Assembly (NCBI GenBank): GCA_902560245.1
Contig: CACELK010000004.1
Location: 1-64,000, forward strand
Source: an uncultured Pelagibacteraceae bacterium
GTDB lineage: Bacteria > Pseudomonadota > Alphaproteobacteria > Pelagibacterales > Pelagibacteraceae
Reading direction: 5' to 3'
DNA length: 64,000 nt
Shown here: positions 1 through 64,000 of the stretch, in pieces
Position numbering within the stretch: position 1 is the stretch's first letter
Layout of the letters: the number at the start of each line of letters is the position of its first letter
The notes under the pieces: model-generated
What the model was told of the DNA's origin: nothing
The model's input: only the letters and a program-made list of their open reading frames with translations
The model's database searches: none
Program-made: the position numbers and the translations under genes

Positions 1-401
1 GGAGAGATATTGAAAGACGTGCTGAAGGATATGGTTTTTTTGCAAAAACTCCAGTCCCCTACCCTTTAACTGAGTTTGATTTGGCAAATAAAATAGCAAT
101 AGTTGGACTTAAAGAAGGTTGGGGTATCGACTATGTTAGAATAACTTATAAACGGTGGTTTCAAGATGGAAAAGAACCAGCCGTTGAACCTAATATTTCA
201 GAAATTTGCACAGAATTAAATATTGATAAAGACAAAACCTTAGAAAAAGCTAATTCAGATGAAATCGAAAAACAATATTTAACAAATACTGGTAGTGCCA
301 GAAAAGATAAAGTTTTCGGCAGTCCATCGTTTATAGTAAACAATGAAATTTTCTGGGGAGATGATAGAATGGAAGATGCTATAAACTGGTCTAAAAAATA
401 A
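1..401 (+). CDS. 2-hydroxychromene-2-carboxylate isomerase (DsbA/kappa-GST family), 5'-truncated
   Basis: The reading frame is open from base 3, so the gene starts upstream of the window and only about 133 C-terminal residues are present. A TTG at 81 could serve as an internal start, but the frame upstream encodes family-like sequence (GYGFFAKTPVPYP), so the gene is truncated rather than short. The C-terminal block FGSPSFIVNNEIFWGDDR matches the thioredoxin-fold cis-Pro region typical of HCCA isomerases and kappa-class GST relatives. These enzymes isomerise a chromene carboxylate in naphthalene breakdown, or act as glutathione-dependent oxidoreductases. In this organism a glutathione-linked role is more likely than naphthalene use (inference). 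The stop codon overlaps the next ATG by one base. Confidence 0.85.
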   Translation, partial: RDIERRAEGYGFFAKTPVPYPLTEFDLANKIAIVGLKEGWGIDYVRITYKRWFQDGKEPAVEPNISEICTELNIDKDKTLEKANSDEIEKQYLTNTGSARKDKVFGSPSFIVNNEIFWGDDRMEDAINWSKK

Positions 402-739
402 TGGGAAATACGTCTGCTTACTTAATTTTAATTGTTGCTGTTGTGCTTGGAACTGCAGCTAACGGATTTGCTAAAGGCGCACAAGGTTTCACTTTAATAA
501 TACCTAGTATGTTAACAGCAATAGCTATAGTTGGATGCATGTTCACATTATCTATAGTGATGAAAACTATTCCTGTTGGAATAACTTATGCATCTTTTGC
601 AGGATTGTGTATTATCGCTACAACGATGGTTGGAGTGTACAAATTTAATCAAATGCCAAATCTTTATGAAGTGATTGGACTTGGATTAATTGTCGCTGGT
701 GTCTTAATGGTAAATTTATTAGGTAAATCAGGTACCTAA
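401..739 (+). CDS. Small multidrug resistance (SMR/EmrE-like) membrane protein lacking the conserved Glu14
   Basis: This 112-residue protein has four predicted membrane helices and the SMR layout, including PVGITYASFAG (EmrE loop 2/TM3 equivalent) and the C-terminal GLGLIVAGVLMVNLL. SMR dimers exchange protons for cationic drugs or guanidinium through a glutamate in TM1 (Glu14 of EmrE). Aligning the invariant Gly17 of TM1 places Val14 at that position, and no other acidic residue occurs in TM1. It may therefore be an assembly partner, transport by another mechanism, or act on a different substrate. It starts on the last base of the preceding stop codon, so the two genes are probably co-transcribed. 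The family assignment is firm; the function is not. Confidence 0.8.
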   Translation: MGNTSAYLILIVAVVLGTAANGFAKGAQGFTLIIPSMLTAIAIVGCMFTLSIVMKTIPVGITYASFAGLCIIATTMVGVYKFNQMPNLYEVIGLGLIVAGVLMVNLLGKSGT

Positions 740-803
740 ATTTTATTATATAATTGAAAAAAGGTTATAAAGAATTATTTATAGTTTATAACCATTATAA
801 ACT

Positions 804-1046
804 ATGAATTCGTTGTATAAAGTAATTATAACCTATGAACTAATATTCTTGCTATTTTGGAATATTTTATATTTATCTAACTCAGATATAGAAAACTGGT
901 TTACAGAAAAATTCTTAACTGCAATATTCGTGTTTTTATCAACCATGGCTCTTGGAACAACACTGGTTTATATTATTTTTATTAGCTTAAAAATAACTGG
1001 CATATCAAAACTTTTGAAAAGTATAAAAGATCCAAGAAAAAATTAA
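804..1046 (+). CDS. Small two-helix membrane protein, unknown function
   Basis: This 80-residue protein has two clear hydrophobic helices (about residues 5-25 and 38-62) and a basic tail ending KSIKDPRKN. I do not recognise a family. It lies 64 bases after the SMR gene and ends three bases before the SDR start, on the same strand, which is consistent with real coding sequence in a compact genome. The predicted topology (short, two spans, basic C-terminus) would put the tail in the cytoplasm. It could belong to the photolyase-associated cassette that follows. Confidence 0.6.
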   Translation: MNSLYKVIITYELIFLLFWNILYLSNSDIENWFTEKFLTAIFVFLSTMALGTTLVYIIFISLKITGISKLLKSIKDPRKN

Positions 1047-1049
1047 AAA

Positions 1050-1763
1050 ATGAGTAAATATTTAATTTTTGGTGCAACAGGATCAATTGGTACTAGTCTC
1101 TCAGAGCAATTAAACAAATCAAATAAAGAGATACATTTAGTTGGTAGGAAAGAGGATGAACTTAAAAGTTTATCTGCAAAACTAAATTGCGATTATAGTG
1201 TCTTAGATATTCTCTCAGAAAATTTACCAGAATTTTTAAAAGAAGAGTTTGGCAGTATGGATATATCCGGTGTCGCCTATTGCATTGGTTCAATTGATCT
1301 TAAACCTTTAAAAAATTCAAAAAAAGAAGATTTTAAAAAATGTTTAGATTTAAATTTTTTTCCTGTAATTGAAATAATTAAATCTCTTCAAGATAGTTTA
1401 AAAAAAAACAATGGTTCAATTGTTCTTTTTTCAACTGTTGCTGTTCAAAAAGGATTTACTAATCATGCAATTATTGCTTCAGCAAAAGGAGCCATCGAAG
1501 GTTTGACCGTTTCTTTAGCTGCAGAATTCGCACCAAACATCAGAGTAAATTGTATTGCACCAACCTTAACAAACTCAAAAATGTCTCAAAATATTCTTAA
1601 AAGTAAATTAATGGCTGAAGGAATAGCTAAATCACATCCAATGAAGAGAGTAGGCAAACCAGAGGATGTTGCTTCTATGGCTAAATTTTTATTAACAGAT
1701 GAAAGTCCGTTCATAACTGGACAAATCATTGGTGTTGATGGTGGTAAATCCTCTTTAAACTAA
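1050..1763 (+). CDS. Atypical short-chain dehydrogenase/reductase in photolyase cluster
   Basis: This 237-residue protein is a Rossmann-fold SDR. The N-terminal GATGSIG (residues 8-14) is the nucleotide-binding glycine motif, and the C-terminal FITGQIIGVDGG is typical of classical SDRs. The catalytic YxxxK motif is broken: Lys146 is present in IIASAKGA, but the Tyr position four residues earlier is Ile142, and the catalytic Ser region reads LFSTVAV. It may therefore bind NAD(P) without classical dehydrogenase activity. The gene heads a run of photolyase-associated genes (DUF2805, FAD-domain protein, DUF2256, DCC, photolyase), and SDRs of this kind are known beside photolyase genes in other proteobacteria. 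The substrate is unknown. Confidence 0.85.
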   Translation: MSKYLIFGATGSIGTSLSEQLNKSNKEIHLVGRKEDELKSLSAKLNCDYSVLDILSENLPEFLKEEFGSMDISGVAYCIGSIDLKPLKNSKKEDFKKCLDLNFFPVIEIIKSLQDSLKKNNGSIVLFSTVAVQKGFTNHAIIASAKGAIEGLTVSLAAEFAPNIRVNCIAPTLTNSKMSQNILKSKLMAEGIAKSHPMKRVGKPEDVASMAKFLLTDESPFITGQIIGVDGGKSSLN

Positions 1764-1775
1764 AATAATTTTTAA

Positions 1776-1997
1776 ATGAAAGTAAATATTGATGATGTCA
1801 TTGGAATGGCTTGGTCAGACAAAATTTCTTTTGAAGAAATAAAAAAAAGAACAGGTTTGAAAGAAGCTGAAGTTATATCCATAATGAGAAATAACTTAAA
1901 AAAAAATAGTTATATTCTCTGGAGAAAAAGAGTTAGGGGTAGACCAGCTAAGCACAGGAAAAAGACTAGAGCAAAATATAATAATTATGAATTTTGA
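1776..1997 (+). CDS. TIGR03643/DUF2805 family small protein, HTH-like with basic RGRP tail
   Basis: This 73-residue basic protein matches the pattern of the photolyase-associated TIGR03643 (DUF2805) family: an acidic, Trp-containing start (DVIGMAWSDKISFEEI), a helix-turn-helix-like middle (KRTGLKEAEVISIMRNNL) and a strongly basic end containing RGRPAKHRKK. The RGRP core resembles an AT-hook, so DNA binding is plausible, although the family has no established role that I know of. It starts 12 bases after the SDR stop and its last 11 bases overlap the start of the FAD-domain gene, suggesting translational coupling. Confidence 0.75.
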   Translation: MKVNIDDVIGMAWSDKISFEEIKKRTGLKEAEVISIMRNNLKKNSYILWRKRVRGRPAKHRKKTRAKYNNYEF

Positions 1998-3132
1998 GCC
2001 TTCTAGAGAATTTGCAATAAAAAAGCTTGAAGATTTTATTAATAAAAATCTTCATGAGTATTCAAAGCTTAGAAACTTTGATTTTGGACCGGAACAAAGA
2101 AAAAACGTTTCTTCTATATCTCCTTATATAACACATGGTGTTCTGAGTGAAACTGAGGTTATTAAAAATTCATTAAAAAAATTTTCTTTTGCTAAGAATG
2201 AAAAATTTGTTCAAGAGGTTCTATGGAGAATTTATTGGAAAGGATGGTTAGAATTAAGACCAATGGTTTGGTCAGATTATATTATTGAGTTAAAAAAATT
2301 AAAAAAAGATTTTTATAATAATAAAAATTATTTAAATGCAATTGAAGGCAAAACAAACATAGAGTGCTTCAATTATTGGGTATCTGAAATTAAAAAATAT
2401 AATTATCTACATAATCATGCAAGGATGTGGTTTGCAAGTATTTGGATATTTACACTTAATCTTCCGTGGCAATTAGGAGCAGAATTTTTTATGAAATATC
2501 TTTTAGATGGTGACAGCGCTTCAAATACTCTTGGTTGGAGGTGGGTAGCTGGTGTTCAAACTAAAGGAAAAAACTATATAGCTTCAGAGTGGAATATAAA
2601 GAAATTTACTAATAATCGTTTCAGCCAAATAAAACTAAACGAAAATCCACAACCCATTATAGATAATAAAAACTATAGTATTTCAAAAAATGATTTTTTA
2701 AATAATGAAATAAATAACAATGACAATTTAATTGTATTTGAAAACAGTTTATCGATTGAGTGTTCAGATTTTAAAGAGTTTGATTTTAAGAATGTTTATT
2801 TAGTTCAAAAGGATAATGACACAAGAGAAATAAAATTAGATGAAAAAGTTTTAAAATTTAAAGAGGATCTTATAAGTGACCAAAAAATTAGACTTGAAAA
2901 TAAATCTAGTAAAATTGAAATAATAAATATTAAAGATTTAAAAAATTTAGATGGAAATAATATTGCTCTATATCCCTCTATTGGTGAAATAAATGATTTT
3001 TTAATTTCAAATAATTTTAAAAATATTAAATATCTTTATAGAAAAATTGATCAATATGCATGGAAATATTGTAATAAAGGTTTTTTCAACTTTAAAAATT
3101 ATATTCCAAAAATAGTGACAGAATTTATTTAG
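1987..3132 (+). CDS. Cryptochrome/photolyase FAD-binding-domain protein lacking the N-terminal alpha/beta domain
   Basis: The first 215 or so residues of this 381-residue protein are the helical FAD-binding half of the photolyase family: SPYITHGVLSETEV, LHNHARMWFASIW, and DGDSASNTLGWRWVAG, the stretch that lines the flavin and lesion pocket. The N-terminal antenna-binding Rossmann domain of normal photolyases (about 200 residues) is absent; the protein begins directly at the FAD domain. Residues 216-381 are a Lys/Asn-rich extension I cannot assign. FAD binding is likely, while DNA repair is unproven. The 11-base overlap with the preceding gene and the convergent overlap with the small DUF2256 gene (3125-3132) fix its limits. 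Confidence 0.85.
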   Translation: MNFEPSREFAIKKLEDFINKNLHEYSKLRNFDFGPEQRKNVSSISPYITHGVLSETEVIKNSLKKFSFAKNEKFVQEVLWRIYWKGWLELRPMVWSDYIIELKKLKKDFYNNKNYLNAIEGKTNIECFNYWVSEIKKYNYLHNHARMWFASIWIFTLNLPWQLGAEFFMKYLLDGDSASNTLGWRWVAGVQTKGKNYIASEWNIKKFTNNRFSQIKLNENPQPIIDNKNYSISKNDFLNNEINNNDNLIVFENSLSIECSDFKEFDFKNVYLVQKDNDTREIKLDEKVLKFKEDLISDQKIRLENKSSKIEIINIKDLKNLDGNNIALYPSIGEINDFLISNNFKNIKYLYRKIDQYAWKYCNKGFFNFKNYIPKIVTEFI

Positions 3133-3250
3133 AAGAGCATTTTTTTGAACAATATTTAACCCTCTCCCAATTTAGTCTCCATTTTTTTCTCCAATTAAAA
3201 GACCTTTTGCAAACTGGACAAATTTTGGAAGGTAAATTCTGTTTTTTCAT
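3125..3250 (-). CDS. DUF2256 family Cys-rich mini-protein (41 aa)
   Basis: The reverse strand holds a 41-residue ORF starting with ATG at 3250 and ending with TAA at 3125. It has two zinc-ligand-like pairs, Cys11/Cys14 (KICPVCKRSFNWR) and Cys34/Cys38 (VKYCSKKCS), joined by a Trp/Arg-rich stretch. This is the signature of the DUF2256 family, commonly found beside photolyase genes and probably a zinc-binding protein. Its start codon overlaps the TGA stop of the upstream DCC gene (ATGA), which indicates translational coupling. The biochemical role is unknown; the neighbourhood points to light-dependent flavoprotein biology. Confidence 0.85.
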   Translation of the reverse strand: MKKQNLPSKICPVCKRSFNWRKKWRLNWERVKYCSKKCSSK

Positions 3251-3597
3251 TTGAGTTGATGTTTATTTTTTAAAAAAAGAAAGTATGCAACAATTTCATA
3301 GCCATAGTGGAACAAAACAAATAAAGGTTTTATTGAAAAAATTTTTGCTAAAAAATTATACTTTGGGATTTTTGACCAAATAATAACAAAAGCCTTTGCG
3401 CCACCAATAACTTTACCGTTGTCGATAACGTGCAATCTTCTTAACAACTCTGCTTGTGATTTTGATGTAAGTTTTAAAGCCTCCTCATTATTTGTTATGT
3501 CGATCCACTCTAAGCTGCTATCAGAAATTTTTTTGTAATGATCAATTTCTAATTTGCAAACATTGCAAGAATTATTAAAAAAAACTTTAATTGCCAT
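3247..3597 (-). CDS. DCC (DUF393) family thiol-disulfide oxidoreductase-like protein
   Basis: The N-terminus of this 116-residue protein reads KVFFNNSCNVCKLEI, giving a CxxC at residues 11-14. This resembles the DCC family (YuxK/DUF393), in which an Asp-Cys-Cys motif sits at the same place; here the usual DG before the first Cys is NN/NS. The middle (GKVIGGAKAFVIIWSKIP) is also typical. A thioredoxin-like redox function is predicted for the family but little studied. The gene overlaps the upstream photolyase by 11 bases and the downstream DUF2256 gene by 3, so three genes form one tight reverse-strand unit. Confidence 0.8.
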   Translation of the reverse strand: MAIKVFFNNSCNVCKLEIDHYKKISDSSLEWIDITNNEEALKLTSKSQAELLRRLHVIDNGKVIGGAKAFVIIWSKIPKYNFLAKIFSIKPLFVLFHYGYEIVAYFLFLKNKHQLK

Positions 3598-5083
3598 ATG
3601 TATTTTTTACAATAAATTTTTCAGCCTCAGATAAAATTAATTTTTTTCTATCTGATTTCATTTTATCAAATACTCTAACCATCATTGAAAGTCTTGGGTT
3701 TTTTAAAAAAAATTTTCTATTTCTATTTATAAACCTCCAATACAAACCATCCATTGTATTGCACCAATCACCTTTTTTAAAATCCATCATTTTCATAAAA
3801 TAACTTGATCCACAAATATAAGGTTTTGTTGCAAAAATCCCACCATCACTATAAAGACCCATCCCGTAAACATTGGGTACCATTACCCAGTCTGATGAAT
3901 CGACAAACATTTCCATAAACCATTTATAAACATTCTTTGGTTTAATTTCACAAAGGTTCATTATGTTTGATAAAATCATTAATCTTTCAATGTGATGTGA
4001 CCATCCATAGTTTGCTGCATTTTTAATTGCATGATCTAATGGTGGAAGACCTGTTGTACCTTCGTACCAGGAATTTTTCATTTTTCTGTTTTGTTTAAAA
4101 AAATTTCCGTTTTCCATTTCAGAACTGTAAGCCTGATAAATGCCTCTCATAAATTCACGCCACCCTATAACTTGTCTAATATAACCTTCTAAAGAATTTA
4201 ATCTTATTTTATTTTTTTTATGAGATTCTAAAATTTTTTTAATAATAATATCAGGCGTTATTAAACCTAAATTTAAGTAAGGACTGAGAGCACTGTGAAA
4301 AAGTATATTATCTTTTTGGTTGACCGCATCTTCATAGTCTCCAAAAAGATTGACTTTTTCTTTTATAAAAAAATTTAATAGTTTAATTACATCTTGGTAT
4401 TCTGTGGCAAACCAGAAATTTTTAGTTTGACCTGGGTGATTTTTAAATAATTTTTCTATTATTGGAGCTAAAGTTTCTGTATGTTTTGATGGTTTTATTT
4501 TTGGAAACTTTGGTACGTTAATATTCGTAGGTAATTTTTTTCTATTATCTTCATCAAAACTCCATTTCCCTCCTTCAGGATTACCATCCTTTTTTAATAA
4601 TATATTAAATTTTTGTCTTCTTTCTTTATAAAAATTAGCCATAAATGGTCTTTTTGTTTTAGATAAATAATTTTCAAAATCTTCTCTAGAGTTCAAAAAC
4701 ATTGGTGATTTTATATAATTCAATTTTATTTTTGATTTATTTAAAAAGTTTTTTATTTTATTTTCAAAAAACTTATCCTCAATTTCAAAACTGGTTACTT
4801 CTTTTATATTTTTAGATGTAATAACTCTTTTTAGTTTTTCGATATAATTTTTTCTAAAATCAGTCGAGTCGATTCTTGTATATATTATCTTAAAGTTATT
4901 TTTTTTTAAGTTCTCAGCATAGGAACGCATTGAGGATAAAAACAATAAAATTTTTAATTTGTGATGTTTCTCATATGAACAAAGTTCGTAATCTTCGGAC
5001 ATAAAAACTACATGGTCCTTTTTAAACTTTTCAACGTTATTCAATGGAAATAGTTGATTGCCAAGAATTAAAAGTAATTTCAT
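3587..5083 (-). CDS. Cryptochrome/photolyase of the FeS-BCP/PhrB-like (DPRP) family
   Basis: This 498-residue, full-length protein has an N-terminal DPRP domain (LLILGNQLFPLNN, a Rossmann-like half) and a C-terminal FAD-binding half with GWREFMRGIYQ, HHIERLMILSN, SDWVMVPNVYGMG and DGLYWRFI, all typical of the PhrB/CryB (6-4 photolyase, bacterial cryptochrome) branch. Well-studied members carry a 4Fe-4S cluster held by four cysteines. Here only Cys378, Cys424 and Cys441 lie in the relevant region, and the usual CxxC pair before the last ligand is missing (the loop reads MDFKKGDWC), so the cluster is probably altered or absent. Likely a flavin-dependent DNA photolyase or photoreceptor. It is first in the reverse-strand unit with DCC and DUF2256. 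Confidence 0.88.
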   Translation of the reverse strand: MKLLLILGNQLFPLNNVEKFKKDHVVFMSEDYELCSYEKHHKLKILLFLSSMRSYAENLKKNNFKIIYTRIDSTDFRKNYIEKLKRVITSKNIKEVTSFEIEDKFFENKIKNFLNKSKIKLNYIKSPMFLNSREDFENYLSKTKRPFMANFYKERRQKFNILLKKDGNPEGGKWSFDEDNRKKLPTNINVPKFPKIKPSKHTETLAPIIEKLFKNHPGQTKNFWFATEYQDVIKLLNFFIKEKVNLFGDYEDAVNQKDNILFHSALSPYLNLGLITPDIIIKKILESHKKNKIRLNSLEGYIRQVIGWREFMRGIYQAYSSEMENGNFFKQNRKMKNSWYEGTTGLPPLDHAIKNAANYGWSHHIERLMILSNIMNLCEIKPKNVYKWFMEMFVDSSDWVMVPNVYGMGLYSDGGIFATKPYICGSSYFMKMMDFKKGDWCNTMDGLYWRFINRNRKFFLKNPRLSMMVRVFDKMKSDRKKLILSEAEKFIVKNTYGN

Positions 5084-5150
5084 AATCTTATTTAAAGATT
5101 ATATATTGAGCTGGCTTAATTTATAATGCGTCAGGTTTGACCGAAAAATT

Positions 5151-5543
5151 TTATTTATAAATATCGTCTACCTCAACCTGATAAGAGTCTACTAATTTAT
5201 TATTTTTATTTGCTAATCCAACTACTGCAAACATTTCTTTTAACATTTCATCGCTAGCTCCCTTCTTTTTTGCAGCTGCAGAATGAGATTTAATACAGTA
5301 TTCACAACTATTAGTTATAGATACCGCAACATATATAAGTTCTTTTGTTACCGGGTCCAAAGCACCTTTTTTCATAATATCTTTTAATGAACTCCATGTT
5401 CTATCTAATTCATTAGGATCATTTGCTAACATTTTCCAAAAATTTGGAACTTCAGTAATTTGTCTTGTTGTTTTTATTTCATCGTATATTTCTTTGACTT
5501 TTCCTTTTGCTTCACTTTCCTGTATCGGTTTAATTATTGGCAT
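5151..5543 (-). CDS. Carboxymuconolactone decarboxylase/AhpD family protein
   Basis: This 130-residue protein has the CMD/AhpD signature: a CxxC with a following His three residues later (SCEYCIKSHSAAAKKKG), preceded by DPVTKELIYVAVSITN. AhpD-like proteins use the CxxC pair and His as a thiol redox centre with hydroperoxidase activity; strict decarboxylases often lack the cysteines, so a redox role is favoured. The gene is downstream of a class I glutamine amidotransferase on the same strand with an 11-base gap, and is preceded by an AGGAGG-like ribosome site close to the ATG. Confidence 0.85.
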   Translation of the reverse strand: MPIIKPIQESEAKGKVKEIYDEIKTTRQITEVPNFWKMLANDPNELDRTWSSLKDIMKKGALDPVTKELIYVAVSITNSCEYCIKSHSAAAKKKGASDEMLKEMFAVVGLANKNNKLVDSYQVEVDDIYK

Positions 5544-5554
5544 TTTTCCTCCTA

Positions 5555-6283
5555 TTATATTTTAAGAATATCACTCTTAAATTTTGAATACAAAATTTTC
5601 GAATAATTATTCATTTTTTCCATGTTAGTTTGTGCTTCATTGTCAAATTTTTTAAGAGCATTCGGACCTAATGCTTTTTCTAAAGCAGACTTATACTCTG
5701 GAACGCACCCCCACTCATTTACGGTAGTTTCTTTCACCTCTATATGAAATTGAATTCCATAAGCGTGATTTTGATATTTGAAAATCTGATATTTAGTTTC
5801 TGTAGAAGATGCCAAAAGAGTTATATCTTTGTTATCTTCTAAGCCTTGAACCTCATATGAATGCCACTGCAAAGAAGTAATTTGTTCTGGAAAATTTGAA
5901 AATAAAGGATCATTATTTTTATTTTTTGAGAAATTTATATTTAACATTCCTATTTCTGGATTATTCGTTCTTACAACTTTTCCACCGACTACTTCTCCAA
6001 GCAACTGACAACCAAGACAAAAGCCTAAATAAGGTTTTTTTAAATCAACAACAAATTCTTTTATTCTTTTTTTTTCAGTGATTAGCCATGGATGTTCTTT
6101 TTCCATCCAGGTATCCATAGGACCACCCATACAAAACATAGCGTCAAATTTTGAAAGATCAGTTGGAATTTTTTCACCTTCGTCTAATTCTATAGTTGTT
6201 AGTTCAGCTCCATCTTTGATCATTAAATCTTTTATAAAACCAGGATCTTCTATTTTGATATGTTGTAGAATTAATACTCTCAT
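5555..6283 (-). CDS. Type 1 glutamine amidotransferase (GMP-synthase-like)
   Basis: This is a 242-residue class I GATase fold. The nucleophile elbow is GFCLGCQLLGEVVGG, with the catalytic Cys after GF, and the His partner is in YGIQFHIEV; an oxyanion strand motif MFCMGGPMDTW lies near residue 50. It is a stand-alone amidotransferase of the YfeJ/GuaA-like type, whose substrate is usually a gamma-glutamyl compound or glutamine. There is no synthetase partner in the window. It is followed by an AhpD-like gene and preceded by an outer-membrane autotransporter gene 18 bases away, so gene context does not fix the role. Confidence 0.85.
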   Translation of the reverse strand: MRVLILQHIKIEDPGFIKDLMIKDGAELTTIELDEGEKIPTDLSKFDAMFCMGGPMDTWMEKEHPWLITEKKRIKEFVVDLKKPYLGFCLGCQLLGEVVGGKVVRTNNPEIGMLNINFSKNKNNDPLFSNFPEQITSLQWHSYEVQGLEDNKDITLLASSTETKYQIFKYQNHAYGIQFHIEVKETTVNEWGCVPEYKSALEKALGPNALKKFDNEAQTNMEKMNNYSKILYSKFKSDILKI

Positions 6284-6301
6284 TTTTTTAATGATAGTAT
6301 A

Positions 6302-8581
6302 CTAGAATGTGCTTGAAACTTCTATTTTTGCACCATAGTCAGGTATTTTACTTGCTAAGCTGTAATTCGAATTAATTTTAAGATCAAAACCATTAATGTT
6401 TTTAGTATAGCTAAGTTCTGTTTTATCGTTTTGAATAGGATTATAAATAAGTGCAAATTCACCGTCTTCTCCATCAGTATGTCCTATTTTAAATAAAAAA
6501 CTATCAGTACGTCCACTTCTATCTTTATCTAAATGCTGTAACCTTTCGTAATTTATAGAAAAAGTAAATCCATTATTAAAAATAGACTCAAGTCCAATAT
6601 TACCTTTGTAATTTTTGCTTGAATATCTTCCAATTTTTGTAGACTGGGCACCACTTAAATTTGAATGAAAAAATGTAGTTGTAGGAGAAATATCGTGAAC
6701 ATATTCTAATCCCCCATGAGTTCTTATAGTGCCCGTATCAATTTCAACAGGCTCCATATGAAATAAAAAACCTATTGCAGCGTTTCCAATTTCAAACATT
6801 TGCGACTCGTGTATATCATTTACTCCTGTAGTTACATTAGATAAAAAATCAGTGTAATCTGATAAACTCGTGACCCCATAGGAAATTTTTGCAGAAGGAT
6901 CGAGTTTTAAAATACCAAAATTATTCTTTGATCTAAAATTTAAAGCTGCAAAAGCTTGTTTACCATTTCTTTCTCCTGTTAATTTCCCTTTAAATTTCTG
7001 ATCAATCCTTAAAATACTTAATCCAATTAATGCGTTCGTGTAAGTACTTTCACTTGGCGCAACAGTTCCATAAAAATTTAGAGTTAATGAGTCAGTGCCA
7101 ATACTTTGATTTGATGATAAAATTTTTGCATTATCTTTTCCATATCTAATCGCAGCACCAAAAAAATTATTATCTCCAAATTTCCTATCGCCTCCAAACA
7201 TGAGACCTGAAGTCCTGATTTTTTTAGGTTTTATTTGATATGTAGATGCTTGATCGGTAAATGAAATATCACCATGACTCCAATAAGACCAATTTGTTTT
7301 AACTGTGCTAGATTTATTTTTTTTCAGAGATGTTTGTTTTTTTTTTACTAATGATGCCAATATTGGATTATAGATATTAAATTTTATATTATGGTTACTT
7401 AAATTTTGGCTATCTTTGTTTCTTCTTAACCATTCAAAACGCTTAAAAATATTAGATGTATTATGATGAATATTTTTTGATGCTAATTCAACTTGTGATC
7501 CTATATTTGAAGCCGTATCAGCCACACATGCTGCAACACCAAAATTACAAGACAAGCTAAGTTGATGCGCATGATCTTGACCGCTATCATTCATTATATA
7601 CATTTTTGAGCCATCACCATTAAAAAATAAACCATTAAAAACATGACCTACAACCCCAAGATGATTAGAAAATGTACCGACTACTAAACCAAAATCGAGA
7701 TCTGCTTTGCCAATAAAAGCAGCTGTTGACGTATCAAACGCGATTCTAAGCTGATATTGAAATATTGTATCATTGTTGAGATTTTCATCTCGAATCAAAA
7801 CATACATCGATCTTCCTGTATCATTAAAAGCAAAACCTGTTACAACTTGTTTATTAGTTAACGAAGGATTAATTTTTGCAGATAAACTTTGTGTGTTAGC
7901 TAAAGTTCTTGTGCTGATATCAAATGGAGTTGTTAAGGTGTATTCGTCGAGTGTTGGGTTATCATTTCCATGAACGAAGTACATTTTTGTTCCATCATTA
8001 TTAAATTCTAATTCACCCCGTGCACCAAGATCTACCTCTGAGTCAGCTGTGAAAGACATTCCACTATTAGGACCAAAACTATATGGAATTTGTAAATCAA
8101 AAGGGAAAACTTCTCCGGTTAACGCTGTTAAAAAAAGTTTTGTACCGTCGTTGTTAAAATCTATATCAAGAGTTGTTCTGCTACTACCAGACCCTCCCGC
8201 TATATCTATAATTGGATCTCCACCTTGAAATACACGTGAAGCAGTTCTTAGGTCATAGGGTGTGGCCAAACGTGATACAGTTACTGAATCGGTTTTGGCT
8301 GAACCCGAAAGCTTATTGTTTATAAAAAAAACTAATGTTCCATTGTGGTTGAATGTACCTCCCTGAGGTGATTCAAGGGCATCTTTGGTTTCCGGTGCAC
8401 CTCCCAAATCTGTATATGATGGTTCTACATGATCAGGTCTTGCTGCAACTTCATGAGTAAAAACAATCTCGGCAATAGATAAATTTGTATTAAATAAAAA
8501 AAATAATCCAAATAAAATTATAAATATTTTTGGTTTTAAAACTCCATATTTTAAATTTCTAAAAATTTTTTCAAATTTCAT
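6302..8581 (-). CDS. Autotransporter outer-membrane protein with beta-propeller-like passenger
   Basis: This 759-residue protein has an N-terminal signal peptide with an extended basic region (hydrophobic core about 18-36, likely cleavage after SIA). The passenger carries at least five copies of an FNxDGTKMYx-type motif (near residues 77, 142, 193, 252 and 320), as in propeller repeats. A linker rich in Lys/Asn follows. Residues from about 430 to the end look like an autotransporter beta-barrel: alternating aromatic strands, GGDRKFGDNNFFGAAIRYG, and a C-terminal Phe (KIEVSSTF). It is expected to be secreted to the cell surface by type V secretion. The ligand is unknown. It is the largest gene in its neighbourhood and lies between a GATase and a HisN-like gene. 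Confidence 0.85.
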   Translation of the reverse strand: MKFEKIFRNLKYGVLKPKIFIILFGLFFLFNTNLSIAEIVFTHEVAARPDHVEPSYTDLGGAPETKDALESPQGGTFNHNGTLVFFINNKLSGSAKTDSVTVSRLATPYDLRTASRVFQGGDPIIDIAGGSGSSRTTLDIDFNNDGTKLFLTALTGEVFPFDLQIPYSFGPNSGMSFTADSEVDLGARGELEFNNDGTKMYFVHGNDNPTLDEYTLTTPFDISTRTLANTQSLSAKINPSLTNKQVVTGFAFNDTGRSMYVLIRDENLNNDTIFQYQLRIAFDTSTAAFIGKADLDFGLVVGTFSNHLGVVGHVFNGLFFNGDGSKMYIMNDSGQDHAHQLSLSCNFGVAACVADTASNIGSQVELASKNIHHNTSNIFKRFEWLRRNKDSQNLSNHNIKFNIYNPILASLVKKKQTSLKKNKSSTVKTNWSYWSHGDISFTDQASTYQIKPKKIRTSGLMFGGDRKFGDNNFFGAAIRYGKDNAKILSSNQSIGTDSLTLNFYGTVAPSESTYTNALIGLSILRIDQKFKGKLTGERNGKQAFAALNFRSKNNFGILKLDPSAKISYGVTSLSDYTDFLSNVTTGVNDIHESQMFEIGNAAIGFLFHMEPVEIDTGTIRTHGGLEYVHDISPTTTFFHSNLSGAQSTKIGRYSSKNYKGNIGLESIFNNGFTFSINYERLQHLDKDRSGRTDSFLFKIGHTDGEDGEFALIYNPIQNDKTELSYTKNINGFDLKINSNYSLASKIPDYGAKIEVSSTF

Positions 8582-8593
8582 TTTTTTATAATT

Positions 8594-9400
8594 TTATTTT
8601 AACGCTGGTTTTAAAAATTTTAACATTTTTTTGTGAATAGTTCTATTTGCAGAAAATAAAACATTTCCAGCATATTTTGCACCTCTATTATTCCAAGTTG
8701 AACCAATTCCGCCAGCTGCAGAAATAATTGGAATTATTGCGTGGACATCCCAAATTTTATTTTGACATTGAAGCACAACATCAATTTTACCTTCGCAAAA
8801 ATGCATATAACTTAAAGCATCAAAGCACGGAAATTGCATTAGTTTTAAAACTTTTGGAATTTTACTTTGTTTTTTTAATGATAACCATCCATGAAAGGCC
8901 CCAGCAACTTTCATATTTTTTAAGGTTGCTTTTTTATTAACTTGTAATTTTCTTTTTTTACCTTTTTCAATTACATAAGCATTTTTTGTTGAAGTATTTA
9001 AATAATACTTGTTCAACTTTGGAAAGTTTGCTAATCCTACAACTGGATTTCCTTTGTAATTTAATCCAATTAAATTACTCCAAGTTGGGTTGCCAATTAT
9101 AAATGATCTAGTTCCATCGATTGGATCAATAACCCATGTAAAATCACTTTTGTTTTTTTGGTTACCAAATTCCTCTCCAATTATATTGTGTTTGGGAAAC
9201 TTCTTTTTAATTTTTGATCTTATAAATTTTTCAAAAGCCCTGTCGGCTTTTGTAACAGGGTCATAACCCTTGCCTTTGCTTTTGTTTATAGGTTTAAAAG
9301 GTTTATCTAGTTTTTTGTTGTAATAGTTGGTCATATTTCTGGCCAATCTATTTAAAAAAGTAGCAAAAAATCTTATTTTTTTTGTATCTATTTCTGGCAT
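8594..9400 (-). CDS. hisN: Inositol-monophosphatase family protein, probable histidinol-phosphatase (HisN type)
   Basis: The metal-binding motifs of the IMPase superfamily are present in this 268-residue protein: GEEFGN (Glu of motif one), WVIDPIDGTRSFIIGNPTWSN (DPIDGTR motif) and IWDVHAIIPIISAAGG. The wording IDGTRSFI followed by a Pro-Trp loop is more typical of HisN-type histidinol-phosphate phosphatases than of inositol or CysQ phosphatases, which usually read DGT.NF. It would remove phosphate from histidinol phosphate in histidine synthesis. It is transcribed away from the dioxygenase gene at 9470 across a 69-base divergent region. The exact substrate assignment is inferred. Confidence 0.75.
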   Translation of the reverse strand: MPEIDTKKIRFFATFLNRLARNMTNYYNKKLDKPFKPINKSKGKGYDPVTKADRAFEKFIRSKIKKKFPKHNIIGEEFGNQKNKSDFTWVIDPIDGTRSFIIGNPTWSNLIGLNYKGNPVVGLANFPKLNKYYLNTSTKNAYVIEKGKKRKLQVNKKATLKNMKVAGAFHGWLSLKKQSKIPKVLKLMQFPCFDALSYMHFCEGKIDVVLQCQNKIWDVHAIIPIISAAGGIGSTWNNRGAKYAGNVLFSANRTIHKKMLKFLKPALK

Positions 9401-9413
9401 AGGATGGTCACTT

Positions 9414-9469
9414 ACTATTTAATTTATCTTGATTAAAGCAAAATTTTAAATAATCCTATTCTAAATAGT
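9414..9469. promoter_or_regulatory. Divergent intergenic region with 8-bp inverted repeat near both start codons
   Basis: The 69-base divergent gap between the HisN-like and dioxygenase genes carries ACTATTTA at 9414-9421 and its exact reverse complement TAAATAGT at 9462-9469. The second copy abuts the ATG of the plus-strand gene. The placement could suit a shared operator, but the repeat is short and AT-rich, so chance is possible. Confidence 0.3.
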
Positions 9470-10573
9470 ATGAAAATTGAACTTAATCAAAAAAAAGTAT
9501 TTTATAAAAATGGCACAACTGTAAAGGAAATTCACCCATTTTGGTTACGTGAAAGAGTAATTGGTGAGGAATACCTAGATAAAGGAACTCAACAAAGATT
9601 ATTTGATCCCTCTACAATGAATGGAGATATAGACATTCAAAATGTTGAAATTAAAAATGGTTTTCTTGAGGTAAATTTTAACGATGGTGTAAATTCAAAA
9701 CTTGATATTAATAAATTAGCAACGGAATTTTCAAATGATGATACCGTAATTAAAGTAATAACAAAAAAATATTGGGACTCGAATTTAAAAAACGTAAAAA
9801 ATTTTGAATATAAAGAAGGATTTTATGAGTCTAAAGAAATGTATGATATGCTTGTTACTTTTTATGAATACGGATTTGTAATTATAAAAAATGTGCCAAC
9901 AGAAAATAATTATATCGTAAACTTTGCAAATTCTATTGGAAGTGTAAGAAGAACTAACTTCGGAGAGCATTTTAATGTTAAATCAAAATTAAACCCGAAC
10001 GATTTAGCTTATACGACTTTGCATTTAAGTCCTCATACTGACAATCCCTACAGAAACCCTGTTCCATGTATTCAGCTTTTACATTGTATTGAGAATGAAG
10101 TTAGTGGTGGTTATTCTACACTTGTTGATGGATATACTGTAACTGAAAAATTAAAAAATGAAGATCAAGAAGCCTATAAAATTCTTAGCGAAGTTAAAGT
10201 AAGATTTAAATTTACAGATCAAAATGTAATACTCGAAGACTGGTCAGAGTTAATACATTTGGATGATAAAAAACAATTTAAGCAAGTGCGATTTAGCCCA
10301 AGATTAGATTACGTTCCAATGTTGGAAAAAGAAAAATTAGACAAATATTATAAAGCAAGAAAAAAACTTTCTGATATGTATAACTCAGAAAAAAATAGAA
10401 TAGAATTCAAATTGGCTCCTAAAGATCTTATGATGATGGATAACTACAGAGTTTTACACGGTAGAACAAAATTTGATCCCAAAGAGGGAAAAAGATTTTT
10501 ACAAGGTTGTTATATAGATTTTGATAGTACTGAAGGTAAATTAAGACATTTAAAAAGAAAATTTAATCTTTGA
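9470..10573 (+). CDS. Gamma-butyrobetaine hydroxylase-like Fe(II)/2-oxoglutarate dioxygenase
   Basis: This 367-residue protein has two parts: an N-terminal DUF971-like domain (residues 1-90, with EIHPFWLRERV and RLFDPS) and a C-terminal TauD/TfdA-type jelly roll. The iron ligands are visible as HTDNPYR (His-x-Asp) and the distal His in YRVLHGRTKFD, with a 2-oxoglutarate-binding Arg nearby. This architecture is that of gamma-butyrobetaine or trimethyllysine dioxygenases, which act in carnitine synthesis. In marine bacteria, relatives may hydroxylate other betaines. It is followed immediately by an EamA transporter whose TTG start overlaps its stop (TTGA), so the two are probably co-expressed. 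The precise substrate is inferred. Confidence 0.8.
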   Translation: MKIELNQKKVFYKNGTTVKEIHPFWLRERVIGEEYLDKGTQQRLFDPSTMNGDIDIQNVEIKNGFLEVNFNDGVNSKLDINKLATEFSNDDTVIKVITKKYWDSNLKNVKNFEYKEGFYESKEMYDMLVTFYEYGFVIIKNVPTENNYIVNFANSIGSVRRTNFGEHFNVKSKLNPNDLAYTTLHLSPHTDNPYRNPVPCIQLLHCIENEVSGGYSTLVDGYTVTEKLKNEDQEAYKILSEVKVRFKFTDQNVILEDWSELIHLDDKKQFKQVRFSPRLDYVPMLEKEKLDKYYKARKKLSDMYNSEKNRIEFKLAPKDLMMMDNYRVLHGRTKFDPKEGKRFLQGCYIDFDSTEGKLRHLKRKFNL

Positions 10574-11433
10574 CACTTCGTGACTCATTAATAGCCGCGA
10601 TAGTTCCGATTTTTTTAGGATTTGGTTTTGTTATTGCTAAACCAGCGATGGATTACTTGCCTCCTTTTTTACTGATGGGATTAAGGTTTACGTTTGTTGC
10701 CTTACTTTTAGTTTGGTGGTTTCCTATACCAAAAGATTATCTTAAAAAAATATTTATTGCATCTCTTGTAGCAAACACGACACAGTATAGTATTACCTAT
10801 ACAGGATTAAGTTTTATAGATGCTTCGGCGGCTGTATTACTTGTTCAAACAGAAGTTCCTTTCGGAGTTTTGTTTGCATTTTTTATGCTCAAAGAAAAAC
10901 CAACACTAAGAAGTTTAATAGGTATAAGTATAGCATTTGTTGGGGTTTATATTTTAACAGGATCACCAAATTTAGACGGTAAATACTTTGGTGTAAGTTT
11001 AGTGATTTTAGGTTCAGCAATATGGGCTCTTGGTCAAGTTCTTGTTAAACCTTTAAGTAAAAAAATTAATCCATTAGCTCTTGTCGCTTGGTTGGGTTTA
11101 TTTTCTGGTCCAATATTAATTACTCTTTCTGCTATTTTTGATGGTAACCCAATTAATTACTTTAAATCTACTCCGTTTGAGATTTGGATTATTGCAATGT
11201 ACCTGGGATTTATAATGCAGCCAATTACTTATGGTTGTTTTTATTATGTTTTAAAAAATAATCCTCTATACAAAGTTTTACCAATAGTTACTATGGGTAT
11301 ACCTCCAACTGGATTATTAGCTGCAATTTTTATTTTAGGTGAGGAACCAACAAGGGAATTATTTGTAGGAGGAGCTATAATTATTATTGGGGTAATGCTT
11401 ATAATTTTTAATAAACCTCAAAAAAAAAATTAA
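10570..11433 (+). CDS. EamA/DMT family transporter
   Basis: This 287-residue inner-membrane protein has about ten hydrophobic helices in two EamA repeats: residues 8-135 with MDYLPPFLLMGLRFTF, and 145-280 ending GGAIIIIGVMLIIF. The PF00892 pattern of a Pro/Gly-rich helix pair occurs twice. DMT proteins of this type export or import small metabolites or amino acids. The start is TTG, overlapping the TGA of the dioxygenase, so translation is probably coupled and the substrate may be related to the dioxygenase's betaine or amino acid. The 3' end overlaps the convergent ccdA-like gene by four bases. Confidence 0.87.
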   Translation: MTLRDSLIAAIVPIFLGFGFVIAKPAMDYLPPFLLMGLRFTFVALLLVWWFPIPKDYLKKIFIASLVANTTQYSITYTGLSFIDASAAVLLVQTEVPFGVLFAFFMLKEKPTLRSLIGISIAFVGVYILTGSPNLDGKYFGVSLVILGSAIWALGQVLVKPLSKKINPLALVAWLGLFSGPILITLSAIFDGNPINYFKSTPFEIWIIAMYLGFIMQPITYGCFYYVLKNNPLYKVLPIVTMGIPPTGLLAAIFILGEEPTRELFVGGAIIIIGVMLIIFNKPQKKN

Positions 11434-12137
11434 CCAATCTTTTGAAGGAAAGGTAAATAATTTAGTAAATAAAAACCTAATACTTGCAGCTGGTTTGTAA
11501 TAATTAAAATACCAGTAATAAGAAGTAAAAAGCCACCTATTTTTTCAATAAGTTTTACTTTTTCTCTTATATTTTTTGAAAATATAATAAATTTTTGTAT
11601 CAAATATCCAGATAAGATAAATGGAATAGCAAGACCAAGAGAGTATGAACATAACAATAATATACCTCTAGTAACAGACTCTGCAGTTGATGCTAAAAGT
11701 AAAATTGATCCAAGAATTGGGCCTATGCACGGCGTCCAACCAAATGCAAAAGCCATTCCTATTATTACCGAACTAAAAATACTTTTATTTCTATCTGCTT
11801 GAATTCTTTTTTCATAATTTAAGAATTTAATTTTAAATATTCCTAACATATGAAGAGAAAATATAATGATTACTGCGCCCGCAATTATTCTTAAAGGGAA
11901 GGAATTACTTAAAAGAAATTTACCTAAAAAGGTTGCTGATGCACCAAAAATTATAAATACTATTGAAAATCCAGCTGTAAATAAAATTACAGGTAATAAA
12001 TTAATATTTTTTTTTTCTAATAATTCATTAAGAGAACTTCCAGAAATGTATGAAATATAGCCAGGTATTAATGGTAATACGCACGGTGACAAAAAACTTA
12101 TTAATCCTGCTCCAAAAGCAATAAACATTTCAGTCAT
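11430..12137 (-). CDS. ccdA: CcdA-like cytochrome c biogenesis/thiol-disulfide transmembrane protein
   Basis: This 235-residue protein has six membrane helices and the two conserved cysteines of the CcdA/DsbD transmembrane family: LSPCVLPLIPGYISYISG in helix 1 and GWTPCIGPILGSILL in helix 4. It carries electrons from cytoplasmic thioredoxin across the inner membrane to periplasmic thiol proteins, mainly for cytochrome c maturation. The start MTEMFIAFGAGLISF leaves no room for a separate periplasmic domain, which supports the short CcdA form over DsbD. It sits 10 bases downstream of an aldehyde dehydrogenase gene on the same strand. Confidence 0.88.
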   Translation of the reverse strand: MTEMFIAFGAGLISFLSPCVLPLIPGYISYISGSSLNELLEKKNINLLPVILFTAGFSIVFIIFGASATFLGKFLLSNSFPLRIIAGAVIIIFSLHMLGIFKIKFLNYEKRIQADRNKSIFSSVIIGMAFAFGWTPCIGPILGSILLLASTAESVTRGILLLCSYSLGLAIPFILSGYLIQKFIIFSKNIREKVKLIEKIGGFLLLITGILIITNQLQVLGFYLLNYLPFLQKIG

Positions 12138-12147
12138 AAAAATTTAA

Positions 12148-13590
12148 TTAACCTTTAATTCCAAGATGAGTATATTTAATATTTAAATAGTCTTTAATAG
12201 CCATTGAGCCGCCCTCTCTCCCATCTCCTGTTTGTTTAATACCGCCGAAAGGTGCCTCGGCTTGTGCTACCAATGGAGTATTAACTGCGACTGCTCCTGT
12301 TTCTATTTGTTCAGAAGCCTTTGTTGCTAATTCCATTGAATTAGTACAAATATAGCTTGCAAGACCTAGTTCATGATTATTTGCTCTCTTAATAACTTCA
12401 TCAAATGTTTTAAACGATAGCATTGGACATAAAGGTCCAAAGGGTTCTTCTTTCATAATTGTAAAATTATCTTTTACATCGTCAAAAATTGTTGGTTCAT
12501 AATAAAAACCTTTGTTAAATCCTGAGGGTTTTTTTCCTCCTAACAAAACTTTGGCTCCTTCTTTTTTAGTTTTTTCAACCAAATTCTCAATTTCATTAAG
12601 TCTTTTTTTTGTTGTCATAGGTCCTAATTGAACATCCGGATCCATTCCATTTCCTATTTTTAATTTTTTAGCTTTCTCTACGAATAAATTTACAAAATCT
12701 TTTTTCTTATTATCTTGAATATAGAATTTGCTTGGAGAAATACAAACTTGGCCATTGTTTCTAAATTTTGAGGCTATTGCCATGTCTGTTGCTTTCTCAA
12801 TATTTGCATCGCTAAACACAATAAACGGTGCATGACCACTTAGCTCCATAGTAACTCTTTGGACTTTTTCAGCAGCTTGTTTAAGCACTAATTTTCCAAC
12901 TCTTGTAGATCCTGTGATAGAAATTTTTTTAATTATATCTGATGAAATTAATTGAGATGCTATGCTTGGAGGATCGCCAGATAATAAATTAACCACTCCT
13001 GGAGGAACTCCAGCTTCTCTGCAAATATCAACTAATTCCATCACACCACCAGGCGCGATCACATCAGGTTTAATTATAACTGAACATCCTGCAGCTAAAG
13101 CAGTTGATATTTTTCTTCCTGACAAAACTAATGGAAAATTCCAAGGAGACATTGCCGCAACAACTCCAATTGGTTGATAGTAAACATGAATTCTGGTGTC
13201 TTCAAATCTACTTTCTACTGTTTGTCCATAGATTCTTTTTGTTTCCTCTGAATTCCACTCAAAAATATCTGCTGTAGCTCCTACTTCGCCTTTGCCTTCA
13301 AGAAAAGGTTTTCCAACTTCAAGTGTTATCCATTTTGCAAGAACATCTTGTTTGGCTCTTATTAGATCAGCAATTTTTCTAATGACTGAAGATCTTTTCC
13401 AAGGGGATGTTTTTTTCCAAACTTCTAAACCTTTTTCAGCAGATTTAAGTGCTCGATCCACATCTTCTGGAGTAGCTTTTGATGCACGACCTATAACTTC
13501 TTCGTTGGCTGGGTTTATGACTTCATATGTCTCTTTATTGGAAGATGCTTGCCATTTTCCATCAATGAATTGTCCATATTTTTCGTACAT
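12148..13590 (-). CDS. NAD(P)-dependent aldehyde dehydrogenase (succinate-semialdehyde-type)
   Basis: This 480-residue protein is a full-length class 3/ALDH superfamily member. It shows the substrate-tunnel motif MSPWNFPLVLSGRK, the NAD-binding ITGSTRVGK, the catalytic base in VTMELSGHAPFIVF, the catalytic cysteine in NNGQVCISPSKFY and the C-terminal EAPFGGIKQTGDGREGG. The sequence pattern is closest to succinate-semialdehyde or alpha-ketoglutaric-semialdehyde dehydrogenases (GabD-like). It oxidises an aldehyde to a carboxylic acid in the cytoplasm. It is transcribed away from the GYD gene and followed closely by ccdA. The substrate is not fixed by context. Confidence 0.85.
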   Translation of the reverse strand: MYEKYGQFIDGKWQASSNKETYEVINPANEEVIGRASKATPEDVDRALKSAEKGLEVWKKTSPWKRSSVIRKIADLIRAKQDVLAKWITLEVGKPFLEGKGEVGATADIFEWNSEETKRIYGQTVESRFEDTRIHVYYQPIGVVAAMSPWNFPLVLSGRKISTALAAGCSVIIKPDVIAPGGVMELVDICREAGVPPGVVNLLSGDPPSIASQLISSDIIKKISITGSTRVGKLVLKQAAEKVQRVTMELSGHAPFIVFSDANIEKATDMAIASKFRNNGQVCISPSKFYIQDNKKKDFVNLFVEKAKKLKIGNGMDPDVQLGPMTTKKRLNEIENLVEKTKKEGAKVLLGGKKPSGFNKGFYYEPTIFDDVKDNFTIMKEEPFGPLCPMLSFKTFDEVIKRANNHELGLASYICTNSMELATKASEQIETGAVAVNTPLVAQAEAPFGGIKQTGDGREGGSMAIKDYLNIKYTHLGIKG

Positions 13591-13637
13591 TAATTTAATT
13601 TAACATTACTATAGGTTGTGTCTACTATGCAATTTAT

Positions 13638-13663
13638 TCATTATTACATTTTTGCAATAATGA
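13638..13663. promoter_or_regulatory. 8-bp perfect palindrome upstream of the GYD gene
   Basis: TCATTATT at 13638-13645 and AATAATGA at 13656-13663 are exact reverse complements separated by ten bases. They lie 30-56 bases before the GYD start, between it and the divergent aldehyde dehydrogenase. A weak promoter-like pair overlaps the left arm (TTGTGT at 13616 and CATTAT at 13639, 17 bases apart). This could be an operator or an mRNA hairpin. No family match is claimed. Confidence 0.35.
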
Positions 13664-13693
13664 TATTCTAAAAATTAAGGAAAGGAGATCATT

Positions 13694-14017
13694 ATGGCAA
13701 AATATTATATAATCGGAAATTATACCGCTCAGGCATTTAAAGGATTTATAAAAGATCCTAAACAAGATAGAGCTGCTGCTGCAAATGCATTGGCAACTGC
13801 ATTGGATGCAAAAATGGAATCATTTTCAATTACAAGAGGATCTTATGATTTTGTTGGATGTGTTAGCGGAAAAGACTTTGAGTCAATGGCTGCAGTTAAA
13901 TTAGCAGTCGAAGCTTCGGGTGCGATTAGCAATTTTACTATATTAGAAGAAATGGATATGGCTAAAACAGCTGAGATGGCCGGGAAAGCAATGGGTCTTT
14001 ATAAACCTGCAGGATAA
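13694..14017 (+). CDS. GYD-domain small protein
   Basis: This 107-residue cytoplasmic protein has no signal peptide. The family motif is seen as ITRGSYDFVGCVSG (the GYD-like core) followed by a helix and SGAISNFTILEEMDM, matching GYD-domain proteins of the dimeric alpha/beta barrel superfamily. Their function is unknown; a ligand-binding or sensing role is guessed. A strong Shine-Dalgarno, AAAGGAGAT at 13681-13689, precedes the ATG at good spacing, which suggests high translation. It is monocistronic: divergent from the aldehyde dehydrogenase and convergent with the PhyH gene, with a hairpin between. Confidence 0.8.
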   Translation: MAKYYIIGNYTAQAFKGFIKDPKQDRAAAANALATALDAKMESFSITRGSYDFVGCVSGKDFESMAAVKLAVEASGAISNFTILEEMDMAKTAEMAGKAMGLYKPAG

Positions 14018-14027
14018 ATTATTAAAA

Positions 14028-14058
14028 TTAACTTCTAGTCCTAAAGGCTAGAAGTTAA
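14028..14058 (-). terminator. Hairpin terminator between convergent GYD and PhyH genes
   Basis: TTAACTTCTAG (14028-14038) and CTAGAAGTTAA (14048-14058) form a perfect 11-bp stem around a nine-base loop. Read on the minus strand, the stem is followed by TTTTAATAATTT, a T-rich tract that suits intrinsic termination of the PhyH gene, whose stop lies inside the stem. On the plus strand no T-run follows, so it may only stall or protect the GYD transcript. Confidence 0.7.
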
Positions 14059-14891
14059 CTAGCTTCAAAAAGTGTAGGAAACATTTTGCCGCCTAAAGGG
14101 TCTCCATTTTTATATCCAGCTTCTTGCATAGATTTTCTATAATTATAACTTGTCCAATCACCAATATAACTTATCTTGGCATCCTCTTTTGCAACTCTTA
14201 AAGTATAACGACTTAGTGTCTTATTTGGTATTATTGAACTTAAAGTGCCATGAAGTGTTCTCATATCAAAGATAACACAATCACCTAGTTCACAGTCCCA
14301 TTGTAAAAAATCGTATTTATTTTTATTACCTAATATATCTGGTGGAAGTTCATATTTTTTTCCATCAATTACACATTCTTTCCCTTCAACTTTATGTCCA
14401 TCTTTAAATAAAACTCTTAAAAAAAGTTTATTCCACAAATGAGAGCCTTTAACCCAAACAACTCCTTCATTTTTTCTTGTGGGTTGTAATGGTAACCACA
14501 AAACACACATTGTTCCATCCATATCAAAATAACTTATATCGTGATGAAAAGGTGTTGATGATTTAGATCCACCTTCCCTTAAAAACCAGTTATCCATAAC
14601 AAGGTTAATTTTTTTTGCAGACATTAATTCAGCAGCAATTTTTGCATATGGAGAATTAAAAACAAAATCTTTAAATTCTGGAACTAAATCCCACGTCCAA
14701 TAATCTTCTAGGTATGCAGGAATGCCTTTTTCTATTGTATGAGATTTAAATCTTGGACTAGGATTTTTTATATCTTTTTCAATTCCTTTTTCTAGTTTTT
14801 TTATCCAACTTATATCAAATAATCCTTTTAAAAATATAGCACCATCATTTTGGAATTGATTAATTTGTTCTTTAGAAAGTATTTTTTCCAT
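14055..14891 (-). CDS. Phytanoyl-CoA dioxygenase (PhyH) family protein
   Basis: This 278-residue protein is an Fe(II)/2-oxoglutarate dioxygenase. The metal ligands are visible in FHHDISYFDMDG (His-x-Asp) and MRTLHGTLSSI (distal His), with an Arg that would bind 2-oxoglutarate in LSRYTLRVA. It is a bacterial PhyH-family member, whose targets are diverse (alkyl chains, phosphonates, small natural products), so the substrate cannot be read from sequence. It lies downstream of a glycosyltransferase gene with a five-base gap and ends in the hairpin at 14028-14058. Confidence 0.85.
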   Translation of the reverse strand: MEKILSKEQINQFQNDGAIFLKGLFDISWIKKLEKGIEKDIKNPSPRFKSHTIEKGIPAYLEDYWTWDLVPEFKDFVFNSPYAKIAAELMSAKKINLVMDNWFLREGGSKSSTPFHHDISYFDMDGTMCVLWLPLQPTRKNEGVVWVKGSHLWNKLFLRVLFKDGHKVEGKECVIDGKKYELPPDILGNKNKYDFLQWDCELGDCVIFDMRTLHGTLSSIIPNKTLSRYTLRVAKEDAKISYIGDWTSYNYRKSMQEAGYKNGDPLGGKMFPTLFEAS

Positions 14892-14896
14892 TTAAA

Positions 14897-15691
14897 TTAA
14901 AAAAATAAGTTTATTGTTTTGGTAAGAAAATAATCTAAGTTTTTATATTTTATCTTATTTTTTTTAAATAAATATATCATATATTCATGTGCTTGCATTC
15001 TTCTAGACCACCAATTTTTACCAAATTTTTTAAAGTTTGAATTACTTTCCCCTTTTTTATCTTGAAAGTAAAAAGTTAAATGATTGTTAATAATCTTAAA
15101 ATTATTGAATAAAATTTTAGAAATTACGGCTAATCTAAAATCTATTGTTAATAGTGGAAATTTTTTGAGATTTAATTCATATATTATTTTTTTAAAAAAA
15201 TTTTTTCTTAATGAAATACAGCTAGTAGGTGGAAATTTTGGCCATATTTTTCTATCCCTCGAGTTTTTGAAATTGTCACTCAAAAAATACTTTTTTTTTG
15301 AATAATATATAATTGGCTTATCGAATAATATATTTGCTTTCTTATCTTTATTAAAATTTTTAACGATATCCATTATCTTATTTTTTTTAAAAAAATCATC
15401 AGAGTCCAAACAAGCTAAGATGCTACCTTTGGATTTTTTATAAGCATAAATATAAGTATCAATTTGAAAAAAAGTATTGAATTTAGCTTTGGATTTTTTT
15501 CTTTTTTTTTTGTAGGCTTTTATTCCCTTAAATTTTTTAGCAATTTTATATGAATTATCTTTTGAACCATCATCAATAAAAATAATTTCAATATTTTTAT
15601 ATGTTTGGCTTAGACAAGATTTAATACATCTGTTGACATACTTTTCTTTATTGTAACTTGCTATTAAAATTGAAACTAAAGGGTTTTTCAT
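14897..15691 (-). CDS. Glycosyltransferase family 2 protein
   Basis: This 264-residue protein has a GT-A fold. It begins VSILIASYNKEKYVNRCIKS, with IFIDDGSKDNS (UDP-sugar-binding strand) and CLDSDDFF (DxD metal motif) about 90 residues in. The C-terminal half is Lys/Phe-rich and probably membrane-associated. It transfers an activated sugar to a cell-envelope acceptor; the acceptor is unknown. The gene overlaps the cytochrome c gene upstream by four bases and precedes the PhyH gene, so it seems to be part of the sulfite dehydrogenase transcription unit by position, although no functional tie is known. Confidence 0.82.
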   Translation of the reverse strand: MKNPLVSILIASYNKEKYVNRCIKSCLSQTYKNIEIIFIDDGSKDNSYKIAKKFKGIKAYKKKRKKSKAKFNTFFQIDTYIYAYKKSKGSILACLDSDDFFKKNKIMDIVKNFNKDKKANILFDKPIIYYSKKKYFLSDNFKNSRDRKIWPKFPPTSCISLRKNFFKKIIYELNLKKFPLLTIDFRLAVISKILFNNFKIINNHLTFYFQDKKGESNSNFKKFGKNWWSRRMQAHEYMIYLFKKNKIKYKNLDYFLTKTINLFF

Positions 15692-16014
15692 TTACCTGCA
15701 GAGTTGGCAACATAAAAAGATACTATATCTATTTCTTTATCTGTTAAAATTCCTTCCTCACCATAGGCAGGCATAACTCCGAGTCCATATGTAACCATTT
15801 CTTTAACCGACTCATATGTCAGATCTACAGTATCTAAATTTGGCCCAACATTGCCTTCTGATCCTGCTGCTTTCAATACATGACAACCAGCACAAGCTGC
15901 GGTCTCATTAAAAATTTCAAGACCTTTAAGCATCTTTGCTTCGTCAGCAATTGTATTTTGAATACTAATTATAAAATAGAATAAAATAATTAATAAAAAT
16001 CTCAAAATTTTCAT
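15688..16014 (-). CDS. Periplasmic cytochrome c, probable electron acceptor of the sulfite dehydrogenase
   Basis: This 108-residue monoheme protein has a signal peptide (residues 1-23, cleavage likely after TIA). The heme site CAGCH is at 41-45 and a likely axial Met is Met81 in GVMPAYGEE. It lies 27 bases downstream of the Tat-exported molybdoenzyme on the same strand, as SorB/SoxD-type cytochromes do, so it probably takes electrons from sulfite oxidation and passes them to the respiratory chain. It is short compared with SoxD, matching a SorB-like subunit. The pairing is inferred from neighbourhood. Confidence 0.85.
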   Translation of the reverse strand: MKILRFLLIILFYFIISIQNTIADEAKMLKGLEIFNETAACAGCHVLKAAGSEGNVGPNLDTVDLTYESVKEMVTYGLGVMPAYGEEGILTDKEIDIVSFYVANSAGK

Positions 16015-16041
16015 TAATTTATTTTATAACTGTTAGTAGTA

Positions 16042-17259
16042 TTATACTACAGTAATATTTACGCTGTGATCCTTCCAGCCATTATGAGCATAACCTCTTC
16101 TATTTTCCATTCTCAATTCTGGCTGTTTTTTAGAACCATTAGAAGCAAGGCTAGCTATGTTGTAAGTTCCCGATTTTAAATTTGCTTCAAATGCGAATTG
16201 TCTCCAAGCATATTTGCCTAAATCAGGTCCGATGAATTTCGCTCTTTTCCAGCTTTTACCTCCATCAACAGATACCTTAACACTTCTAACTTTTTTAGTA
16301 CCGCCCATGGCAACACCAACTATCTGAACTTTACCAGCTCTTACTGTTCCTGTTTCGTCAGTTGGTCTTGTAATCCAAGATTTTACTGGCATTTCCCAAC
16401 AAGAAGGATACTGAGATCCCTTTTTTCCAATTGGTGAAATTCTGTAACTTTTTTTCATATATTTAACTGAAGACTCTTTTTCAGTGAAAGCTACTCTGCC
16501 AAGATGTTTAACATTATTAATTCCGAAATAACCCGGTGTAACCATTCTCAAAGGTCCACCATGAGCATTAGGTAAAGGAACACCATTCATTTCCCAAGCT
16601 AACATTGCATCTTTAAAAACTACTTTTGGAACTGATCTTTCAACCATTGCTTTTTTTGGATCTAATCCAGTTGGTTCATGATCTACTCCAGCTGAAGTCA
16701 TAAATACAGCACTAGCGTTTACTCCACCACATGCTTCCACTACTGCCTTCATTGGAACTCCAGTCCAAAATACACAAGCTGCCGCTCCTGTCTTCCACTG
16801 AGATCCTCTTACTTTGTGTTCAAAAAAACCTCTACCGTTACCTGAGCACTGCAAAATTGAAGCCATTGTTGTATGGCCTAACTTTTTAAGTTGAGCTAAA
16901 GTAAATGTTTTTGGATTCTTCACGCCTTCAATTGAAACTTTCCAGTCATTTCTATTGCCAATTTGATCATCTGTCATAGTTGGCATATTGTTTCTTATAT
17001 AAACATTTCTATTAGGGGTAATTAAACTTTCTCCAATAGCACTTCTGTGAGTCTCAATTCCCTTATCTGAATGGACAATTAAAGCGTTTCTATCCTTCCA
17101 GCTAATAAACTCAGGTAATCCTTTTTCGCCATCCTTATGGTTTGCATTGGAAATACTTATTGGAACAACTGATGCTGTTGCAGCTAATCCAGCAATTGAT
17201 GCTGTGCTTGCTAAAAAATTTCTTCTATTTAAATTTAGTTTCTTCTCTTTTTTTTTCAT
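16042..17259 (-). CDS. Molybdopterin-dependent sulfite dehydrogenase (SorA/SoxC-like), Tat-exported
   Basis: This 405-residue protein has a twin-arginine signal (NRRNFLASTASIAG, Arg12-Arg13). The oxidoreductase molybdopterin-binding domain follows: SILQCSGNGRGFF, with Cys138 as the predicted molybdenum ligand, then PLPNAHGGPLRMVTPGYFG. The C-terminal Mo-co dimerisation domain has SVDGGKSWKRA. SorA/SoxC enzymes oxidise sulfite to sulfate in the periplasm. The cytochrome c gene follows at once and moa genes diverge upstream, so the cofactor and electron acceptor are encoded alongside. A clear Shine-Dalgarno, AAGGAGG on the minus strand, lies just before the ATG. Substrate sulfite is inferred from family; other oxyanions or sulfoxides are possible. 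Confidence 0.85.
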   Translation of the reverse strand: MKKKEKKLNLNRRNFLASTASIAGLAATASVVPISISNANHKDGEKGLPEFISWKDRNALIVHSDKGIETHRSAIGESLITPNRNVYIRNNMPTMTDDQIGNRNDWKVSIEGVKNPKTFTLAQLKKLGHTTMASILQCSGNGRGFFEHKVRGSQWKTGAAACVFWTGVPMKAVVEACGGVNASAVFMTSAGVDHEPTGLDPKKAMVERSVPKVVFKDAMLAWEMNGVPLPNAHGGPLRMVTPGYFGINNVKHLGRVAFTEKESSVKYMKKSYRISPIGKKGSQYPSCWEMPVKSWITRPTDETGTVRAGKVQIVGVAMGGTKKVRSVKVSVDGGKSWKRAKFIGPDLGKYAWRQFAFEANLKSGTYNIASLASNGSKKQPELRMENRRGYAHNGWKDHSVNITVV

Positions 17260-17438
17260 GACGCCTCCTTAAACAATATTTAAATTTACCAAAAAAAAGA
17301 GGCCTCAAAAATAAAAAAAAGAAAATATTTACAATTTAAGGTTTTACACTTTTAAGTTGTATAAATCTTGTTTTGCAAGCTATTGTTTAAAAATTTTGAA
17401 TTTATTAATCATTTTTTCTAGTATAAATTTATGTAGTT
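17260..17438. promoter_or_regulatory. Divergent promoter region between sulfite dehydrogenase and moaA, with palindromes
   Basis: This 179-base region is the longest gene-free stretch. It holds ACAATTTAA (17331-17339) and TTAAGTTGT (17352-17360), a nine-pair imperfect palindrome with one G-T pair, and a perfect GAGGCCTC at 17299-17306. It must carry promoters for both the molybdoenzyme and the moa operon. I recognise no molybdate-responsive operator or riboswitch. Confidence 0.4.
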
Positions 17439-18431
17439 ATGCAACTCCTTCAAGATAGTTTTGGTAGAAAATTTCCCTACATCAGAATGTCTATAACGGA
17501 TGTTTGTAATTTTAAATGTGGTTATTGTTTACCAAATGGCTACCAAGTAGATAAAAGCGACAATAGAAAATTCCTTCATTTAGATGAAATTAAAAGACTT
17601 GCGAAATGTTTTTCAGAATTAGGAGTTTGCAAAATAAGAATAACTGGTGGAGAACCAACTGTCAGAAAAGATTTTTTTGATATTGTTAAAGTATTAAAAT
17701 TTGAATCAGGAATTAAAAAAGTTGTCATTACAACAAATGGCTATCATTTAGATCAAAAAGCAAAACAATTGGTCGATAGTGGACTTAATGGAATAAATAT
17801 TAGTATAGATAGTCTTGATCGTGAAACTTTCAAAAATATTACAAACCACGATCGATTACCAGAAATCTTACGAGGAATAAAAAACCTTCAAGATCTAGGA
17901 TTTGAGAATATAAAAATTAATGGTGTCCTTTTAAATGGAGTAAATGCGTCTGAAAAAGATTTCAATAAGTGGTCTGAATTTATTAAAAATAATAAAATTG
18001 ACTATAGATATATTGAATTAATGAGAACTGGCGACAACTTAGATTATTTTAATAAATATCATGTTTCTTCAAAAGTTTTTAAAGATTATTTAAATAAAAA
18101 TAAATGGATTTATCAAACACTTGGAAAAGATGCGGGTCCCTCTTTGAATTATATAAACCCTGACTATAAAGGAAAGTTTGGAATAATTGCTCCTTATTCA
18201 AAAGATTTTTGCAAAACATGTAATCGTTTAAGAATAACCTCAAGAGGAGATTTGAGATTGTGTTTGTTTGGTAATACTGGAATAAGTATTAGACATTTAT
18301 TACAAAAAGATGATCAGCTTGAAGAATTAAAAGATTTAATCTTAAAACAGATGAAATTTAAAAAAGAGTCTCATTATTTAGAACTTGGTGAAACAGGTCT
18401 AACTAAAAATTTATCCACTACTGGAGGTTAA
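17439..18431 (+). CDS. moaA: GTP 3',8-cyclase MoaA
   Basis: This 330-residue radical-SAM enzyme converts GTP to 3',8-cyclo-GTP in the first step of molybdenum cofactor synthesis. The N-terminal cluster is held by CNFKCGYC (Cys23, Cys27, Cys30); the SAM motif GGEPTVRKD follows; the second 4Fe-4S site is CKTCNRLRITSRGDLRLC. The C-terminal GG (STTGG), which MoaA needs for activity, is intact. The start MQLLQDSFGRKFPYIRMSITDVC matches the family N-terminus. It is the first of five plus-strand genes (moaA, hydrolase, moaC, moaD, moaE) with 1-3 base overlaps or gaps. Confidence 0.95.
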   Translation: MQLLQDSFGRKFPYIRMSITDVCNFKCGYCLPNGYQVDKSDNRKFLHLDEIKRLAKCFSELGVCKIRITGGEPTVRKDFFDIVKVLKFESGIKKVVITTNGYHLDQKAKQLVDSGLNGINISIDSLDRETFKNITNHDRLPEILRGIKNLQDLGFENIKINGVLLNGVNASEKDFNKWSEFIKNNKIDYRYIELMRTGDNLDYFNKYHVSSKVFKDYLNKNKWIYQTLGKDAGPSLNYINPDYKGKFGIIAPYSKDFCKTCNRLRITSRGDLRLCLFGNTGISIRHLLQKDDQLEELKDLILKQMKFKKESHYLELGETGLTKNLSTTGG

Positions 18432-19567
18432 TGAAAAAAATATTTTTATTACTTATCACATTAATTTTTACAACGAATGTTTATGCACATTCTACAAAAA
18501 ATATTAATTTTGATAGTAAGGCAAACTGTACAAAAAAACGCTCGATGTTAAAAGGTATTTCAAAATTAAAAAATTATAAAGGTGGCGAAATAATCAAATT
18601 TAACTCTTATACAGGATTTGATCAAAGAACAGTTTTAATAGATGGTCATTTAAATAATCCTATTGAAATAACAGGATACCTTCAATTACCAGAAGGATCG
18701 GATAAAGTTCCTATTGTAATTCGTACTCACAGCAGTGGGGGGCCTGGGGATTATATTTGGGATGATTTTGTTTATCATTCTACACAAAATCTTTTGAAAG
18801 CAGGCATTGGTGTAATGTATATAGATAATTTTTGTCCAAGAGGTGCAAGAGAAACTTGGAGAGATCAATCGAGGGTGCCACTGATCAATGGAGCAATTGA
18901 TGCTCTTATGGCTTTAAAACTTTTACGATCTCATCCAAGATCAAATGGGAAATTTGGTACCACTGGCCACTCAAGAGGCGGAACTAATTCTTTTTACTTG
19001 GCTGATGTTAAGCTCACATCTAAATTCCTTGAAGGTACAAAGGGTTTTGATGCAATTCTTCCAGAAGCAGCAGAATGTAGGATGGCTGGTTTTTTTGCAG
19101 AACCTGAATTAACATCTAACACAATAATGCTTGTAGTGCATGGCGGTGCAGATGATTATACTTTGGCCAAATTTTGTAAGGAGTATGCTGAAAGCATAAA
19201 AGCACCGCCAGGTAAAGTAAAAGTTGACATAAAAGAAGGTTGGCACCATGGATGGTATTATGGAAAAAAACCTTGGAGAGTAAAAATGGCAATGACGCTT
19301 CACGATTGCCCAGATGTATTTGTTGATAATGACGGTAGGGTTACTAACCCAATATGGAAAGAATGGCTGATAGATAAATATAAAATTTATCCAAGCGAAG
19401 AAGCTTGGTATGAAGCTGCTCAAAATGAACCAAGAAAAACTTTCAAAAAAATTTTTAAGGCTATGAAAAAAGAAAAATGTCTCTCTAAAGGTGTTACAAT
19501 TGGTGGAAAAAATATGGATGTATACATGCCTCAATTTATTAATTTCTTTAAAGAAAATTTATTATAA
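18431..19567 (+). CDS. Secreted alpha/beta hydrolase (dienelactone-hydrolase-like) inside the moa operon
   Basis: This 378-residue protein has a signal peptide (MKKIFLLLITLIFTTNVYA), so it is predicted to be periplasmic. The alpha/beta hydrolase nucleophile elbow is GHSRGG with Ser181, and likely partners are the Asp in VVHGGADDYT and the His in EGWHHGWYYG. It resembles dienelactone-hydrolase and acyl-peptidase-like enzymes with an added C-terminal segment. It overlaps the moaA stop and the moaC start by one base each, so it is part of the operon although no molybdenum cofactor role is known for such enzymes. The substrate is unknown; an ester- or peptide-type bond in the periplasm is expected. 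Confidence 0.85.
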   Translation: MKKIFLLLITLIFTTNVYAHSTKNINFDSKANCTKKRSMLKGISKLKNYKGGEIIKFNSYTGFDQRTVLIDGHLNNPIEITGYLQLPEGSDKVPIVIRTHSSGGPGDYIWDDFVYHSTQNLLKAGIGVMYIDNFCPRGARETWRDQSRVPLINGAIDALMALKLLRSHPRSNGKFGTTGHSRGGTNSFYLADVKLTSKFLEGTKGFDAILPEAAECRMAGFFAEPELTSNTIMLVVHGGADDYTLAKFCKEYAESIKAPPGKVKVDIKEGWHHGWYYGKKPWRVKMAMTLHDCPDVFVDNDGRVTNPIWKEWLIDKYKIYPSEEAWYEAAQNEPRKTFKKIFKAMKKEKCLSKGVTIGGKNMDVYMPQFINFFKENLL

Positions 19568-20112
19568 TGAAAAATTTAAAAATTATTAATCAAAAGGAAT
19601 TAAAAGACTGGGCAAAAGAAATTTTCCAAAAAAACTCTTTTAATATGGTTGATGTTTCATCTAAGAAAGAAACATTCCGTAGAGCATTAGCTTCAGGAAA
19701 AATTTATGTTGGGAAAGAAGTTTTTGATTTAATTAAAAACAAAAAAATGCCTAAAGGAGATCCAATTACCTTAGCTGAAGTTTCAGCGGTATTAGGTGTT
19801 AAAAAAACGAGCGAACTAATACCCCTGTGTCACCCACTACCAATTGATCATACTGCAACAAAAATCGTAATGAGTGAAGTTGATAGTTCCTTAGAAGTCT
19901 TTTGTGTTGTGTCTGCAGTTGCAAAAACTGGTGTTGAGATGGAAGCAATTATGGGTGTTAATGCTGCTCTAATTACAATTTACGATCTTAGTAAAATTGT
20001 AAATCCACATCTTAAAATCGATAATGTTAAACTTTTGATAAAAGAAGGTGGTAAAAGTGGCCTTTGGACCAATCCTGATGGCTTGCCAAAATTTTTGGAA
20101 AATATTTTTTAA
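19567..20112 (+). CDS. moaC: Cyclic pyranopterin monophosphate synthase MoaC
   Basis: This 181-residue protein is slightly longer than usual (about 160), with an N-terminal extension before MVDVSSKKETFRRA. It carries the MoaC signatures: SELIPLCHPLPIDH with the active-site His, and GVEMEAIMGVNAALITIYDLSK, ending with KEGGKSGLW. It acts after MoaA to make cyclic pyranopterin monophosphate. The start overlaps the preceding stop by one base, and moaD follows after two bases. Confidence 0.95.
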   Translation: MKNLKIINQKELKDWAKEIFQKNSFNMVDVSSKKETFRRALASGKIYVGKEVFDLIKNKKMPKGDPITLAEVSAVLGVKKTSELIPLCHPLPIDHTATKIVMSEVDSSLEVFCVVSAVAKTGVEMEAIMGVNAALITIYDLSKIVNPHLKIDNVKLLIKEGGKSGLWTNPDGLPKFLENIF

Positions 20113-20114
20113 TT

Positions 20115-20384
20115 ATGAAGATAAAGTTAGAATTATATGGTGCGAGTAGAGATTTAAGTGATGAGAACTTTATTGAATTTGATATTGATAATAAAAGTTC
20201 AATTAAAGATCTTAAAAAAAAAATTATAGATTATGTAGATAATAAATTTAATGGAAATGATAATTTTAAAAAAATAATTGAAAAGTCTGCATTTTGTTCA
20301 GAGGAGAATAATATTGTTTCAGATAATTATATAATTAATAAAGATCAAAAAATTGGTATTATTCCACCTATTGGAGGTGGGTGA
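20115..20384 (+). CDS. moaD: MoaD, molybdopterin synthase sulfur-carrier subunit
   Basis: This 89-residue protein has a ubiquitin-like fold and ends in the diagnostic double glycine (IIPPIGGG), the site that is thiocarboxylated to donate sulfur to molybdopterin. It lies directly between moaC and moaE. The stop overlaps the moaE start region, as usual for partners needed in equal amounts. Sequence divergence in the middle is high, as in AT-rich genomes, but the C-terminus and position make the call firm. Confidence 0.92.
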   Translation: MKIKLELYGASRDLSDENFIEFDIDNKSSIKDLKKKIIDYVDNKFNGNDNFKKIIEKSAFCSEENNIVSDNYIINKDQKIGIIPPIGGG

Positions 20385-20830
20385 TGCTTCACGCTAAAGT
20401 AGTTAATCTTGAAAAAGAAAAAATAAAACCAGAAAACGCTGAGGAATTTATTGCATCTTCTAAATTTGGTGCTTCTATAGTATTCTATGGCACAGTGCGA
20501 AACAATAATGAAAACAAAAAAGTAATTGGAATATCATATGATGCTCATGATGCAATGGTGGTCAAAAGTTTTGAAGAAATTTACGAAGAAGCAGATAAAA
20601 AACTTAATATAAATGAAAAGTCAGTTTTTATTGAACATGTTAAAGGGTATGTGGCTCTCGGTGAAATAAGTATTATTATTGCAGTTGCCTGCCCACATAG
20701 AGCTGAGGCATATACTCTATCTAGATTTATTATTGAGGAAATAAAAAAAAGATCTCCTATTTGGAAAAAAGAATATTATGAAAATGAGGAAAGCCAATGG
20801 CTTAAAGGTAATCCTATACAGGCAAATTAA
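20384..20830 (+). CDS. moaE: MoaE, molybdopterin synthase catalytic subunit
   Basis: This protein of about 148 residues shows SIVFYGTVRNNN (substrate loop), VKGYVALGEISIIIAVACPHRAEAYTLSRF and the catalytic Lys region RSPIWKKEYYE, all diagnostic of MoaE, which transfers sulfur from MoaD to make molybdopterin. Start choice: ATG at 20384 overlaps the moaD stop (TGATG); an in-frame GTG at 20381 is an alternative adding one residue. The 3' end overlaps the convergent MocA-like gene by 17 bases, which limits room for a terminator. Confidence 0.94.
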   Translation: MLHAKVVNLEKEKIKPENAEEFIASSKFGASIVFYGTVRNNNENKKVIGISYDAHDAMVVKSFEEIYEEADKKLNINEKSVFIEHVKGYVALGEISIIIAVACPHRAEAYTLSRFIIEEIKKRSPIWKKEYYENEESQWLKGNPIQAN

Positions 20831-21395
20831 AGTCTTTTTTTAAATCAAAATCTTTAAAAACTCTTTTTGATTTTACTTGAATGAAATTTGTTTTTTTTCT
20901 TAATTTTTTTACCAAACTCTTTGCTCCGACATTGCCTTTAATTTTTTTGAATTTATTTAGTAACGATGTGTCAAACCCAATTGGATTTCCTATATTATTT
21001 TTGAATTTTAAAGCGTGAACCAAATGTTTTCCTTTATTTATAGAATTGCAAATTTTATTAATATCAGTAGATTTTATAAAAGGCATATCAGACTGCGCAA
21101 TTATAAAACCTTTTTGTTTTATTGAAATATTTTTTATACCAGATTTTATTGATGTGGAAATCCCTAAGTGAAATTTTTTGTTTATTACAAATATAATTTT
21201 TTTATTTTTTTTAATTATTTTTTTTACTTTTTTACTTTGATATCCTAAAACTATTATTATTTTATTTACTTTGCTTTTTTTAAAAGTATTTACAATGTAA
21301 GTAATAAGTGGTTTATTATTATATTTTTTAATTAGTTTATTTTCACCCTTTAATCTTTTAGATTGACCAGCTGCCAAGAGAACTGCATAAATCAT
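20814..21395 (-). CDS. mocA: MocA-like molybdopterin nucleotidyltransferase
   Basis: This 193-residue protein is a Rossmann-type NTP transferase: YAVLLAAGQSKRLKGENKLIK (nucleotide-binding loop), FIIAQSDMPFI (metal-binding Asp) and NPIGFDTSLLNKFKKIKGNVGA. MocA adds CMP to molybdopterin to form the MCD cofactor used by xanthine-oxidase-family enzymes; MobA would add GMP. The Cox-type hydroxylase in the same operon and its XdhC/CoxI chaperones need MCD, so MocA is favoured. It is the last gene of the reverse-strand Cox operon and overlaps the methyltransferase before it. Confidence 0.82.
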   Translation of the reverse strand: MIYAVLLAAGQSKRLKGENKLIKKYNNKPLITYIVNTFKKSKVNKIIIVLGYQSKKVKKIIKKNKKIIFVINKKFHLGISTSIKSGIKNISIKQKGFIIAQSDMPFIKSTDINKICNSINKGKHLVHALKFKNNIGNPIGFDTSLLNKFKKIKGNVGAKSLVKKLRKKTNFIQVKSKRVFKDFDLKKDFNLPV

Positions 21396-22123
21396 TTTTT
21401 ATTTGTAATTTTTTTACACAAAATTATATTATTCAAATAGAAAGTTTTATCTTCAGGAAGTATTTTGCCCAAAAAAATGCCAAAAAGATTTAGTGGTGCC
21501 ACTAAGATCAATGTAAGCAGTGTTCTCAATCCTTTTGGAATAATTGAGTGATACAGATAGGCAGTTAAATTTTGAAACACAGTTTCTATATAGGTTGTTG
21601 ACTTAATGTATTGAATTACTTCAAAACCATTTTTTTCCAAAATTTTCTTTAAACCAAATGATGTATATCTAGCAAAATCGTAAGGTTGTTCATGTTCGCC
21701 CCAAACAAAGGGTGAAGTTATTATCATTTTACCATTAATTTTTAAAACTCTATTAAATTCATTTATTGTTTCATTTACATCAAAAACATGTTCTAGAACC
21801 TCGCTTGAAAAAATATAGTCAAAAGAATTGTTATCGAATGGTATTTTTTTTCCATCATACATTACATCAATATTTTCATCATTAATTGGGTGACCACTAT
21901 TATGAGTATCTAAACCAATATATTCATCAACTTTAAAATAAGATTTGTATGGTTTTGAGCCACAGCCAAAATCTAAAAGTCGTCCTCCATTGAAATCTAG
22001 AGAAAGTTTTTTTATACCTTTTAAAATATTATATCGAACTATAAAATAAGGATTTACTAGTATACCTAAAAATGTAGGTCTAAATTCTTGCTCATTTTTA
22101 AATGATTTTAATAACTTTTTCAC
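21392..22123 (-). CDS. Class I SAM-dependent methyltransferase
   Basis: This 243-residue protein has a Rossmann-like SAM site GRLLDFGCGSKPYK, then GLDTHNSG and the acidic motif IFSSEVLEHV, typical of methyltransferase family 11. The C-terminal part is hydrophobic (GLRTLLTLILVAPLNLFGIFLG) and could contact the membrane. The substrate is unknown. It sits between the YjbQ and MocA-like genes and overlaps the latter by four bases, so it may be an unrelated passenger in this operon. Confidence 0.82.
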   Translation of the reverse strand: MKKLLKSFKNEQEFRPTFLGILVNPYFIVRYNILKGIKKLSLDFNGGRLLDFGCGSKPYKSYFKVDEYIGLDTHNSGHPINDENIDVMYDGKKIPFDNNSFDYIFSSEVLEHVFDVNETINEFNRVLKINGKMIITSPFVWGEHEQPYDFARYTSFGLKKILEKNGFEVIQYIKSTTYIETVFQNLTAYLYHSIIPKGLRTLLTLILVAPLNLFGIFLGKILPEDKTFYLNNIILCKKITNKK

Positions 22124-22166
22124 ATTTTTATATTAATATATTTAAATCAATTAGTGAATTTATTTG

Positions 22167-22586
22167 TCAGTCTCCAATTAGATGATGCGATAATGTCCTT
22201 ATTTGTTTTTCTATTCGGTGTTCAAATAGGTAAAGACCTTGCCATGTTCCAAGAACTAATTTTTTATTTTTAAAACTTAAAGTTAACTGAGTATTAGTAA
22301 GTGTAGATTTAATATGAGCTGGCATATCATCTTTTCCCTCAGTTGTATGCGTATATAACTTTGTATCCATTGGTACTAATTTATGAAAAAAATATTTAAG
22401 ATCTTGTAATACATCTGGATCTGCATTTTCTTGTATTATTAAAGATGCACTAGTATGCAAAATATTTATATTTAAAATACCATTTTTTATTTTTTGTTTA
22501 TCTAACCAATTTAAAGTATTTTCAGTAAAATTATAAAAACCTTGTCCATTAGTTTTAACTATAATTTCCTCAAATACCTGTTGCAT
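22167..22586 (-). CDS. YjbQ family protein (UPF0047, secondary thiamine-phosphate synthase-like)
   Basis: This 139-residue protein shows the conserved YjbQ motifs: GILNINILHTSASLIIQENADPDVLQDL, MPAHIKSTLTNTQLTLSF and GTWQGLYLFEHR. Some members have weak thiamine-phosphate synthase activity, but the physiological role is uncertain. It starts directly before the XdhC C-terminal gene's stop, on the same strand with no gap, and so is co-transcribed with the Cox maturation genes. There is no other thiamine gene nearby. Confidence 0.85.
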   Translation of the reverse strand: MQQVFEEIIVKTNGQGFYNFTENTLNWLDKQKIKNGILNINILHTSASLIIQENADPDVLQDLKYFFHKLVPMDTKLYTHTTEGKDDMPAHIKSTLTNTQLTLSFKNKKLVLGTWQGLYLFEHRIEKQIRTLSHHLIGD

Positions 22587-23267
22587 TTATTTTTTATACG
22601 TTTCTGAGACTAGCTGAGAAATAATTGATAATGCTATTTCTGGTGCTGATTTTCCTCCAAGTTTTATTCCAATCGGCCCATGGATTGATTGAATTTGGTT
22701 TTCGCTAAAACCTGCATCTTTTAATCTTTGACATCTATTTTCATGAGTTTTTTTACTTCCAAGTGCCCCTATATAATAAAATTTTTTGTTTAATGCATGT
22801 TGTAAAGCCGGATCATCAATTTTTGGATCATGAGTTAGCGCGATCAATGCAGTGCTCTCATTTGTATTTATTTCTTTAAAAGCTTCCTCAGGCCACTTAT
22901 TAATAATTTTCATATTGGGAAATCTCTGTTCAGATGCAAAATATCCCCTTGGATCTATAATTGATATTTCAAAATTCAAACTCTTTGCAAAATCAACTAA
23001 ATATTGAGCTATATGTACCGCACCAACAATAATTACCTTAATTGGTCGTATATAAGTTTCTATAAAAATATTAGTTTCTTCAATTACACCATTTTTTTTT
23101 GATTTAAAAAATTTATTTATTTCTCTATTGTATTTTTGAAAATTTTCACTTAATTTTTTATTCTCTTCAAAAATTTCACTTATTCCTGTTGATAAATCAG
23201 TTACAATTGCAAATTCTAATTTTTTTTCTTTTTTTTTAATTATTTCTCTTAAAACTTCTAATCTCAT
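22587..23267 (-). CDS. XdhC/CoxI family maturation protein, C-terminal (Rossmann) half
   Basis: This 226-residue protein has its Rossmann-like XdhC_C region at IKVIIVGAVHIAQYLVDFAKSLNFEISIIDPRGYFASEQRFP, with ALIALTHDPKIDDPAL and GAIGLKLGGKSAPEIALSI-type C-terminal blocks. XdhC-family proteins hold and sulfurate the molybdenum cofactor before insertion into xanthine-oxidase-type enzymes. The N-terminal half normally fused to it is encoded just upstream as a separate gene whose stop overlaps this start by one base, a split arrangement common in this group. Confidence 0.87.
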   Translation of the reverse strand: MRLEVLREIIKKKEKKLEFAIVTDLSTGISEIFEENKKLSENFQKYNREINKFFKSKKNGVIEETNIFIETYIRPIKVIIVGAVHIAQYLVDFAKSLNFEISIIDPRGYFASEQRFPNMKIINKWPEEAFKEINTNESTALIALTHDPKIDDPALQHALNKKFYYIGALGSKKTHENRCQRLKDAGFSENQIQSIHGPIGIKLGGKSAPEIALSIISQLVSETYKK

Positions 23268-23596
23268 TAATTGATTTGTTCTAAATAAATTTCAATTTCA
23301 CCTCCGCATGCTAAACCTACTTCCCATGCACTTTCATTCGAAACTTTAAATTCTATTTTTTTAAAAGGTTTGTTTTCTTCTAAAATACCAATACATTCGC
23401 GAACTACTGCCGATTCAACGCATCCACCAGAGACTGATCCCGAAAAATCTCCTTTTTCGTTAACAATCATTCTACTTCCAATTTGACGTGGCGAGGACCC
23501 CCAGGTTTGTATTACTGTTGCAAGGACTACTTTTTGGTTAGTTTTTATCCAGTCTTCAGCTTCTTCTAAAATCTTTTCATCAAATGAATTTTTCAT
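23267..23596 (-). CDS. XdhC/CoxI family maturation protein, N-terminal half
   Basis: This 109-residue protein has the XdhC_CoxI N-terminal signature VLATVIQTWGSSPRQIGSRM followed by DFSGSVSGGCVESAVV, with the conserved Cys pair region LACGGEIEIYLE at the end. The short length equals the N-terminal domain alone; the C-terminal domain is the next gene. It is 30 bases downstream of coxM. Together with MocA this prepares the MCD cofactor for CoxL (known for the family; pairing inferred). Confidence 0.88.
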   Translation of the reverse strand: MKNSFDEKILEEAEDWIKTNQKVVLATVIQTWGSSPRQIGSRMIVNEKGDFSGSVSGGCVESAVVRECIGILEENKPFKKIEFKVSNESAWEVGLACGGEIEIYLEQIN

Positions 23597-23626
23597 TAGA
23601 TGTAAGGTTAATACTCAAATATTTAT

Positions 23627-24412
23627 TTAGCAAGCATCAACAGCTTTTTTAGCAAAAATTTTAACCATATTTGCTCTGTAATCTGCAGAAGCATGAATAT
23701 CAGAATTCATTCCGCTAGATGAAATTTTTACATTATCTAAAGATGACGACGAAAAATTTTTTAAAAGTGCGCTTGCTATGCTTTTTTCATTATATACACA
23801 AGATTTTGCTCCAGTAACTGCAACATTTACATCACTTTTGTGTTTAGCTACATATACTCCAACTATTGCATACCTAGATGCTGGATTTGGATATTTTTGA
23901 TAGCAAGATTTTTCAGGAATTTGAAATTCTATTGCCTCTATCAACTCACCTTTTTTAAGCGATGTTTCAAACATTCCAGTGAAAAATTTATCTGCACTTA
24001 TTTTTCTATTATTTGTGTGAATTGTTGCGTTTAGAGCTATACAAGCAGATGGATAATCAGCAGAAGGGTCATTATTTGCAATTGATCCACCGATAGTTCC
24101 TCGATTTCTTACTTGGGGATCACCAATTCCTTCAGCCAGTGCAGCTAAAGAGGGAATAGCTTTTTTTACCTCTTTAGAATTAGCAACTTCGACATGTTTT
24201 GTTGTTGAACCGATAGTCACTGATTTACCGCTTGCTTTTATGCCTGATAATTTTTTTATCCTTTTAATGTCTATGATATCTTTGTAAGAAGCCAATCCTA
24301 ATTTCATAGATGGAAGAGTAGTCATTCCTCCAGCTAAAAAAGCAGAACTTGATGAAGCTAATTTTGTGGCTTCTTTAACATCTTTAGTAGAATGATAGTT
24401 AAATGTTTTCAT
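23627..24412 (-). CDS. coxM: CoxM-like FAD subunit of a molybdenum hydroxylase
   Basis: This 261-residue protein is the FAD-binding medium subunit. The diphosphate-binding motifs AGGMTTLPSMK (near residue 30) and TIGGSIANNDPSADYP (near 105) are those of the CO-dehydrogenase medium chain family. It carries electrons from the small subunit's Fe-S clusters to FAD and onward. The gene order coxS-coxL-coxM, rather than the form I order M-S-L, is common in form II clusters. It precedes the XdhC genes. Confidence 0.92.
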   Translation of the reverse strand: MKTFNYHSTKDVKEATKLASSSSAFLAGGMTTLPSMKLGLASYKDIIDIKRIKKLSGIKASGKSVTIGSTTKHVEVANSKEVKKAIPSLAALAEGIGDPQVRNRGTIGGSIANNDPSADYPSACIALNATIHTNNRKISADKFFTGMFETSLKKGELIEAIEFQIPEKSCYQKYPNPASRYAIVGVYVAKHKSDVNVAVTGAKSCVYNEKSIASALLKNFSSSSLDNVKISSSGMNSDIHASADYRANMVKIFAKKAVDAC

Positions 24413-24422
24413 AGTTTTCTCC

Positions 24423-26798
24423 TTAAGCTGCTTTAGAATTTGATTTATTCATTTTTTGACATGCATTCCAAACTTTCTCAGCAGTTGCTGGCATTGAAAC
24501 TTCTGTACCTACCGCGTTCATAACGGCATTCATAACCGCTGGAGGAGCAGCAATTGCACCTGCTTCACCGCAACCTTTTGTTCCTAATGGGTTAGACGTA
24601 GCTGGAGTGCAGGTAAATCCTAAATTAAACTCTGGAAAATTATCAGCTCTTGGCATCGTATAATCCATGTATGATGCTGTAACTAATTGTCCAGTATCGT
24701 CATAATGACAATTCTCATAAAGTGCTTGGCCTATTCCTTGTGCTAATCCTCCATGAACTTGACCTTCAACAATTAAAGGATTTATGATTGTTCCAAAATC
24801 ATCTACCGCTGTATATTTTACTACCTCTGTATTTCCAGTCTCTGGATCAACCTCAACTTCACAAATGTGAGAACCTGCTGGGAAAGAAAAGTTTCCTGGA
24901 TCAAAAAATGATGTTTCTTTTAGACCCGGCTCTTCTCCTTCAGGAAGGGGAGATTTAACTTCTCCGTAAGTTCCAGGTAAGTAGCAAGCAAATGCAACTT
25001 CACCAATTGTTTTCTTCTTGTTCGATTTAGCGACAATAAATTCTCCGTCTTTAAAGTCAACTTCACTTTCATTCACCTCCAACATTTTAGCAGCAACTTT
25101 TTTTCCTTTTGCTACTATCTTGTCACAAGCTTTTACAATTGCCGTTCCACCAACTGTCAAAGATCTAGATCCATAAGTTCCATAACCAAAAGGTCCTTTG
25201 TCAGTATCTCCATGTGAAATTTCAATATTTTCTAAAGGTACACCCAATCTATCAGCTGCTATTTGAGCAAATGTCGTATCATGTCCTTGCCCATGACTAT
25301 GTGATCCTGTAAAAACTGTGACATTTCCAGTTGGATTAAATCTTACTTCAGCAGACTCCCATAAACCAATTCCGCATCCTAATGACATTACTACTGCAGA
25401 GGGTGCAATACCACATGCTTCGAAATAACTACAAAAACCTATCCCTCTCAATTTACCTCTAGACGCAGATTCATTTTTTCTTTTTTCGAAACCTTTATAA
25501 TCACCAACTTCCATTGCTTTTTTCAATCCAGCATTATAATCACCTGAATCAACTGAGTGAACTAACGTTTGTTGAAATGGAAACTCTGTTGGAAAGTTTT
25601 TCATCCTAATTTCTGCAGGGTCCATACCTAATTCTCTAGCTGCTTTTTCTACTAAAGTTTCTATAGTGTATGTAGCTTCTGGTCTTCCAGCTCCTCTGTA
25701 AGCATCAACTGGAGCTGTATTTGTAAATACTGCTTTTACATTACTGTAAGCTGCAGGCATTTTATATACCCCTGTTGCACAAGGGCCAAACAAATATGTT
25801 GGAGTTACAGTTGCAAAAACTGATGCATAAGCACCAATATTTGCGATCGTTTCATTTTTAAAACCTAAAAATGTTCCATCATTTTTTACTGCAAGTTCTG
25901 CATGTGTTACATGGTCCCTTCCATGACAGTCAGACAAAAATGACTCAGTTCTGTCTGCAACCCATTTAACAGGTCTTTCTATTTTTTTAGATGCCCAGCT
26001 ACAAACTACTTCTTCAGCATAGGGATAAATTTTAGATCCAAATCCACCACCAACATCTGGCGCTATAACTCTTAATTTATTTTCAGGGGCTACACCATTA
26101 AATGCTGAAATAATTATTCTAGCTAAATGTGGGTTTTGACTCGTTGTGTATAATGTAATTTCTTCAGTTGAGGGATTATAATCTGCATTTGCCGCTCTAG
26201 GCTCCATTGCATTTGGAATTAATCTATTATTAATTAAATCAATTTTTATAATTTTATCTGCTTTATCAAAAGCTTCTTTTACTTTTTCTCTATCTCCTAA
26301 TAACCAATCGAAACATAAGTTTTTTGGAATATCTTTATAAATGTTTTCCGAATCCATTGCTTGATCGGTTTTAACTACTGCTTTTAAAACTTTATAATCT
26401 ACTTTGACTAAATCAGCTGCATTTCTTGCTTCATCAAGACTTTCTGCAATTACTACTGCTACATGATCTCCTACGTAATTTACACTCTCACTTGCTAAAG
26501 GGGGATGTGCTGGTACTTTCATATCAGAACCATCCTCACTTTTAATTCTCCATCCAGCTATTAATCCTCCAATTTTATCATTGGCAATATCTTTTCCAGT
26601 AAGTACAGCAACTACACCTGAAGATTTTTCAGCCTTTGATGTATCAACGTTTTTGATTTGTGCTCTGGCATGTGGTGAGCGAACAAAATATGCGTAAGTT
26701 TGATGGGCAAAAGTTACATCTGCTGTATATTTACCTCTACCTGTTAAAAGCTTTTTGTCCTCTTTTCTTTCAACTCTTGATCCAACTAAACTTGCCAT
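24423..26798 (-). CDS. coxL: Form II CoxL-like molybdenum hydroxylase large subunit
   Basis: This 791-residue catalytic subunit binds MCD. The active-site loop reads AYRGAGR at residues 366-372, which marks form II (form I CO dehydrogenases have AYRCSFR, with the Cys that binds copper). The conserved Glu of the molybdenum site is in KGCGEAGAIAAPPAV (Glu745). The N-terminal part is the 'hammerhead' xanthine-oxidase domain. Form II enzymes are abundant in SAR11 but their substrate is unproven; CO oxidation cannot be assumed without the Cys. It is flanked by coxS and coxM. Confidence 0.93.
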   Translation of the reverse strand: MASLVGSRVERKEDKKLLTGRGKYTADVTFAHQTYAYFVRSPHARAQIKNVDTSKAEKSSGVVAVLTGKDIANDKIGGLIAGWRIKSEDGSDMKVPAHPPLASESVNYVGDHVAVVIAESLDEARNAADLVKVDYKVLKAVVKTDQAMDSENIYKDIPKNLCFDWLLGDREKVKEAFDKADKIIKIDLINNRLIPNAMEPRAANADYNPSTEEITLYTTSQNPHLARIIISAFNGVAPENKLRVIAPDVGGGFGSKIYPYAEEVVCSWASKKIERPVKWVADRTESFLSDCHGRDHVTHAELAVKNDGTFLGFKNETIANIGAYASVFATVTPTYLFGPCATGVYKMPAAYSNVKAVFTNTAPVDAYRGAGRPEATYTIETLVEKAARELGMDPAEIRMKNFPTEFPFQQTLVHSVDSGDYNAGLKKAMEVGDYKGFEKRKNESASRGKLRGIGFCSYFEACGIAPSAVVMSLGCGIGLWESAEVRFNPTGNVTVFTGSHSHGQGHDTTFAQIAADRLGVPLENIEISHGDTDKGPFGYGTYGSRSLTVGGTAIVKACDKIVAKGKKVAAKMLEVNESEVDFKDGEFIVAKSNKKKTIGEVAFACYLPGTYGEVKSPLPEGEEPGLKETSFFDPGNFSFPAGSHICEVEVDPETGNTEVVKYTAVDDFGTIINPLIVEGQVHGGLAQGIGQALYENCHYDDTGQLVTASYMDYTMPRADNFPEFNLGFTCTPATSNPLGTKGCGEAGAIAAPPAVMNAVMNAVGTEVSMPATAEKVWNACQKMNKSNSKAA

Positions 26799-26816
26799 AT
26801 TAAATTTCTCCTTTCA

Positions 26817-27278
26817 TTACATTTTTGAAGCAGCTTCTTTAACTGCTGCAACTATATTTTGATAACCAGTACATCTACATATATTTCCTTCTAACCAATC
26901 TCTTATTTCTTTATCACTTGGATTTTTTTTATGATTTAACAAATCAATTGCACTCATAACCATTCCTGGTGTACAAAATCCACATTGTAAACCATGTTGT
27001 TTTTTAAATGCCTCTTGCATTGGATGCATCTTTCCGTTCGATACTAACCCTTCAATAGTAGTAACTTTTGAACCTTCAATATCAGCTGCTAAAGCAGTAC
27101 AACTTTTTATCGATTTTCCATCAACATGTACTACACACGCTCCACATTGACTTGTGTCACAACCAACGTGAGTGCCTGTTAAATTTAAAACTTCTCTTAA
27201 AAATACCGATAGAACTGTGTGATCTGGGACTTCCTTACTTACTTTTTTCCCATTAACTTCTAGACTTACTTTTTTCAT
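26817..27278 (-). CDS. coxS: CoxS-like 2Fe-2S subunit of a molybdenum hydroxylase
   Basis: This 153-residue protein has an N-terminal ferredoxin-like 2Fe-2S site with Cys40, Cys45, Cys48 and Cys60 ([10 protein letters not shown]) and a second site with Cys99, Cys102, Cys134 and Cys136 (CGFCTPG, CRCTGY), as in all small subunits of the xanthine oxidase family. It passes electrons between the molybdenum centre and FAD. A strong Shine-Dalgarno (GGAGGG on the minus strand, about 27288-27293) precedes the ATG, suggesting high expression. Confidence 0.95.
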
Positions 27279-27370
27279 AGTCTTCCCTCCTATAAAAAAT
27301 TTAACTATTTAAACACAATAGCTAATGTTCTTCAATTATTTATAATAATTAAATTCTAGTAATGCGCGAA

Positions 27371-27946
27371 CTAATACAAGAAATATCCTATAATTATTAG
27401 AGTGATTATTGTTGCTAATGAATAAACGTATATTTTTGTATTAGATTTTTTAGTAATTAAGGGTTCTTTTTTGTTATCTTCTAGTTTTTCATCTTTCAAT
27501 TCTATTTTTTCTTTAGAAATCAATTCAGAAAATTTGCCAAAAAAAATATCAGCCATTTTTTTTGCGGTCATATCAATTAACCTCGAACCTACCTGAGCAA
27601 TTTTACCACCAACATTAGCTTCTACTTCGTAGGTAAGCTTTGTTCCGCCTTCAGAATCTTCGAGTTTTACCTGTGCTGAACCTGATGCAAAGCCGACTGG
27701 GGAATTTCCAGACCCCTCAATAACATAGCTGTTAGGAGCATTTATATTTTTAAGTTCAATATCTCCTGTAAAACTAGCATTAAATGGACCAATTTTATTT
27801 GTAGCAGTAGCTGTAAATTCGGTATTCGAGTTTTTTTTAAATTCTTCGCAACCTGGTATAGATTGTTTTAAAATTTCCGGATCATTCAGAGCTTCCCAAA
27901 CTTTTTGTTTTTCTAAATTTATTTGATAAGATCCATTTAATTTCAT
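27371..27946 (-). CDS. coxG: CoxG-like SRPBCC membrane-anchored protein
   Basis: The CoxG (SRPBCC) domain fills residues 1-150 of this 191-residue protein: GSYQINLEKQKVWEALNDPEILKQSIPGCEEF and GSARQVKL-type strands. The C-terminus ends in one membrane helix (YSLATIITLIIIGYFLY). CoxG is thought to recruit the CO dehydrogenase complex to the membrane. It is the first gene on the reverse strand in this locus, 92 bases before coxS, which suggests it belongs to the same regulon. Confidence 0.88.
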   Translation of the reverse strand: MKLNGSYQINLEKQKVWEALNDPEILKQSIPGCEEFKKNSNTEFTATATNKIGPFNASFTGDIELKNINAPNSYVIEGSGNSPVGFASGSAQVKLEDSEGGTKLTYEVEANVGGKIAQVGSRLIDMTAKKMADIFFGKFSELISKEKIELKDEKLEDNKKEPLITKKSNTKIYVYSLATIITLIIIGYFLY

Positions 27947-27976
27947 AAATGTAATGAAAACTTAACATAAAAAATT

Positions 27977-28222
27977 ATGGATGATAATACAAAAAAAGAA
28001 TTACAATCTGCTGCTTTTGACAGGTTGATAAATCATTTAAGAGAAAGAAAAGATGTTCAAAACATAGATTTAATGAATCTTGCAGGTTTTTGCAGAAACT
28101 GTTTGTCAAAATGGTATAGAGAAGAGGCACAAAAAAAAGGAATTGAAATTTCTGATCCTGATGCAAGAAAACATGTTTATGGAATGTCTTATTCTGAGTG
28201 GAAAGAAAAATATCAAAAATAA
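27977..28222 (+). CDS. DUF1244 family protein
   Basis: This 81-residue protein contains the DUF1244 core NLAGFCRNCLSKWYREEA, with a CxxC, and the ending HVYGMSYSEWKEKYQ. It is a small helical dimer in known structures, without an assigned function. The gene diverges from coxG with only 30 bases between the start codons, so the promoters must be very compact or overlap coding sequence. It precedes an EamA gene by 12 bases. Confidence 0.9.
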   Translation: MDDNTKKELQSAAFDRLINHLRERKDVQNIDLMNLAGFCRNCLSKWYREEAQKKGIEISDPDARKHVYGMSYSEWKEKYQK

Positions 28223-28234
28223 ATATTCTCTTAA

Positions 28235-29089
28235 ATGTTTAGACTATTTCCGTTGATATTTATAGTTCTTTGGTCTTCAGCTTTTATCACTACTAAACCT
28301 ATAGTTGACTATAGTGATCCTTTTTCAGCTTTAGCATTTAGATTCTCTATTGTTGCTTTCGGTTTCTTATTATTTTCGATCTTTAGAAAAGAAAAAATTT
28401 TAGTAACAAAAGAGAATGCATTAGAATCAATTTTCAGTGGTATTTTGTTTCATGGTATTTATTTAGGAGGTGTTTTTTTTTCAATATCAAAAGGATTGCC
28501 TACGGGTATTGCTGCCTTGGTGGTAACGCTAAATCCAGTTTTAACTAACGCTTTAGCAGGTCCTGTATTAAAAGAAAAAGTCTCAACTAAGCAGTGGTTC
28601 GGGGTGATTTTAGGTTTTTTAGGGGCGGCAATCGTTCTTGGACTTGACGTTGGAACAAAACTACCAACAATAGGAATAATTGCAGTTTTTATATCCTTGT
28701 TAGCTGTTACAGCTGCAACTTTGTGGCAAAAAAAATTAAGCAATAACTTATCTCTACCTGTAAGCAATATGTATCAAGCTATTGGGGGTTTTTTATTTCA
28801 TGTTTTAATAGTTTTGTTTTTTGCTAAACCTTATATAAATTTTTCAACTACTTTCATAATAGCAATGACACATCAGATTGCTCTAGTATCTTTTGGTGCA
28901 TTTACTATTTTAATGTATTTAATTAAACACAATTCAGCAAGTAAAACTGTATCTTTGTTTTTTCTTATTCCAGCCACATCCGCAGTTATTGCTTGGATTT
29001 TTTTAAATGAAACTTTAAATATGTATGATATTTTAGGATTTATAATTGCATCGGTTGGGGTCTTTATAGCTACAAGAGAAAATAAATAA
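28235..29089 (+). CDS. EamA/DMT family transporter
   Basis: This 284-residue protein has ten predicted helices forming two EamA repeats: FRLFPLIFIVLWSSAFITTK at the N-terminus, and the repeat-two start around residue 145. The N-terminal WSSAFI stretch is characteristic of this family. It is probably an exporter of small metabolites; the substrate is unknown. It lies 12 bases after DUF1244 on the same strand and converges with moaB, with four bases between the stops. Confidence 0.87.
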   Translation: MFRLFPLIFIVLWSSAFITTKPIVDYSDPFSALAFRFSIVAFGFLLFSIFRKEKILVTKENALESIFSGILFHGIYLGGVFFSISKGLPTGIAALVVTLNPVLTNALAGPVLKEKVSTKQWFGVILGFLGAAIVLGLDVGTKLPTIGIIAVFISLLAVTAATLWQKKLSNNLSLPVSNMYQAIGGFLFHVLIVLFFAKPYINFSTTFIIAMTHQIALVSFGAFTILMYLIKHNSASKTVSLFFLIPATSAVIAWIFLNETLNMYDILGFIIASVGVFIATRENK

Positions 29090-29093
29090 AATT

Positions 29094-29594
29094 TTATTTT
29101 TCTTTTAATCTAGGTAGCAGTTCAACAAAATTACACGGTTTATGATTAATGTCTAATTGATAAATTAAAATTTTATCCCAAGCATCTGTAACGCCACCAG
29201 ACGAACCAGGTAAAGCAAATATATATTTGCCATTTGCAAGAATTGCACATGCTCTTGATTGAATTGAGGAAGTTCCAACAGTTTTTAAACTTAAAGTTCT
29301 AAAAATTTCACCAAATCCAGGTATATGCTTGTCAGCAATATCATTTAAAGCTTCTGGAGTTATATCTCTACCAGTCAGACCAGTTCCTCCAGTAGTAATA
29401 ATTACATCTATTTTTTTATTTTTTAACCATTTTTTTATAATTTTTTTTATTTCATTTTTATTATCTTTGCAAATTTTTCTGTCAATTAGTAGATGCTTTG
29501 CTTTTTTAATTTTTTTTTCAAGAATATTACCGGATTTATCTGTATCTAAAGTTCTAGTATCAGTAACCGTTAAAAGTGCTATATTTACTCTCAT
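29094..29594 (-). CDS. moaB: MoaB, molybdopterin adenylyltransferase-type protein
   Basis: This 166-residue protein carries the MogA/MoaB fold signature VIITTGGTGLTGRDITPEAL (the nucleotide and molybdopterin binding loop) and FALPGSSGGVTDAW. MoaB/MogA proteins adenylylate molybdopterin to prepare metal insertion. It supplies the activity that moaA-E lack here; no moeA is seen in the window. It starts nine bases from the divergent TauE-like gene. Confidence 0.92.
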   Translation of the reverse strand: MRVNIALLTVTDTRTLDTDKSGNILEKKIKKAKHLLIDRKICKDNKNEIKKIIKKWLKNKKIDVIITTGGTGLTGRDITPEALNDIADKHIPGFGEIFRTLSLKTVGTSSIQSRACAILANGKYIFALPGSSGGVTDAWDKILIYQLDINHKPCNFVELLPRLKEK

Positions 29595-29603
29595 AAAATT
29601 AAA

Positions 29604-30350
29604 ATGATTATATTATCAATTTTATTTTTTGTAACTGCTTTATTATATTCCAGCGTTGGGTTTGGAGGTGGCTCAACTTATCTAGCCTTGCTCCTAATAT
29701 GGGGGTTGCCTTACTCTATTTTTCCTTTAATAGCGTTATCATGTAATATTATTGTAGTTTCAGGTAACTGCTTTAATTATATAAGAGCAGGCAATTTAAA
29801 TTTTAAATTATTATTGCCCTTTTTCATTGGTTCTATACCTCTAGCTTTTATTGGGGGTTCTCTTCCTATTGATAAAAAAATATTTGAAATATTGTTATTT
29901 ATAGTTCTAACAATTGCTGGATTGCTACTTTTATTAAAGTTTAAATCCTACGATGATCCAAAAAAAGTTTATAGAAAAATTCCCTTTTTTTTTTCAGTTA
30001 TAATAGGTTGTATCCTAGGTTTAATCTCTGGAATTGTTGGAATAGGTGGAGGAATTTTTTTAAGTCCAATTCTTTTTTTACTTAACGTGGCAAAACCTAA
30101 GCAAATTGTAACAGGAGCATCTTTATTTATTTTAATTAATTCATTTTTTGGTATTTTAGGACAACTAACAAAAACTCAAACATTTGAGGGATTATTAAAT
30201 TATTGGTTTTTATTATTAGTTGTATTAGTTGGTGGACAAATCGGTAATATTCTTAATCTTAAAATTTTTCCTACACGTATATTGGCTCTAATAACATCTG
30301 GACTGGTCCTGTTTGTTGCTATTAGAATAGGATATAGAATATTTATTTGA
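29604..30350 (+). CDS. TauE/SafE family sulfite-exporter-like membrane protein
   Basis: This 248-residue protein has eight predicted membrane helices and the TauE/SafE repeat motif: VGFGGGSTYLALLLIWGLP near the start, and GLISGIVGIGGGIFLSPILFLLN near residue 145. The family exports organic anions and sulfite. Its position in a molybdoenzyme locus that contains a sulfite dehydrogenase is suggestive of sulfite handling (inference). It is followed after six bases by a homocysteine methyltransferase-like gene. Confidence 0.87.
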   Translation: MIILSILFFVTALLYSSVGFGGGSTYLALLLIWGLPYSIFPLIALSCNIIVVSGNCFNYIRAGNLNFKLLLPFFIGSIPLAFIGGSLPIDKKIFEILLFIVLTIAGLLLLLKFKSYDDPKKVYRKIPFFFSVIIGCILGLISGIVGIGGGIFLSPILFLLNVAKPKQIVTGASLFILINSFFGILGQLTKTQTFEGLLNYWFLLLVVLVGGQIGNILNLKIFPTRILALITSGLVLFVAIRIGYRIFI

Positions 30351-30356
30351 TTATTA

Positions 30357-31277
30357 ATGAATAAAGATTACTTCAAAACAATAAAAATTTTAGACGGTGG
30401 AATGGGTCAAGAGTTACTTGCAAAAGGTCTAATTTCTAAAGGTACACTTTGGTCAGCTAGTGCCTTATTGGATAAAAAATATCATAAACTGATTATAGAT
30501 ATTCATTTGTCATTTATTAATTCAGGTGCAGATGTAATTCTAACAAATAGCTTTACTACAAGGAGAGTAAGATTTGAGCAAAACAATGTTAACGAAAGTT
30601 TTCAATTTGCAAATAAGTGTGCTGGAGAGCTAGCATTTAAAGCAAAAGAAATTTCAAAAAAAAATGTGATCATTGCTGGAAGTCTTCCTGCTCAAAATGA
30701 TACATATAAACCTGATGAGAGAAATAGAGATGTTATAGAAAAAAATTTTACGGATCAAGCCTTTCTAATAAGTCCATATATCGATTTCTTTTATTTAGAT
30801 GTTATTTCCAGTGGACGTGAACTTGGAATAGCTTTAGAGGTAATAGATAAATTAAAAAAACCTGTTTTAGTTGGTTTGCATATAAAAAAAAATGGAAGAT
30901 TACCCTCAGGTGAAACAATAACAGAAGTTGTCTCAAAATATAAGAATAGTAATTGGTTGGGATTAATTGCAGCTTGTGTATCCCCTGAAATAATAAACTT
31001 GTGTTTAAATGAAATAAAAAATTTAAATATTCCTTTTGGTTTTAAAGTAAATTTATGGGGTGTTGAAGAGCCACTACCAGTTCATGAATTTAATAAAGCA
31101 AAAGCAAATGAAATAGGACAAAATCCAAATATTAGACTTGGAACAAGAAATGATTTTAATGAGAAGAGACTTTCTGATTTTGTAAAAAAAACAATAAAAA
31201 ATGGAGCTACAATTTTAGGTGGTTGTTGTGAAACTAACCCTTCTCATATTAAGATTATATCAAAATTAAAAAATTAA
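30357..31277 (+). CDS. Homocysteine S-methyltransferase family protein
   Basis: This 306-residue (beta/alpha)8 barrel begins ILDGGMGQELLAKG, as MmuM/BHMT and MetH N-domains do. The zinc cysteines are a Cys in LIAACVSPEI and the Cys pair in LGGCCETNPSHI. The enzyme transfers a methyl group from S-methylmethionine, a betaine or a thetin to homocysteine, forming methionine; which donor is used is not evident. In SAR11 such enzymes can use glycine betaine or DMSP. It shares the plus-strand unit with the TauE-like gene and overlaps the convergent EamA gene by four bases. Confidence 0.85.
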   Translation: MNKDYFKTIKILDGGMGQELLAKGLISKGTLWSASALLDKKYHKLIIDIHLSFINSGADVILTNSFTTRRVRFEQNNVNESFQFANKCAGELAFKAKEISKKNVIIAGSLPAQNDTYKPDERNRDVIEKNFTDQAFLISPYIDFFYLDVISSGRELGIALEVIDKLKKPVLVGLHIKKNGRLPSGETITEVVSKYKNSNWLGLIAACVSPEIINLCLNEIKNLNIPFGFKVNLWGVEEPLPVHEFNKAKANEIGQNPNIRLGTRNDFNEKRLSDFVKKTIKNGATILGGCCETNPSHIKIISKLKN

Positions 31278-32149
31278 TCCGTAGATTTTTTTGCCAAATA
31301 AATTCCTGCTATAACTAAAATTACTGAGACTATAATTTTTGGTGTTATAAGTTCATTTAAAAAGACATATCCAAGAATAATACCAAATATAGGTATTAAA
31401 AAAGATACTTGAGATTGAAAAATAAGACCATTCTTTTTTAATATTGAAAATCTTAATAGCCATGCCAATCCAGTGGAAACTAATCCTAAATATATAACAG
31501 AGATCAAAGAATATTTATTTGGATCTAAATTCCAGGGCTTTTCAAAAATAATTGTTAGGGGCAACAAAATGATTGATGCCCATATGCAAATAGAAGTGGT
31601 GACGTTTTCATTTTTTTTATTACTTATTTTTAAAGTTAGAACCCCACCTACCACATATCCTGTTGCTCCAAGCAAAATCAATATGGCTGATAAAAAATTA
31701 TTTTCATTTATTAAAATATTATCTGAAAATAAGTAAACAATTCCAGAAAATCCTACTAAAACACCTATAGTTTTAATTAAATTAAATTTTTCATATTTTG
31801 TAAAAAAATGACCTAATATTGTAGATGTCAAAGGAGTACTAGACATTAAAATAGCAGCCAAGTTACTTTGTACAGATTTAACACCGTAAGATATTAAAAA
31901 AAATGGAATAACCAAGTTTACGAAACCAATTAAAGCAAACCAATGCCAGTCTTTTGTAAAAGCTTCAATTTTAATTTTTTTATAATAACACAAACATAAT
32001 AATGGTATTGAAGCTAAAAAAACTCTTAAAAAAGCTATTGTTATAGGGCCAAATGAATTCGTAGCAATTTTTATATTAAAAAATGCAGACGCCCAAATTA
32101 ATGCCAAAAATGCTAATAATAAATAATCAATTAAAGTTGGTTTTTTCAT
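31274..32149 (-). CDS. EamA/DMT family transporter
   Basis: This 291-residue protein has two EamA repeats and ten hydrophobic helices, beginning LLLAFLALIWASAFFNIKIAT, and the family-typical Pro-Leu-Thr stretch SSTPLTSTILGHFF near residue 100. It is an inner-membrane metabolite exporter of unknown substrate, and the third DMT transporter of this type in the window. It overlaps the YbaK gene by four bases on the same strand. Confidence 0.87.
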   Translation of the reverse strand: MKKPTLIDYLLLAFLALIWASAFFNIKIATNSFGPITIAFLRVFLASIPLLCLCYYKKIKIEAFTKDWHWFALIGFVNLVIPFFLISYGVKSVQSNLAAILMSSTPLTSTILGHFFTKYEKFNLIKTIGVLVGFSGIVYLFSDNILINENNFLSAILILLGATGYVVGGVLTLKISNKKNENVTTSICIWASIILLPLTIIFEKPWNLDPNKYSLISVIYLGLVSTGLAWLLRFSILKKNGLIFQSQVSFLIPIFGIILGYVFLNELITPKIIVSVILVIAGIYLAKKSTD

Positions 32150-32628
32150 TCAACAATTTCCTCAACTTTTCCTTTGGTAATTTTATTGAGATTTTCAAAA
32201 CTTATTTCAAATACACAATTCGGATGACCTGCAGCAGCATAAAGTTTTTTAAATCTTTTAAGCGAACTATCTATCAATATTTTAAGATTTTTTAAATGCC
32301 CAACTGGAGATACACCGCCAATGGTATATCCTGTTTCATTTTTTACTTCTTCTGGATTTGCCATGCAAACATCTTTCATTGAAATAATTTTCTTAATTTT
32401 ATTTAATGAACACTTTTTATCACCTGATACTAGACACATAATAAATGTATTATTAGCTCTTAATAATAAACTCTTAACAATGGCTCCAATTTCACAATTT
32501 AAAGAATTTGCAGCGTCCCGAGCAGTTCTTGCTGTTGATTGCAGAACTATAATTTCTAAACTACTATCAAAACTTTTTATAGATTGTTCGGCTCTTTTAA
32601 CCGATTCCTTTTCTAATAAATCTTTCAT
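32146..32628 (-). CDS. YbaK/ProX family aminoacyl-tRNA deacylase
   Basis: This 160-residue protein carries the YbaK/aminoacyl-tRNA synthetase-associated domain signature: GAIVKSLLLRANNTFIMCLVSGDKKCSLNKI (with the conserved Lys) and GYTIGGVSPVGHLK. These free-standing domains hydrolyse wrongly charged tRNAs such as Cys- or Ala-tRNAPro. It is cytoplasmic. It is first in a two-gene reverse unit with an EamA transporter. Confidence 0.87.
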   Translation of the reverse strand: MKDLLEKESVKRAEQSIKSFDSSLEIIVLQSTARTARDAANSLNCEIGAIVKSLLLRANNTFIMCLVSGDKKCSLNKIKKIISMKDVCMANPEEVKNETGYTIGGVSPVGHLKNLKILIDSSLKRFKKLYAAAGHPNCVFEISFENLNKITKGKVEEIVE

Positions 32629-32786
32629 GCAACTATTAATTGTAACAAAGTGTGAATTGAAACTTTCATATTAAATACCATTTATATATGTGAGAAATGC
32701 ATAGGTGATATCTTAATAATAAACAACCTTAATCTAAATTTTTTTGATAAGAAGAGTGAAATTATTTAAAATTAAAAAGGGAAAAA
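32629..32786. other. Intergenic region upstream of glnA
   Basis: This 158-base divergent gap between the YbaK and glnA genes is very AT-rich. A GGGA-type ribosome site lies six bases before the glnA ATG. I see no sigma-54 (GG-N10-GC) promoter, no NtrC-like palindrome and no resemblance to the cyanobacterial glutamine riboswitch. Confidence 0.4.
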
Positions 32787-34193
32787 ATGAGCTCAAATGA
32801 AGTTTTAAAAACAATAAAGGACAAAGAAATAGACTACGTTGATCTAAGATTTACCGATCCTAGGGGTAAGCTTCAACACCTAACGATGGATGCAACTGTT
32901 GTAGATAGTGATATGCTAAATGATGGTGTTTTTTTTGATGGATCGTCAATAGCTGGATGGAAGGCTATAAATGAATCAGATATGATACTAAAACCAGACT
33001 TGAGCCGTAAAATTATTGATCCATACACATCTCACAATACTCTTATTTTATTTTGCGATATCTTGGATGCAATAAAAAAAGACTCTTATGAAAGAGATCC
33101 AAGAGGTATAGCTAAAAAAGCTGAGGCATATTTGAAAAAAACTGGTATAGGCGATAAAGCATATTTTGGACCAGAGCCAGAGTTTTTTGTATTCGACGAT
33201 GTTAGAATTAAAAATGATATGAATGAAACGGGTTTTTCGATTGATAGTAGTGAAGGACCTTATAATTCAGGTAGGAAATACGATAATGGAAACATGGGTC
33301 ATAGACCTGGTATTAAAGGTGGTTACTTCCCGGTTCCGCCAGTAGATAGTGCTCAAGATATGAGAAGTGAATATTTAAAAGGATTAAAAGATGTGGGTAT
33401 AAAAGTTGAAAAACATCATCACGAAGTTGCACCAAGCCAACACGAGCTTGGAATGTATTTTGGAACTTTGGTAAATCAGGCTGATAATGTTCAATTATAT
33501 AAGTACGTAGTTCAGATGGTTTCACATTCTTTCGGAAAAACTGCAACTTTCATGCCGAAACCAGTAAAAGGAGACAATGGATCAGGTATGCATACACACC
33601 AATCTATTTGGAAGGGAAAAACACCAGTTTTTTCTGGAAATAAGTATGCAGGGTTATCTCAGACTGCTTTATATTATATTGGTGGTATCCTAAAGCACGC
33701 AAAAGCAATTAATGCATTTTCAAATGCAACGACTAATAGTTATAAAAGATTAATACCAGGCTTTGAGGCTCCTGTTTTATTAGCTTATTCTGCTAGAAAT
33801 AGATCTGCATCGTGTAGAATTCCAATAACCTTAAGTAAAAATGGTGCAAGATGTGAAATTAGATTTCCAGATGCATCAGGAAACCCTTATTTGACATTTA
33901 CCTCAATGTTAATGGCTGGACTTGACGGTATTAAAAATAAAATCGATCCTGGTAAATCTTTTGATAAAGACTTGTATGCTTTATCGGAGAAAGAAGTTAA
34001 AAAAGTACCTACTGTATGTGGGTCTCTTAGAGAGGCTATGGAAAGTTTAGACAGGGATAGAGCATTTTTAAAACAAGGTAATGTTTTTACTGATGATCAA
34101 ATTGATGCTTATATTGCATTAAAATTTGAAGAAATACACAATTTCGAACATACACCTCATCCAATTGAATTTGAAATGTATTATAGCTGCTAA
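32787..34193 (+). CDS. glnA: Glutamine synthetase, type I
   Basis: This 468-residue protein is the standard length for GSI-beta and begins IDYVDLRFTDPRGKLQH. It contains the ATP/Glu site motifs FFDGSSIAGW, KPVKGDNGSGMHTHQS and NRSASCRIP. Tyr397, in DLYALS, lies at the same number as the adenylylated tyrosine of E. coli, so control by GlnE-type adenylylation is possible. It makes glutamine from glutamate and ammonia. No glnB gene is adjacent, unlike the usual alphaproteobacterial glnBA pair. It ends flush with the convergent reverse gene. Confidence 0.97.
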   Translation: MSSNEVLKTIKDKEIDYVDLRFTDPRGKLQHLTMDATVVDSDMLNDGVFFDGSSIAGWKAINESDMILKPDLSRKIIDPYTSHNTLILFCDILDAIKKDSYERDPRGIAKKAEAYLKKTGIGDKAYFGPEPEFFVFDDVRIKNDMNETGFSIDSSEGPYNSGRKYDNGNMGHRPGIKGGYFPVPPVDSAQDMRSEYLKGLKDVGIKVEKHHHEVAPSQHELGMYFGTLVNQADNVQLYKYVVQMVSHSFGKTATFMPKPVKGDNGSGMHTHQSIWKGKTPVFSGNKYAGLSQTALYYIGGILKHAKAINAFSNATTNSYKRLIPGFEAPVLLAYSARNRSASCRIPITLSKNGARCEIRFPDASGNPYLTFTSMLMAGLDGIKNKIDPGKSFDKDLYALSEKEVKKVPTVCGSLREAMESLDRDRAFLKQGNVFTDDQIDAYIALKFEEIHNFEHTPHPIEFEMYYSC

Positions 34194-34385
34194 TTACTTT
34201 TGATTACCTTTTAATATATTTTTGTCAGCTATTTTGTTTTTATTAACACCCTTTTTTATTGTGTAATCGAGAGTTCCATGAGCTCCAGCTTGTACTTCTT
34301 TTCTTAAAGTTCTGAATAATGCTTTCTCTTTTTTGCTTTCAGCAATTTTACTTGAGTGTTTTTCTAAATGTTTAGTGTCTCTCAT
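34194..34385 (-). CDS. Small basic protein, unknown, end of suf operon
   Basis: This 63-residue Lys-rich protein has a composition like a nucleic-acid-binding or ribosome-associated protein. I recognise no family. The start lies nine bases downstream of the sufA stop on the same strand, so it is likely read from the suf operon, and its stop codon abuts the stop of convergent glnA. The middle KALFRTLRKEVQAGAHGTLDYTIKKG looks like ordered helical sequence rather than noise. Confidence 0.55.
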   Translation of the reverse strand: MRDTKHLEKHSSKIAESKKEKALFRTLRKEVQAGAHGTLDYTIKKGVNKNKIADKNILKGNQK

Positions 34386-34394
34386 TAGCCAATA

Positions 34395-34727
34395 TTATAC
34401 CTTAAAAGATTCTCCACATCCACACCTTTCACTTTCATTAGGGTTTTTAAATATAAAAGACGAGGAAAATTCACCTTTTTGATAGTCCATTTCGGTTCCT
34501 AATAAATACATTACTGCAGAGGCATCAACAAAAACTTTAACCCCTTTTTCATTTATTACTTCGTCGCTTGGATTAATTTTTTTTGTATATTCCATGACAT
34601 AAGACATTCCTGCACAACCCCCGCTTTTAACACCAATTCTTACCCCAACAGAATCGTTATTCGCAGAGGACATTATCTCTTTTATTCTTTTTGCAGCTGT
34701 ATCGCTTAATGTAATTATTTGTTTCAT
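34395..34727 (-). CDS. sufA: Iron-sulfur cluster carrier SufA/IscA
   Basis: This 110-residue A-type carrier shows SGGCAGMSYVMEY (first Cys of the three) and SERCGCGESF (the CxC pair). A-type proteins receive Fe-S clusters from the SufBCD scaffold and pass them to targets. It overlaps the sufT stop by one base on the same strand. The SufA or IscA naming is by operon. Confidence 0.92.
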   Translation of the reverse strand: MKQIITLSDTAAKRIKEIMSSANNDSVGVRIGVKSGGCAGMSYVMEYTKKINPSDEVINEKGVKVFVDASAVMYLLGTEMDYQKGEFSSSFIFKNPNESERCGCGESFKV

Positions 34728-35023
34728 TATAAATTTAATTCTAATTTAGCTGCTTCAGACATCATTGATTTATTCCACGGTGGATCCCAAACCAAATCGA
34801 GATCAACTTTCCTTATACCGTCTACCTGCATTACACTATCTTTCACTTCTTTAGGTAAACTTTCAGCAACTGGACAGTTTGGTGAAGTTAAAGTCATTTT
34901 TATATTCGCAGTATCTCCATTGATAGATATATCATAAATTAAACCAAGTTCATAAATATTAACTGGTATTTCAGGATCATAAATTTTTTTTATTTCCTCA
35001 ATAACTTTATCTTTTAAGTTCAT
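34727..35023 (-). CDS. sufT: SufT/DUF59 (MIP18-like) Fe-S assembly protein
   Basis: This 98-residue protein has the DUF59 signature: KIYDPEIPVNIYELGLIYDI and TLTSPNCPVAESLP, the latter with the conserved Cys. SufT-type proteins help maturation of Fe-S proteins. Overlaps of one base on each side join sufU and sufA, so it is translated as part of the suf operon. Confidence 0.92.
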   Translation of the reverse strand: MNLKDKVIEEIKKIYDPEIPVNIYELGLIYDISINGDTANIKMTLTSPNCPVAESLPKEVKDSVMQVDGIRKVDLDLVWDPPWNKSMMSEAAKLELNL

Positions 35024-35496
35024 TATATTTCCAAACTTTCTATATTAATTTCATTCTGGGATTTATCAATAGCCGATGTTAAAGTATGCCATGAAAGTGT
35101 CGCACATTTTACTCTCATTGGGTACTGCTTAACTCCTGATAAACACATTAATTTAGTTTTTTCGTCTTCACTTAAAAGTTTTGTATCTAGAGTTTCTTTT
35201 TCCTTAATCATTTCTAAGAAATCATTTATTATCTCTTTTACCTCATGCTCTTCCTTGCCTTTTACCATGCTAGTCATAATAGACGCTGAGGCCATTGATA
35301 TCGCACATCCCTGACCTTCAAAAGATATATCCTCTACCTTTTTGCTTTCATCTAGTTTTAAATAAACGTGAACTTTATCTCCACACAAAGGATTGTGTCC
35401 CTTTGCATCTTTATTAAAATTATCTGTCTTTCTAAGGTTTCTTGGATTCTTTCCATGGTCTAAAATTATTTCTTGATACAGTTCTTTTAAGTTCAT
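35023..35496 (-). CDS. sufU: SufU/NifU-like scaffold or sulfur-transfer protein
   Basis: This 157-residue IscU-fold protein has the three conserved cysteines: HNPLCGDKVHVYL, GQGCAISMASASIM and RVKCATLSWHTL. In SUF systems SufU receives sulfur from SufS, often in place of SufE, which is not seen here. It starts directly after the sufS stop. Confidence 0.92.
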   Translation of the reverse strand: MNLKELYQEIILDHGKNPRNLRKTDNFNKDAKGHNPLCGDKVHVYLKLDESKKVEDISFEGQGCAISMASASIMTSMVKGKEEHEVKEIINDFLEMIKEKETLDTKLLSEDEKTKLMCLSGVKQYPMRVKCATLSWHTLTSAIDKSQNEINIESLEI

Positions 35497-36711
35497 TTAT
35501 TTAAAAATTTTTTTGGTTTTATTAATAGCTTTATCTAATATATCAAAATCTTCCTTGGTGTTATAAACTCCTATAGAGGCTCTTGCTGTTGCAGATAAAC
35601 CCAATTTATCGTGAAGGATTTGACAACAATGGTGTCCGGCTCTTATCGCTACACCGTCTTCATCTAAAATAGTGGCAATATCGTGAGGATGTATTCCATC
35701 AATCGTAAAAGACAAAACTCCACCTTTATTCTTTGGATTTCCAATTAATTTAACTGAGTTATTTTTTCTGAGTATTTCTTCTCCATACATTAATACTTCA
35801 TTTTCATGTTTTAATATATTTTCTATTCCAATTTTATTTAAAAATTTTAAAGACTCATCAAAAGCTATAACTTGTGCGGTTTGCATTGTTCCTGCTTCAT
35901 ACTTGTTAGGTAAATCACCGTAAGTGATGCCCTCTTTTTTTACATCACCTATCATTCCTCCGCCACCTTGGTAGGGTGGCAATTCCTCTAACCATTTTTT
36001 TTTTGCATATAGAATTCCTAAGCCTGTTGGTCCGTACATTTTATGACAGGATATAGCGTAAAAATCACAATCTAAATCTTGCATATCTAACTTTAAATGT
36101 GGGGCGCCTTGACAACCATCTATCAATACTGGAATATTTTTTGAGTGCGCTAGCTGTGTTATTTCCTTTATAGGTAAAATAGCACCTGTCACATTAGAAA
36201 GATGAGTGATGGCTATAATTTTTGTTTTAGATGTAATTTTTTTTTCTATACTCTCAAGTGTAATTTCTCCTTCATCATTTACATCAGCAAACTCTATCTT
36301 TACACCTTTAGATTTCCTTAAATAATGCCAAGGTACATAATTTGAATGGTGTTCTAACTCAGTTAGTAATACCTCGTCCCCTGATTTTAAATATTTTTGA
36401 CCGAAAGTACTTGCAACTAAATTGATAGCTTCTGTAGCTCCTTTTGTAAAAACTATTTCATTTTTATCTCTTGCATTTATAAATTTTTGCACGGAAACTC
36501 TTGTGTTTTCATACATATTAGTTGCTGCTACAGCTAAGTAATGAATACTTCTTCCAACGTTAGAAAACTCTTTTGAGTAGAAGTCATAAATTCTATCAAT
36601 TACTACCTGTGGTTTTTGAGATGAATTTGCACTATCCAAATACACTAAATCATTATTTTGGATTTTTTGGTTAAATATTGGAAACTCTTTTTTAATATTA
36701 TCTATATTCAT
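35497..36711 (-). CDS. sufS: Cysteine desulfurase SufS
   Basis: This 404-residue PLP enzyme removes sulfur from cysteine for Fe-S cluster synthesis. The PLP lysine lies in DFYAISCHKMYGPTGLG and the sulfur-carrying cysteine in RAGHHCCQIL. The class II (SufS-type) layout, with the short cysteine loop, separates it from IscS. It overlaps sufD by four bases. Confidence 0.95.
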   Translation of the reverse strand: MNIDNIKKEFPIFNQKIQNNDLVYLDSANSSQKPQVVIDRIYDFYSKEFSNVGRSIHYLAVAATNMYENTRVSVQKFINARDKNEIVFTKGATEAINLVASTFGQKYLKSGDEVLLTELEHHSNYVPWHYLRKSKGVKIEFADVNDEGEITLESIEKKITSKTKIIAITHLSNVTGAILPIKEITQLAHSKNIPVLIDGCQGAPHLKLDMQDLDCDFYAISCHKMYGPTGLGILYAKKKWLEELPPYQGGGGMIGDVKKEGITYGDLPNKYEAGTMQTAQVIAFDESLKFLNKIGIENILKHENEVLMYGEEILRKNNSVKLIGNPKNKGGVLSFTIDGIHPHDIATILDEDGVAIRAGHHCCQILHDKLGLSATARASIGVYNTKEDFDILDKAINKTKKIFK

Positions 36712-37955
36712 TCTTTTAATCCGATCATAGTTTTAATTAAATTCTTAATCTCTTCATCAGTAATTTTATTAATTACATCTAATAAAAAACCATTAATTAA
36801 GAGCTCCTTAGCTTCTTTATAGTTAAGTCCCCTTGACATAATATAAAATATAGAATTTTCATTTAAACTTCCTGATGCTGATCCGTGTGAACATTTTACA
36901 TCATCAGCATAAATTTCTAGTTCTGGTTTTGCATTAAATTCAGTTGTATCCTCAAGGAGAATAGCTTTACTAAGTTGATATCCATCAGTTTTCTGTGCAT
37001 CAGAGCTAACAAATATTTTTCCTTGATAAACAGCTCTTGCATTATTTTCTAAAACACTTTTTATTAATTGATAGCTTTTAGTAGACTCTGTTAAATGATT
37101 TATACTAGTTCTAATTTCATGATGTTTTTTTTTGTTTAAAGATAAAATACCATTAACAAATGCAGAGGAATAATTTCCATTTAAATTGCAGTTAATTTCA
37201 TTCTTATTAAAAGCAGAGCCTGACGAAAGTATAAATATTTCTGATAAACTATTTTTATCTTGCTCAATGTTTGTGAATGAATATTTAATATTGCTGTTGT
37301 TTTTAACATCTACTTTATAATTCTTCAAAATTGCATCTTGATTTAATTTAAAAGTATAAAAGGTGTTAATGAAATTTTTTTCTGAAAAATCGTCTAAAAC
37401 ATCTATTAATTTTAAAGAAGCATTTTTTTCTAATTCAAAGCTTAGTCTTAGATTAAGGTTTTGAGATTTAAGCTTTTTATTTGTATAATGATAAATTACC
37501 AATGGTTTTTTAAAAGAATAGTTCTCCTTAACGGTTAATACGAAATTTTTTTCTGTAAAGGCATTATTTAAATTTACTAATGAATTAATATCTGAAGATA
37601 TCTTTTCTACTTCAAAATTATCCGAAATTTTTACTTTATCTTTTTCCTCAAATTGTAAGTCAATTTTTTCGGCTCTACCGTTTATAAAAACAATAGAATT
37701 GTGTTTTAATCCAACAAGATACATCGAAGGATCTATTTTATTTGGAGATGATATATCATTATAAAAACTTAAATCTCCAATTTCTCTTTTAATAATTTTA
37801 CTTAGGTCTGAATACTTCCAATTTTCTAAATTTTTACCTGGTAACCCTTCTTTAATAAATTTATTTAAAAATTCTTTTTTAAGATTTATTTTTTTTGAAT
37901 CTAAATTTGAATTTTCAAACGATTTTTTGAAATCTTTAGTTAATTGTTTTTCCAT
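36708..37955 (-). CDS. sufD: SufD, Fe-S assembly scaffold subunit
   Basis: This 415-residue protein is a SufB paralogue. Its C-terminal half carries the SufBD core with YADDVKCSHGSASGSLNENSIFYIMSRGL, which includes a His near the interface. It forms the SufBC2D scaffold that assembles the nascent cluster. The N-terminal part is Lys/Asn-rich. It lies between sufC and sufS with a zero-base gap and a four-base overlap. Confidence 0.94.
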   Translation of the reverse strand: MEKQLTKDFKKSFENSNLDSKKINLKKEFLNKFIKEGLPGKNLENWKYSDLSKIIKREIGDLSFYNDISSPNKIDPSMYLVGLKHNSIVFINGRAEKIDLQFEEKDKVKISDNFEVEKISSDINSLVNLNNAFTEKNFVLTVKENYSFKKPLVIYHYTNKKLKSQNLNLRLSFELEKNASLKLIDVLDDFSEKNFINTFYTFKLNQDAILKNYKVDVKNNSNIKYSFTNIEQDKNSLSEIFILSSGSAFNKNEINCNLNGNYSSAFVNGILSLNKKKHHEIRTSINHLTESTKSYQLIKSVLENNARAVYQGKIFVSSDAQKTDGYQLSKAILLEDTTEFNAKPELEIYADDVKCSHGSASGSLNENSIFYIMSRGLNYKEAKELLINGFLLDVINKITDEEIKNLIKTMIGLKE

Positions 37956-38690
37956 TTAGTTTAAACCTTCATAACCTTTCTTCTCTAATTCAAGTGCAAG
38001 TTCAGGTCCACCTGATTTAGTAATCTTTCCATTCATTAAAACATGAACGTGATCTGGTTTTATATAATCTAGAAGTCTTTGATAATGAGTAATTATTAGA
38101 AAGGAATTATTTTTTTTTCTTAAAGCATTAACCCCTTGTGCAACAATTTTAAGTGCATCTATATCTAGTCCTGAATCTGTTTCATCTAATATAGAAAGTT
38201 TAGGATTTAAAATTGACATTTGTAAAATTTCGTTCTTTTTCTTTTCACCACCAGAAAAACCAACATTTAATTGTCTATTTAGTTTTTCCTCATCAAATTT
38301 TAACTCTTTTGATTTTTGCTTAACTAACTTTAAAAATTCTAGAGCATCTAACTCTTTTTCTCCCCTGGCTTTTCTGATTGCATTAAGAGAAGTTTTTAAA
38401 AATATATTTGTATTTACCCCAGGTATTTCTAATGGATATTGAAATGCTAAAAAAATACCTTTATGAGCTCTCTCTTCGGTCTCGAGTGAAAATAGATCGA
38501 TACCCTCAAATTTTATTTCACCGGATACATCATAACCTTTTTTTCCTGACAAAATATTTGATAAAGTGCTTTTTCCAGATCCATTGGGTCCCATTATTGC
38601 ATGTACTTCGCCTGGTTTTATATCTAGTGAAAAATCATTTAAAATAGATTTTTCTCCAACTTTAGCTTTTAAATTATTAATTTTAAGCAC
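37956..38690 (-). CDS. sufC: SufC, Fe-S assembly ATPase
   Basis: This 244-residue ABC-type ATPase has a Walker A GPNGSGKST, an ABC signature GFSGGEKKKNEI, a Walker B region LSILDETDSGLD and the switch His in LIITHYQRLL. It powers the SufB-SufD scaffold rather than transport, as the absence of membrane partners shows. Its neighbours are sufB and sufD. Confidence 0.96.
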   Translation of the reverse strand: MLKINNLKAKVGEKSILNDFSLDIKPGEVHAIMGPNGSGKSTLSNILSGKKGYDVSGEIKFEGIDLFSLETEERAHKGIFLAFQYPLEIPGVNTNIFLKTSLNAIRKARGEKELDALEFLKLVKQKSKELKFDEEKLNRQLNVGFSGGEKKKNEILQMSILNPKLSILDETDSGLDIDALKIVAQGVNALRKKNNSFLIITHYQRLLDYIKPDHVHVLMNGKITKSGGPELALELEKKGYEGLN

Positions 38691-40151
38691 TTAACCCACA
38701 CTCCCCTCTAAGCTAATTCCCACTAATTTTTGAGCTTCTACCGCAAACTCCATTGGTAACTGTTGAAGAACTTCTTTACAAAAACCATTAACAATTAATC
38801 CTACAGCTTCTTCAGAATTCAAACCCCTTTGCTGACAATAATGTAACTGCTCCTCACTAATTTTTGATGTGGTAGCCTCATGAGCTAAATTTGATCCAGA
38901 GTTTTTATTTGTAATGTAAGGAACAGTGTGAGCGCCACATTTATTACCCATAAGAAGTGAATCGCATTGAGTATAATTTCTTGAGTTATCTGCCTTTTTA
39001 GAAATATCGACTAATCCTCTGTATGTCATATCTGAAAACCCAGCGCTTATACCTTTAGAAATAATTTTACTCTTAGTATTTTTTCCCAAATGAATCATTT
39101 TAGTGCCAGTATCAGCCTTTTGATGATTATTAGTTATTGCGATAGAATAAAATTCTCCTATTGAATTATCGCCTTTTAAAATACAACTTGGATATTTCCA
39201 TGTAATTGCTGAACCTGTTTCTACTTGCGTCCACGAAATTTTTGAATTTATACCTTTGCAAAGTCCTCTTTTAGTTACAAAGTTATATATACCACCCTTC
39301 CCATCTTTATCACCTGGATACCAATTTTGAACTGTAGAATATTTTATTTCTGCATCGTCAAGAGCAATTAATTCAACATTTGCTGCGTGTAATTGATTTT
39401 CATCTCGCATTGGAGCTGTACAACCTTCTAGATAACTTACATAACTTCCTTTATCAGCTATGATCAAAGTTCTTTCGAATTGTCCTGTGTCAGATGCATT
39501 AATTCTAAAGTATGTTGATAATTCCATTGGACATCTTACTCCTGGAGGTACATACACAAATGAGCCATCTGTAAATACTGCTGAGTTTAATGTTGCAAAA
39601 AAATGATCCGTTAAAGGTATAACAGATCCTAAATATTTTCTAACAAGTTCAGGATGTTTTTGTATCGCTTCAGATATAGAACAAAATATTATTCCTTTCT
39701 CAGTTAATTTATCTTTAAAAGTAGTTGCAACAGAAACTGAGTCGAAAACTGCATCTACAGCTATATTATTTAATCTCTTTTGTTCTTGTAAAGGTATCCC
39801 CAACTTTTTATAAGTCTCTAACAATTTTGGATCTAAATCATCTAAGCTTTTTGGTTTTTCTTTAAAACTTTTTGGTGCAGAATAATAATATAAATCTTGA
39901 TAATCTATTTTTGGGTACTTTGGTTTTTGCCAATTTGGTTCCTTTAAAACTTTCAATCTTTGATATGCTTTCAATCTCCAATCTAATAGCCATTTTGGTT
40001 CTTTTTTAATATTAGAAATAAATCTTATTACTTCCTCATTTAATCCTTTTGGAGCTTTAGTATTTTCTATATCAGTTGAAAATCCGTATTTATATTTTTT
40101 TAACTTCTCAATTTCTTTTTCTCGAGAATTTTGACTAGACTCTGTTTTCAT
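38691..40151 (-). CDS. sufB: SufB, Fe-S assembly scaffold
   Basis: This 486-residue protein includes the SufB-specific segment [28 protein letters not shown] and the C-terminal block [31 protein letters not shown], in which a conserved Cys and Glu help hold the cluster. It is the main scaffold of the SUF pathway. Its start overlaps the iscR coding region by 17 bases. Confidence 0.96.
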
Positions 40152-40560
40152 TTTTACCCTTAATTAAATCACTAAGATTCTTTTTGTTAAAAAATTCGTT
40201 TATATGTAGTTCCAACTCATCCCATAAGTTGTGCGTAATGCATTTTGCAGACTTTCCATTGCAACCTTTTTTGGACTCTTTTTTACATCCAACTGTTTTA
40301 ATATTTTCTTGAACTGCAGAAAAAATATTTGAAATTTTTATTTGTTCAGGACTTTTAGTTAATTTATAACCACCATTGGAACCTCTAACACTCGTTACAA
40401 TTTGATTTTTTTTTAGCATTGAAAAAATCTGCTCTAAATAAAGCAATGATATGCCTTGTCTAAGAGATATATCTCTAAGCGATACAGGGCTGTCACCGTC
40501 AAACTTGGCTATGTCTGCCAGTGCCATCACAGCATATCTTCCTTTTGTACTAAGTTTCAT
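40135..40560 (-). CDS. iscR: IscR, Rrf2-family Fe-S-sensing repressor
   Basis: This 141-residue protein has an N-terminal winged helix ([33 protein letters not shown]). The cluster ligands Cys92, Cys100 and Cys107, with His110, match the spacing pattern of E. coli IscR. It senses Fe-S status and represses suf genes when clusters are plentiful. It heads the suf operon and likely autoregulates: an IscR-like palindrome covers its promoter (40594-40614). A ribosome site AAGGAT lies six bases before the ATG. Confidence 0.93.
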
Positions 40561-40583
40561 AAAAATCCTTAAATTGCAGGAAT

Positions 40584-40614
40584 TTATATATATACCATAC
40601 TAAAATAGTCAAGT
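40584..40614 (-). promoter_or_regulatory. Probable IscR operator and suf promoter
   Basis: Reading the minus strand, ACTTGACTATTTTAGTATGG (40595-40614, one more T at 40594) resembles the type 1 IscR site, with half-sites ACTTGACT and AGTATGGT around an AT core. TTGACT (40607-40612) can serve as the -35 box, and the TATATA run at 40584-40591 as the -10, 16-17 bases apart. The site would block RNA polymerase when holo-IscR binds. The leader before the iscR ATG is only about 20 bases. Confidence 0.65.
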
Positions 40615-40636
40615 TTATATAATTAAAAATAGCAAT

Positions 40637-40665
40637 TTGTCACCCACATATGGTAGACATATTTT
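40637..40665 (+). promoter_or_regulatory. Candidate promoter for alpha/beta hydrolase gene
   Basis: TTGTCA at 40637-40642 and TATTTT at 40660-40665 are separated by 17 bases, 43 bases upstream of the ATG at 40708. The -35 matches the consensus at five of six positions and the -10 at four of six. In such AT-rich DNA a chance match is possible. Confidence 0.35.
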
Positions 40666-40707
40666 TAATAACTTAAAAATTTTTGAGATTAATTATCAAT
40701 TGCATTT

Positions 40708-41367
40708 ATGGATAAGAATAAAATTGTAGAAATATTTATTCCAGGTCCAGCTGGAAGGTTGGAGGCAAAATATATTAAAAGTAAAAAAAATACATCTCCA
40801 ATAGCTCTTATTTTGCATCCTCACCCGCAATACGGTGGTACGATGAATAATAAAATAGTAGTAGAAACATTCAATAAATTTATGGAAAATGATTTTTCTG
40901 TTTGTAGGGTTAACTTCAGAGGAGTTGGAAAAAGTGATGGTGAATTTGATAATGGCCAAGGTGAATTAGCTGACGCAGCTGCAGCGCTAGACTGGCTTGA
41001 AAAAGAAAACTTTGATAATTCTCAATGCTGGATATCAGGATTTTCATTCGGTTCATTAATTGCAATGCAGCTTCTAATGAGAAGACCAGAAATAAATCGC
41101 TTTGTAGCTATTTCACCTCAGCCAAATGTATATGATTTTTCATTTTTATCTCCATGTCCTACATCTGGATTAATGGTTTATGGAAAAAAAGATGAACTTG
41201 TCCCTTTAGAAACTATAAATGAATTAGATAAAAGATTAAGTATGCAAAAAGGAATAAAAGTTGAGTTTCTATCGGTAAAAGATGCAAATCATTTTTTTGC
41301 AAAAAATGAAGATAATTTATGCAAAATATTAGATGATTATATCAAAAAAGAAACTGCGTTATTTTAA
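40708..41367 (+). CDS. Alpha/beta hydrolase
   Basis: This 219-residue cytoplasmic protein belongs to the small YheT/CocE-like bacterial hydrolase group whose N-terminus reads ALILHPHPQYGGTMNN. The nucleophile elbow is GFSFGSL (Ser); later motifs are VYGKKDELVP (Asp) and DANHFF (His), completing the triad. The substrate is unknown. It is followed by a Yip1-like membrane protein gene two bases later. Confidence 0.87.
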   Translation: MDKNKIVEIFIPGPAGRLEAKYIKSKKNTSPIALILHPHPQYGGTMNNKIVVETFNKFMENDFSVCRVNFRGVGKSDGEFDNGQGELADAAAALDWLEKENFDNSQCWISGFSFGSLIAMQLLMRRPEINRFVAISPQPNVYDFSFLSPCPTSGLMVYGKKDELVPLETINELDKRLSMQKGIKVEFLSVKDANHFFAKNEDNLCKILDDYIKKETALF

Positions 41368-41369
41368 AT

Positions 41370-41915
41370 ATGTTTGGAGAATTTTTAAATATTTTTTTTA
41401 AATCATTAAAGCTAGATAAAAATCTTTATAAAAATAATTTATATTTTGGTGAGGCAGCAATATATTTTTCTGGTTTAATAATGATTTTAGATGGTATAGC
41501 AGGTGCAGTAGCCGCTAATACAATCGTCAAAACCGCTATAGGTTTGTCTGGTTTAACTGCTTTAGCTACTTGGTTTGTATGGAGTATTTTTATATTTGTT
41601 ATTGGTGTGAAATTGTTTCCTGATAAAGAAAATAAAACTCCATTTAAAAAAATTTTAGTTGGTGTTGGTTATGCACATGCACCTGGTATATTAAGATTTT
41701 TTGCAGTTACACCAGACCTTTTAATTCCAATTATTTTTATTACTCAATTTTGGATATTTGCGGGATTAATAATTTCGACAAAACAAATTTTGAATTTAAA
41801 GTCTAATTTTAAAGCATTTGGAATAGTCATTTTATCATTTTTAATTATTGCATTTATTTCAATCGCATTTGTAATCAGTCGAATGAATGCACTTCCAATT
41901 AGTACTTTAAGCTAA
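41370..41915 (+). CDS. Yip1-family membrane protein
   Basis: This 181-residue protein has five hydrophobic segments, starting GEAAIYFSGLIMILDGIAGAVAA, and fits the Yip1 domain pattern of five spans with the conserved VGYAHAPGILRFFAVTP region. The function in bacteria is unknown. It lies two bases after the hydrolase gene on the same strand; its 3' end overlaps the convergent zinc-ribbon gene by four bases. Confidence 0.78.
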   Translation: MFGEFLNIFFKSLKLDKNLYKNNLYFGEAAIYFSGLIMILDGIAGAVAANTIVKTAIGLSGLTALATWFVWSIFIFVIGVKLFPDKENKTPFKKILVGVGYAHAPGILRFFAVTPDLLIPIIFITQFWIFAGLIISTKQILNLKSNFKAFGIVILSFLIIAFISIAFVISRMNALPISTLS

Positions 41916-42064
41916 ACAGGAAAAATGTTTTTTGAAAGTCTGCAGGACTCACAAATTTTAAATCCTGTTAATATTAAATTTTGAGATACGCTAATGTCCT
42001 CTTTTTTACAATCCTCACATATATCGTTTAATTCATCTGAATTACTATCTACTTCTTTAATCAT
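41912..42064 (-). CDS. Small zinc-ribbon-like protein (50 aa)
   Basis: A 50-residue reverse-strand ORF (ATG at 42064, TAG at 41912) encodes two CxxC pairs, Cys16/Cys19 (DICEDCKKED) and Cys38/Cys41 (KICESCRLSK), the arrangement of a zinc ribbon. Its start overlaps the DUF3726 stop by eight bases (ATGATTAA), implying translational coupling. I know no family for it. Zinc binding is inferred from the Cys spacing, and the role probably tracks the DUF3726 cassette. Confidence 0.65.
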   Translation of the reverse strand: MIKEVDSNSDELNDICEDCKKEDISVSQNLILTGFKICESCRLSKNIFPV

Positions 42065-42665
42065 TATCAGTTAATCCCGCGCCAGCTGCTTTTTGCTTTA
42101 ATTCATCTGTTTCCTCTACAAAAGTTTGTTCAGATAATTTATAAAGATCTTGCCAATCTTGATCACTAAAAGAGTCTTTGTTTTCAATAAAAGATATTTT
42201 AATTATATTTGCATTTTCAATGACATTTTTATTAAAATAATTAGAGAAAATTGATTGATTAAAATTTAATAAAAACTCCTTATCATCAATTTTTAAAAAA
42301 ATTCTTTTTCCTATTATTTCGGAAGATCTACTTAAAAATGGTATGAAAAGAATAGGAAAACCGAAGTTTTCAAATTCTATTTCTTCTAAATTTTGTAAGG
42401 TATGAATTTGGTCTAAAAAATTTACACCAGAAATTATAGGGCAATAAGATACCTTTGATATATTTGATTTAGCTATAAGGCTTACATTTTGAAACTTTTT
42501 ATTAGCAAAAACTTTGTAATATTGATTAAGATTTTTTATTCCAGGCAAACCAAACATTTCTAAAGTTCGAATACATTTTCCCACTTCTTCTGCAATACCC
42601 CAAGAAAATCCAATTGCTTTAGTTGCTCTCTTAACTGTTGTATCTATTTCACTTAAACTTATCAT
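42057..42665 (-). CDS. DUF3726 family protein
   Basis: This 202-residue protein begins SLSEIDTTVKRATKAIGFSWGIAEEVGKCIRTLEMFGLPG, the conserved N-terminal block of DUF3726. It is predicted to be soluble; the C-terminus is acidic and Gln/Glu-rich (FVEETDELKQKAAGAG). The function is unknown. It is encoded immediately downstream (one-base overlap) of a 553-residue protein and upstream of the tiny zinc-ribbon gene, so the three probably work together. Confidence 0.8.
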   Translation of the reverse strand: MISLSEIDTTVKRATKAIGFSWGIAEEVGKCIRTLEMFGLPGIKNLNQYYKVFANKKFQNVSLIAKSNISKVSYCPIISGVNFLDQIHTLQNLEEIEFENFGFPILFIPFLSRSSEIIGKRIFLKIDDKEFLLNFNQSIFSNYFNKNVIENANIIKISFIENKDSFSDQDWQDLYKLSEQTFVEETDELKQKAAGAGLTDND

Positions 42666-44326
42666 TAATTAATAGAATTATAAATCCATCCACTATCATA
42701 AGATTGAAGTTCATTTGGTAAAGGCGCTCCCTGAAACATACAAATTCTTAACCACTTATCTGATCTTGGATCAAACTTAACTGCGCCAAAGAAGGACAGT
42801 TTTAATCTTAACATGTCTATAGGCATTAATTTTGAACCAATGGTATTATCTTGAATCTCTGAGTATGGAAAAAATTCAGAGATAAATACTCTTCTTATTG
42901 CATGTCTTAAATCGTTATTTTCAATTAAAAATTTTCCGACACTTAATGAATTTTTTATTTTTGAAATTCTTTGATAGAGCCTTGAAATGTCCCTTGCAAT
43001 TGCAAGTGGCTGTTCTAATTCTGCACCTTGCTCTTTATATCTATCTGCCAATCTTGGCTCTTCTTTATTTTTAGATATAAACCAAAAATTTTTATTGTTT
43101 TCCTCTTTTGAAAAATCAATTTTAAGAATTTCTGAATAATTTTTTTCTATTATACTACGTAAATTTTCAATATTTTTTTGTGTAGGAATTGTAAAATATT
43201 TATCTTCATCTGCACTCATTTGATAAATTAGAGGGTTAATAATATCATCATATGGCTCCATAAATGTTGAAACAGCATATTCAATACACTCATCTTTAAG
43301 ATTTTTTTCACACCATAGATATAAATCGTTAAAGGGATAATCTTTTTTAAAATTAAAATCTTTGTCCAAAAAATCAATCAATTTTTTTAAATCTTTATAT
43401 AGACCTACTATTTTTTTTTTTTGGAATTCACTTTCTGTATTCCAAAAGGATATATTTTTAAGTGATTTTTTTAAAATATCTTTAAAAATTTCTGCGTCCT
43501 GATTTTTTACATTTTTGATTTCCCTTATTTTTTTAAGAGACATTTCTCTAGACATAATCCAATTATTTAAGAGTGTTGGATGATTAACTATAAAAGGAGC
43601 CATTCCTAATCCAGTAGAATTTCCTATGCCGAGATTTCTGCAGATCTCCTTATCAAGTTCTACAGCTCTACCAGGATTTTTTTGCTTAGCAATATGATTA
43701 ACCTGATCAAAAGTAAATTGTCTAACTAAATAAACTAACATCATTTCTAACCTGAACGGACCACATATTTCATTTCTATTTTTTATTCTAAATCTATCTG
43801 CTAATCCAAATTTTCCTGAACCATAAACTGCTGTAGTTCTATATAAATACCCCACATCAAAAACTTTTTTTTTATCTGGTTGTTTGCCTTTAGATAAGCA
43901 TTCAACAATATAATTAAAAATTCTAATTGATTTATTTGCTCTAGATAGAGTTAATTCTTTATAAGAGAGTCTACCAACTTCTTGTTTTGGTACATTTTTT
44001 TGCAGTCTTTCTATATCTGTTTTTGTAGGAATTCCATCATGTAAAGTAAAAGCAGCGTCCCATTTAGTTGCTATTACTCTATCAGATCTTTCTAAATCAC
44101 TTAATTTATTCGCAAAACAAACTAAGGAATAAATTTTATTATTTTTTTTTAAGGAATAAACAGCTTTTCCATATCCATTCTCATCTAAATCAAATAAGTC
44201 TCTTTTAAAATCCCAATCACTAAACTCTTTTAAAAATGATCTCAAAAATGATAATTTTGATTGATGAAATGATCCAAGTTTTGACAACTTCATGACAATT
44301 TTTGGATCTCTAAGTTTAACTTCCAC
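42665..44326 (-). CDS. Uncharacterised 553-aa protein partnered with DUF3726
   Basis: I do not recognise a named family. The protein has no signal peptide or membrane helix and is Lys/Asp/Phe-rich. Distinct blocks include RVIATKWDAAFTLHDGIPT (near residue 83), VGYLYRTTAVYGSGKFGLADR (near 178) and ICGPFRLEMMLVYLVRQFTFDQVNHIA (near 206); the C-terminus has MPIDMLRLKLSFFGAVKFDPRSDKW. The gene is one base off its neighbours on both sides: the M19-like gene before it and DUF3726 after it. The block looks conserved and ordered, so a shared enzymatic task is likely; no function is claimed. Confidence 0.7.
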   Translation of the reverse strand: MEVKLRDPKIVMKLSKLGSFHQSKLSFLRSFLKEFSDWDFKRDLFDLDENGYGKAVYSLKKNNKIYSLVCFANKLSDLERSDRVIATKWDAAFTLHDGIPTKTDIERLQKNVPKQEVGRLSYKELTLSRANKSIRIFNYIVECLSKGKQPDKKKVFDVGYLYRTTAVYGSGKFGLADRFRIKNRNEICGPFRLEMMLVYLVRQFTFDQVNHIAKQKNPGRAVELDKEICRNLGIGNSTGLGMAPFIVNHPTLLNNWIMSREMSLKKIREIKNVKNQDAEIFKDILKKSLKNISFWNTESEFQKKKIVGLYKDLKKLIDFLDKDFNFKKDYPFNDLYLWCEKNLKDECIEYAVSTFMEPYDDIINPLIYQMSADEDKYFTIPTQKNIENLRSIIEKNYSEILKIDFSKEENNKNFWFISKNKEEPRLADRYKEQGAELEQPLAIARDISRLYQRISKIKNSLSVGKFLIENNDLRHAIRRVFISEFFPYSEIQDNTIGSKLMPIDMLRLKLSFFGAVKFDPRSDKWLRICMFQGAPLPNELQSYDSGWIYNSIN

Positions 44327-45294
44327 TAATTTATCCCTTTGTAAAAATTATACCAATTGTTACCCAATATATTGTTAACTTCCATTTCGTTAAACCCTAC
44401 TTTCCTTAGTCCATTTTCTAAATTTTTAAATCCTCTAGCATCTATAAACCAATCAGGTTGTTTAGGAAAACCTGGTTTTTTTTTTGATCCCTCTCCATAA
44501 TTTTTTTTCTTTGCCCAAGTACCATTCCGCATCCATTCAACAATACTGTCAGGTTGATTTAGACAGAGATCAGATCCAATTCCAACATTTTTAACTCCCA
44601 TAAGTTCACAAGTTTTTGCTGCCATCTCACAAAAACTATCTAAAGTACAATCACTACCGTTTTTTAAATGATGAGAATATAAAGATAGACCTAACATTCC
44701 TCCGCTTTCACTTAAAGTTTTTAAAAGTTGATCTGATTTATTTCTTAAAGCCTTATACCAAAAATTTGGATTTGCATGAGTAATAGCTATAGGTTTATCG
44801 CTTATCTCAATTGCGTCTAATGTACTTTTTTCGCCAGAGTGAGACATATCAATCACTATACCTAATCTATTCATTTCTCTAATAGCTTCCTTTCCAAAAT
44901 TTGTAACACCACTATCGTTTTTTTCATAACAACCGCTCGCTAAAAGAGACTGATTGTTATAAGTAAGTTGCATAAACCTGCATCCATTTTCATAAATTTT
45001 TTCTACAAGCCCTATATCATCCTCAATTGGCGAACAATTCTGAAAACCAAAAAAAATTGCAGTTTTTTTCTCTAATTTTGCCCTCTCTATATCTTCATGC
45101 GATTTCCCTAAAAAAATTAAATCTGAATTTTCTTTAAAATGCTTATCCCACTCCTTAACCCTTGCTAAAAATTCATCATAATCCTCATGATAAACTACAG
45201 TGACATGAACTGCATCGAGTCCTGCCTCACGGTTAATTTTAAATACTTCTCTTGACCATTTGCAATATTGTAGATTATCAATTTTATAATTCAT
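44326..45294 (-). CDS. Peptidase M19 (membrane/renal dipeptidase-like) protein, atypical N-terminus
   Basis: This 322-residue protein is an amidohydrolase-fold member of the M19 group: FGFQNCSPIEDDIGLVE (metal-bridging Glu region), DMSHSGEKSTLDAIE (His), AITHANPNFWYK (His) and GVKNVGIGSDLC (Asp). The usual N-terminal HxD zinc motif is missing: the first 40 residues read IDNLQYCKWSREVF and AVHVTVVYHEDY instead. It may therefore cleave or bind something other than dipeptides. It is first in the cassette with the 553-residue protein, DUF3726 and the zinc ribbon. Its start is 47 bases from divergent purE. Confidence 0.78.
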   Translation of the reverse strand: MNYKIDNLQYCKWSREVFKINREAGLDAVHVTVVYHEDYDEFLARVKEWDKHFKENSDLIFLGKSHEDIERAKLEKKTAIFFGFQNCSPIEDDIGLVEKIYENGCRFMQLTYNNQSLLASGCYEKNDSGVTNFGKEAIREMNRLGIVIDMSHSGEKSTLDAIEISDKPIAITHANPNFWYKALRNKSDQLLKTLSESGGMLGLSLYSHHLKNGSDCTLDSFCEMAAKTCELMGVKNVGIGSDLCLNQPDSIVEWMRNGTWAKKKNYGEGSKKKPGFPKQPDWFIDARGFKNLENGLRKVGFNEMEVNNILGNNWYNFYKGIN

Positions 45295-45341
45295 ATTTTT
45301 AGATATATTAGTGATAAATTTTTTGATATTAAAAGATAAAA

Positions 45342-45836
45342 ATGCCGTACAAGAACAAAAACGTTAAAGTTGCGATAGTTATGGGTAGTCAATCTGATTA
45401 TTCTACGATGAAACTAAGTGAAAAAGTGCTGAAAATGCTTAAAATTAAATACGAAACCAAAATAGTATCTGCGCATAGAACTCCTAAAAGAATGTATGAA
45501 TTTGCTAAATCGTCTGAAAAAAATGGGTTTTCAGTTATTATTGCTGGAGCAGGAGGATCTGCGCATCTTCCAGGTATGATAGCGTCTTTAACTAAAATTC
45601 CTGTAATAGGAGTTCCAATAGAAAGTAAAAAACTTAAAGGTATAGATAGCTTGCTATCAATAGCACAAATGCCAAAGGGAATTCCAGTTGGAACTGTTGC
45701 AATTGGAGAAGATGGGGCAATTAATGCAGGACTTCTCGCTGCATCGATATTGTCGCTCAGCGATAGAGTTTTGAAAAAAAAATTAAATCTCTGGAGAAAT
45801 AAACAAACAAATTCAATTAAAAAAAAACCTCGGTAA
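45342..45836 (+). CDS. purE: PurE, 5-(carboxyamino)imidazole ribonucleotide mutase
   Basis: This 164-residue class I PurE shows VAIVMGSQSDYSTMKLSEKV (substrate loop with Ser and Asp), SAHRTPKRMYEFAKS (catalytic His) and AGAGGSAHLPGMIASLT. It converts N5-CAIR to CAIR in purine synthesis. purK starts one base after its stop, as in the usual purEK pair. Confidence 0.96.
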   Translation: MPYKNKNVKVAIVMGSQSDYSTMKLSEKVLKMLKIKYETKIVSAHRTPKRMYEFAKSSEKNGFSVIIAGAGGSAHLPGMIASLTKIPVIGVPIESKKLKGIDSLLSIAQMPKGIPVGTVAIGEDGAINAGLLAASILSLSDRVLKKKLNLWRNKQTNSIKKKPR

Positions 45837-45837
45837 C

Positions 45838-46887
45838 ATGACAAATCCAACTGTTGGGATAATCGGTGGTGGACAACTAGGTAGTCTTCTAGCTGAAGCT
45901 GCAAAGAAGATAAATATTAAAACAATTATATTTTGTGATGATGCTAATTCTCCGGCAAAAAATTTTGCTGATGAATTTATATGTGGAAATTATAATAACG
46001 ATAGTAAAATAGATGAATTTGTTAATAAAGTAGATTTAGTTACCTTTGAATTTGAAAATATCCCTTTTGTAACTTTAGAAAAAATAAACAAACACAAAAA
46101 AGTTTTACCTAATCCAAAAATTAATAAAATAATACAAAATAGATTAAGTGAAAAAGATTTTTTAAATAAAATTAATATTAATACAACTCAATATGTACAT
46201 GTAAAAAATGATAAAGATTTAAAATCAAAAATTGACCTAATACCTGGAATATTAAAAACTTGTACAATGGGTTATGATGGAAAAGGTCAATATAAAATAG
46301 AAACGGCTGATGAATTAAATAATCTTAAACCAGATTTTAATAATGAATTTATTTTAGAAAAAATAATAAATTTAAAAAAGGAAATTTCAGTAATTATTAC
46401 AAGATTCGATAAATCAAAATATGAAATATATGAACCAATTGAAAATGTTCATGAAGATCAAATATTAAAATATTCAAAAATACCCGCTGATATAAATGGA
46501 AAAATTTTAGAAAAATCAAAGGATTGGGCAGTAAGAATTTCGGAAGAATTAAATTACATAGGAACGCTATGTGTTGAATATTTTGTGGATAAAAACGATA
46601 ATCTTTACGTCAATGAAATCGCCCCAAGGGTTCATAATTCAGGTCATTTAACAATTAACAGTCATAATATTAGTCAGTTTGAAAATCACATAAGAGCAAT
46701 TTGTGGCTTAGAACAAATTAAAATCAAAAAAAACTTTAATGCCAAAATGATCAATTTATTGGGTGACAATATTACAGCTTATCGAGGAAAAAAATTTAAA
46801 GATAATGAGTTCTTTTTTGATTATTTAAAAAAAGATATTAAAAAAAAAAGAAAAATGGGACACTTAACAATTACAGAAAAATGTTGA
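45838..46887 (+). CDS. purK: PurK, 5-(carboxyamino)imidazole ribonucleotide synthase
   Basis: This 349-residue ATP-grasp enzyme begins VGIIGGGQLGSLLAEAA and contains KTCTMGYDGKGQYKI (ATP loop) and VNEIAPRVHNSGHLTI (metal-binding Glu/Asn block). It carboxylates AIR with ATP and bicarbonate for PurE. It completes the purEK operon. Confidence 0.94.
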   Translation: MTNPTVGIIGGGQLGSLLAEAAKKINIKTIIFCDDANSPAKNFADEFICGNYNNDSKIDEFVNKVDLVTFEFENIPFVTLEKINKHKKVLPNPKINKIIQNRLSEKDFLNKININTTQYVHVKNDKDLKSKIDLIPGILKTCTMGYDGKGQYKIETADELNNLKPDFNNEFILEKIINLKKEISVIITRFDKSKYEIYEPIENVHEDQILKYSKIPADINGKILEKSKDWAVRISEELNYIGTLCVEYFVDKNDNLYVNEIAPRVHNSGHLTINSHNISQFENHIRAICGLEQIKIKKNFNAKMINLLGDNITAYRGKKFKDNEFFFDYLKKDIKKKRKMGHLTITEKC

Positions 46888-46916
46888 AAAACAAACTTCA
46901 ATTTTATAATTAATTT

Positions 46917-47972
46917 GTGTTAAGACATTTTATAATCATAATATTTTTAATAAATTTTATAGTAGATTTAAATGCCATGGAAAATAAACTTTATCATCAT
47001 CTGAAAGATGGCTCTTTTAGAAACCCTGAAGGCTCACCAGTAAGAGATACGAAATTTAAATGGAGTTATAAAGTTTTCAATAACGAGAAAAAGAAGCTCG
47101 ATATGAATGTCCCTAAAAATCATGTGATTGAAAAAAAAGAAGTAATTAAATCTCTAAAAGAAAATGAAAATAGCGATTATATATTATGGATTGGACATGC
47201 AACCTTTTTAATTAAACTGGGAAATACAACTATCATAACAGACCCTGTATTTGAGAAGAATATGGGGCCATTAATTTTTGGGCCTAAAAGATTTGTTGAC
47301 CCAGCAATAAATTTAAATGAGCTGCCTAATGTTGATTTGTTTCTTTTAACACACAATCATTATGATCATCTTAGCACTAGAACAATACAAAGATTTCCAT
47401 TTAAAAAGGCTAAAGTTGCTACTGCATTAAAGCTTGGAAAATATTTTACAAAAAATGGTTTTAATGACGTCTATGAAATGGATTGGTACGATGAACTAAA
47501 AATAAATGATATTAAAATAACCTTTGTTCCCGCTGTTCATTGGTCAAAAAGAAGTCTTTGGGATACAAATAAAACATTGTGGGGAAGTTTTTTAATTGAA
47601 TATAAAAATAAAAAATTTTTCTTTGCTTGTGATACAGGATACGGAAATATTTACAAAGAACTTGGAAATAAATATGGGCCGATCGACTTAACTTTTATAA
47701 ATATTGGTGCATATAATTTTTATCCCATGGCTCCAAAAAAAGATAAATCAATTTATCATACTAACCCAGAAGAGGCTCTCAAAATTGGAAAAGACTTGAA
47801 AAGTAAAAAAGTTTTAGGGATGCATTGGGGCACAGTTGTTTTATCTCTAGAACCAATAATGGAACCAGGAAAACGATTTAAAAATTCATCTAATCAGTAC
47901 GGTTATCATCCTGACGATGCAATTGTTTTTAAAATCGGACAATTAGAGAAAATTGAAAATGTATTAAAATGA
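46917..47972 (+). CDS. Metallo-beta-lactamase-fold hydrolase (NAPE-PLD/UlaG-like), exported
   Basis: This 351-residue protein has a likely GTG start at 46917 followed by a signal-like segment (LRHFIIIIFLINFIVDLNA), suggesting export. The zinc motif is FLLTHNHYDHLS (HxHxDH), with later ligands in PAVHWSKR, FACDTGYGNI and GMHWGTVVL. The overall pattern is that of NAPE-PLD and lactonase-like MBL enzymes, which cleave phosphodiesters or lactones. It overlaps the GNAT gene by four bases. The substrate is unknown. Confidence 0.83.
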   Translation: MLRHFIIIIFLINFIVDLNAMENKLYHHLKDGSFRNPEGSPVRDTKFKWSYKVFNNEKKKLDMNVPKNHVIEKKEVIKSLKENENSDYILWIGHATFLIKLGNTTIITDPVFEKNMGPLIFGPKRFVDPAINLNELPNVDLFLLTHNHYDHLSTRTIQRFPFKKAKVATALKLGKYFTKNGFNDVYEMDWYDELKINDIKITFVPAVHWSKRSLWDTNKTLWGSFLIEYKNKKFFFACDTGYGNIYKELGNKYGPIDLTFINIGAYNFYPMAPKKDKSIYHTNPEEALKIGKDLKSKKVLGMHWGTVVLSLEPIMEPGKRFKNSSNQYGYHPDDAIVFKIGQLEKIENVLK

Positions 47973-48427
47973 AATCAATTGAGGGAAATTTTGATGATCA
48001 TAACGTCGATAAACTGTTAAGAGAACATTTTGTTGAACTCAGGTCTGTTTCTCCCGCAGGTAGTACCCATGTTTTGGATATTGAAGGTCTTAAAGAATCT
48101 TCGATAAAATTTTGGAGTATGTGGGATAATGATGAATTAATTGGATGTGGTGCATTAAAATTTTTAAGTAAAGACCATGGAGAATTTAAATCTATTCGAG
48201 TAGCAAATAAATTTAGAAACAGAGGATATGGCATAAAGTTGATAAGACATCTTATAAACGAAGCAAAAATTTTAAAAATTAAAAAAATAAGCATAGAAAC
48301 AGGGGCTGGTAAATTTTTTAAACCAGCTAGAAAGTTGTTTGCTTTATGTGGATTTAAAGCATGCGAACCATTTGCTCATTACAAAAAAGATGTAAATTCT
48401 GTATATATGAATTTAGATATTAATTAA
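47969..48427 (+). CDS. GNAT family N-acetyltransferase
   Basis: This 152-residue protein has the acetyl-CoA pyrophosphate loop FRNRGYGIKLIRHLI (R/QxxGxG/A), the upstream motif IGCGALKFLS and the C-terminal block LFALCGFKACEPFAHYKKD. It transfers acetyl from CoA to a small molecule or protein. It is co-transcribed with the MBL gene (four-base overlap) and converges with a lipoprotein gene. Confidence 0.88.
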   Translation: MKSIEGNFDDHNVDKLLREHFVELRSVSPAGSTHVLDIEGLKESSIKFWSMWDNDELIGCGALKFLSKDHGEFKSIRVANKFRNRGYGIKLIRHLINEAKILKIKKISIETGAGKFFKPARKLFALCGFKACEPFAHYKKDVNSVYMNLDIN

Positions 48428-48816
48428 AATAAAATAAATTGGTCCTCTTGAGCAATTTTTTCAGATTCGGATTTATATTCTTTATCTTTATTACTAGTTA
48501 AAACTTGTTCTTTTAATTTTTTAACATTTTTATTTTGTTTAATAAAAACCTTCTCAGTAATTTCTTCTGTATTATCTTTGAAAATAAGTCCCATATCATT
48601 ATCAAATTCGATTTCGCGATCTAGAAAAGAACTTACATGTTCAATTGTTGTTTTTCCTGTAGAACTATAAATGATTTGATTTGATGCGTAAGATATGCTG
48701 GCTTGGTAAACATTTCCTGAGGTTCCAACGCTTATTGCTGGTCCTAATAATGCTGTAGTCTCTATGCAACCATTTAAGGTAAAGAAAGATATTACTGGTA
48801 ATATAATTTTTTTCAC
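48424..48816 (-). CDS. Small putative lipoprotein
   Basis: This 130-residue protein has an N-terminal signal (MKKIILPVISFFTLNGC) ending in an LNGC lipobox with Cys17, so it is predicted to be lipid-anchored. After a Ser/Gly-rich stretch the C-terminal half is charged (EKVFIKQNKNVKKLKEQVL), likely helical. I recognise no family. It overlaps the convergent GNAT gene by four bases. Confidence 0.7.
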   Translation of the reverse strand: MKKIILPVISFFTLNGCIETTALLGPAISVGTSGNVYQASISYASNQIIYSSTGKTTIEHVSSFLDREIEFDNDMGLIFKDNTEEITEKVFIKQNKNVKKLKEQVLTSNKDKEYKSESEKIAQEDQFILF

Positions 48817-48862
48817 TTTTATAGATTCGTTGATATTATTAGGTGGTATAATTTATTTTTTA

Positions 48863-48886
48863 AAAATCAATGAACTAATTGATTTT
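48863..48886 (-). terminator. Probable terminator of the soxBDAG operon
   Basis: AAAATCAAT (48863-48871) and ATTGATTTT (48878-48886) form a perfect nine-pair stem with a six-base loop. Read on the minus strand, it comes 57 bases after the soxG stop and is followed by a short T-run (ATTTTTAAAA). A second nested structure lies between it and soxG (see 48891-48932). Confidence 0.6.
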
Positions 48887-48890
48887 GCTA

Positions 48891-48932
48891 ACAGGTTATT
48901 GAAAGTTTTATAAACTTAAAAATTAAACCTGT
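48891..48932. repeat. Nested inverted repeat after soxG
   Basis: Outer arms ACAGGTT (48891-48897) and AACCTGT (48926-48932) enclose an inner perfect hairpin AAGTTT / AAACTT (48903-48908 and 48912-48917). It begins 11 bases after the soxG stop on the minus strand. It could stabilise the mRNA 3' end or take part in termination with the adjacent hairpin. Confidence 0.45.
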
Positions 48933-48942
48933 GCTTGAATTT

Positions 48943-49530
48943 CTAAATATTTTTATAACCAAACTCTAGGGAAGCGTCAGTAATTGAATGATGCATAGAC
49001 TCACCAAAGCTTCTTAGTGCAAATAATCTTATTTTTTCAGGTGAATCATTCATCATGTCTATTGTTAAAGTGATTCCATGAAAAATTGAGTTAACACAAT
49101 TATTTTTTTTCAAATCGTTAAAATTGTATGGACATCCTTTTTTTAAAACTTCTCTGCAATTTTTACCTTCAATTTCAATTATGGCCCGTGAGTGCGACAA
49201 ATCTGTTACAGCAAAATCGGTTTCTTTAAAAGTTTCTTTAATTTTTGGCAGTAAATTTTTATCTGTTGAGGTTACCAGCCAATTATTTGGCCCGACCCAT
49301 AAAATTCTTGTTTCATTAATTGATTTAACCATATTTGACTCTTCGCTCATTTCTATACCATTAATTTTGAAATTACTTATGGTGATTTTTGAATCTTTGA
49401 ATTTTACAATTTGAACAATTAAAAGATTTTTTACTTCATTAATTTTTAGGATATCTGATTCATTTTTACCCTCGTAATCGCCGTTTAATCCTTTTTCATG
49501 AACAATGTCTAGTGGAGACTGGCTTTTCAT
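48943..49530 (-). CDS. soxG: Sarcosine oxidase gamma subunit SoxG
   Basis: This 195-residue protein is weakly conserved but recognisable as SoxG by ETRILWVGPNNWLVTS, AVTDLSHSRAIIEIEG and LRSFGESMHHSITDASLEFG, a fold related to glycine-cleavage T-proteins. It is the smallest GCV_T-like subunit of heterotetrameric sarcosine oxidase. It overlaps soxA by four bases and ends the operon before two hairpins. Confidence 0.9.
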   Translation of the reverse strand: MKSQSPLDIVHEKGLNGDYEGKNESDILKINEVKNLLIVQIVKFKDSKITISNFKINGIEMSEESNMVKSINETRILWVGPNNWLVTSTDKNLLPKIKETFKETDFAVTDLSHSRAIIEIEGKNCREVLKKGCPYNFNDLKKNNCVNSIFHGITLTIDMMNDSPEKIRLFALRSFGESMHHSITDASLEFGYKNI

Positions 49531-52523
49531 GATCTTACTCTTTCTCCTTTTGGATCTACGTAATGCGATGATACAATCTCAACTGGTATTGATTTCTTTT
49601 TAAGTGGAGATAAAGCGTATAATTTTTTTCCAATCATATTTTTTCCATCTTTTAAAATAGCTAGGGAAAAAGGGTTATTGTATTCTACACTCCAACAAGA
49701 TGCCGATATATGACCAAGTTTAGGGTTTGGTAATTTTGCCGTAGCCTCTTTAACTAAATGAGATCCTTCAGGAATGCTCGTTTTTTTATCTAGAGGAACA
49801 ACGCCGACTACTCTTTGTCTATTTTGTGCCTTAAACGCTTCTCTGTTTAAAGATCTTTTTCCAATAAAATCTTTCTTTTTACTCACAAGTCCATCAAGAC
49901 CATTATCATATGGAACTGTTCTGCCATCTAACTCTGATCCTGCAACATGTCCCATTTCAATTCTTAAAGTGGATAATGCTTCGGTGCCATATGGCTGTAT
50001 TTTAAATTCATCTCCTACTTCAATTATTTTTTCCCACATAAAATTACCAAAGTCAGACTCTACATTTAATTCGTAAGCCAACTCACCAGAAAATGAAATT
50101 CTAAATATTCTTGCAGGTACACCAAATAAACTTCCCTCTGTATAGCCCATAAAAGGCAAACCATTGTTTGTAAAATCTTTATCTGGAAATAATTTTTGTA
50201 ACAAATCCCTAGATTTTGGTCCAGCTATTGCTGCTCCTGCCCATTGTTCAGTTGTAGAAACAACATTTACATTTAAGTCTGGCCAAACTAATTGTAAATA
50301 ATACTCCAAATGAGACAATACATTTGCAGCTTGTGCAGTTGTTGTTGTCATATGATAATGATTTTCAGAAATTCTAGTTGTTGTACCATCATCCATTACT
50401 ATTCCATCTTCCCTTAACATTACTCCATATCTTGCTTTTCCAACTGGGAGTTTTAACCATGCATTTGTATAAACTCTATTTAAAAATTCTGCTGCATCTG
50501 GACCTTTGATATCTATTTTTCCTAATGTAGTAACATCACAAACCCCAACATTTTTTCTAACATTTTCTGCTTCTCTTTTTGAGGCTTCAAATAAACCTTC
50601 GTTTCCTTTTTTATAATATCGTGGTCTTAGCCACATTCCAGCATCAACAAATACTGCATTATTTTTTTCATGCCATGAATGCATGGGTGATTTTCTGGTT
50701 GGTTTAGAATGCTTTCCTATTTCTCTACCGACTATTGCTCCAATTGAAACAGGTGTGTAAGGAGGTCTAAAGGTAGTATGCCCTACAGAAGGTACTACTT
50801 TATTTTCTACATCAGAAACTAGTTGTAGCCCATTAAGGTTACTAGTTTTGCCTTGGTCGGTTGCCATACCTAATGTGGTATACCTTTTTACATGTTCTAT
50901 TGATCTGTATCCTTCTCTGAGAGCAAGCTCTATATCAGAAACTGTGACATCATTTTGAAAATCTAAAAATCTCTTAAAATTCTTTTTATCTGGGAGTGGG
51001 ACACACCAAAATTTATCATGATTTGTAAATTTTTTTTCAGAAACTTGAGGTGCTGAAACTTTATTATCATTATTAGTAATTTTTTTTGATAGCTGATATC
51101 CTTTTTCAAAGGATGTACTTATTGTCTCCTCTAGATTAAATATACCACTTGCAGATCCAACCGTTGTTTCGTTTTGTTTTGATTTACCAGGAACAAAGGC
51201 ATCAATTTTTTCATCAAACTTCGTTTTATTTCCTGATTGAGATGATAAATGAATAGTTGGTGTCCAAAAACCTGATACACAAATACAATCGCAATTTATT
51301 TTTTCTATTTTTCCTAAATTTCTTTTATCGGACGAAATATGGGCTATCTGTGCAGATTTAACTTTTTTATAACCATTTGCTGTAACAACTACATATGAAA
51401 ACTTAATCTCTATTCCTAAATTTTTTGCTTCTTCTATAATTTCTGATTTTGGGGCGTTTCTTGAATCCAATATAATTGGGTCAATTCCATTTTTCTTAAA
51501 TTCAATAGCTGTTTCGTACGCACTATCATTATTAGTGAAGACTAATGGTTTTTTTCCGACTAAAACTCCATAAACTTTTAAATATTCTTTTGCAGCAGAG
51601 GCTAAAATAACACCTGGTGTATCATTATTTCCAAATACTATAGGTCTTTCGATTGAGCCTGAAGAAATTAAGACTTCTTTAGCCCTTATGTACCAAAGTC
51701 TTTGTTTTGGACTAAATTTTTTAGTTTTAGGTAAGTGATCACTTACTTTTTCTGACATCACTAACATGTTATGATCGTAATAACCAAAAACTTGTGATCT
51801 ATTTTTGACAGTTACATTTGGCATTTCTTTAAGCTCAGCTATGATTTTTTCTGCCCAGTCTTTACCACTCTGATTGCCAATATTGACCTCACTTGTTAAT
51901 AAACTTCCTCCAAAACGAGGTTTTTCCTCAGCTAAAATTACACGTGCTCCATTTTTTGCTGCTGCGTAGGCTCCTGATAAACCTGCTGGACCTGAACCTG
52001 CTATTAATAAATCACAATACTCATATTTATGCTCATATCTTTCGCTATCGTATTTTGTAGATGCTACACCAAATCCAGCTGCTTTCCTGATAAATGGTTC
52101 ATAAATTCTATACCAAAAACTTTTTGGCCACATAAATGTTTTATAATAAAAACCTGCTGGCAAAAATTTATTAAAAAAATTATTTATTGCACCAATGTCA
52201 AAATTAACACTTGGCCAACAATTTACACTTTTTGCCTCCAGTCCTTCAAATAACTCTTGTTCAGTAGCTCTTACATTTGGTTCTGTTTCATTGTTTCTAA
52301 CCATTTGAACAATTGCATAAGGCTCATCAACCCCAGCACCAAAAAATCCTCTTGGTCGGTGATATTTAAAACTTCTACCTACAAGATGGATGCCATTAGC
52401 CAACAATGCAGATGCTAGGGTGTCACCCTCAAAACCAAAATATTTTTTGCCATTAAATTTAAAAGATATTTTTTTATCTCTATTTATTTGTCCAGAATTA
52501 TTTAATCTATAAGTTTGACTCAT
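49527..52523 (-). CDS. soxA: Sarcosine oxidase alpha subunit SoxA
   Basis: This 998-residue protein has these domains in order: an N-terminal ferredoxin-like Fer2_4 (GFEGDTLASALLANGIHLVG), an NAD-binding FAD/pyridine-nucleotide domain (CDLLIAGSGPAGLSGAYAA, about residues 170-480), and a C-terminal aminomethyltransferase (GCV_T) domain that binds tetrahydrofolate and accepts the methyl group as methylene-THF. With SoxB, D and G it oxidises sarcosine to glycine, H2O2 and a C1 unit. The methylene-THF it makes feeds the C1 pathway with Fhs. Confidence 0.96.
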   Translation of the reverse strand: MSQTYRLNNSGQINRDKKISFKFNGKKYFGFEGDTLASALLANGIHLVGRSFKYHRPRGFFGAGVDEPYAIVQMVRNNETEPNVRATEQELFEGLEAKSVNCWPSVNFDIGAINNFFNKFLPAGFYYKTFMWPKSFWYRIYEPFIRKAAGFGVASTKYDSERYEHKYEYCDLLIAGSGPAGLSGAYAAAKNGARVILAEEKPRFGGSLLTSEVNIGNQSGKDWAEKIIAELKEMPNVTVKNRSQVFGYYDHNMLVMSEKVSDHLPKTKKFSPKQRLWYIRAKEVLISSGSIERPIVFGNNDTPGVILASAAKEYLKVYGVLVGKKPLVFTNNDSAYETAIEFKKNGIDPIILDSRNAPKSEIIEEAKNLGIEIKFSYVVVTANGYKKVKSAQIAHISSDKRNLGKIEKINCDCICVSGFWTPTIHLSSQSGNKTKFDEKIDAFVPGKSKQNETTVGSASGIFNLEETISTSFEKGYQLSKKITNNDNKVSAPQVSEKKFTNHDKFWCVPLPDKKNFKRFLDFQNDVTVSDIELALREGYRSIEHVKRYTTLGMATDQGKTSNLNGLQLVSDVENKVVPSVGHTTFRPPYTPVSIGAIVGREIGKHSKPTRKSPMHSWHEKNNAVFVDAGMWLRPRYYKKGNEGLFEASKREAENVRKNVGVCDVTTLGKIDIKGPDAAEFLNRVYTNAWLKLPVGKARYGVMLREDGIVMDDGTTTRISENHYHMTTTTAQAANVLSHLEYYLQLVWPDLNVNVVSTTEQWAGAAIAGPKSRDLLQKLFPDKDFTNNGLPFMGYTEGSLFGVPARIFRISFSGELAYELNVESDFGNFMWEKIIEVGDEFKIQPYGTEALSTLRIEMGHVAGSELDGRTVPYDNGLDGLVSKKKDFIGKRSLNREAFKAQNRQRVVGVVPLDKKTSIPEGSHLVKEATAKLPNPKLGHISASCWSVEYNNPFSLAILKDGKNMIGKKLYALSPLKKKSIPVEIVSSHYVDPKGERVRS

Positions 52524-52526
52524 GAT

Positions 52527-52793
52527 TTATATTTCTTTGTCAGCACTCACTGTTTTAAAAATTTCATGGGTTACAGTATCTCTTTGAACTTTAATCCACT
52601 GTCTACATCCAGAAATATGATGCCAAAGTTCAACATGTTTCCCTCTAGGACTTTTCCTATTATAAACAAAATTATCCCATTCCTTATCTGAGACTTCTTT
52701 ATTTAAAGTTGGTCTTTTTACAGTCCCGTCTCCACCATAAGCAAATTCATTTTGAGATCTTAAACCGCAATAAGGACATTCAATATACAACAT
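52527..52793 (-). CDS. soxD: Sarcosine oxidase delta subunit SoxD
   Basis: This 88-residue zinc protein has ligands Cys6, Cys9, His59 and Cys63 (ECPYCG and HHISGC), matching the zinc site of structurally known SoxD. It holds the complex together. It starts directly after the soxB stop, on the same strand. Confidence 0.95.
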   Translation of the reverse strand: MLYIECPYCGLRSQNEFAYGGDGTVKRPTLNKEVSDKEWDNFVYNRKSPRGKHVELWHHISGCRQWIKVQRDTVTHEIFKTVSADKEI

Positions 52794-54050
52794 TTATGAA
52801 ATCCAAGTTTTTGTACCAAGGCCTTTTTCATCAATTAAGTGTCCTGTATTAAATCTGTTTAAATTAAATCCAGCATTTAAATCATGAACTCTGTCTTGGG
52901 CAATTGTATGAGCAAATGTCCAGCCTGAAACTGGTGTGGCTTTGAAACCACCGTAGCACCAACCGCAATTTAAATATAATCCTTCTATGTGTGTCTTATC
53001 AATTATAGGTGATCCATCCATTGACATATCCATAATTCCGCCCCAAGTTCTTAACATTTTAAGCTTACTTAAAAACGGAAGCATAGCTATTCCCTCTGTA
53101 AGTACATGTTGCAAAGTTGGTAAATTTCCTCTTTGAGCATAACTATTATATCCATCTAAATCTCCACCCATTACCATTTCACCTTTGTCAGATTGACTGC
53201 AATAAAAATGTCCTGCACCAAATGTTACAACGTGATCAAGTATTGGTTTAATTGGTTCAGACACACAAGCTTGTAATAAATGAGTTTCTAAAGGCAATGT
53301 CATATTTAACATCTCTGCTAAAACTGAAGTACTTCCAGCTACACATAGTCCAATTTTTTTAGCTTTTATGTTTCCTCTGGAAGTTTGTATTCCTTTTATT
53401 TTTCCATTAACAACATCAAATCCAGTTACCTCGCAATGTTGAATTATATCAACTCCCATGGAATCAGCTTGCCTTGCGTATCCCCAAGCAACCGCATCGT
53501 GTCTTGCAGTTCCGCCGCTTGGTTGCATTAAGCCACCAAAAATAGGAAATCTAACATTTTCAGAGAAATCTAAAATAGGAACCAGTTTTTTAATTTCTTC
53601 TCTACCTAAAAGTTCTGCATCAATTCCATTTAATTTCATAGAATTTCCTCTTCGAGCATATGCATTCATTTGGGCGTCGGAATGAGCTAAATTAATAATG
53701 CCTCTTGGTGAAAACATCACATTAAAGTTGAGCTCTTGACTCATATTTCTCCATAACTCCATCCCTTTTTCATAGAAAAGGCCATTTTCATCATGCATAT
53801 AATTTGATCTTAATATTGTTGTATTTCTACCTACGTTACCTCCGCCAATCCAACCCTTCTCTACTATCGCAACATTAGTAATGTTATGTTCTTTAGCTAG
53901 GTAATATGCTGTAGCCAAACCATGGCCACCGCCACCAATTATAACGACATCATATTCCTCTTTAGGATTTGGGTCTTTCCAGGCAACTTCCCAATCTTTA
54001 TGACCCTTCAAGGCATTCTTAAATAAACTAAATACTGAGTATTTTTGCAT
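52794..54050 (-). CDS. soxB: Sarcosine oxidase beta subunit SoxB
   Basis: The N-terminal FAD motif of this 418-residue protein is VVIIGGGGHGLATAYYLA, and the sequence QPSGGTARHDAVAWG contains His184, aligned with the histidine that carries covalent FMN in the corynebacterial enzyme (by position). SoxB is the sarcosine-dehydrogenating subunit. It is first in the operon soxB-soxD-soxA-soxG and diverges from fhs over 136 bases. In SAR11 this complex completes glycine betaine breakdown to glycine (known pathway). Confidence 0.96.
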   Translation of the reverse strand: MQKYSVFSLFKNALKGHKDWEVAWKDPNPKEEYDVVIIGGGGHGLATAYYLAKEHNITNVAIVEKGWIGGGNVGRNTTILRSNYMHDENGLFYEKGMELWRNMSQELNFNVMFSPRGIINLAHSDAQMNAYARRGNSMKLNGIDAELLGREEIKKLVPILDFSENVRFPIFGGLMQPSGGTARHDAVAWGYARQADSMGVDIIQHCEVTGFDVVNGKIKGIQTSRGNIKAKKIGLCVAGSTSVLAEMLNMTLPLETHLLQACVSEPIKPILDHVVTFGAGHFYCSQSDKGEMVMGGDLDGYNSYAQRGNLPTLQHVLTEGIAMLPFLSKLKMLRTWGGIMDMSMDGSPIIDKTHIEGLYLNCGWCYGGFKATPVSGWTFAHTIAQDRVHDLNAGFNLNRFNTGHLIDEKGLGTKTWIS

Positions 54051-54186
54051 GCTAAAATTTTATAGCAATAAGTATAATTAGTTCTTTATTTTTTTTATAT
54101 ATATTTTTTAGAACTTTCAAAATTCAAAAAAAAGAGATACTAATCCAGCTTCAAATGGTTTTAGAGGGTATAAAAAGCCGTTATTT
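54051..54186. promoter_or_regulatory. soxB-fhs divergent region with a leader hairpin before fhs
   Basis: The 136-base gap is AT-rich except just before fhs. There AATGGTTTT (54154-54162) and AAAGCCGTT (54174-54182) can pair over nine positions (two G-U) around the loop AGAGGGTATAA, ending four bases before the fhs ATG. The loop includes a Shine-Dalgarno-like GAGGG. AGTTCT/AGAACT (54080-54085, 54120-54125) form a longer inverted repeat upstream. Regulatory RNA is possible; no known riboswitch class fits. Confidence 0.4.
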
Positions 54187-55872
54187 ATGAGAAAAGTAAA
54201 ATCAGATATTGAAATTGCCAGAGCGGCAAAAATGAAACCCATTCAAGAAATTCTTGATGGCATAAATGTCCCAGATAAACCAGAGGCCTATAGTCCAATT
54301 GGAAGATATATGGCGAAAATTAAATCTGATTATTTGGAAAAACTTAAGGATAAAAAGAATGGAAAATTAATTTTGGTTACAGCAATAACGCCAACTCCAG
54401 CTGGTGAAGGAAAAACAACAACCTCAGTTGGTCTTTGCGATGGTTTAAACAAAATTGGTAAAAAATCTATAGTATGCCTTAGAGAACCTAGCTTAGGTCC
54501 GTCGTTTGGAATGAAAGGTGGGGCTGCGGGTGGTGGTTATGCACAGGTAATTCCTATGGAACAAATAAATTTACATTTTACAGGAGATTTTCACGCCATT
54601 ACTTCCGCACACAATTTACTCTCAGCATTAATAGATAACCATATTTATTGGGGTAATAAATTAAATATAGATGTTAGAAGAATTGTATGGAAGAGAGCAA
54701 TAGATATGAATGATAGATCATTAAGATCTATTGTTGTTGATCTTGGGGGAATTGCAAATGGATATCCTAGACAAGATGGTTTTGACATATCTGTAGCTTC
54801 TGAAATTATGGCAATCTTTTGCTTATCAAAAGATTTAAAAGATTTAGAAAAAAGAATTGGAAATATTACCATTGGTTACACGAGAGATAAGAAACCGATT
54901 TATGCGAAAGATCTTAAGGCAGAAGGGCCGATGACAGTTCTTTTAAAAGATGCAATCAGACCAAATATTACCCAAACTTTAGAAAATAATCCTGCAATTA
55001 TTCATGGAGGTCCATTTGCAAATATTGCTCATGGATGTAATTCAGTAATTGCTACTAAGGCAGCATTAAAATTATCAGATTATGTAATTACAGAAGCTGG
55101 ATTTGGAGCAGACCTTGGTGCTGAAAAATTTATAGACATTAAATGTAGAAAATCTGGTCTTAAACCAGATTGTGTTGTCATAGTCGCAACAATAAGAGCT
55201 CTTAAGATGCATGGTGGTGTAAAAAAAGATGAATTAAAAAAAGAGAACTTAGATGCTCTAAAAAAAGGTTTAACTAATTTGGAAAGACATATAAATAATA
55301 CTAGAAAGTTTGGAGTACCGGTGGCAGTTGCTGTAAATCACTTTGCTACAGATTCAAATAAAGAGGTAAATTTTCTAATAGATTTTTGTAAAAATTTCGG
55401 TGTTGAAATATCGTTGTGTACCCATTGGTCAGATGGAGGGAATGGTATAAAAGATCTTGCTAGCACAGTTGTTAAAATTTGCAATAAGAGTAAAAATACT
55501 TTTAGGTTTTTATATGAGGATAAGCTTCCTTTATTTAAGAAAATCGAAAAAATTGGTCAAGAAATTTACCATGCAAGCGAAGTTGTGGCTGATACAAAAG
55601 TTAGAAACCAGTTGAAAGATTTTGAAAAGAAAGGGTATGGAAAACTTCCAATTTGTGTTGCCAAAACTCAATATAGTTTTTCAACAGACCCTAATTTAAA
55701 AGGAGCTCCTACAGGACATGTTCTTCCAGTAAGAGAGGTTAGGCTCTCTTCAGGTGCAGAGTTCATTGTTGTTATATGCGGGGAAATAATGACAATGCCG
55801 GGATTACCTGAAAGGCCTGCAGCAGAATATATTAAAGTTAATAAAGATGGCGAAGTAGAAGGTTTATTTTAA
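54187..55872 (+). CDS. fhs: Formate-tetrahydrofolate ligase (Fhs)
   Basis: This 561-residue protein has an ATP-binding P-loop [13 protein letters not shown] (residues 68-80) and the typical blocks [19 protein letters not shown] and HWSDGGNG. It links formate and THF to 10-formyl-THF with ATP, reversibly. In SAR11 it runs toward formate and ATP during oxidation of methyl groups (known for the group). It is divergent from soxB, and its 3' end overlaps the convergent gshB by nine bases. Confidence 0.97.
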
Positions 55873-56793
55873 TTTTTCTAATTCGCTCCAAAAATCGATT
55901 GCTAAATTTTTTCCAGTCAAATTTTTAAATTGAGGCAAACCTGTTGGGGAAGTTACATTGATATCTCCTATTAGATACCCACCAACTAGATCAATTCCTG
56001 CGAAAAAGATTCCACTTTTCTTTAAACTTCTGGCAACAATTTTCGATATTTTTAATTCCCTTGGATTGAGTTTTGTTTCTATCGCTACACCTCCTTGAGA
56101 TATATTTGAGAGAATAGAGCCTTTTTTTGGCAATCTTCTTATAGCTCCTTTTACCTTACCATTAATTATAAAAACTCTTTTATCTCCCTCCTTAACTTTG
56201 TGTAAATATTTTTGAACCATTACATGACCAAAATTCTTAATATAATTTTTTATAGTTTTTTCATTTAGTTTTTTCTTTATAAAAAGAATATTTTTACCTG
56301 CATAACCATGGATAGGTTTAATTACTATTTTTTTCTTCTTTTTCAGAAAAGAATTTATTTCTTTTATATTTTTTGTAAAAATTGTATCTGGCATATATCT
56401 TAAAAAATTAGTAGAATAAAATTTTTCAGACACATTTCTTACTGAAGTTGGATTGTTAATTATATTTTTAGTTTTTATATGATCCAAAAAATGAGTTGAA
56501 TTAATATAATCCATATTGAATGGTGGGTTTTGTCTAATTAAAATAATCTTAGCTTTGGACAAATCGAATTTTATTGTTTTTTCTATTTTGTAAAAATTTT
56601 TAGATTTATCAAAAAATTTTACTTTTTTTCCTCTTATAAAAACTTTTGAACCTATTAATGTTAAATCTTTAGTCTCATACCAAATAATTTGATAGCCTTT
56701 TCTCTGGCCTTCTAATGCTAACAAAAGAGTTGTATCAGTTTTAATATTAATTTCTTTTAAGGTATTAGATTGAATAGCAAGTATTTTTTTCAT
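55864..56793 (-). CDS. gshB: Glutathione synthase GshB
   Basis: This 309-residue prokaryotic-type ATP-grasp enzyme shows [18 protein letters not shown] (substrate site), [16 protein letters not shown] (ATP loop) and [23 protein letters not shown] (metal-binding end). It adds glycine to gamma-glutamylcysteine to form glutathione. It is last in a six-gene reverse operon directly after gshA (four-base overlap). Confidence 0.94.
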
Positions 56794-58031
56794 TTTTTTA
56801 ATTGTTTCAATGTTTGCTCTGCCTTGGTAAGTTTCTTTAATAAAATATTATCTATATTTTTAAGATAAACAGTTTCGTTATTATTATTTTGGTTTAAAAA
56901 CGATCTCTTATTTAAACCTTTTTTTGAAATTTTAAGTAACTCTTTTGACCAAAACAATAAATCTTTTCCATTTAAAATAGTGTTTAATCCATTCTTATAA
57001 GAAGTAGCATAAGCTTGTTTTACATCCTGTTTGTTCCATTTTTTAATAATATCGAAGGTTTCATCTAGTGCGCCGTATAATAGTCCGGTAAAAAATGCAG
57101 GACCAGCACAATGACAATCCCATTCACATGCATCAATTGATCTTAATTCAATATATTTTTTTAATCTCAATTCAGTAAATATTGTAGATAAATGTAATTG
57201 AAAATTTTCTGAGTTTGCTTTCCCATCCTCGATTAAGTTTCTAAAATTTTTTTTATTTGGATTAACATAGTTTTTATTTTCGAGCAAAAATAATAAAGGA
57301 AATTCTAGACTAAAATCTGCATATTTTTCAAAATCCATCTCATCTAAAAAACAATCTGGCAAACCTCCTCTTGAAGTGTTTTGCCATACTTTTGATCTAT
57401 AGGATAAATATCCTGTTGGTTTATTTTTTTTTACCGCCGAGTTAGAAAATAAAGCTATAGTTAATGGAGTAAGAAATGAAATAACTTTAAACTTTTTTAT
57501 GAAATCACTTTCAGATGTGTAATCTAAATTAATTTGCGTACCACTGGTTAGATACATCATCTCTAGACTTAGTTTGCCATTTTTTGGCATTTCTTTAGTC
57601 ATTATCTTATATCTTTTTTTTGGATTATCCGGCACGTCTTTCAAATCTGTTATTGGGTCATATCCTATTGAAATAGTTTTTAATCCATGATGTTCACAAG
57701 CTTCATCTAATTGTTTTTGAAAAACATAAGACTCAGAACATACCTCGTGAATATTTTGACATAGCCCACCTGCGAGCTCTATTTGATTTCCAGGTTCTAG
57801 TGTAATTGATTGTTCATTTTTATTTAAACCGATAATATTAGATTCTTCATAGATTTCTTGCCATCCAAACTTTTTTAAATAAATCAAAATTTTTTTTAAT
57901 TGATCATAGGTAGCTCTAGTATTTGATGCTAAATCAAATATAAATTTTTCATTTTCAACGCCTATGAATACTTTTTTTTTACATCCATTATTGAAATATT
58001 TTATAATATCTTCTTTAGAATTAATTTTCAT
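56790..58031 (-). CDS. gshA: Glutamate-cysteine ligase (plant/GCS2-like)
   Basis: This 413-residue enzyme of the plant/alphaproteobacterial GCL type begins VFIGVENEKFIFDL (Glu-rich substrate motif) and contains LEPGNQIELAGGL, YLTSGTQINLDYTSE and EYIELRSIDACEWDCHCAGPAFFTGLLYG-type blocks (read as KKYIELRSIDACEWD). It makes gamma-glutamylcysteine. It lies between a glutamine amidotransferase and gshB, overlapping each by 4-11 bases. Confidence 0.93.
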   Translation of the reverse strand: MKINSKEDIIKYFNNGCKKKVFIGVENEKFIFDLASNTRATYDQLKKILIYLKKFGWQEIYEESNIIGLNKNEQSITLEPGNQIELAGGLCQNIHEVCSESYVFQKQLDEACEHHGLKTISIGYDPITDLKDVPDNPKKRYKIMTKEMPKNGKLSLEMMYLTSGTQINLDYTSESDFIKKFKVISFLTPLTIALFSNSAVKKNKPTGYLSYRSKVWQNTSRGGLPDCFLDEMDFEKYADFSLEFPLLFLLENKNYVNPNKKNFRNLIEDGKANSENFQLHLSTIFTELRLKKYIELRSIDACEWDCHCAGPAFFTGLLYGALDETFDIIKKWNKQDVKQAYATSYKNGLNTILNGKDLLFWSKELLKISKKGLNKRSFLNQNNNNETVYLKNIDNILLKKLTKAEQTLKQLKK

Positions 58032-58818
58032 TTAAATATTCTAACCAGTTTTTGAGCTCTTGCATTCTAGAATTTTTGTCAGTCACTTTATTTTCTTGCT
58101 CAATATTTTTAATATGAACATCAATATCATTTTCATTTTCAAAAACTTTTCGGTAATTTATTAATCTATCTTTTCTAAAATTAATTAAACTTATCATTTT
58201 TTCGTATGTAATCTCTGGGTGATATTGTATCCCCCAAATTTTGCTTACTCCAACTTCGAATTGCAAACCCTGTACTTTATTAATTGGATTCGAAGATAGT
58301 AACATTGCTCCATCGGGAAGAGTTTCTACCTCATCAAAATTAAAAGCAGGGGTATTAAATAAAGATTTCTTATTTTTATATATTGGATGTTTTAAACCTT
58401 CGTTATTTATTTTAATATTTTTAGCAATACCAATATGGGCACCATTTATTGATTTTCTAACAATTCCTCCTGCTGCTGTCACCGCAACTTGCATTCCCCA
58501 ACAAATAGCAAAAATATTTTTTACTCTTTTAAAACACTCTTTCATAAAATATATCTGTCGTCTTATTTCCGGTGTATCGTTATAAATATTCAAACTGCTA
58601 CCACCCCAAACCATTCCATCAAAGCTTTCAAGTTTATTAATAATTTTATTAAAATTTTCCTCGCTTGATGGGTTTAAAATCTCGTAATTAATTTTTTTTT
58701 GATAATTTGAAATGCTTTCTTTTAAACTTTCTGTATGAGTTTGAATTCCAGCGTCTTTAAAATTTTTATTTTCACTTAAAAGATTTCCCTCTACTACAAG
58801 TAAACTTAATTTTTTCAT
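58021..58818 (-). CDS. Class I glutamine amidotransferase linked to glutathione genes
   Basis: This 265-residue GATase fold has the nucleophile in FAICWGMQVAVTAAGG (Cys), the partner His in WGIQYHPEITYEK, and a Gly-rich loop VWGGSSLNIYN. It belongs to the stand-alone GATases that act on gamma-glutamyl compounds; relatives such as PuuD hydrolyse gamma-glutamyl amides. Its overlap of 11 bases with gshA and one base with the Fe-ADH gene suggests a joint role with glutathione. No particular substrate is established. Confidence 0.85.
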   Translation of the reverse strand: MKKLSLLVVEGNLLSENKNFKDAGIQTHTESLKESISNYQKKINYEILNPSSEENFNKIINKLESFDGMVWGGSSLNIYNDTPEIRRQIYFMKECFKRVKNIFAICWGMQVAVTAAGGIVRKSINGAHIGIAKNIKINNEGLKHPIYKNKKSLFNTPAFNFDEVETLPDGAMLLSSNPINKVQGLQFEVGVSKIWGIQYHPEITYEKMISLINFRKDRLINYRKVFENENDIDVHIKNIEQENKVTDKNSRMQELKNWLEYLNEN

Positions 58819-59972
58819 TAAAATAACTTTCCTTCAATACTGTACTCATACATTTTTTTAAAATCCTCTTTTTTAAGTTTGCTTGGATTTGTTGCAGTGG
58901 ATGGATCTTCTAAAGCCATTTGTGAAAGCTCTTCAATTTGATCCGGTTTAATTTGAATTAATTCTGAGAGTTTATGTGGAATTTTAAGTTCTTTTCTTAA
59001 TGTAATTATCCAATCTAAAAAACTTTTAAAGTTATTCTCTAAACCAATAAAAGAACTTATTGTGGAAATTCTTTTTTCAATAAATTTTTTATTAAAAGTT
59101 AACACGTAAGGCATAAAAATTGCGTTGGATAATCCATGATGCATATTAAACTTAGAATTTACAGGATGACTTAATGAATGGATTGCTCCTAATCCTTTCT
59201 GAAAAGCTGTTGATCCCATTGAAGAAGCGGCTAATAAATTTTGTCTTGCTTCAATGTTTCTTCCATCATTGAAAGCAGTTATAAGTGAAGTTTTTATCAG
59301 TTTAATTCCCTCCAAAGCAATCCCATCTGCCATAGGATGAAAGCCAGGAGCACAAAATGCCTCTAGGTTATGAGCTAATGCGTCCATTCCTGTTGCTGCA
59401 GTTAATCTTGGTGAAAGATCAACTGTAAGCATAGGATCTAAAATGACAATTGAAGGTAAAAACTTTGGATGGAATATAATTTTTTTAACTCCTGTTTTTT
59501 TATTAATAATTGCAGAGGCTCTACCTGTCTCAGAGCCTGTCCCAGCAGTAGTTGGAATGGCAATTATAGGAGAGATATTATTATTTGCTCTTTTCCAATA
59601 ATCTCCAATATCCTCAAAGTCCCAAATGGGTCTAGTTTGTGCAGACATAAATGCGATCGCCTTACCAACATCAAGAGCGCTGCCTCCTCCTATTGTAACA
59701 ACTCCATCGTTATTATTTTTTTTAAATATTTCTACACCCTCCTCAACATTTTCACCTATCGGATTTCCTGAAAAGTTTGAAAACACTCTTAACTGACTAA
59801 ATTTTTTTTTAAGACTCGCTAGTATATTTTTAATAAAAGGTAATTCTATCAGATCTTTATCAGTTACAAGTAGTGGATTTTTAATATTTAAATTTTCACA
59901 TGCACTTGCCAAATCATCAATCCTATTTTTTCCTACCCAAACTGTTGTTGGATAATTCCAATTAAATTTCAT
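58818..59972 (-). CDS. Iron-containing alcohol dehydrogenase
   Basis: This 384-residue protein shows the NAD motif GGGSALDVGKAIAFM and the metal ligands in AATGMDALAHNLEAF and AIHSLSHPVNSKFNMHHG, typical of group III Fe-ADHs. SAR11 members have been tied to oxidation of methanol or other small alcohols (literature knowledge, not shown by sequence). It overlaps the next gene by one base, downstream of gpsA. The substrate may connect glycerol or C1 metabolism. Confidence 0.92.
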   Translation of the reverse strand: MKFNWNYPTTVWVGKNRIDDLASACENLNIKNPLLVTDKDLIELPFIKNILASLKKKFSQLRVFSNFSGNPIGENVEEGVEIFKKNNNDGVVTIGGGSALDVGKAIAFMSAQTRPIWDFEDIGDYWKRANNNISPIIAIPTTAGTGSETGRASAIINKKTGVKKIIFHPKFLPSIVILDPMLTVDLSPRLTAATGMDALAHNLEAFCAPGFHPMADGIALEGIKLIKTSLITAFNDGRNIEARQNLLAASSMGSTAFQKGLGAIHSLSHPVNSKFNMHHGLSNAIFMPYVLTFNKKFIEKRISTISSFIGLENNFKSFLDWIITLRKELKIPHKLSELIQIKPDQIEELSQMALEDPSTATNPSKLKKEDFKKMYEYSIEGKLF

Positions 59973-59981
59973 AAATTAATA

Positions 59982-60941
59982 TTAACTGATTTTTAATTTT
60001 TTATTCTTTAAAATAGCACTAAATAAACTGTTCATTAAAGGAATTTTTTTTTTATCAATTTTTTTAATTATGTATGGTGCAATTTCTCTAACTAATTGTT
60101 CACCTTCTACAGTGTCTTTTTTCATAAACTTTTTTTTTGCTATATTAAATTTATACCCTTTGCCTAAATAACTTCCCATTTTACTATTTCTACCACCCGC
60201 AGCGCTTACATATAAATCTCCTACTCCCGCAAGGCTTTCAATCGTTGTCTCTTTACCCTTAAAGTATTTAATTAAATATTTCATTTCATTTAAAGACTTT
60301 TGAAATAAACTTGATGAGGCATTTAAATTTTGACCGGCGCCTATAATCATGGAATATATATTTTTAATTGCTGAACAAATTTCTACTCCTATTATATCTT
60401 TAGAATATTCAATTAAATAATATTTCGTAGAAATTTTTTTACCAATCCATTTTGCAATATTTATATTTTTATTTGCTACGATAACACTTGTTTGTTTTTT
60501 TCTTACCAATTCCTTTGCCAAACAGGGTCCTTTAAGAGCTGAAATATTAACCCTGTTATATTTTTTTTTAAATAATTCTGAAATTGTAAATAATTTATTT
60601 ATTTTTTTTTCATATTTAAGCCCTTTAGTAAGAATCAAAATTGGGGTTTTGACTTTGAGGTTTTTTAATTCCTTGCCTATAAAATCTATCCCAGAAAGGC
60701 TTAAAGCAATAACTATTAAATCAAAATTTTCTTTTAATAGCTGATTTGAATATTTTTTAAATATTAGTTTTTTAGGTAGATTAATTTTTAAAGCTGAATG
60801 AAATTTTTTTTTTGAAGAAAGATTTTTAATGAACGTCTTGCTATAAGGTTCAGTAATTGTAACTTTATTTTTATTCTCAATACATGGAATTGCAAATGCA
60901 GAACCCATGGCCCCACCACCAATAATTAAAATTTTTATCAT
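59982..60941 (-). CDS. gpsA: NAD(P)-dependent glycerol-3-phosphate dehydrogenase GpsA
   Basis: This 319-residue protein has the N-terminal Rossmann motif IIGGGAMGSAFAIPC and NVSALKGPCLAKEL (the catalytic Lys region), the latter a GpsA marker; GVEICSAIKNIYSMIIGAGQNLN is the C-domain helix. It interconverts dihydroxyacetone phosphate and glycerol-3-phosphate, the head-group source for lipids. It follows glpK directly on the same strand with a seven-base gap. Confidence 0.9.
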   Translation of the reverse strand: MIKILIIGGGAMGSAFAIPCIENKNKVTITEPYSKTFIKNLSSKKKFHSALKINLPKKLIFKKYSNQLLKENFDLIVIALSLSGIDFIGKELKNLKVKTPILILTKGLKYEKKINKLFTISELFKKKYNRVNISALKGPCLAKELVRKKQTSVIVANKNINIAKWIGKKISTKYYLIEYSKDIIGVEICSAIKNIYSMIIGAGQNLNASSSLFQKSLNEMKYLIKYFKGKETTIESLAGVGDLYVSAAGGRNSKMGSYLGKGYKFNIAKKKFMKKDTVEGEQLVREIAPYIIKKIDKKKIPLMNSLFSAILKNKKLKIS

Positions 60942-60948
60942 AACAAAA

Positions 60949-62418
60949 TTACGCTAAAGTTTTTCTAATTGCTTGTTTCCATCCTTGCAATAACTTATTT
61001 CGATAAGTTTTGTTCAATTTTGGTGTAAAATCTCTTCTTTTTTTCCATTTGGATTTTATATGACCAAGAGATTTGTAAACACCAACTTGGTATCCTGCCA
61101 TAAAGGCTACTCCCAATGCTGTTGTTTCTTCTGTTTTAGATCTTATTACTTTTATATTTAATATGTCAGCTAAAAATTGTGAAAACCAATTATTTGTAAC
61201 CATTCCACCATCAACTTTAACAATTTTTGGTCTTAAACCATCTTTTCTCATAGACTCAAATAAATCAAAACTTTGATAGGCTACTGACTCAATTACTGCT
61301 CTTACCAAATCTTTCCAATCAGTGTTTCTTGTAAGACCTGTTATAAGCCCTCGTGAGTTTGGGCTCCAGTAAGGTGCGCCTAAACCAGTAAAGGCTGGTA
61401 CAACATAAATGCCTTGGTTTTTTTTTTTTGATCGTGCTATTTTTTCGGTTTCATATGCATTGTTAATTAATTTAATTTTATCTCTTAGCCATTGAATTCC
61501 AGCACCAGCTATAAAAATTGAACCTTCTAGGGCATAAGTTGTTTTATTATTTAATCTATAACAAATGGTGCTAAGTAACCTATTTTTTGATATTAATTTT
61601 TTGTTACCTGTATTCATTATAACAAAAGCTCCAGTACCGTAGGTACTTTTCACTGATCCTTTTTCAAAACAACCTTGGCCAACTACTGCTGCTTGTTGAT
61701 CTCCAAGAACTGCTGAAATTGATATTTTTTTTCCAAGAATTCTTCTGCTTGTGAAACCAAAGTTATCAGCAGAATTTTTAACAACTGGTAGAATATTTTT
61801 CTTTATTTTAAAAATTTTTAAAATATCGTGATCCCATTTATTTTTATTTAGATTAAAAAGCATCGTTCTAGAAGCGTTTGTTGCATCTGTTGCATGTAGT
61901 TTTCCTCCTGTCAATTTCCAGATTAAAAAACTGTCAATTGTTCCAAATAGTAAAAGGTTTTTTTTTAAAAGTCTTTTTGCTTTTGTAACGTTATCTAATA
62001 CCCATTTAATTTTAGTTGCTGAAAAATAAGGATCAATAAATAGGCCAGTTTTTTTTCTTATTAAGTTTTCTTTATTTTTAATTTTTTTACAATAATTTTC
62101 CGTTCTTCTATCTTGCCATACAATTGCATTATAAACTGGCTTACCATTTGTTTTGTCCCACAAAACTGTTGTTTCACGTTGGTTTGTAATGCCAATTGTA
62201 ATAATTTTTATTTTATTTTTTTTACATTTATTTTTAACATTTTTTATTACTTTCAAAGTTTTTACCCAAATTTCATTTGGGTTATGTTCAACCCACCCAT
62301 TTTTTGGAAAATATTGTTTAAATTCTAATTGTGATGAAAATAATTTTTTACCATCAGTTGAAAAGGCAATTGCCCTCGTTGAAGTCGTCCCTTGATCTAT
62401 AGCTAGTATAGCTTTCAT
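60949..62418 (-). CDS. glpK: Glycerol kinase GlpK
   Basis: This 489-residue FGGY-family kinase begins ILAIDQGTTSTRAIAFS and contains ITNQRETTVLWDKTNG, STYGTGAFVIMNTG and VDGGMVTNNWFSQFLADIL, with the ATP loop at each end. It phosphorylates glycerol. It heads the reverse operon glpK-gpsA-adh-GATase-gshA-gshB. It diverges from tmm across 129 bases holding a perfect seven-base-arm palindrome. Confidence 0.96.
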   Translation of the reverse strand: MKAILAIDQGTTSTRAIAFSTDGKKLFSSQLEFKQYFPKNGWVEHNPNEIWVKTLKVIKNVKNKCKKNKIKIITIGITNQRETTVLWDKTNGKPVYNAIVWQDRRTENYCKKIKNKENLIRKKTGLFIDPYFSATKIKWVLDNVTKAKRLLKKNLLLFGTIDSFLIWKLTGGKLHATDATNASRTMLFNLNKNKWDHDILKIFKIKKNILPVVKNSADNFGFTSRRILGKKISISAVLGDQQAAVVGQGCFEKGSVKSTYGTGAFVIMNTGNKKLISKNRLLSTICYRLNNKTTYALEGSIFIAGAGIQWLRDKIKLINNAYETEKIARSKKKNQGIYVVPAFTGLGAPYWSPNSRGLITGLTRNTDWKDLVRAVIESVAYQSFDLFESMRKDGLRPKIVKVDGGMVTNNWFSQFLADILNIKVIRSKTEETTALGVAFMAGYQVGVYKSLGHIKSKWKKRRDFTPKLNKTYRNKLLQGWKQAIRKTLA

Positions 62419-62495
62419 TATTATATTCTTTTCTACCCCTACAAAAGGACTGTATTATAAGTTAATTTTAATAATAAATATTATTTCAATTATTA

Positions 62496-62515
62496 GTATT
62501 TTGTTAGTAAAATAC
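62496..62515. promoter_or_regulatory. Palindrome in the glpK-tmm divergent region
   Basis: GTATTTT (62496-62502) and AAAATAC (62509-62515) are exact reverse complements with a six-base spacer, 33 bases before the tmm ATG. Such an element near the -35 to -10 zone of tmm could be an operator or an RNA hairpin. The surrounding sequence is nearly pure AT, so the chance level is moderate. Confidence 0.35.
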
Positions 62516-62547
62516 ATTTATAAATTTAACTTAATTAAAAAAATTAT

Positions 62548-63888
62548 ATGACGAAAGTAGCAATAATAGGAGCTGGTCCATGCGGTTTATCTATGTTGAG
62601 ATCTTTTGAACAGGCAGAAAAAAGTGGTGAAAAAATACCAGAAATAACTTGTTTTGAAAAACAAGATGATTGGGGTGGTTTATGGAATTACAGTTGGAGA
62701 ACAGGATCTGACCAATATGGCGATCCAGTCCCTAACAGTATGTATAGGTATCTTTGGTCAAATGGCCCAAAAGAATGCTTAGAATTTGCCGACTATTCCT
62801 TTGATGAACATTTCGGAAAACCAATTCCATCATTTCCACCAAGAGAAGTTTTGTATGATTACATAACTGGTAGAGTAAAAAAGGGTAATTCTAAAAATAA
62901 AGTTAAATTTAATACTAGTGTTTTAAGTGTTATTTTTAATGGAAGTGATTTTGAAATTACATCTCTCGATAAAAAAAATGATAAATTTTCTAAAGATATT
63001 TTTGATTACGTAGTTGTATCTACTGGACATTTTTCTGTTCCTTTTATTCCAGAATATCCTGGGATGAAAGCTTTTCCTGGAAGAATTATGCATTCACACG
63101 ATTTTAGAGATGCAGAAGAGTTTAAAGGAAAAAATGTTATTGTTTTAGGAAGCAGTTATTCAGCAGAAGATGTAGCTCTTCAATGCCATAAATATGGTGC
63201 AAAAAGTGTAACTATAGGCTACAGAAATAATCCTATGGGATTTAAATGGCCCAAAGGAGTAAAAGAAGTTCATTATTTAGATAGACTGGAAGGAAACAAA
63301 GCAATTTTCAAAGATGGTCACAAACAAGAAGCTGATGCAATAATTTTATGTTCTGGCTATCTTCATTATTTTCCTTTTTTAACAGAAGACCTAAAACTAA
63401 AAACTAGAAATAGATTATATCCTCCAAAATTATACAAAGGGGTTGTGTGGCAAGATAATCACAAATTACTTTACTTAGGAATGCAAGATCAATTTCATAC
63501 TTTTAACATGTTTGACTGCCAAGCTTGGTATGCGAGAGATGTAATAATGGGTAAAATTAAAATGCCAAATAGTTCAGAAATTGAAAAAGACATAAATAAA
63601 TGGGTTGCTATGGAGGAAAAATTAGAAAATCCAGATCAAATGATAGATTTTCAAACTGAATATACAAAAGAACTTCATGAGTTATCAGATTATCCAAAAA
63701 TCGACTTTGAATTGATTAGAAAACATTTTAAAGAATGGGAACATCACAAAGTAGAAGATATCATGACCTACAGAAACAAATCTTTTTCCTCGCCAGTGAC
63801 TGGTTCTGTTGCTCCAATTCATCATACCCCGTGGGCTTCGGCAATGGATGACTCCTCAAAAACTTTTTTAAATCAATCAAAAAAATAA
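62548..63888 (+). CDS. tmm: Trimethylamine monooxygenase (Tmm), flavin-containing monooxygenase family
   Basis: This 446-residue protein has the FAD motif GAGPCG (residues 8-13), the FMO stretch FPGRIMHSHDF and the NADPH motif VLGSSYSAED. Long blocks match the Tmm branch known from marine bacteria: WRTGSDQYGDPVP, MYRYLWSNGPKE, LEFADYSFDEHFGKPI and VAPIHHTPWASAMDDS. Tmm oxidises trimethylamine to TMAO (and can act on DMS) with NADPH and oxygen in the cytoplasm. Downstream steps feed the C1 pathway of this region. It is divergent from glpK. Confidence 0.93.
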   Translation: MTKVAIIGAGPCGLSMLRSFEQAEKSGEKIPEITCFEKQDDWGGLWNYSWRTGSDQYGDPVPNSMYRYLWSNGPKECLEFADYSFDEHFGKPIPSFPPREVLYDYITGRVKKGNSKNKVKFNTSVLSVIFNGSDFEITSLDKKNDKFSKDIFDYVVVSTGHFSVPFIPEYPGMKAFPGRIMHSHDFRDAEEFKGKNVIVLGSSYSAEDVALQCHKYGAKSVTIGYRNNPMGFKWPKGVKEVHYLDRLEGNKAIFKDGHKQEADAIILCSGYLHYFPFLTEDLKLKTRNRLYPPKLYKGVVWQDNHKLLYLGMQDQFHTFNMFDCQAWYARDVIMGKIKMPNSSEIEKDINKWVAMEEKLENPDQMIDFQTEYTKELHELSDYPKIDFELIRKHFKEWEHHKVEDIMTYRNKSFSSPVTGSVAPIHHTPWASAMDDSSKTFLNQSKK

Positions 63889-64000
63889 GGTATCAAAAAA
63901 ACTATACATCCAGCCAAAAAGAAAAGGCTTCCGAACATAGCCCAAAAATTTCCAAAACTTGAAATAATAAAACCAATCGAGGATACTAAGAATAAAATCC
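63873..64000 (-). CDS. C-terminal end of a membrane protein, cut by window end
   Basis: On the reverse strand the frame is open from the window end to TGA at 63873-63875, encoding about 41 residues rich in Phe/Ile/Ser with two hydrophobic stretches (GFIISSFGNFWAMFGSLFFL and GCIVFLIPYFF). Its 3' end overlaps the tmm 3' end by 16 bases, as do other gene pairs here. The family cannot be named from this fragment. Confidence 0.6.
   Translation of the reverse strand, partial: ILFLVSSIGFIISSFGNFWAMFGSLFFLAGCIVFLIPYFFD

Follow-up and report, generated by a model that had tools for sequence, protein, structure and literature searches.

A probable type I IscR-like operator over the promoter of the iscR-suf gene run in a Pelagibacteraceae bacterium

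In Escherichia coli and Pseudomonas aeruginosa, the regulator IscR, when loaded with a [2Fe-2S] cluster, acts as a repressor on type I sites of the iscR promoter, and the loss of the cluster relieves the repression, as described in PMC5411485 and PMC3899308. The consensus for the type I sites of E. coli is given in PMC3899308 as ATASYYGACTRWWWYAGTCRRSTAT. According to the descriptions in PMC5411485 and PMC8561392, residue E43 of IscR lies opposite positions 7-8, which are TT in one half of a type I site and CC in its other half.

We analyzed a window of 64,000 nucleotides from an uncultured Pelagibacteraceae bacterium (assembly GCA_902560245.1, contig CACELK010000004.1, positions 1 to 64,000 of the forward strand), for which a type I IscR-like operator had been predicted over the suf promoter. 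The SAR11 bacteria are very abundant marine bacteria that live in a low-iron habitat and have few transcription factors. Iron limitation of Candidatus Pelagibacter ubique was reported to raise the mRNA levels of SAR11_0738-0745, which comprise a regulator and the suf genes, 1.76- to 2.44-fold, with P = 0.062 for the first of these genes, labelled sufA "transcriptional regulator"; the SufA-E protein did not rise with the suf mRNA (PMC2864753). The words "iscR" and "Rrf2" are absent from the main text of that paper. In the literature on IscR, Rrf2 proteins and iron regulators in Pelagibacter and SAR11, judged mostly without full text, we found nothing that appears to concern this operator, and neither binding nor reporter experiments with an IscR from SAR11. 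Iron regulation in the Alphaproteobacteria was reportedly reconstructed by Rodionov et al. in 2006, and that work may already include a prediction of such sites for Pelagibacter.

The predicted operator sequence, ACTTGACTATTTTAGTATGGT, was found on the minus strand at positions 40614-40594 (the original prediction had left the strand unstated) and is located just before iscR as claimed, 33 nt ahead of the start codon at position 40560. Read from 40614 to 40594, its two halves and spacer are ACTTGACT-ATTTT-AGTATGGT, with CTTGACT as the left and AGTATGG as the right half-site. The full operator of 25 nt, AAACTTGACTATTTTAGTATGGTAT, spans positions 40592..40616 on the minus strand and has three mismatches to the E. 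coli consensus. The TTGACT -35 box (40607..40612, minus strand), with which an overlap had been predicted, is contained in the left half-site. The -10 region (40583..40590, minus strand), which was assigned from the sequence and from a block of conserved columns in relatives, holds two overlapping and indistinguishable candidates, TATATA at 40590-40585 with a 16-nt spacer and TATAAA at 40588-40583 with an 18-nt spacer. Judged by the sequence, the operator covers the -35 box and the spacer of the promoter of the iscR operon. At its 40584 end, the span originally given (40584-40614) already includes the start of the -10 region. A mechanical scan for sigma-70 promoters, the rule of which requires a T at the last -10 position, did not list the suf promoter.

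The left half-site matches the type I sequence TTGACT/TTGAC exactly, while the right half-site AGTATGG differs at two positions from the expected AGTC-RR-S (CCGAC on the other strand), with CC retained and the G opposite C15 lost. In our alignment, TT on the left and CC on the right are preserved in the window sequence, which lacks a G that all canonical sequences share. The dyad is imperfect: across 21 nt, 6 of its 10 positions pair.

The site fits the E. coli consensus at 22 of 25 positions (88%). With up to three mismatches, this consensus was matched at one place in the window, as compared to a mean of 0.01 in shuffled sequences, of which 1 in 100 contained a match. The genome-wide motif scan that had been suggested as a check likewise recovered a single type I match at this threshold in the own genome (1.06 Mb, estimated to be 84% complete) and none for the reversed-pattern control. 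A Markov model gave an expectation of about 1e-5 for the gap upstream of iscR and 0.1 for the own genome. The pattern as worded in the original prediction was matched twice in the window at three or fewer mismatches (shuffle mean 0.48) and is by itself weak evidence, because 10 of the 100 shuffles also reached two matches. A SAR11-style pattern with two mismatches had 59 matches in the own genome, which is fewer than the 104 of its reversed control, and we regard this list as noise. Type II IscR-like sites (CCxYA-N7-TRxGG with A/T flanks) had no match in the window at up to one mismatch, with 1.59 expected. Read from the outside, the derived right half TATACCATA resembles the type II half WWWWCCxYA, but by our count it is one base off the type II register, and a type II reading of the site was therefore dropped.

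The gene behind the operator (40135..40560, minus strand) codes for an iscR-like Rrf2 regulator of 141 amino acids and is followed on the same strand by sufB (38691..40151; NCBIfam), sufC (37956..38690; TIGR01978), sufD (36708..37955; TIGR01981), the cysteine desulfurase gene sufS (35497..36711; TIGR01979), sufU (35023..35496; TIGR01994), a gene for a PaaD/SufT-like SUF-associated assembly protein (34727..35023; TIGR02945) and, as the last of the run, a gene for a SufA/HesB-like A-type carrier (34395..34727; TIGR00049), each of these seven scoring above the cut-off of its model. The eight genes overlap or abut. A divergent gene for an alpha/beta hydrolase (40708..41367, plus strand; Pfam Abhydrolase_1, from the list of open reading frames) shares the intergenic region and is separated by 91 nt from the 25-nt site; nothing at this locus points to a control of the hydrolase gene by the operator.

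The regulator scored 121.9 bits against the Pfam Rrf2 model PF02082 (cut-off 30) and 161.7 bits against the NCBIfam IscR model TIGR02010, which is below the cut-off of 207.55. It is therefore referred to as IscR-like, a name that is based on its neighbors, its ligand set and its best model. The ligands follow the pattern C-X7-C-X5-C-X2-H, in which the loop C-X7-C replaces C-X5-C. It is the only Rrf2 protein in the own genome, at the estimated 84% completeness.

Upstream regions of iscR were compared across SAR11, as the original prediction had proposed, using 137 loci, of which 57 belong to the same genus (L001, L082-L105, L181-L208, L216-L219) and 80 come from Pelagibacteraceae records that lack a genus code (L002-L081), the best 80 of 453, with IscR identities of 70-98%. 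Some loci represent the same genome (e.g., L010 and L083; the window itself appears as L001 and again as L082), and we therefore counted distinct sequences, of which the 137 loci provided 127 over 160 nt upstream. The left half CTTGAC[CT] was present in all 137 loci. Column 15 contained C (AGTC/GGTC) in 116 of the 127 distinct sequences and A (AGTA/ACTA) in the other 11, which include the window. In the records that bear the name Candidatus Pelagibacter ubique (L015, L064, L069), the site is of the canonical form. For the 116 canonical sequences, the mean information content was 1.86 bits (left half), 1.60 (centre), 1.75 (right half) and 1.65 (-10 region), with 0.45 bits just downstream, 1.16 in the four bases before the site and 0.92-0.93 further upstream. 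A lack of conservation ahead of other SAR11 iscR genes had been named as the observation that would speak against an operator; this objection fails, given the conservation described above. The reading as a type I IscR-like operator is supported by the consensus fit, the conservation and the IscR ligands, with the qualification that the window and its near relatives have a changed right half.

The 11 window-type sequences were selected by their right half, and the presence of A in all 11 is for this reason no test. In the corresponding IscR proteins, C92, C98, C104, H107, E43 and Q44 (E. coli numbering) are retained in 11 of 11 rows, which suggests that the same dimer must read both halves. Ser40 is replaced by Leu in the window-type rows, a residue that is also found at this position in 16 of the 109 canonical rows. 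An altered DNA specificity of IscR was considered and rejected, with E43 and Q44 invariant in the window-type rows and Leu40 shared with canonical rows; from the aligned sequences, we see no change in IscR that would explain the change in the operator. The altered half fits a half-site that would still work, although probably more weakly. Across the genus (L001-L105, L181-L219), the Ser found at residue 40 of the recognition helix in E. coli is replaced by Asp, Val or Leu depending on the lineage, and this variation has a possible link to the use of TTGACC or TTGACT in the left half.

Two trees bear on the origin of the altered half. The tree of IscR alone has an unresolved base of the genus and needs two changes at column 15. 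In the tree of SufB, SufC and IscR (49 selected rows), the window's clade branches within the genus, surrounded by rows with C, and four changes are required; the column-15 states of the rows in this tree and of L209-L215 were set by hand. In the operon tree, the clade of nine rows that holds the window has A at column 15 in 9 of 9 rows. As the clade is nested inside the genus, the AGTA/ACTA form can be taken as derived near the window, and the reading of AGTA as a retained ancestral state was rejected. The form also looks recurrent, since similar right halves are seen in the sister genera as well as in a second SAR11 family, where the sole site of the genome reads ACTAAGG in G045 and AGTAGG in others. 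Rows with A from L008 and from L010 and L245 fall outside the window's clade in the operon tree. The IscR tree groups L008 and L010 with the window and L084 apart, while the operon tree puts all three elsewhere; this conflict (L008, L010, L084/L245) is a possible hint of recombination around the iscR promoter. An extended -10 element (TGG-TATATA) created by the change is possible in the window, but it does not explain the recurrence, because no TGn is found in the right halves of the sister genera.

We examined 12 loci with iscR in three sister genera (g81, g83, g84). The sequences are TTGACT-N5-AGTAGGA in L213 and L214 of g81 and TTGACT-N5-ACTAGGA in L209 of g84. All nine g83 loci lack TTGAC within 90 nt and have GTAGGA as the right half, and the dyad ACY-N5-RGT is retained in eight of the nine (the exception is L212). 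The persistence of this dyad without TTGAC argues for protein binding over -35 conservation alone. Within g83 (L210-L212, L215, L285-L289) the constant half is swapped to the right, and the left half, which bears the -35 box elsewhere, is the variable one. All 12 genomes of g81, g83 and g84 contain iscR and none reaches the consensus at up to three mismatches; the 11 sequences scored have 6-9 mismatches to the E. coli consensus. No iscR was detectable in the two genomes of g80 and the three of g82, and the missing consensus match in these two genera says little on its own, because the three genera with iscR have none either. The suf genes are retained in G220, G223 and G233 of g80/g82 (loci L223-L225 and L230-L232), where sufB directly faces the hydrolase gene and the gap between the two contains neither TTGAC nor ACY-N5-RGT; the argument from genomes without iscR is based on these three promoters, two of which are nearly identical. 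The sister genera diverge further than the window and its near relatives, and the regulatory logic originally claimed for the site looks like that of a single-operator autoregulatory loop. Among 29 other alphaproteobacterial iscR loci, an exact YYGACY-N5-RGTCRR within 400 nt upstream was present in seven, a match with one substitution only in five (L154 is the most site-like) and none in 17; the chance of an exact match is about 0.0015 per locus at equal base frequencies.

In total, 75 of 95 genomes of the order had a match to the consensus at up to three mismatches, including 63 of 66 genomes in the genus (62 at one place and G290 at two) and 12 of 12 in the second family, f2, as compared to 0 of 17 in the sister genera. 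For the same 95 genomes, the reversed control gave 18 places, roughly one for every five genomes. A possible second target in G290, also at up to three mismatches, lies inside an open frame of 228 codons. In the genus, the site ends 20-31 nt ahead of iscR in all 38 genomes with coordinates among the matches listed. Each of the 12 f2 genomes has one site, which ends 736-745 nt ahead of iscR. At the three f2 loci L291, L292 and L293 (genomes G045, G039 and G042), a cysE-like gene of 223-225 codons starts about 64 nt behind the site and directly precedes iscR. This gene was identified in L293 as a serine O-acetyltransferase of the cysE/epsC type, with a score of 208.5 bits that is just below the cysE cut-off of 210.65 and above the EpsC cut-off. 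A cysE gene behind an IscR site would link the cysteine supply to the control of Fe-S assembly. The sufB gene was found downstream of iscR in both f2 loci checked (L106/L241, L107/L242). A comparison of cysE-iscR in f2 with iscR-suf in the genus suggests that the operator remains tied to the promoter at the head of the run, whichever gene comes first.

Neither iscR nor the site was found in G300, G305 and G309 of the genus. A full match to sufB was missing in all eight SAR11 genomes without iscR that were tested (five of the genus and three of f2; G033 had a weak partial match), and an assembly gap is therefore likely in these eight. The remaining three of the 11 genomes without iscR, from g80 and g82, contain sufB. 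A wider reading, which we put forward tentatively and hold to be somewhat less probable than its opposite, is that IscR has been reduced to a one-operator regulator in the Pelagibacterales, with a type I regulon that consists of its own promoter (before cysE-iscR in one family and iscR-suf in the other), a feedback strength that is set mainly by one half-site while the half with the -35 box is fixed, and the loss of both regulator and operator in some genera.

For the window itself, we consider it quite likely that IscR acts through this site as an operator to control the run of eight genes to which it belongs, iscR-sufBCDS-sufU-paaD/sufT-sufA, with the binding predicted from sequence. The cluster-dependent binding and repression are carried over from the published biology of IscR, with which the position of the site, its consensus fit, the ligands of the protein and the absence of the site from the three suf promoters examined that lack iscR are consistent. 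When Fe-S clusters are plentiful, IscR would carry a [2Fe-2S] cluster, and the dimer in this form would occupy both half-sites, covering the -35 box and the spacer, keep RNA polymerase off and so repress the operon, the eight genes of which presumably form one transcript. A shortage of iron or clusters would lead to the loss of the cluster, to the release of IscR and to expression of the operon. The altered right half (AGTA/ACTA) may still be bound, perhaps more weakly, which would result in a milder repression. Such a loop would explain mechanistically why suf mRNA was found to rise when iron was limiting (PMC2864753). The natural variants, in which the operator is intact, changed in the right half or absent along with iscR, represent natural experiments on the tuning of Fe-S homeostasis.

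Three other explanations were weighed against regulation by IscR. The operator may be decaying in the window and its near relatives, with the left half kept only as a -35 box, IscR binding no longer useful and the suf genes expressed near-constitutively. The rarity of A at column 15, the additional change of AGT to ACT in some of the 11 sequences and the nested, hence derived, position of the window's clade agree with such a decay, and the eight distinct sequences of the clade have 1.81 bits in the right half with flanks of 1.09-1.51 and 1.86 in the four bases just before, so that the conservation of the right half within the clade proves little. When all 11 window-type sequences are taken together, however, the right half has 1.82 bits as compared to 0.97-1.13 in the farther flanks (1.89 in the four bases before). 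Several genomes of the other family have the same type of right half at their sole site, iscR is intact with all its ligands, and the putative type I sites of P. aeruginosa described in PMC3899308 fit the consensus less well than the window site. We consider decay unlikely, although it is the most serious of the three.

The conserved block could alternatively be nothing but a strong promoter (-35 TTGACY, -10 TATAWA) to which no regulator is bound. The left half is identical to the -35 hexamer, the function of which could alone explain part of the conservation of this half, and the conservation extends into the -10 region. This would leave unexplained the conservation of the canonical right half, which is located in the spacer, the loss of the block from the three suf promoters without iscR and the g83 dyad, which mostly outlives TTGAC; we hold a bare promoter to be very improbable. 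That another regulator of the Fur or Irr type uses the site is extremely improbable: Candidatus Pelagibacter ubique has both fur and irr (PMC2864753), but the sequence fits the type I IscR consensus at the start of iscR, the own genome has a single Rrf2 protein, and the window has no type II IscR-like site at the threshold used. Regulation by IscR is thus the reading that we retain.

We finally compared the window operator to known systems. The type I operator of the isc genes in E. coli has the same length, the same spacing and the same asymmetry of TT in the left and CC in the right half, and it is also placed over an iscR promoter with the regulator as the first gene. It differs in that it controls isc, while that of the window would control suf, and in its right half (AGTCRRS as compared to AGTATGG). 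Three IscR sites are cited for E. coli iscR in PMC3899308, as compared to no second type I site at up to three mismatches in the own genome. The type II site of E. coli (CCxYA), which is used by the same regulator, can overlap a -35 box according to PMC8561392, but has no counterpart in the window at up to one mismatch. In P. aeruginosa, the putative sites A and B at iscR are also type I-like and overlap an RNA polymerase recognition motif, and the right-half core ACTC of site B shows that right halves vary there too; the species differs in having two sites, which fit the consensus to 68 and 76%, as compared to 88% in the window (PMC3899308). Rhodobacter sphaeroides is described in PMC4618611 as having an alphaproteobacterial IscR that is likewise encoded first in an isc-suf operon and acts as a repressor with its cluster, but it uses a different 19-bp motif, the Iron-Rhodo-box, at many iron genes and a ligation by a single Cys, whereas the SAR11 IscR has kept three Cys and one His and is associated with the one site shown here. 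Perhaps less expected are the single site per genome, the presence of cysE behind it in one of the families, the repeated alteration of one half-site and the absence of the site from the three suf promoters examined in genera without iscR. The mechanism itself is very probably an ordinary one, by which the operator of the window joins the well-known type I IscR switches, with one half altered.
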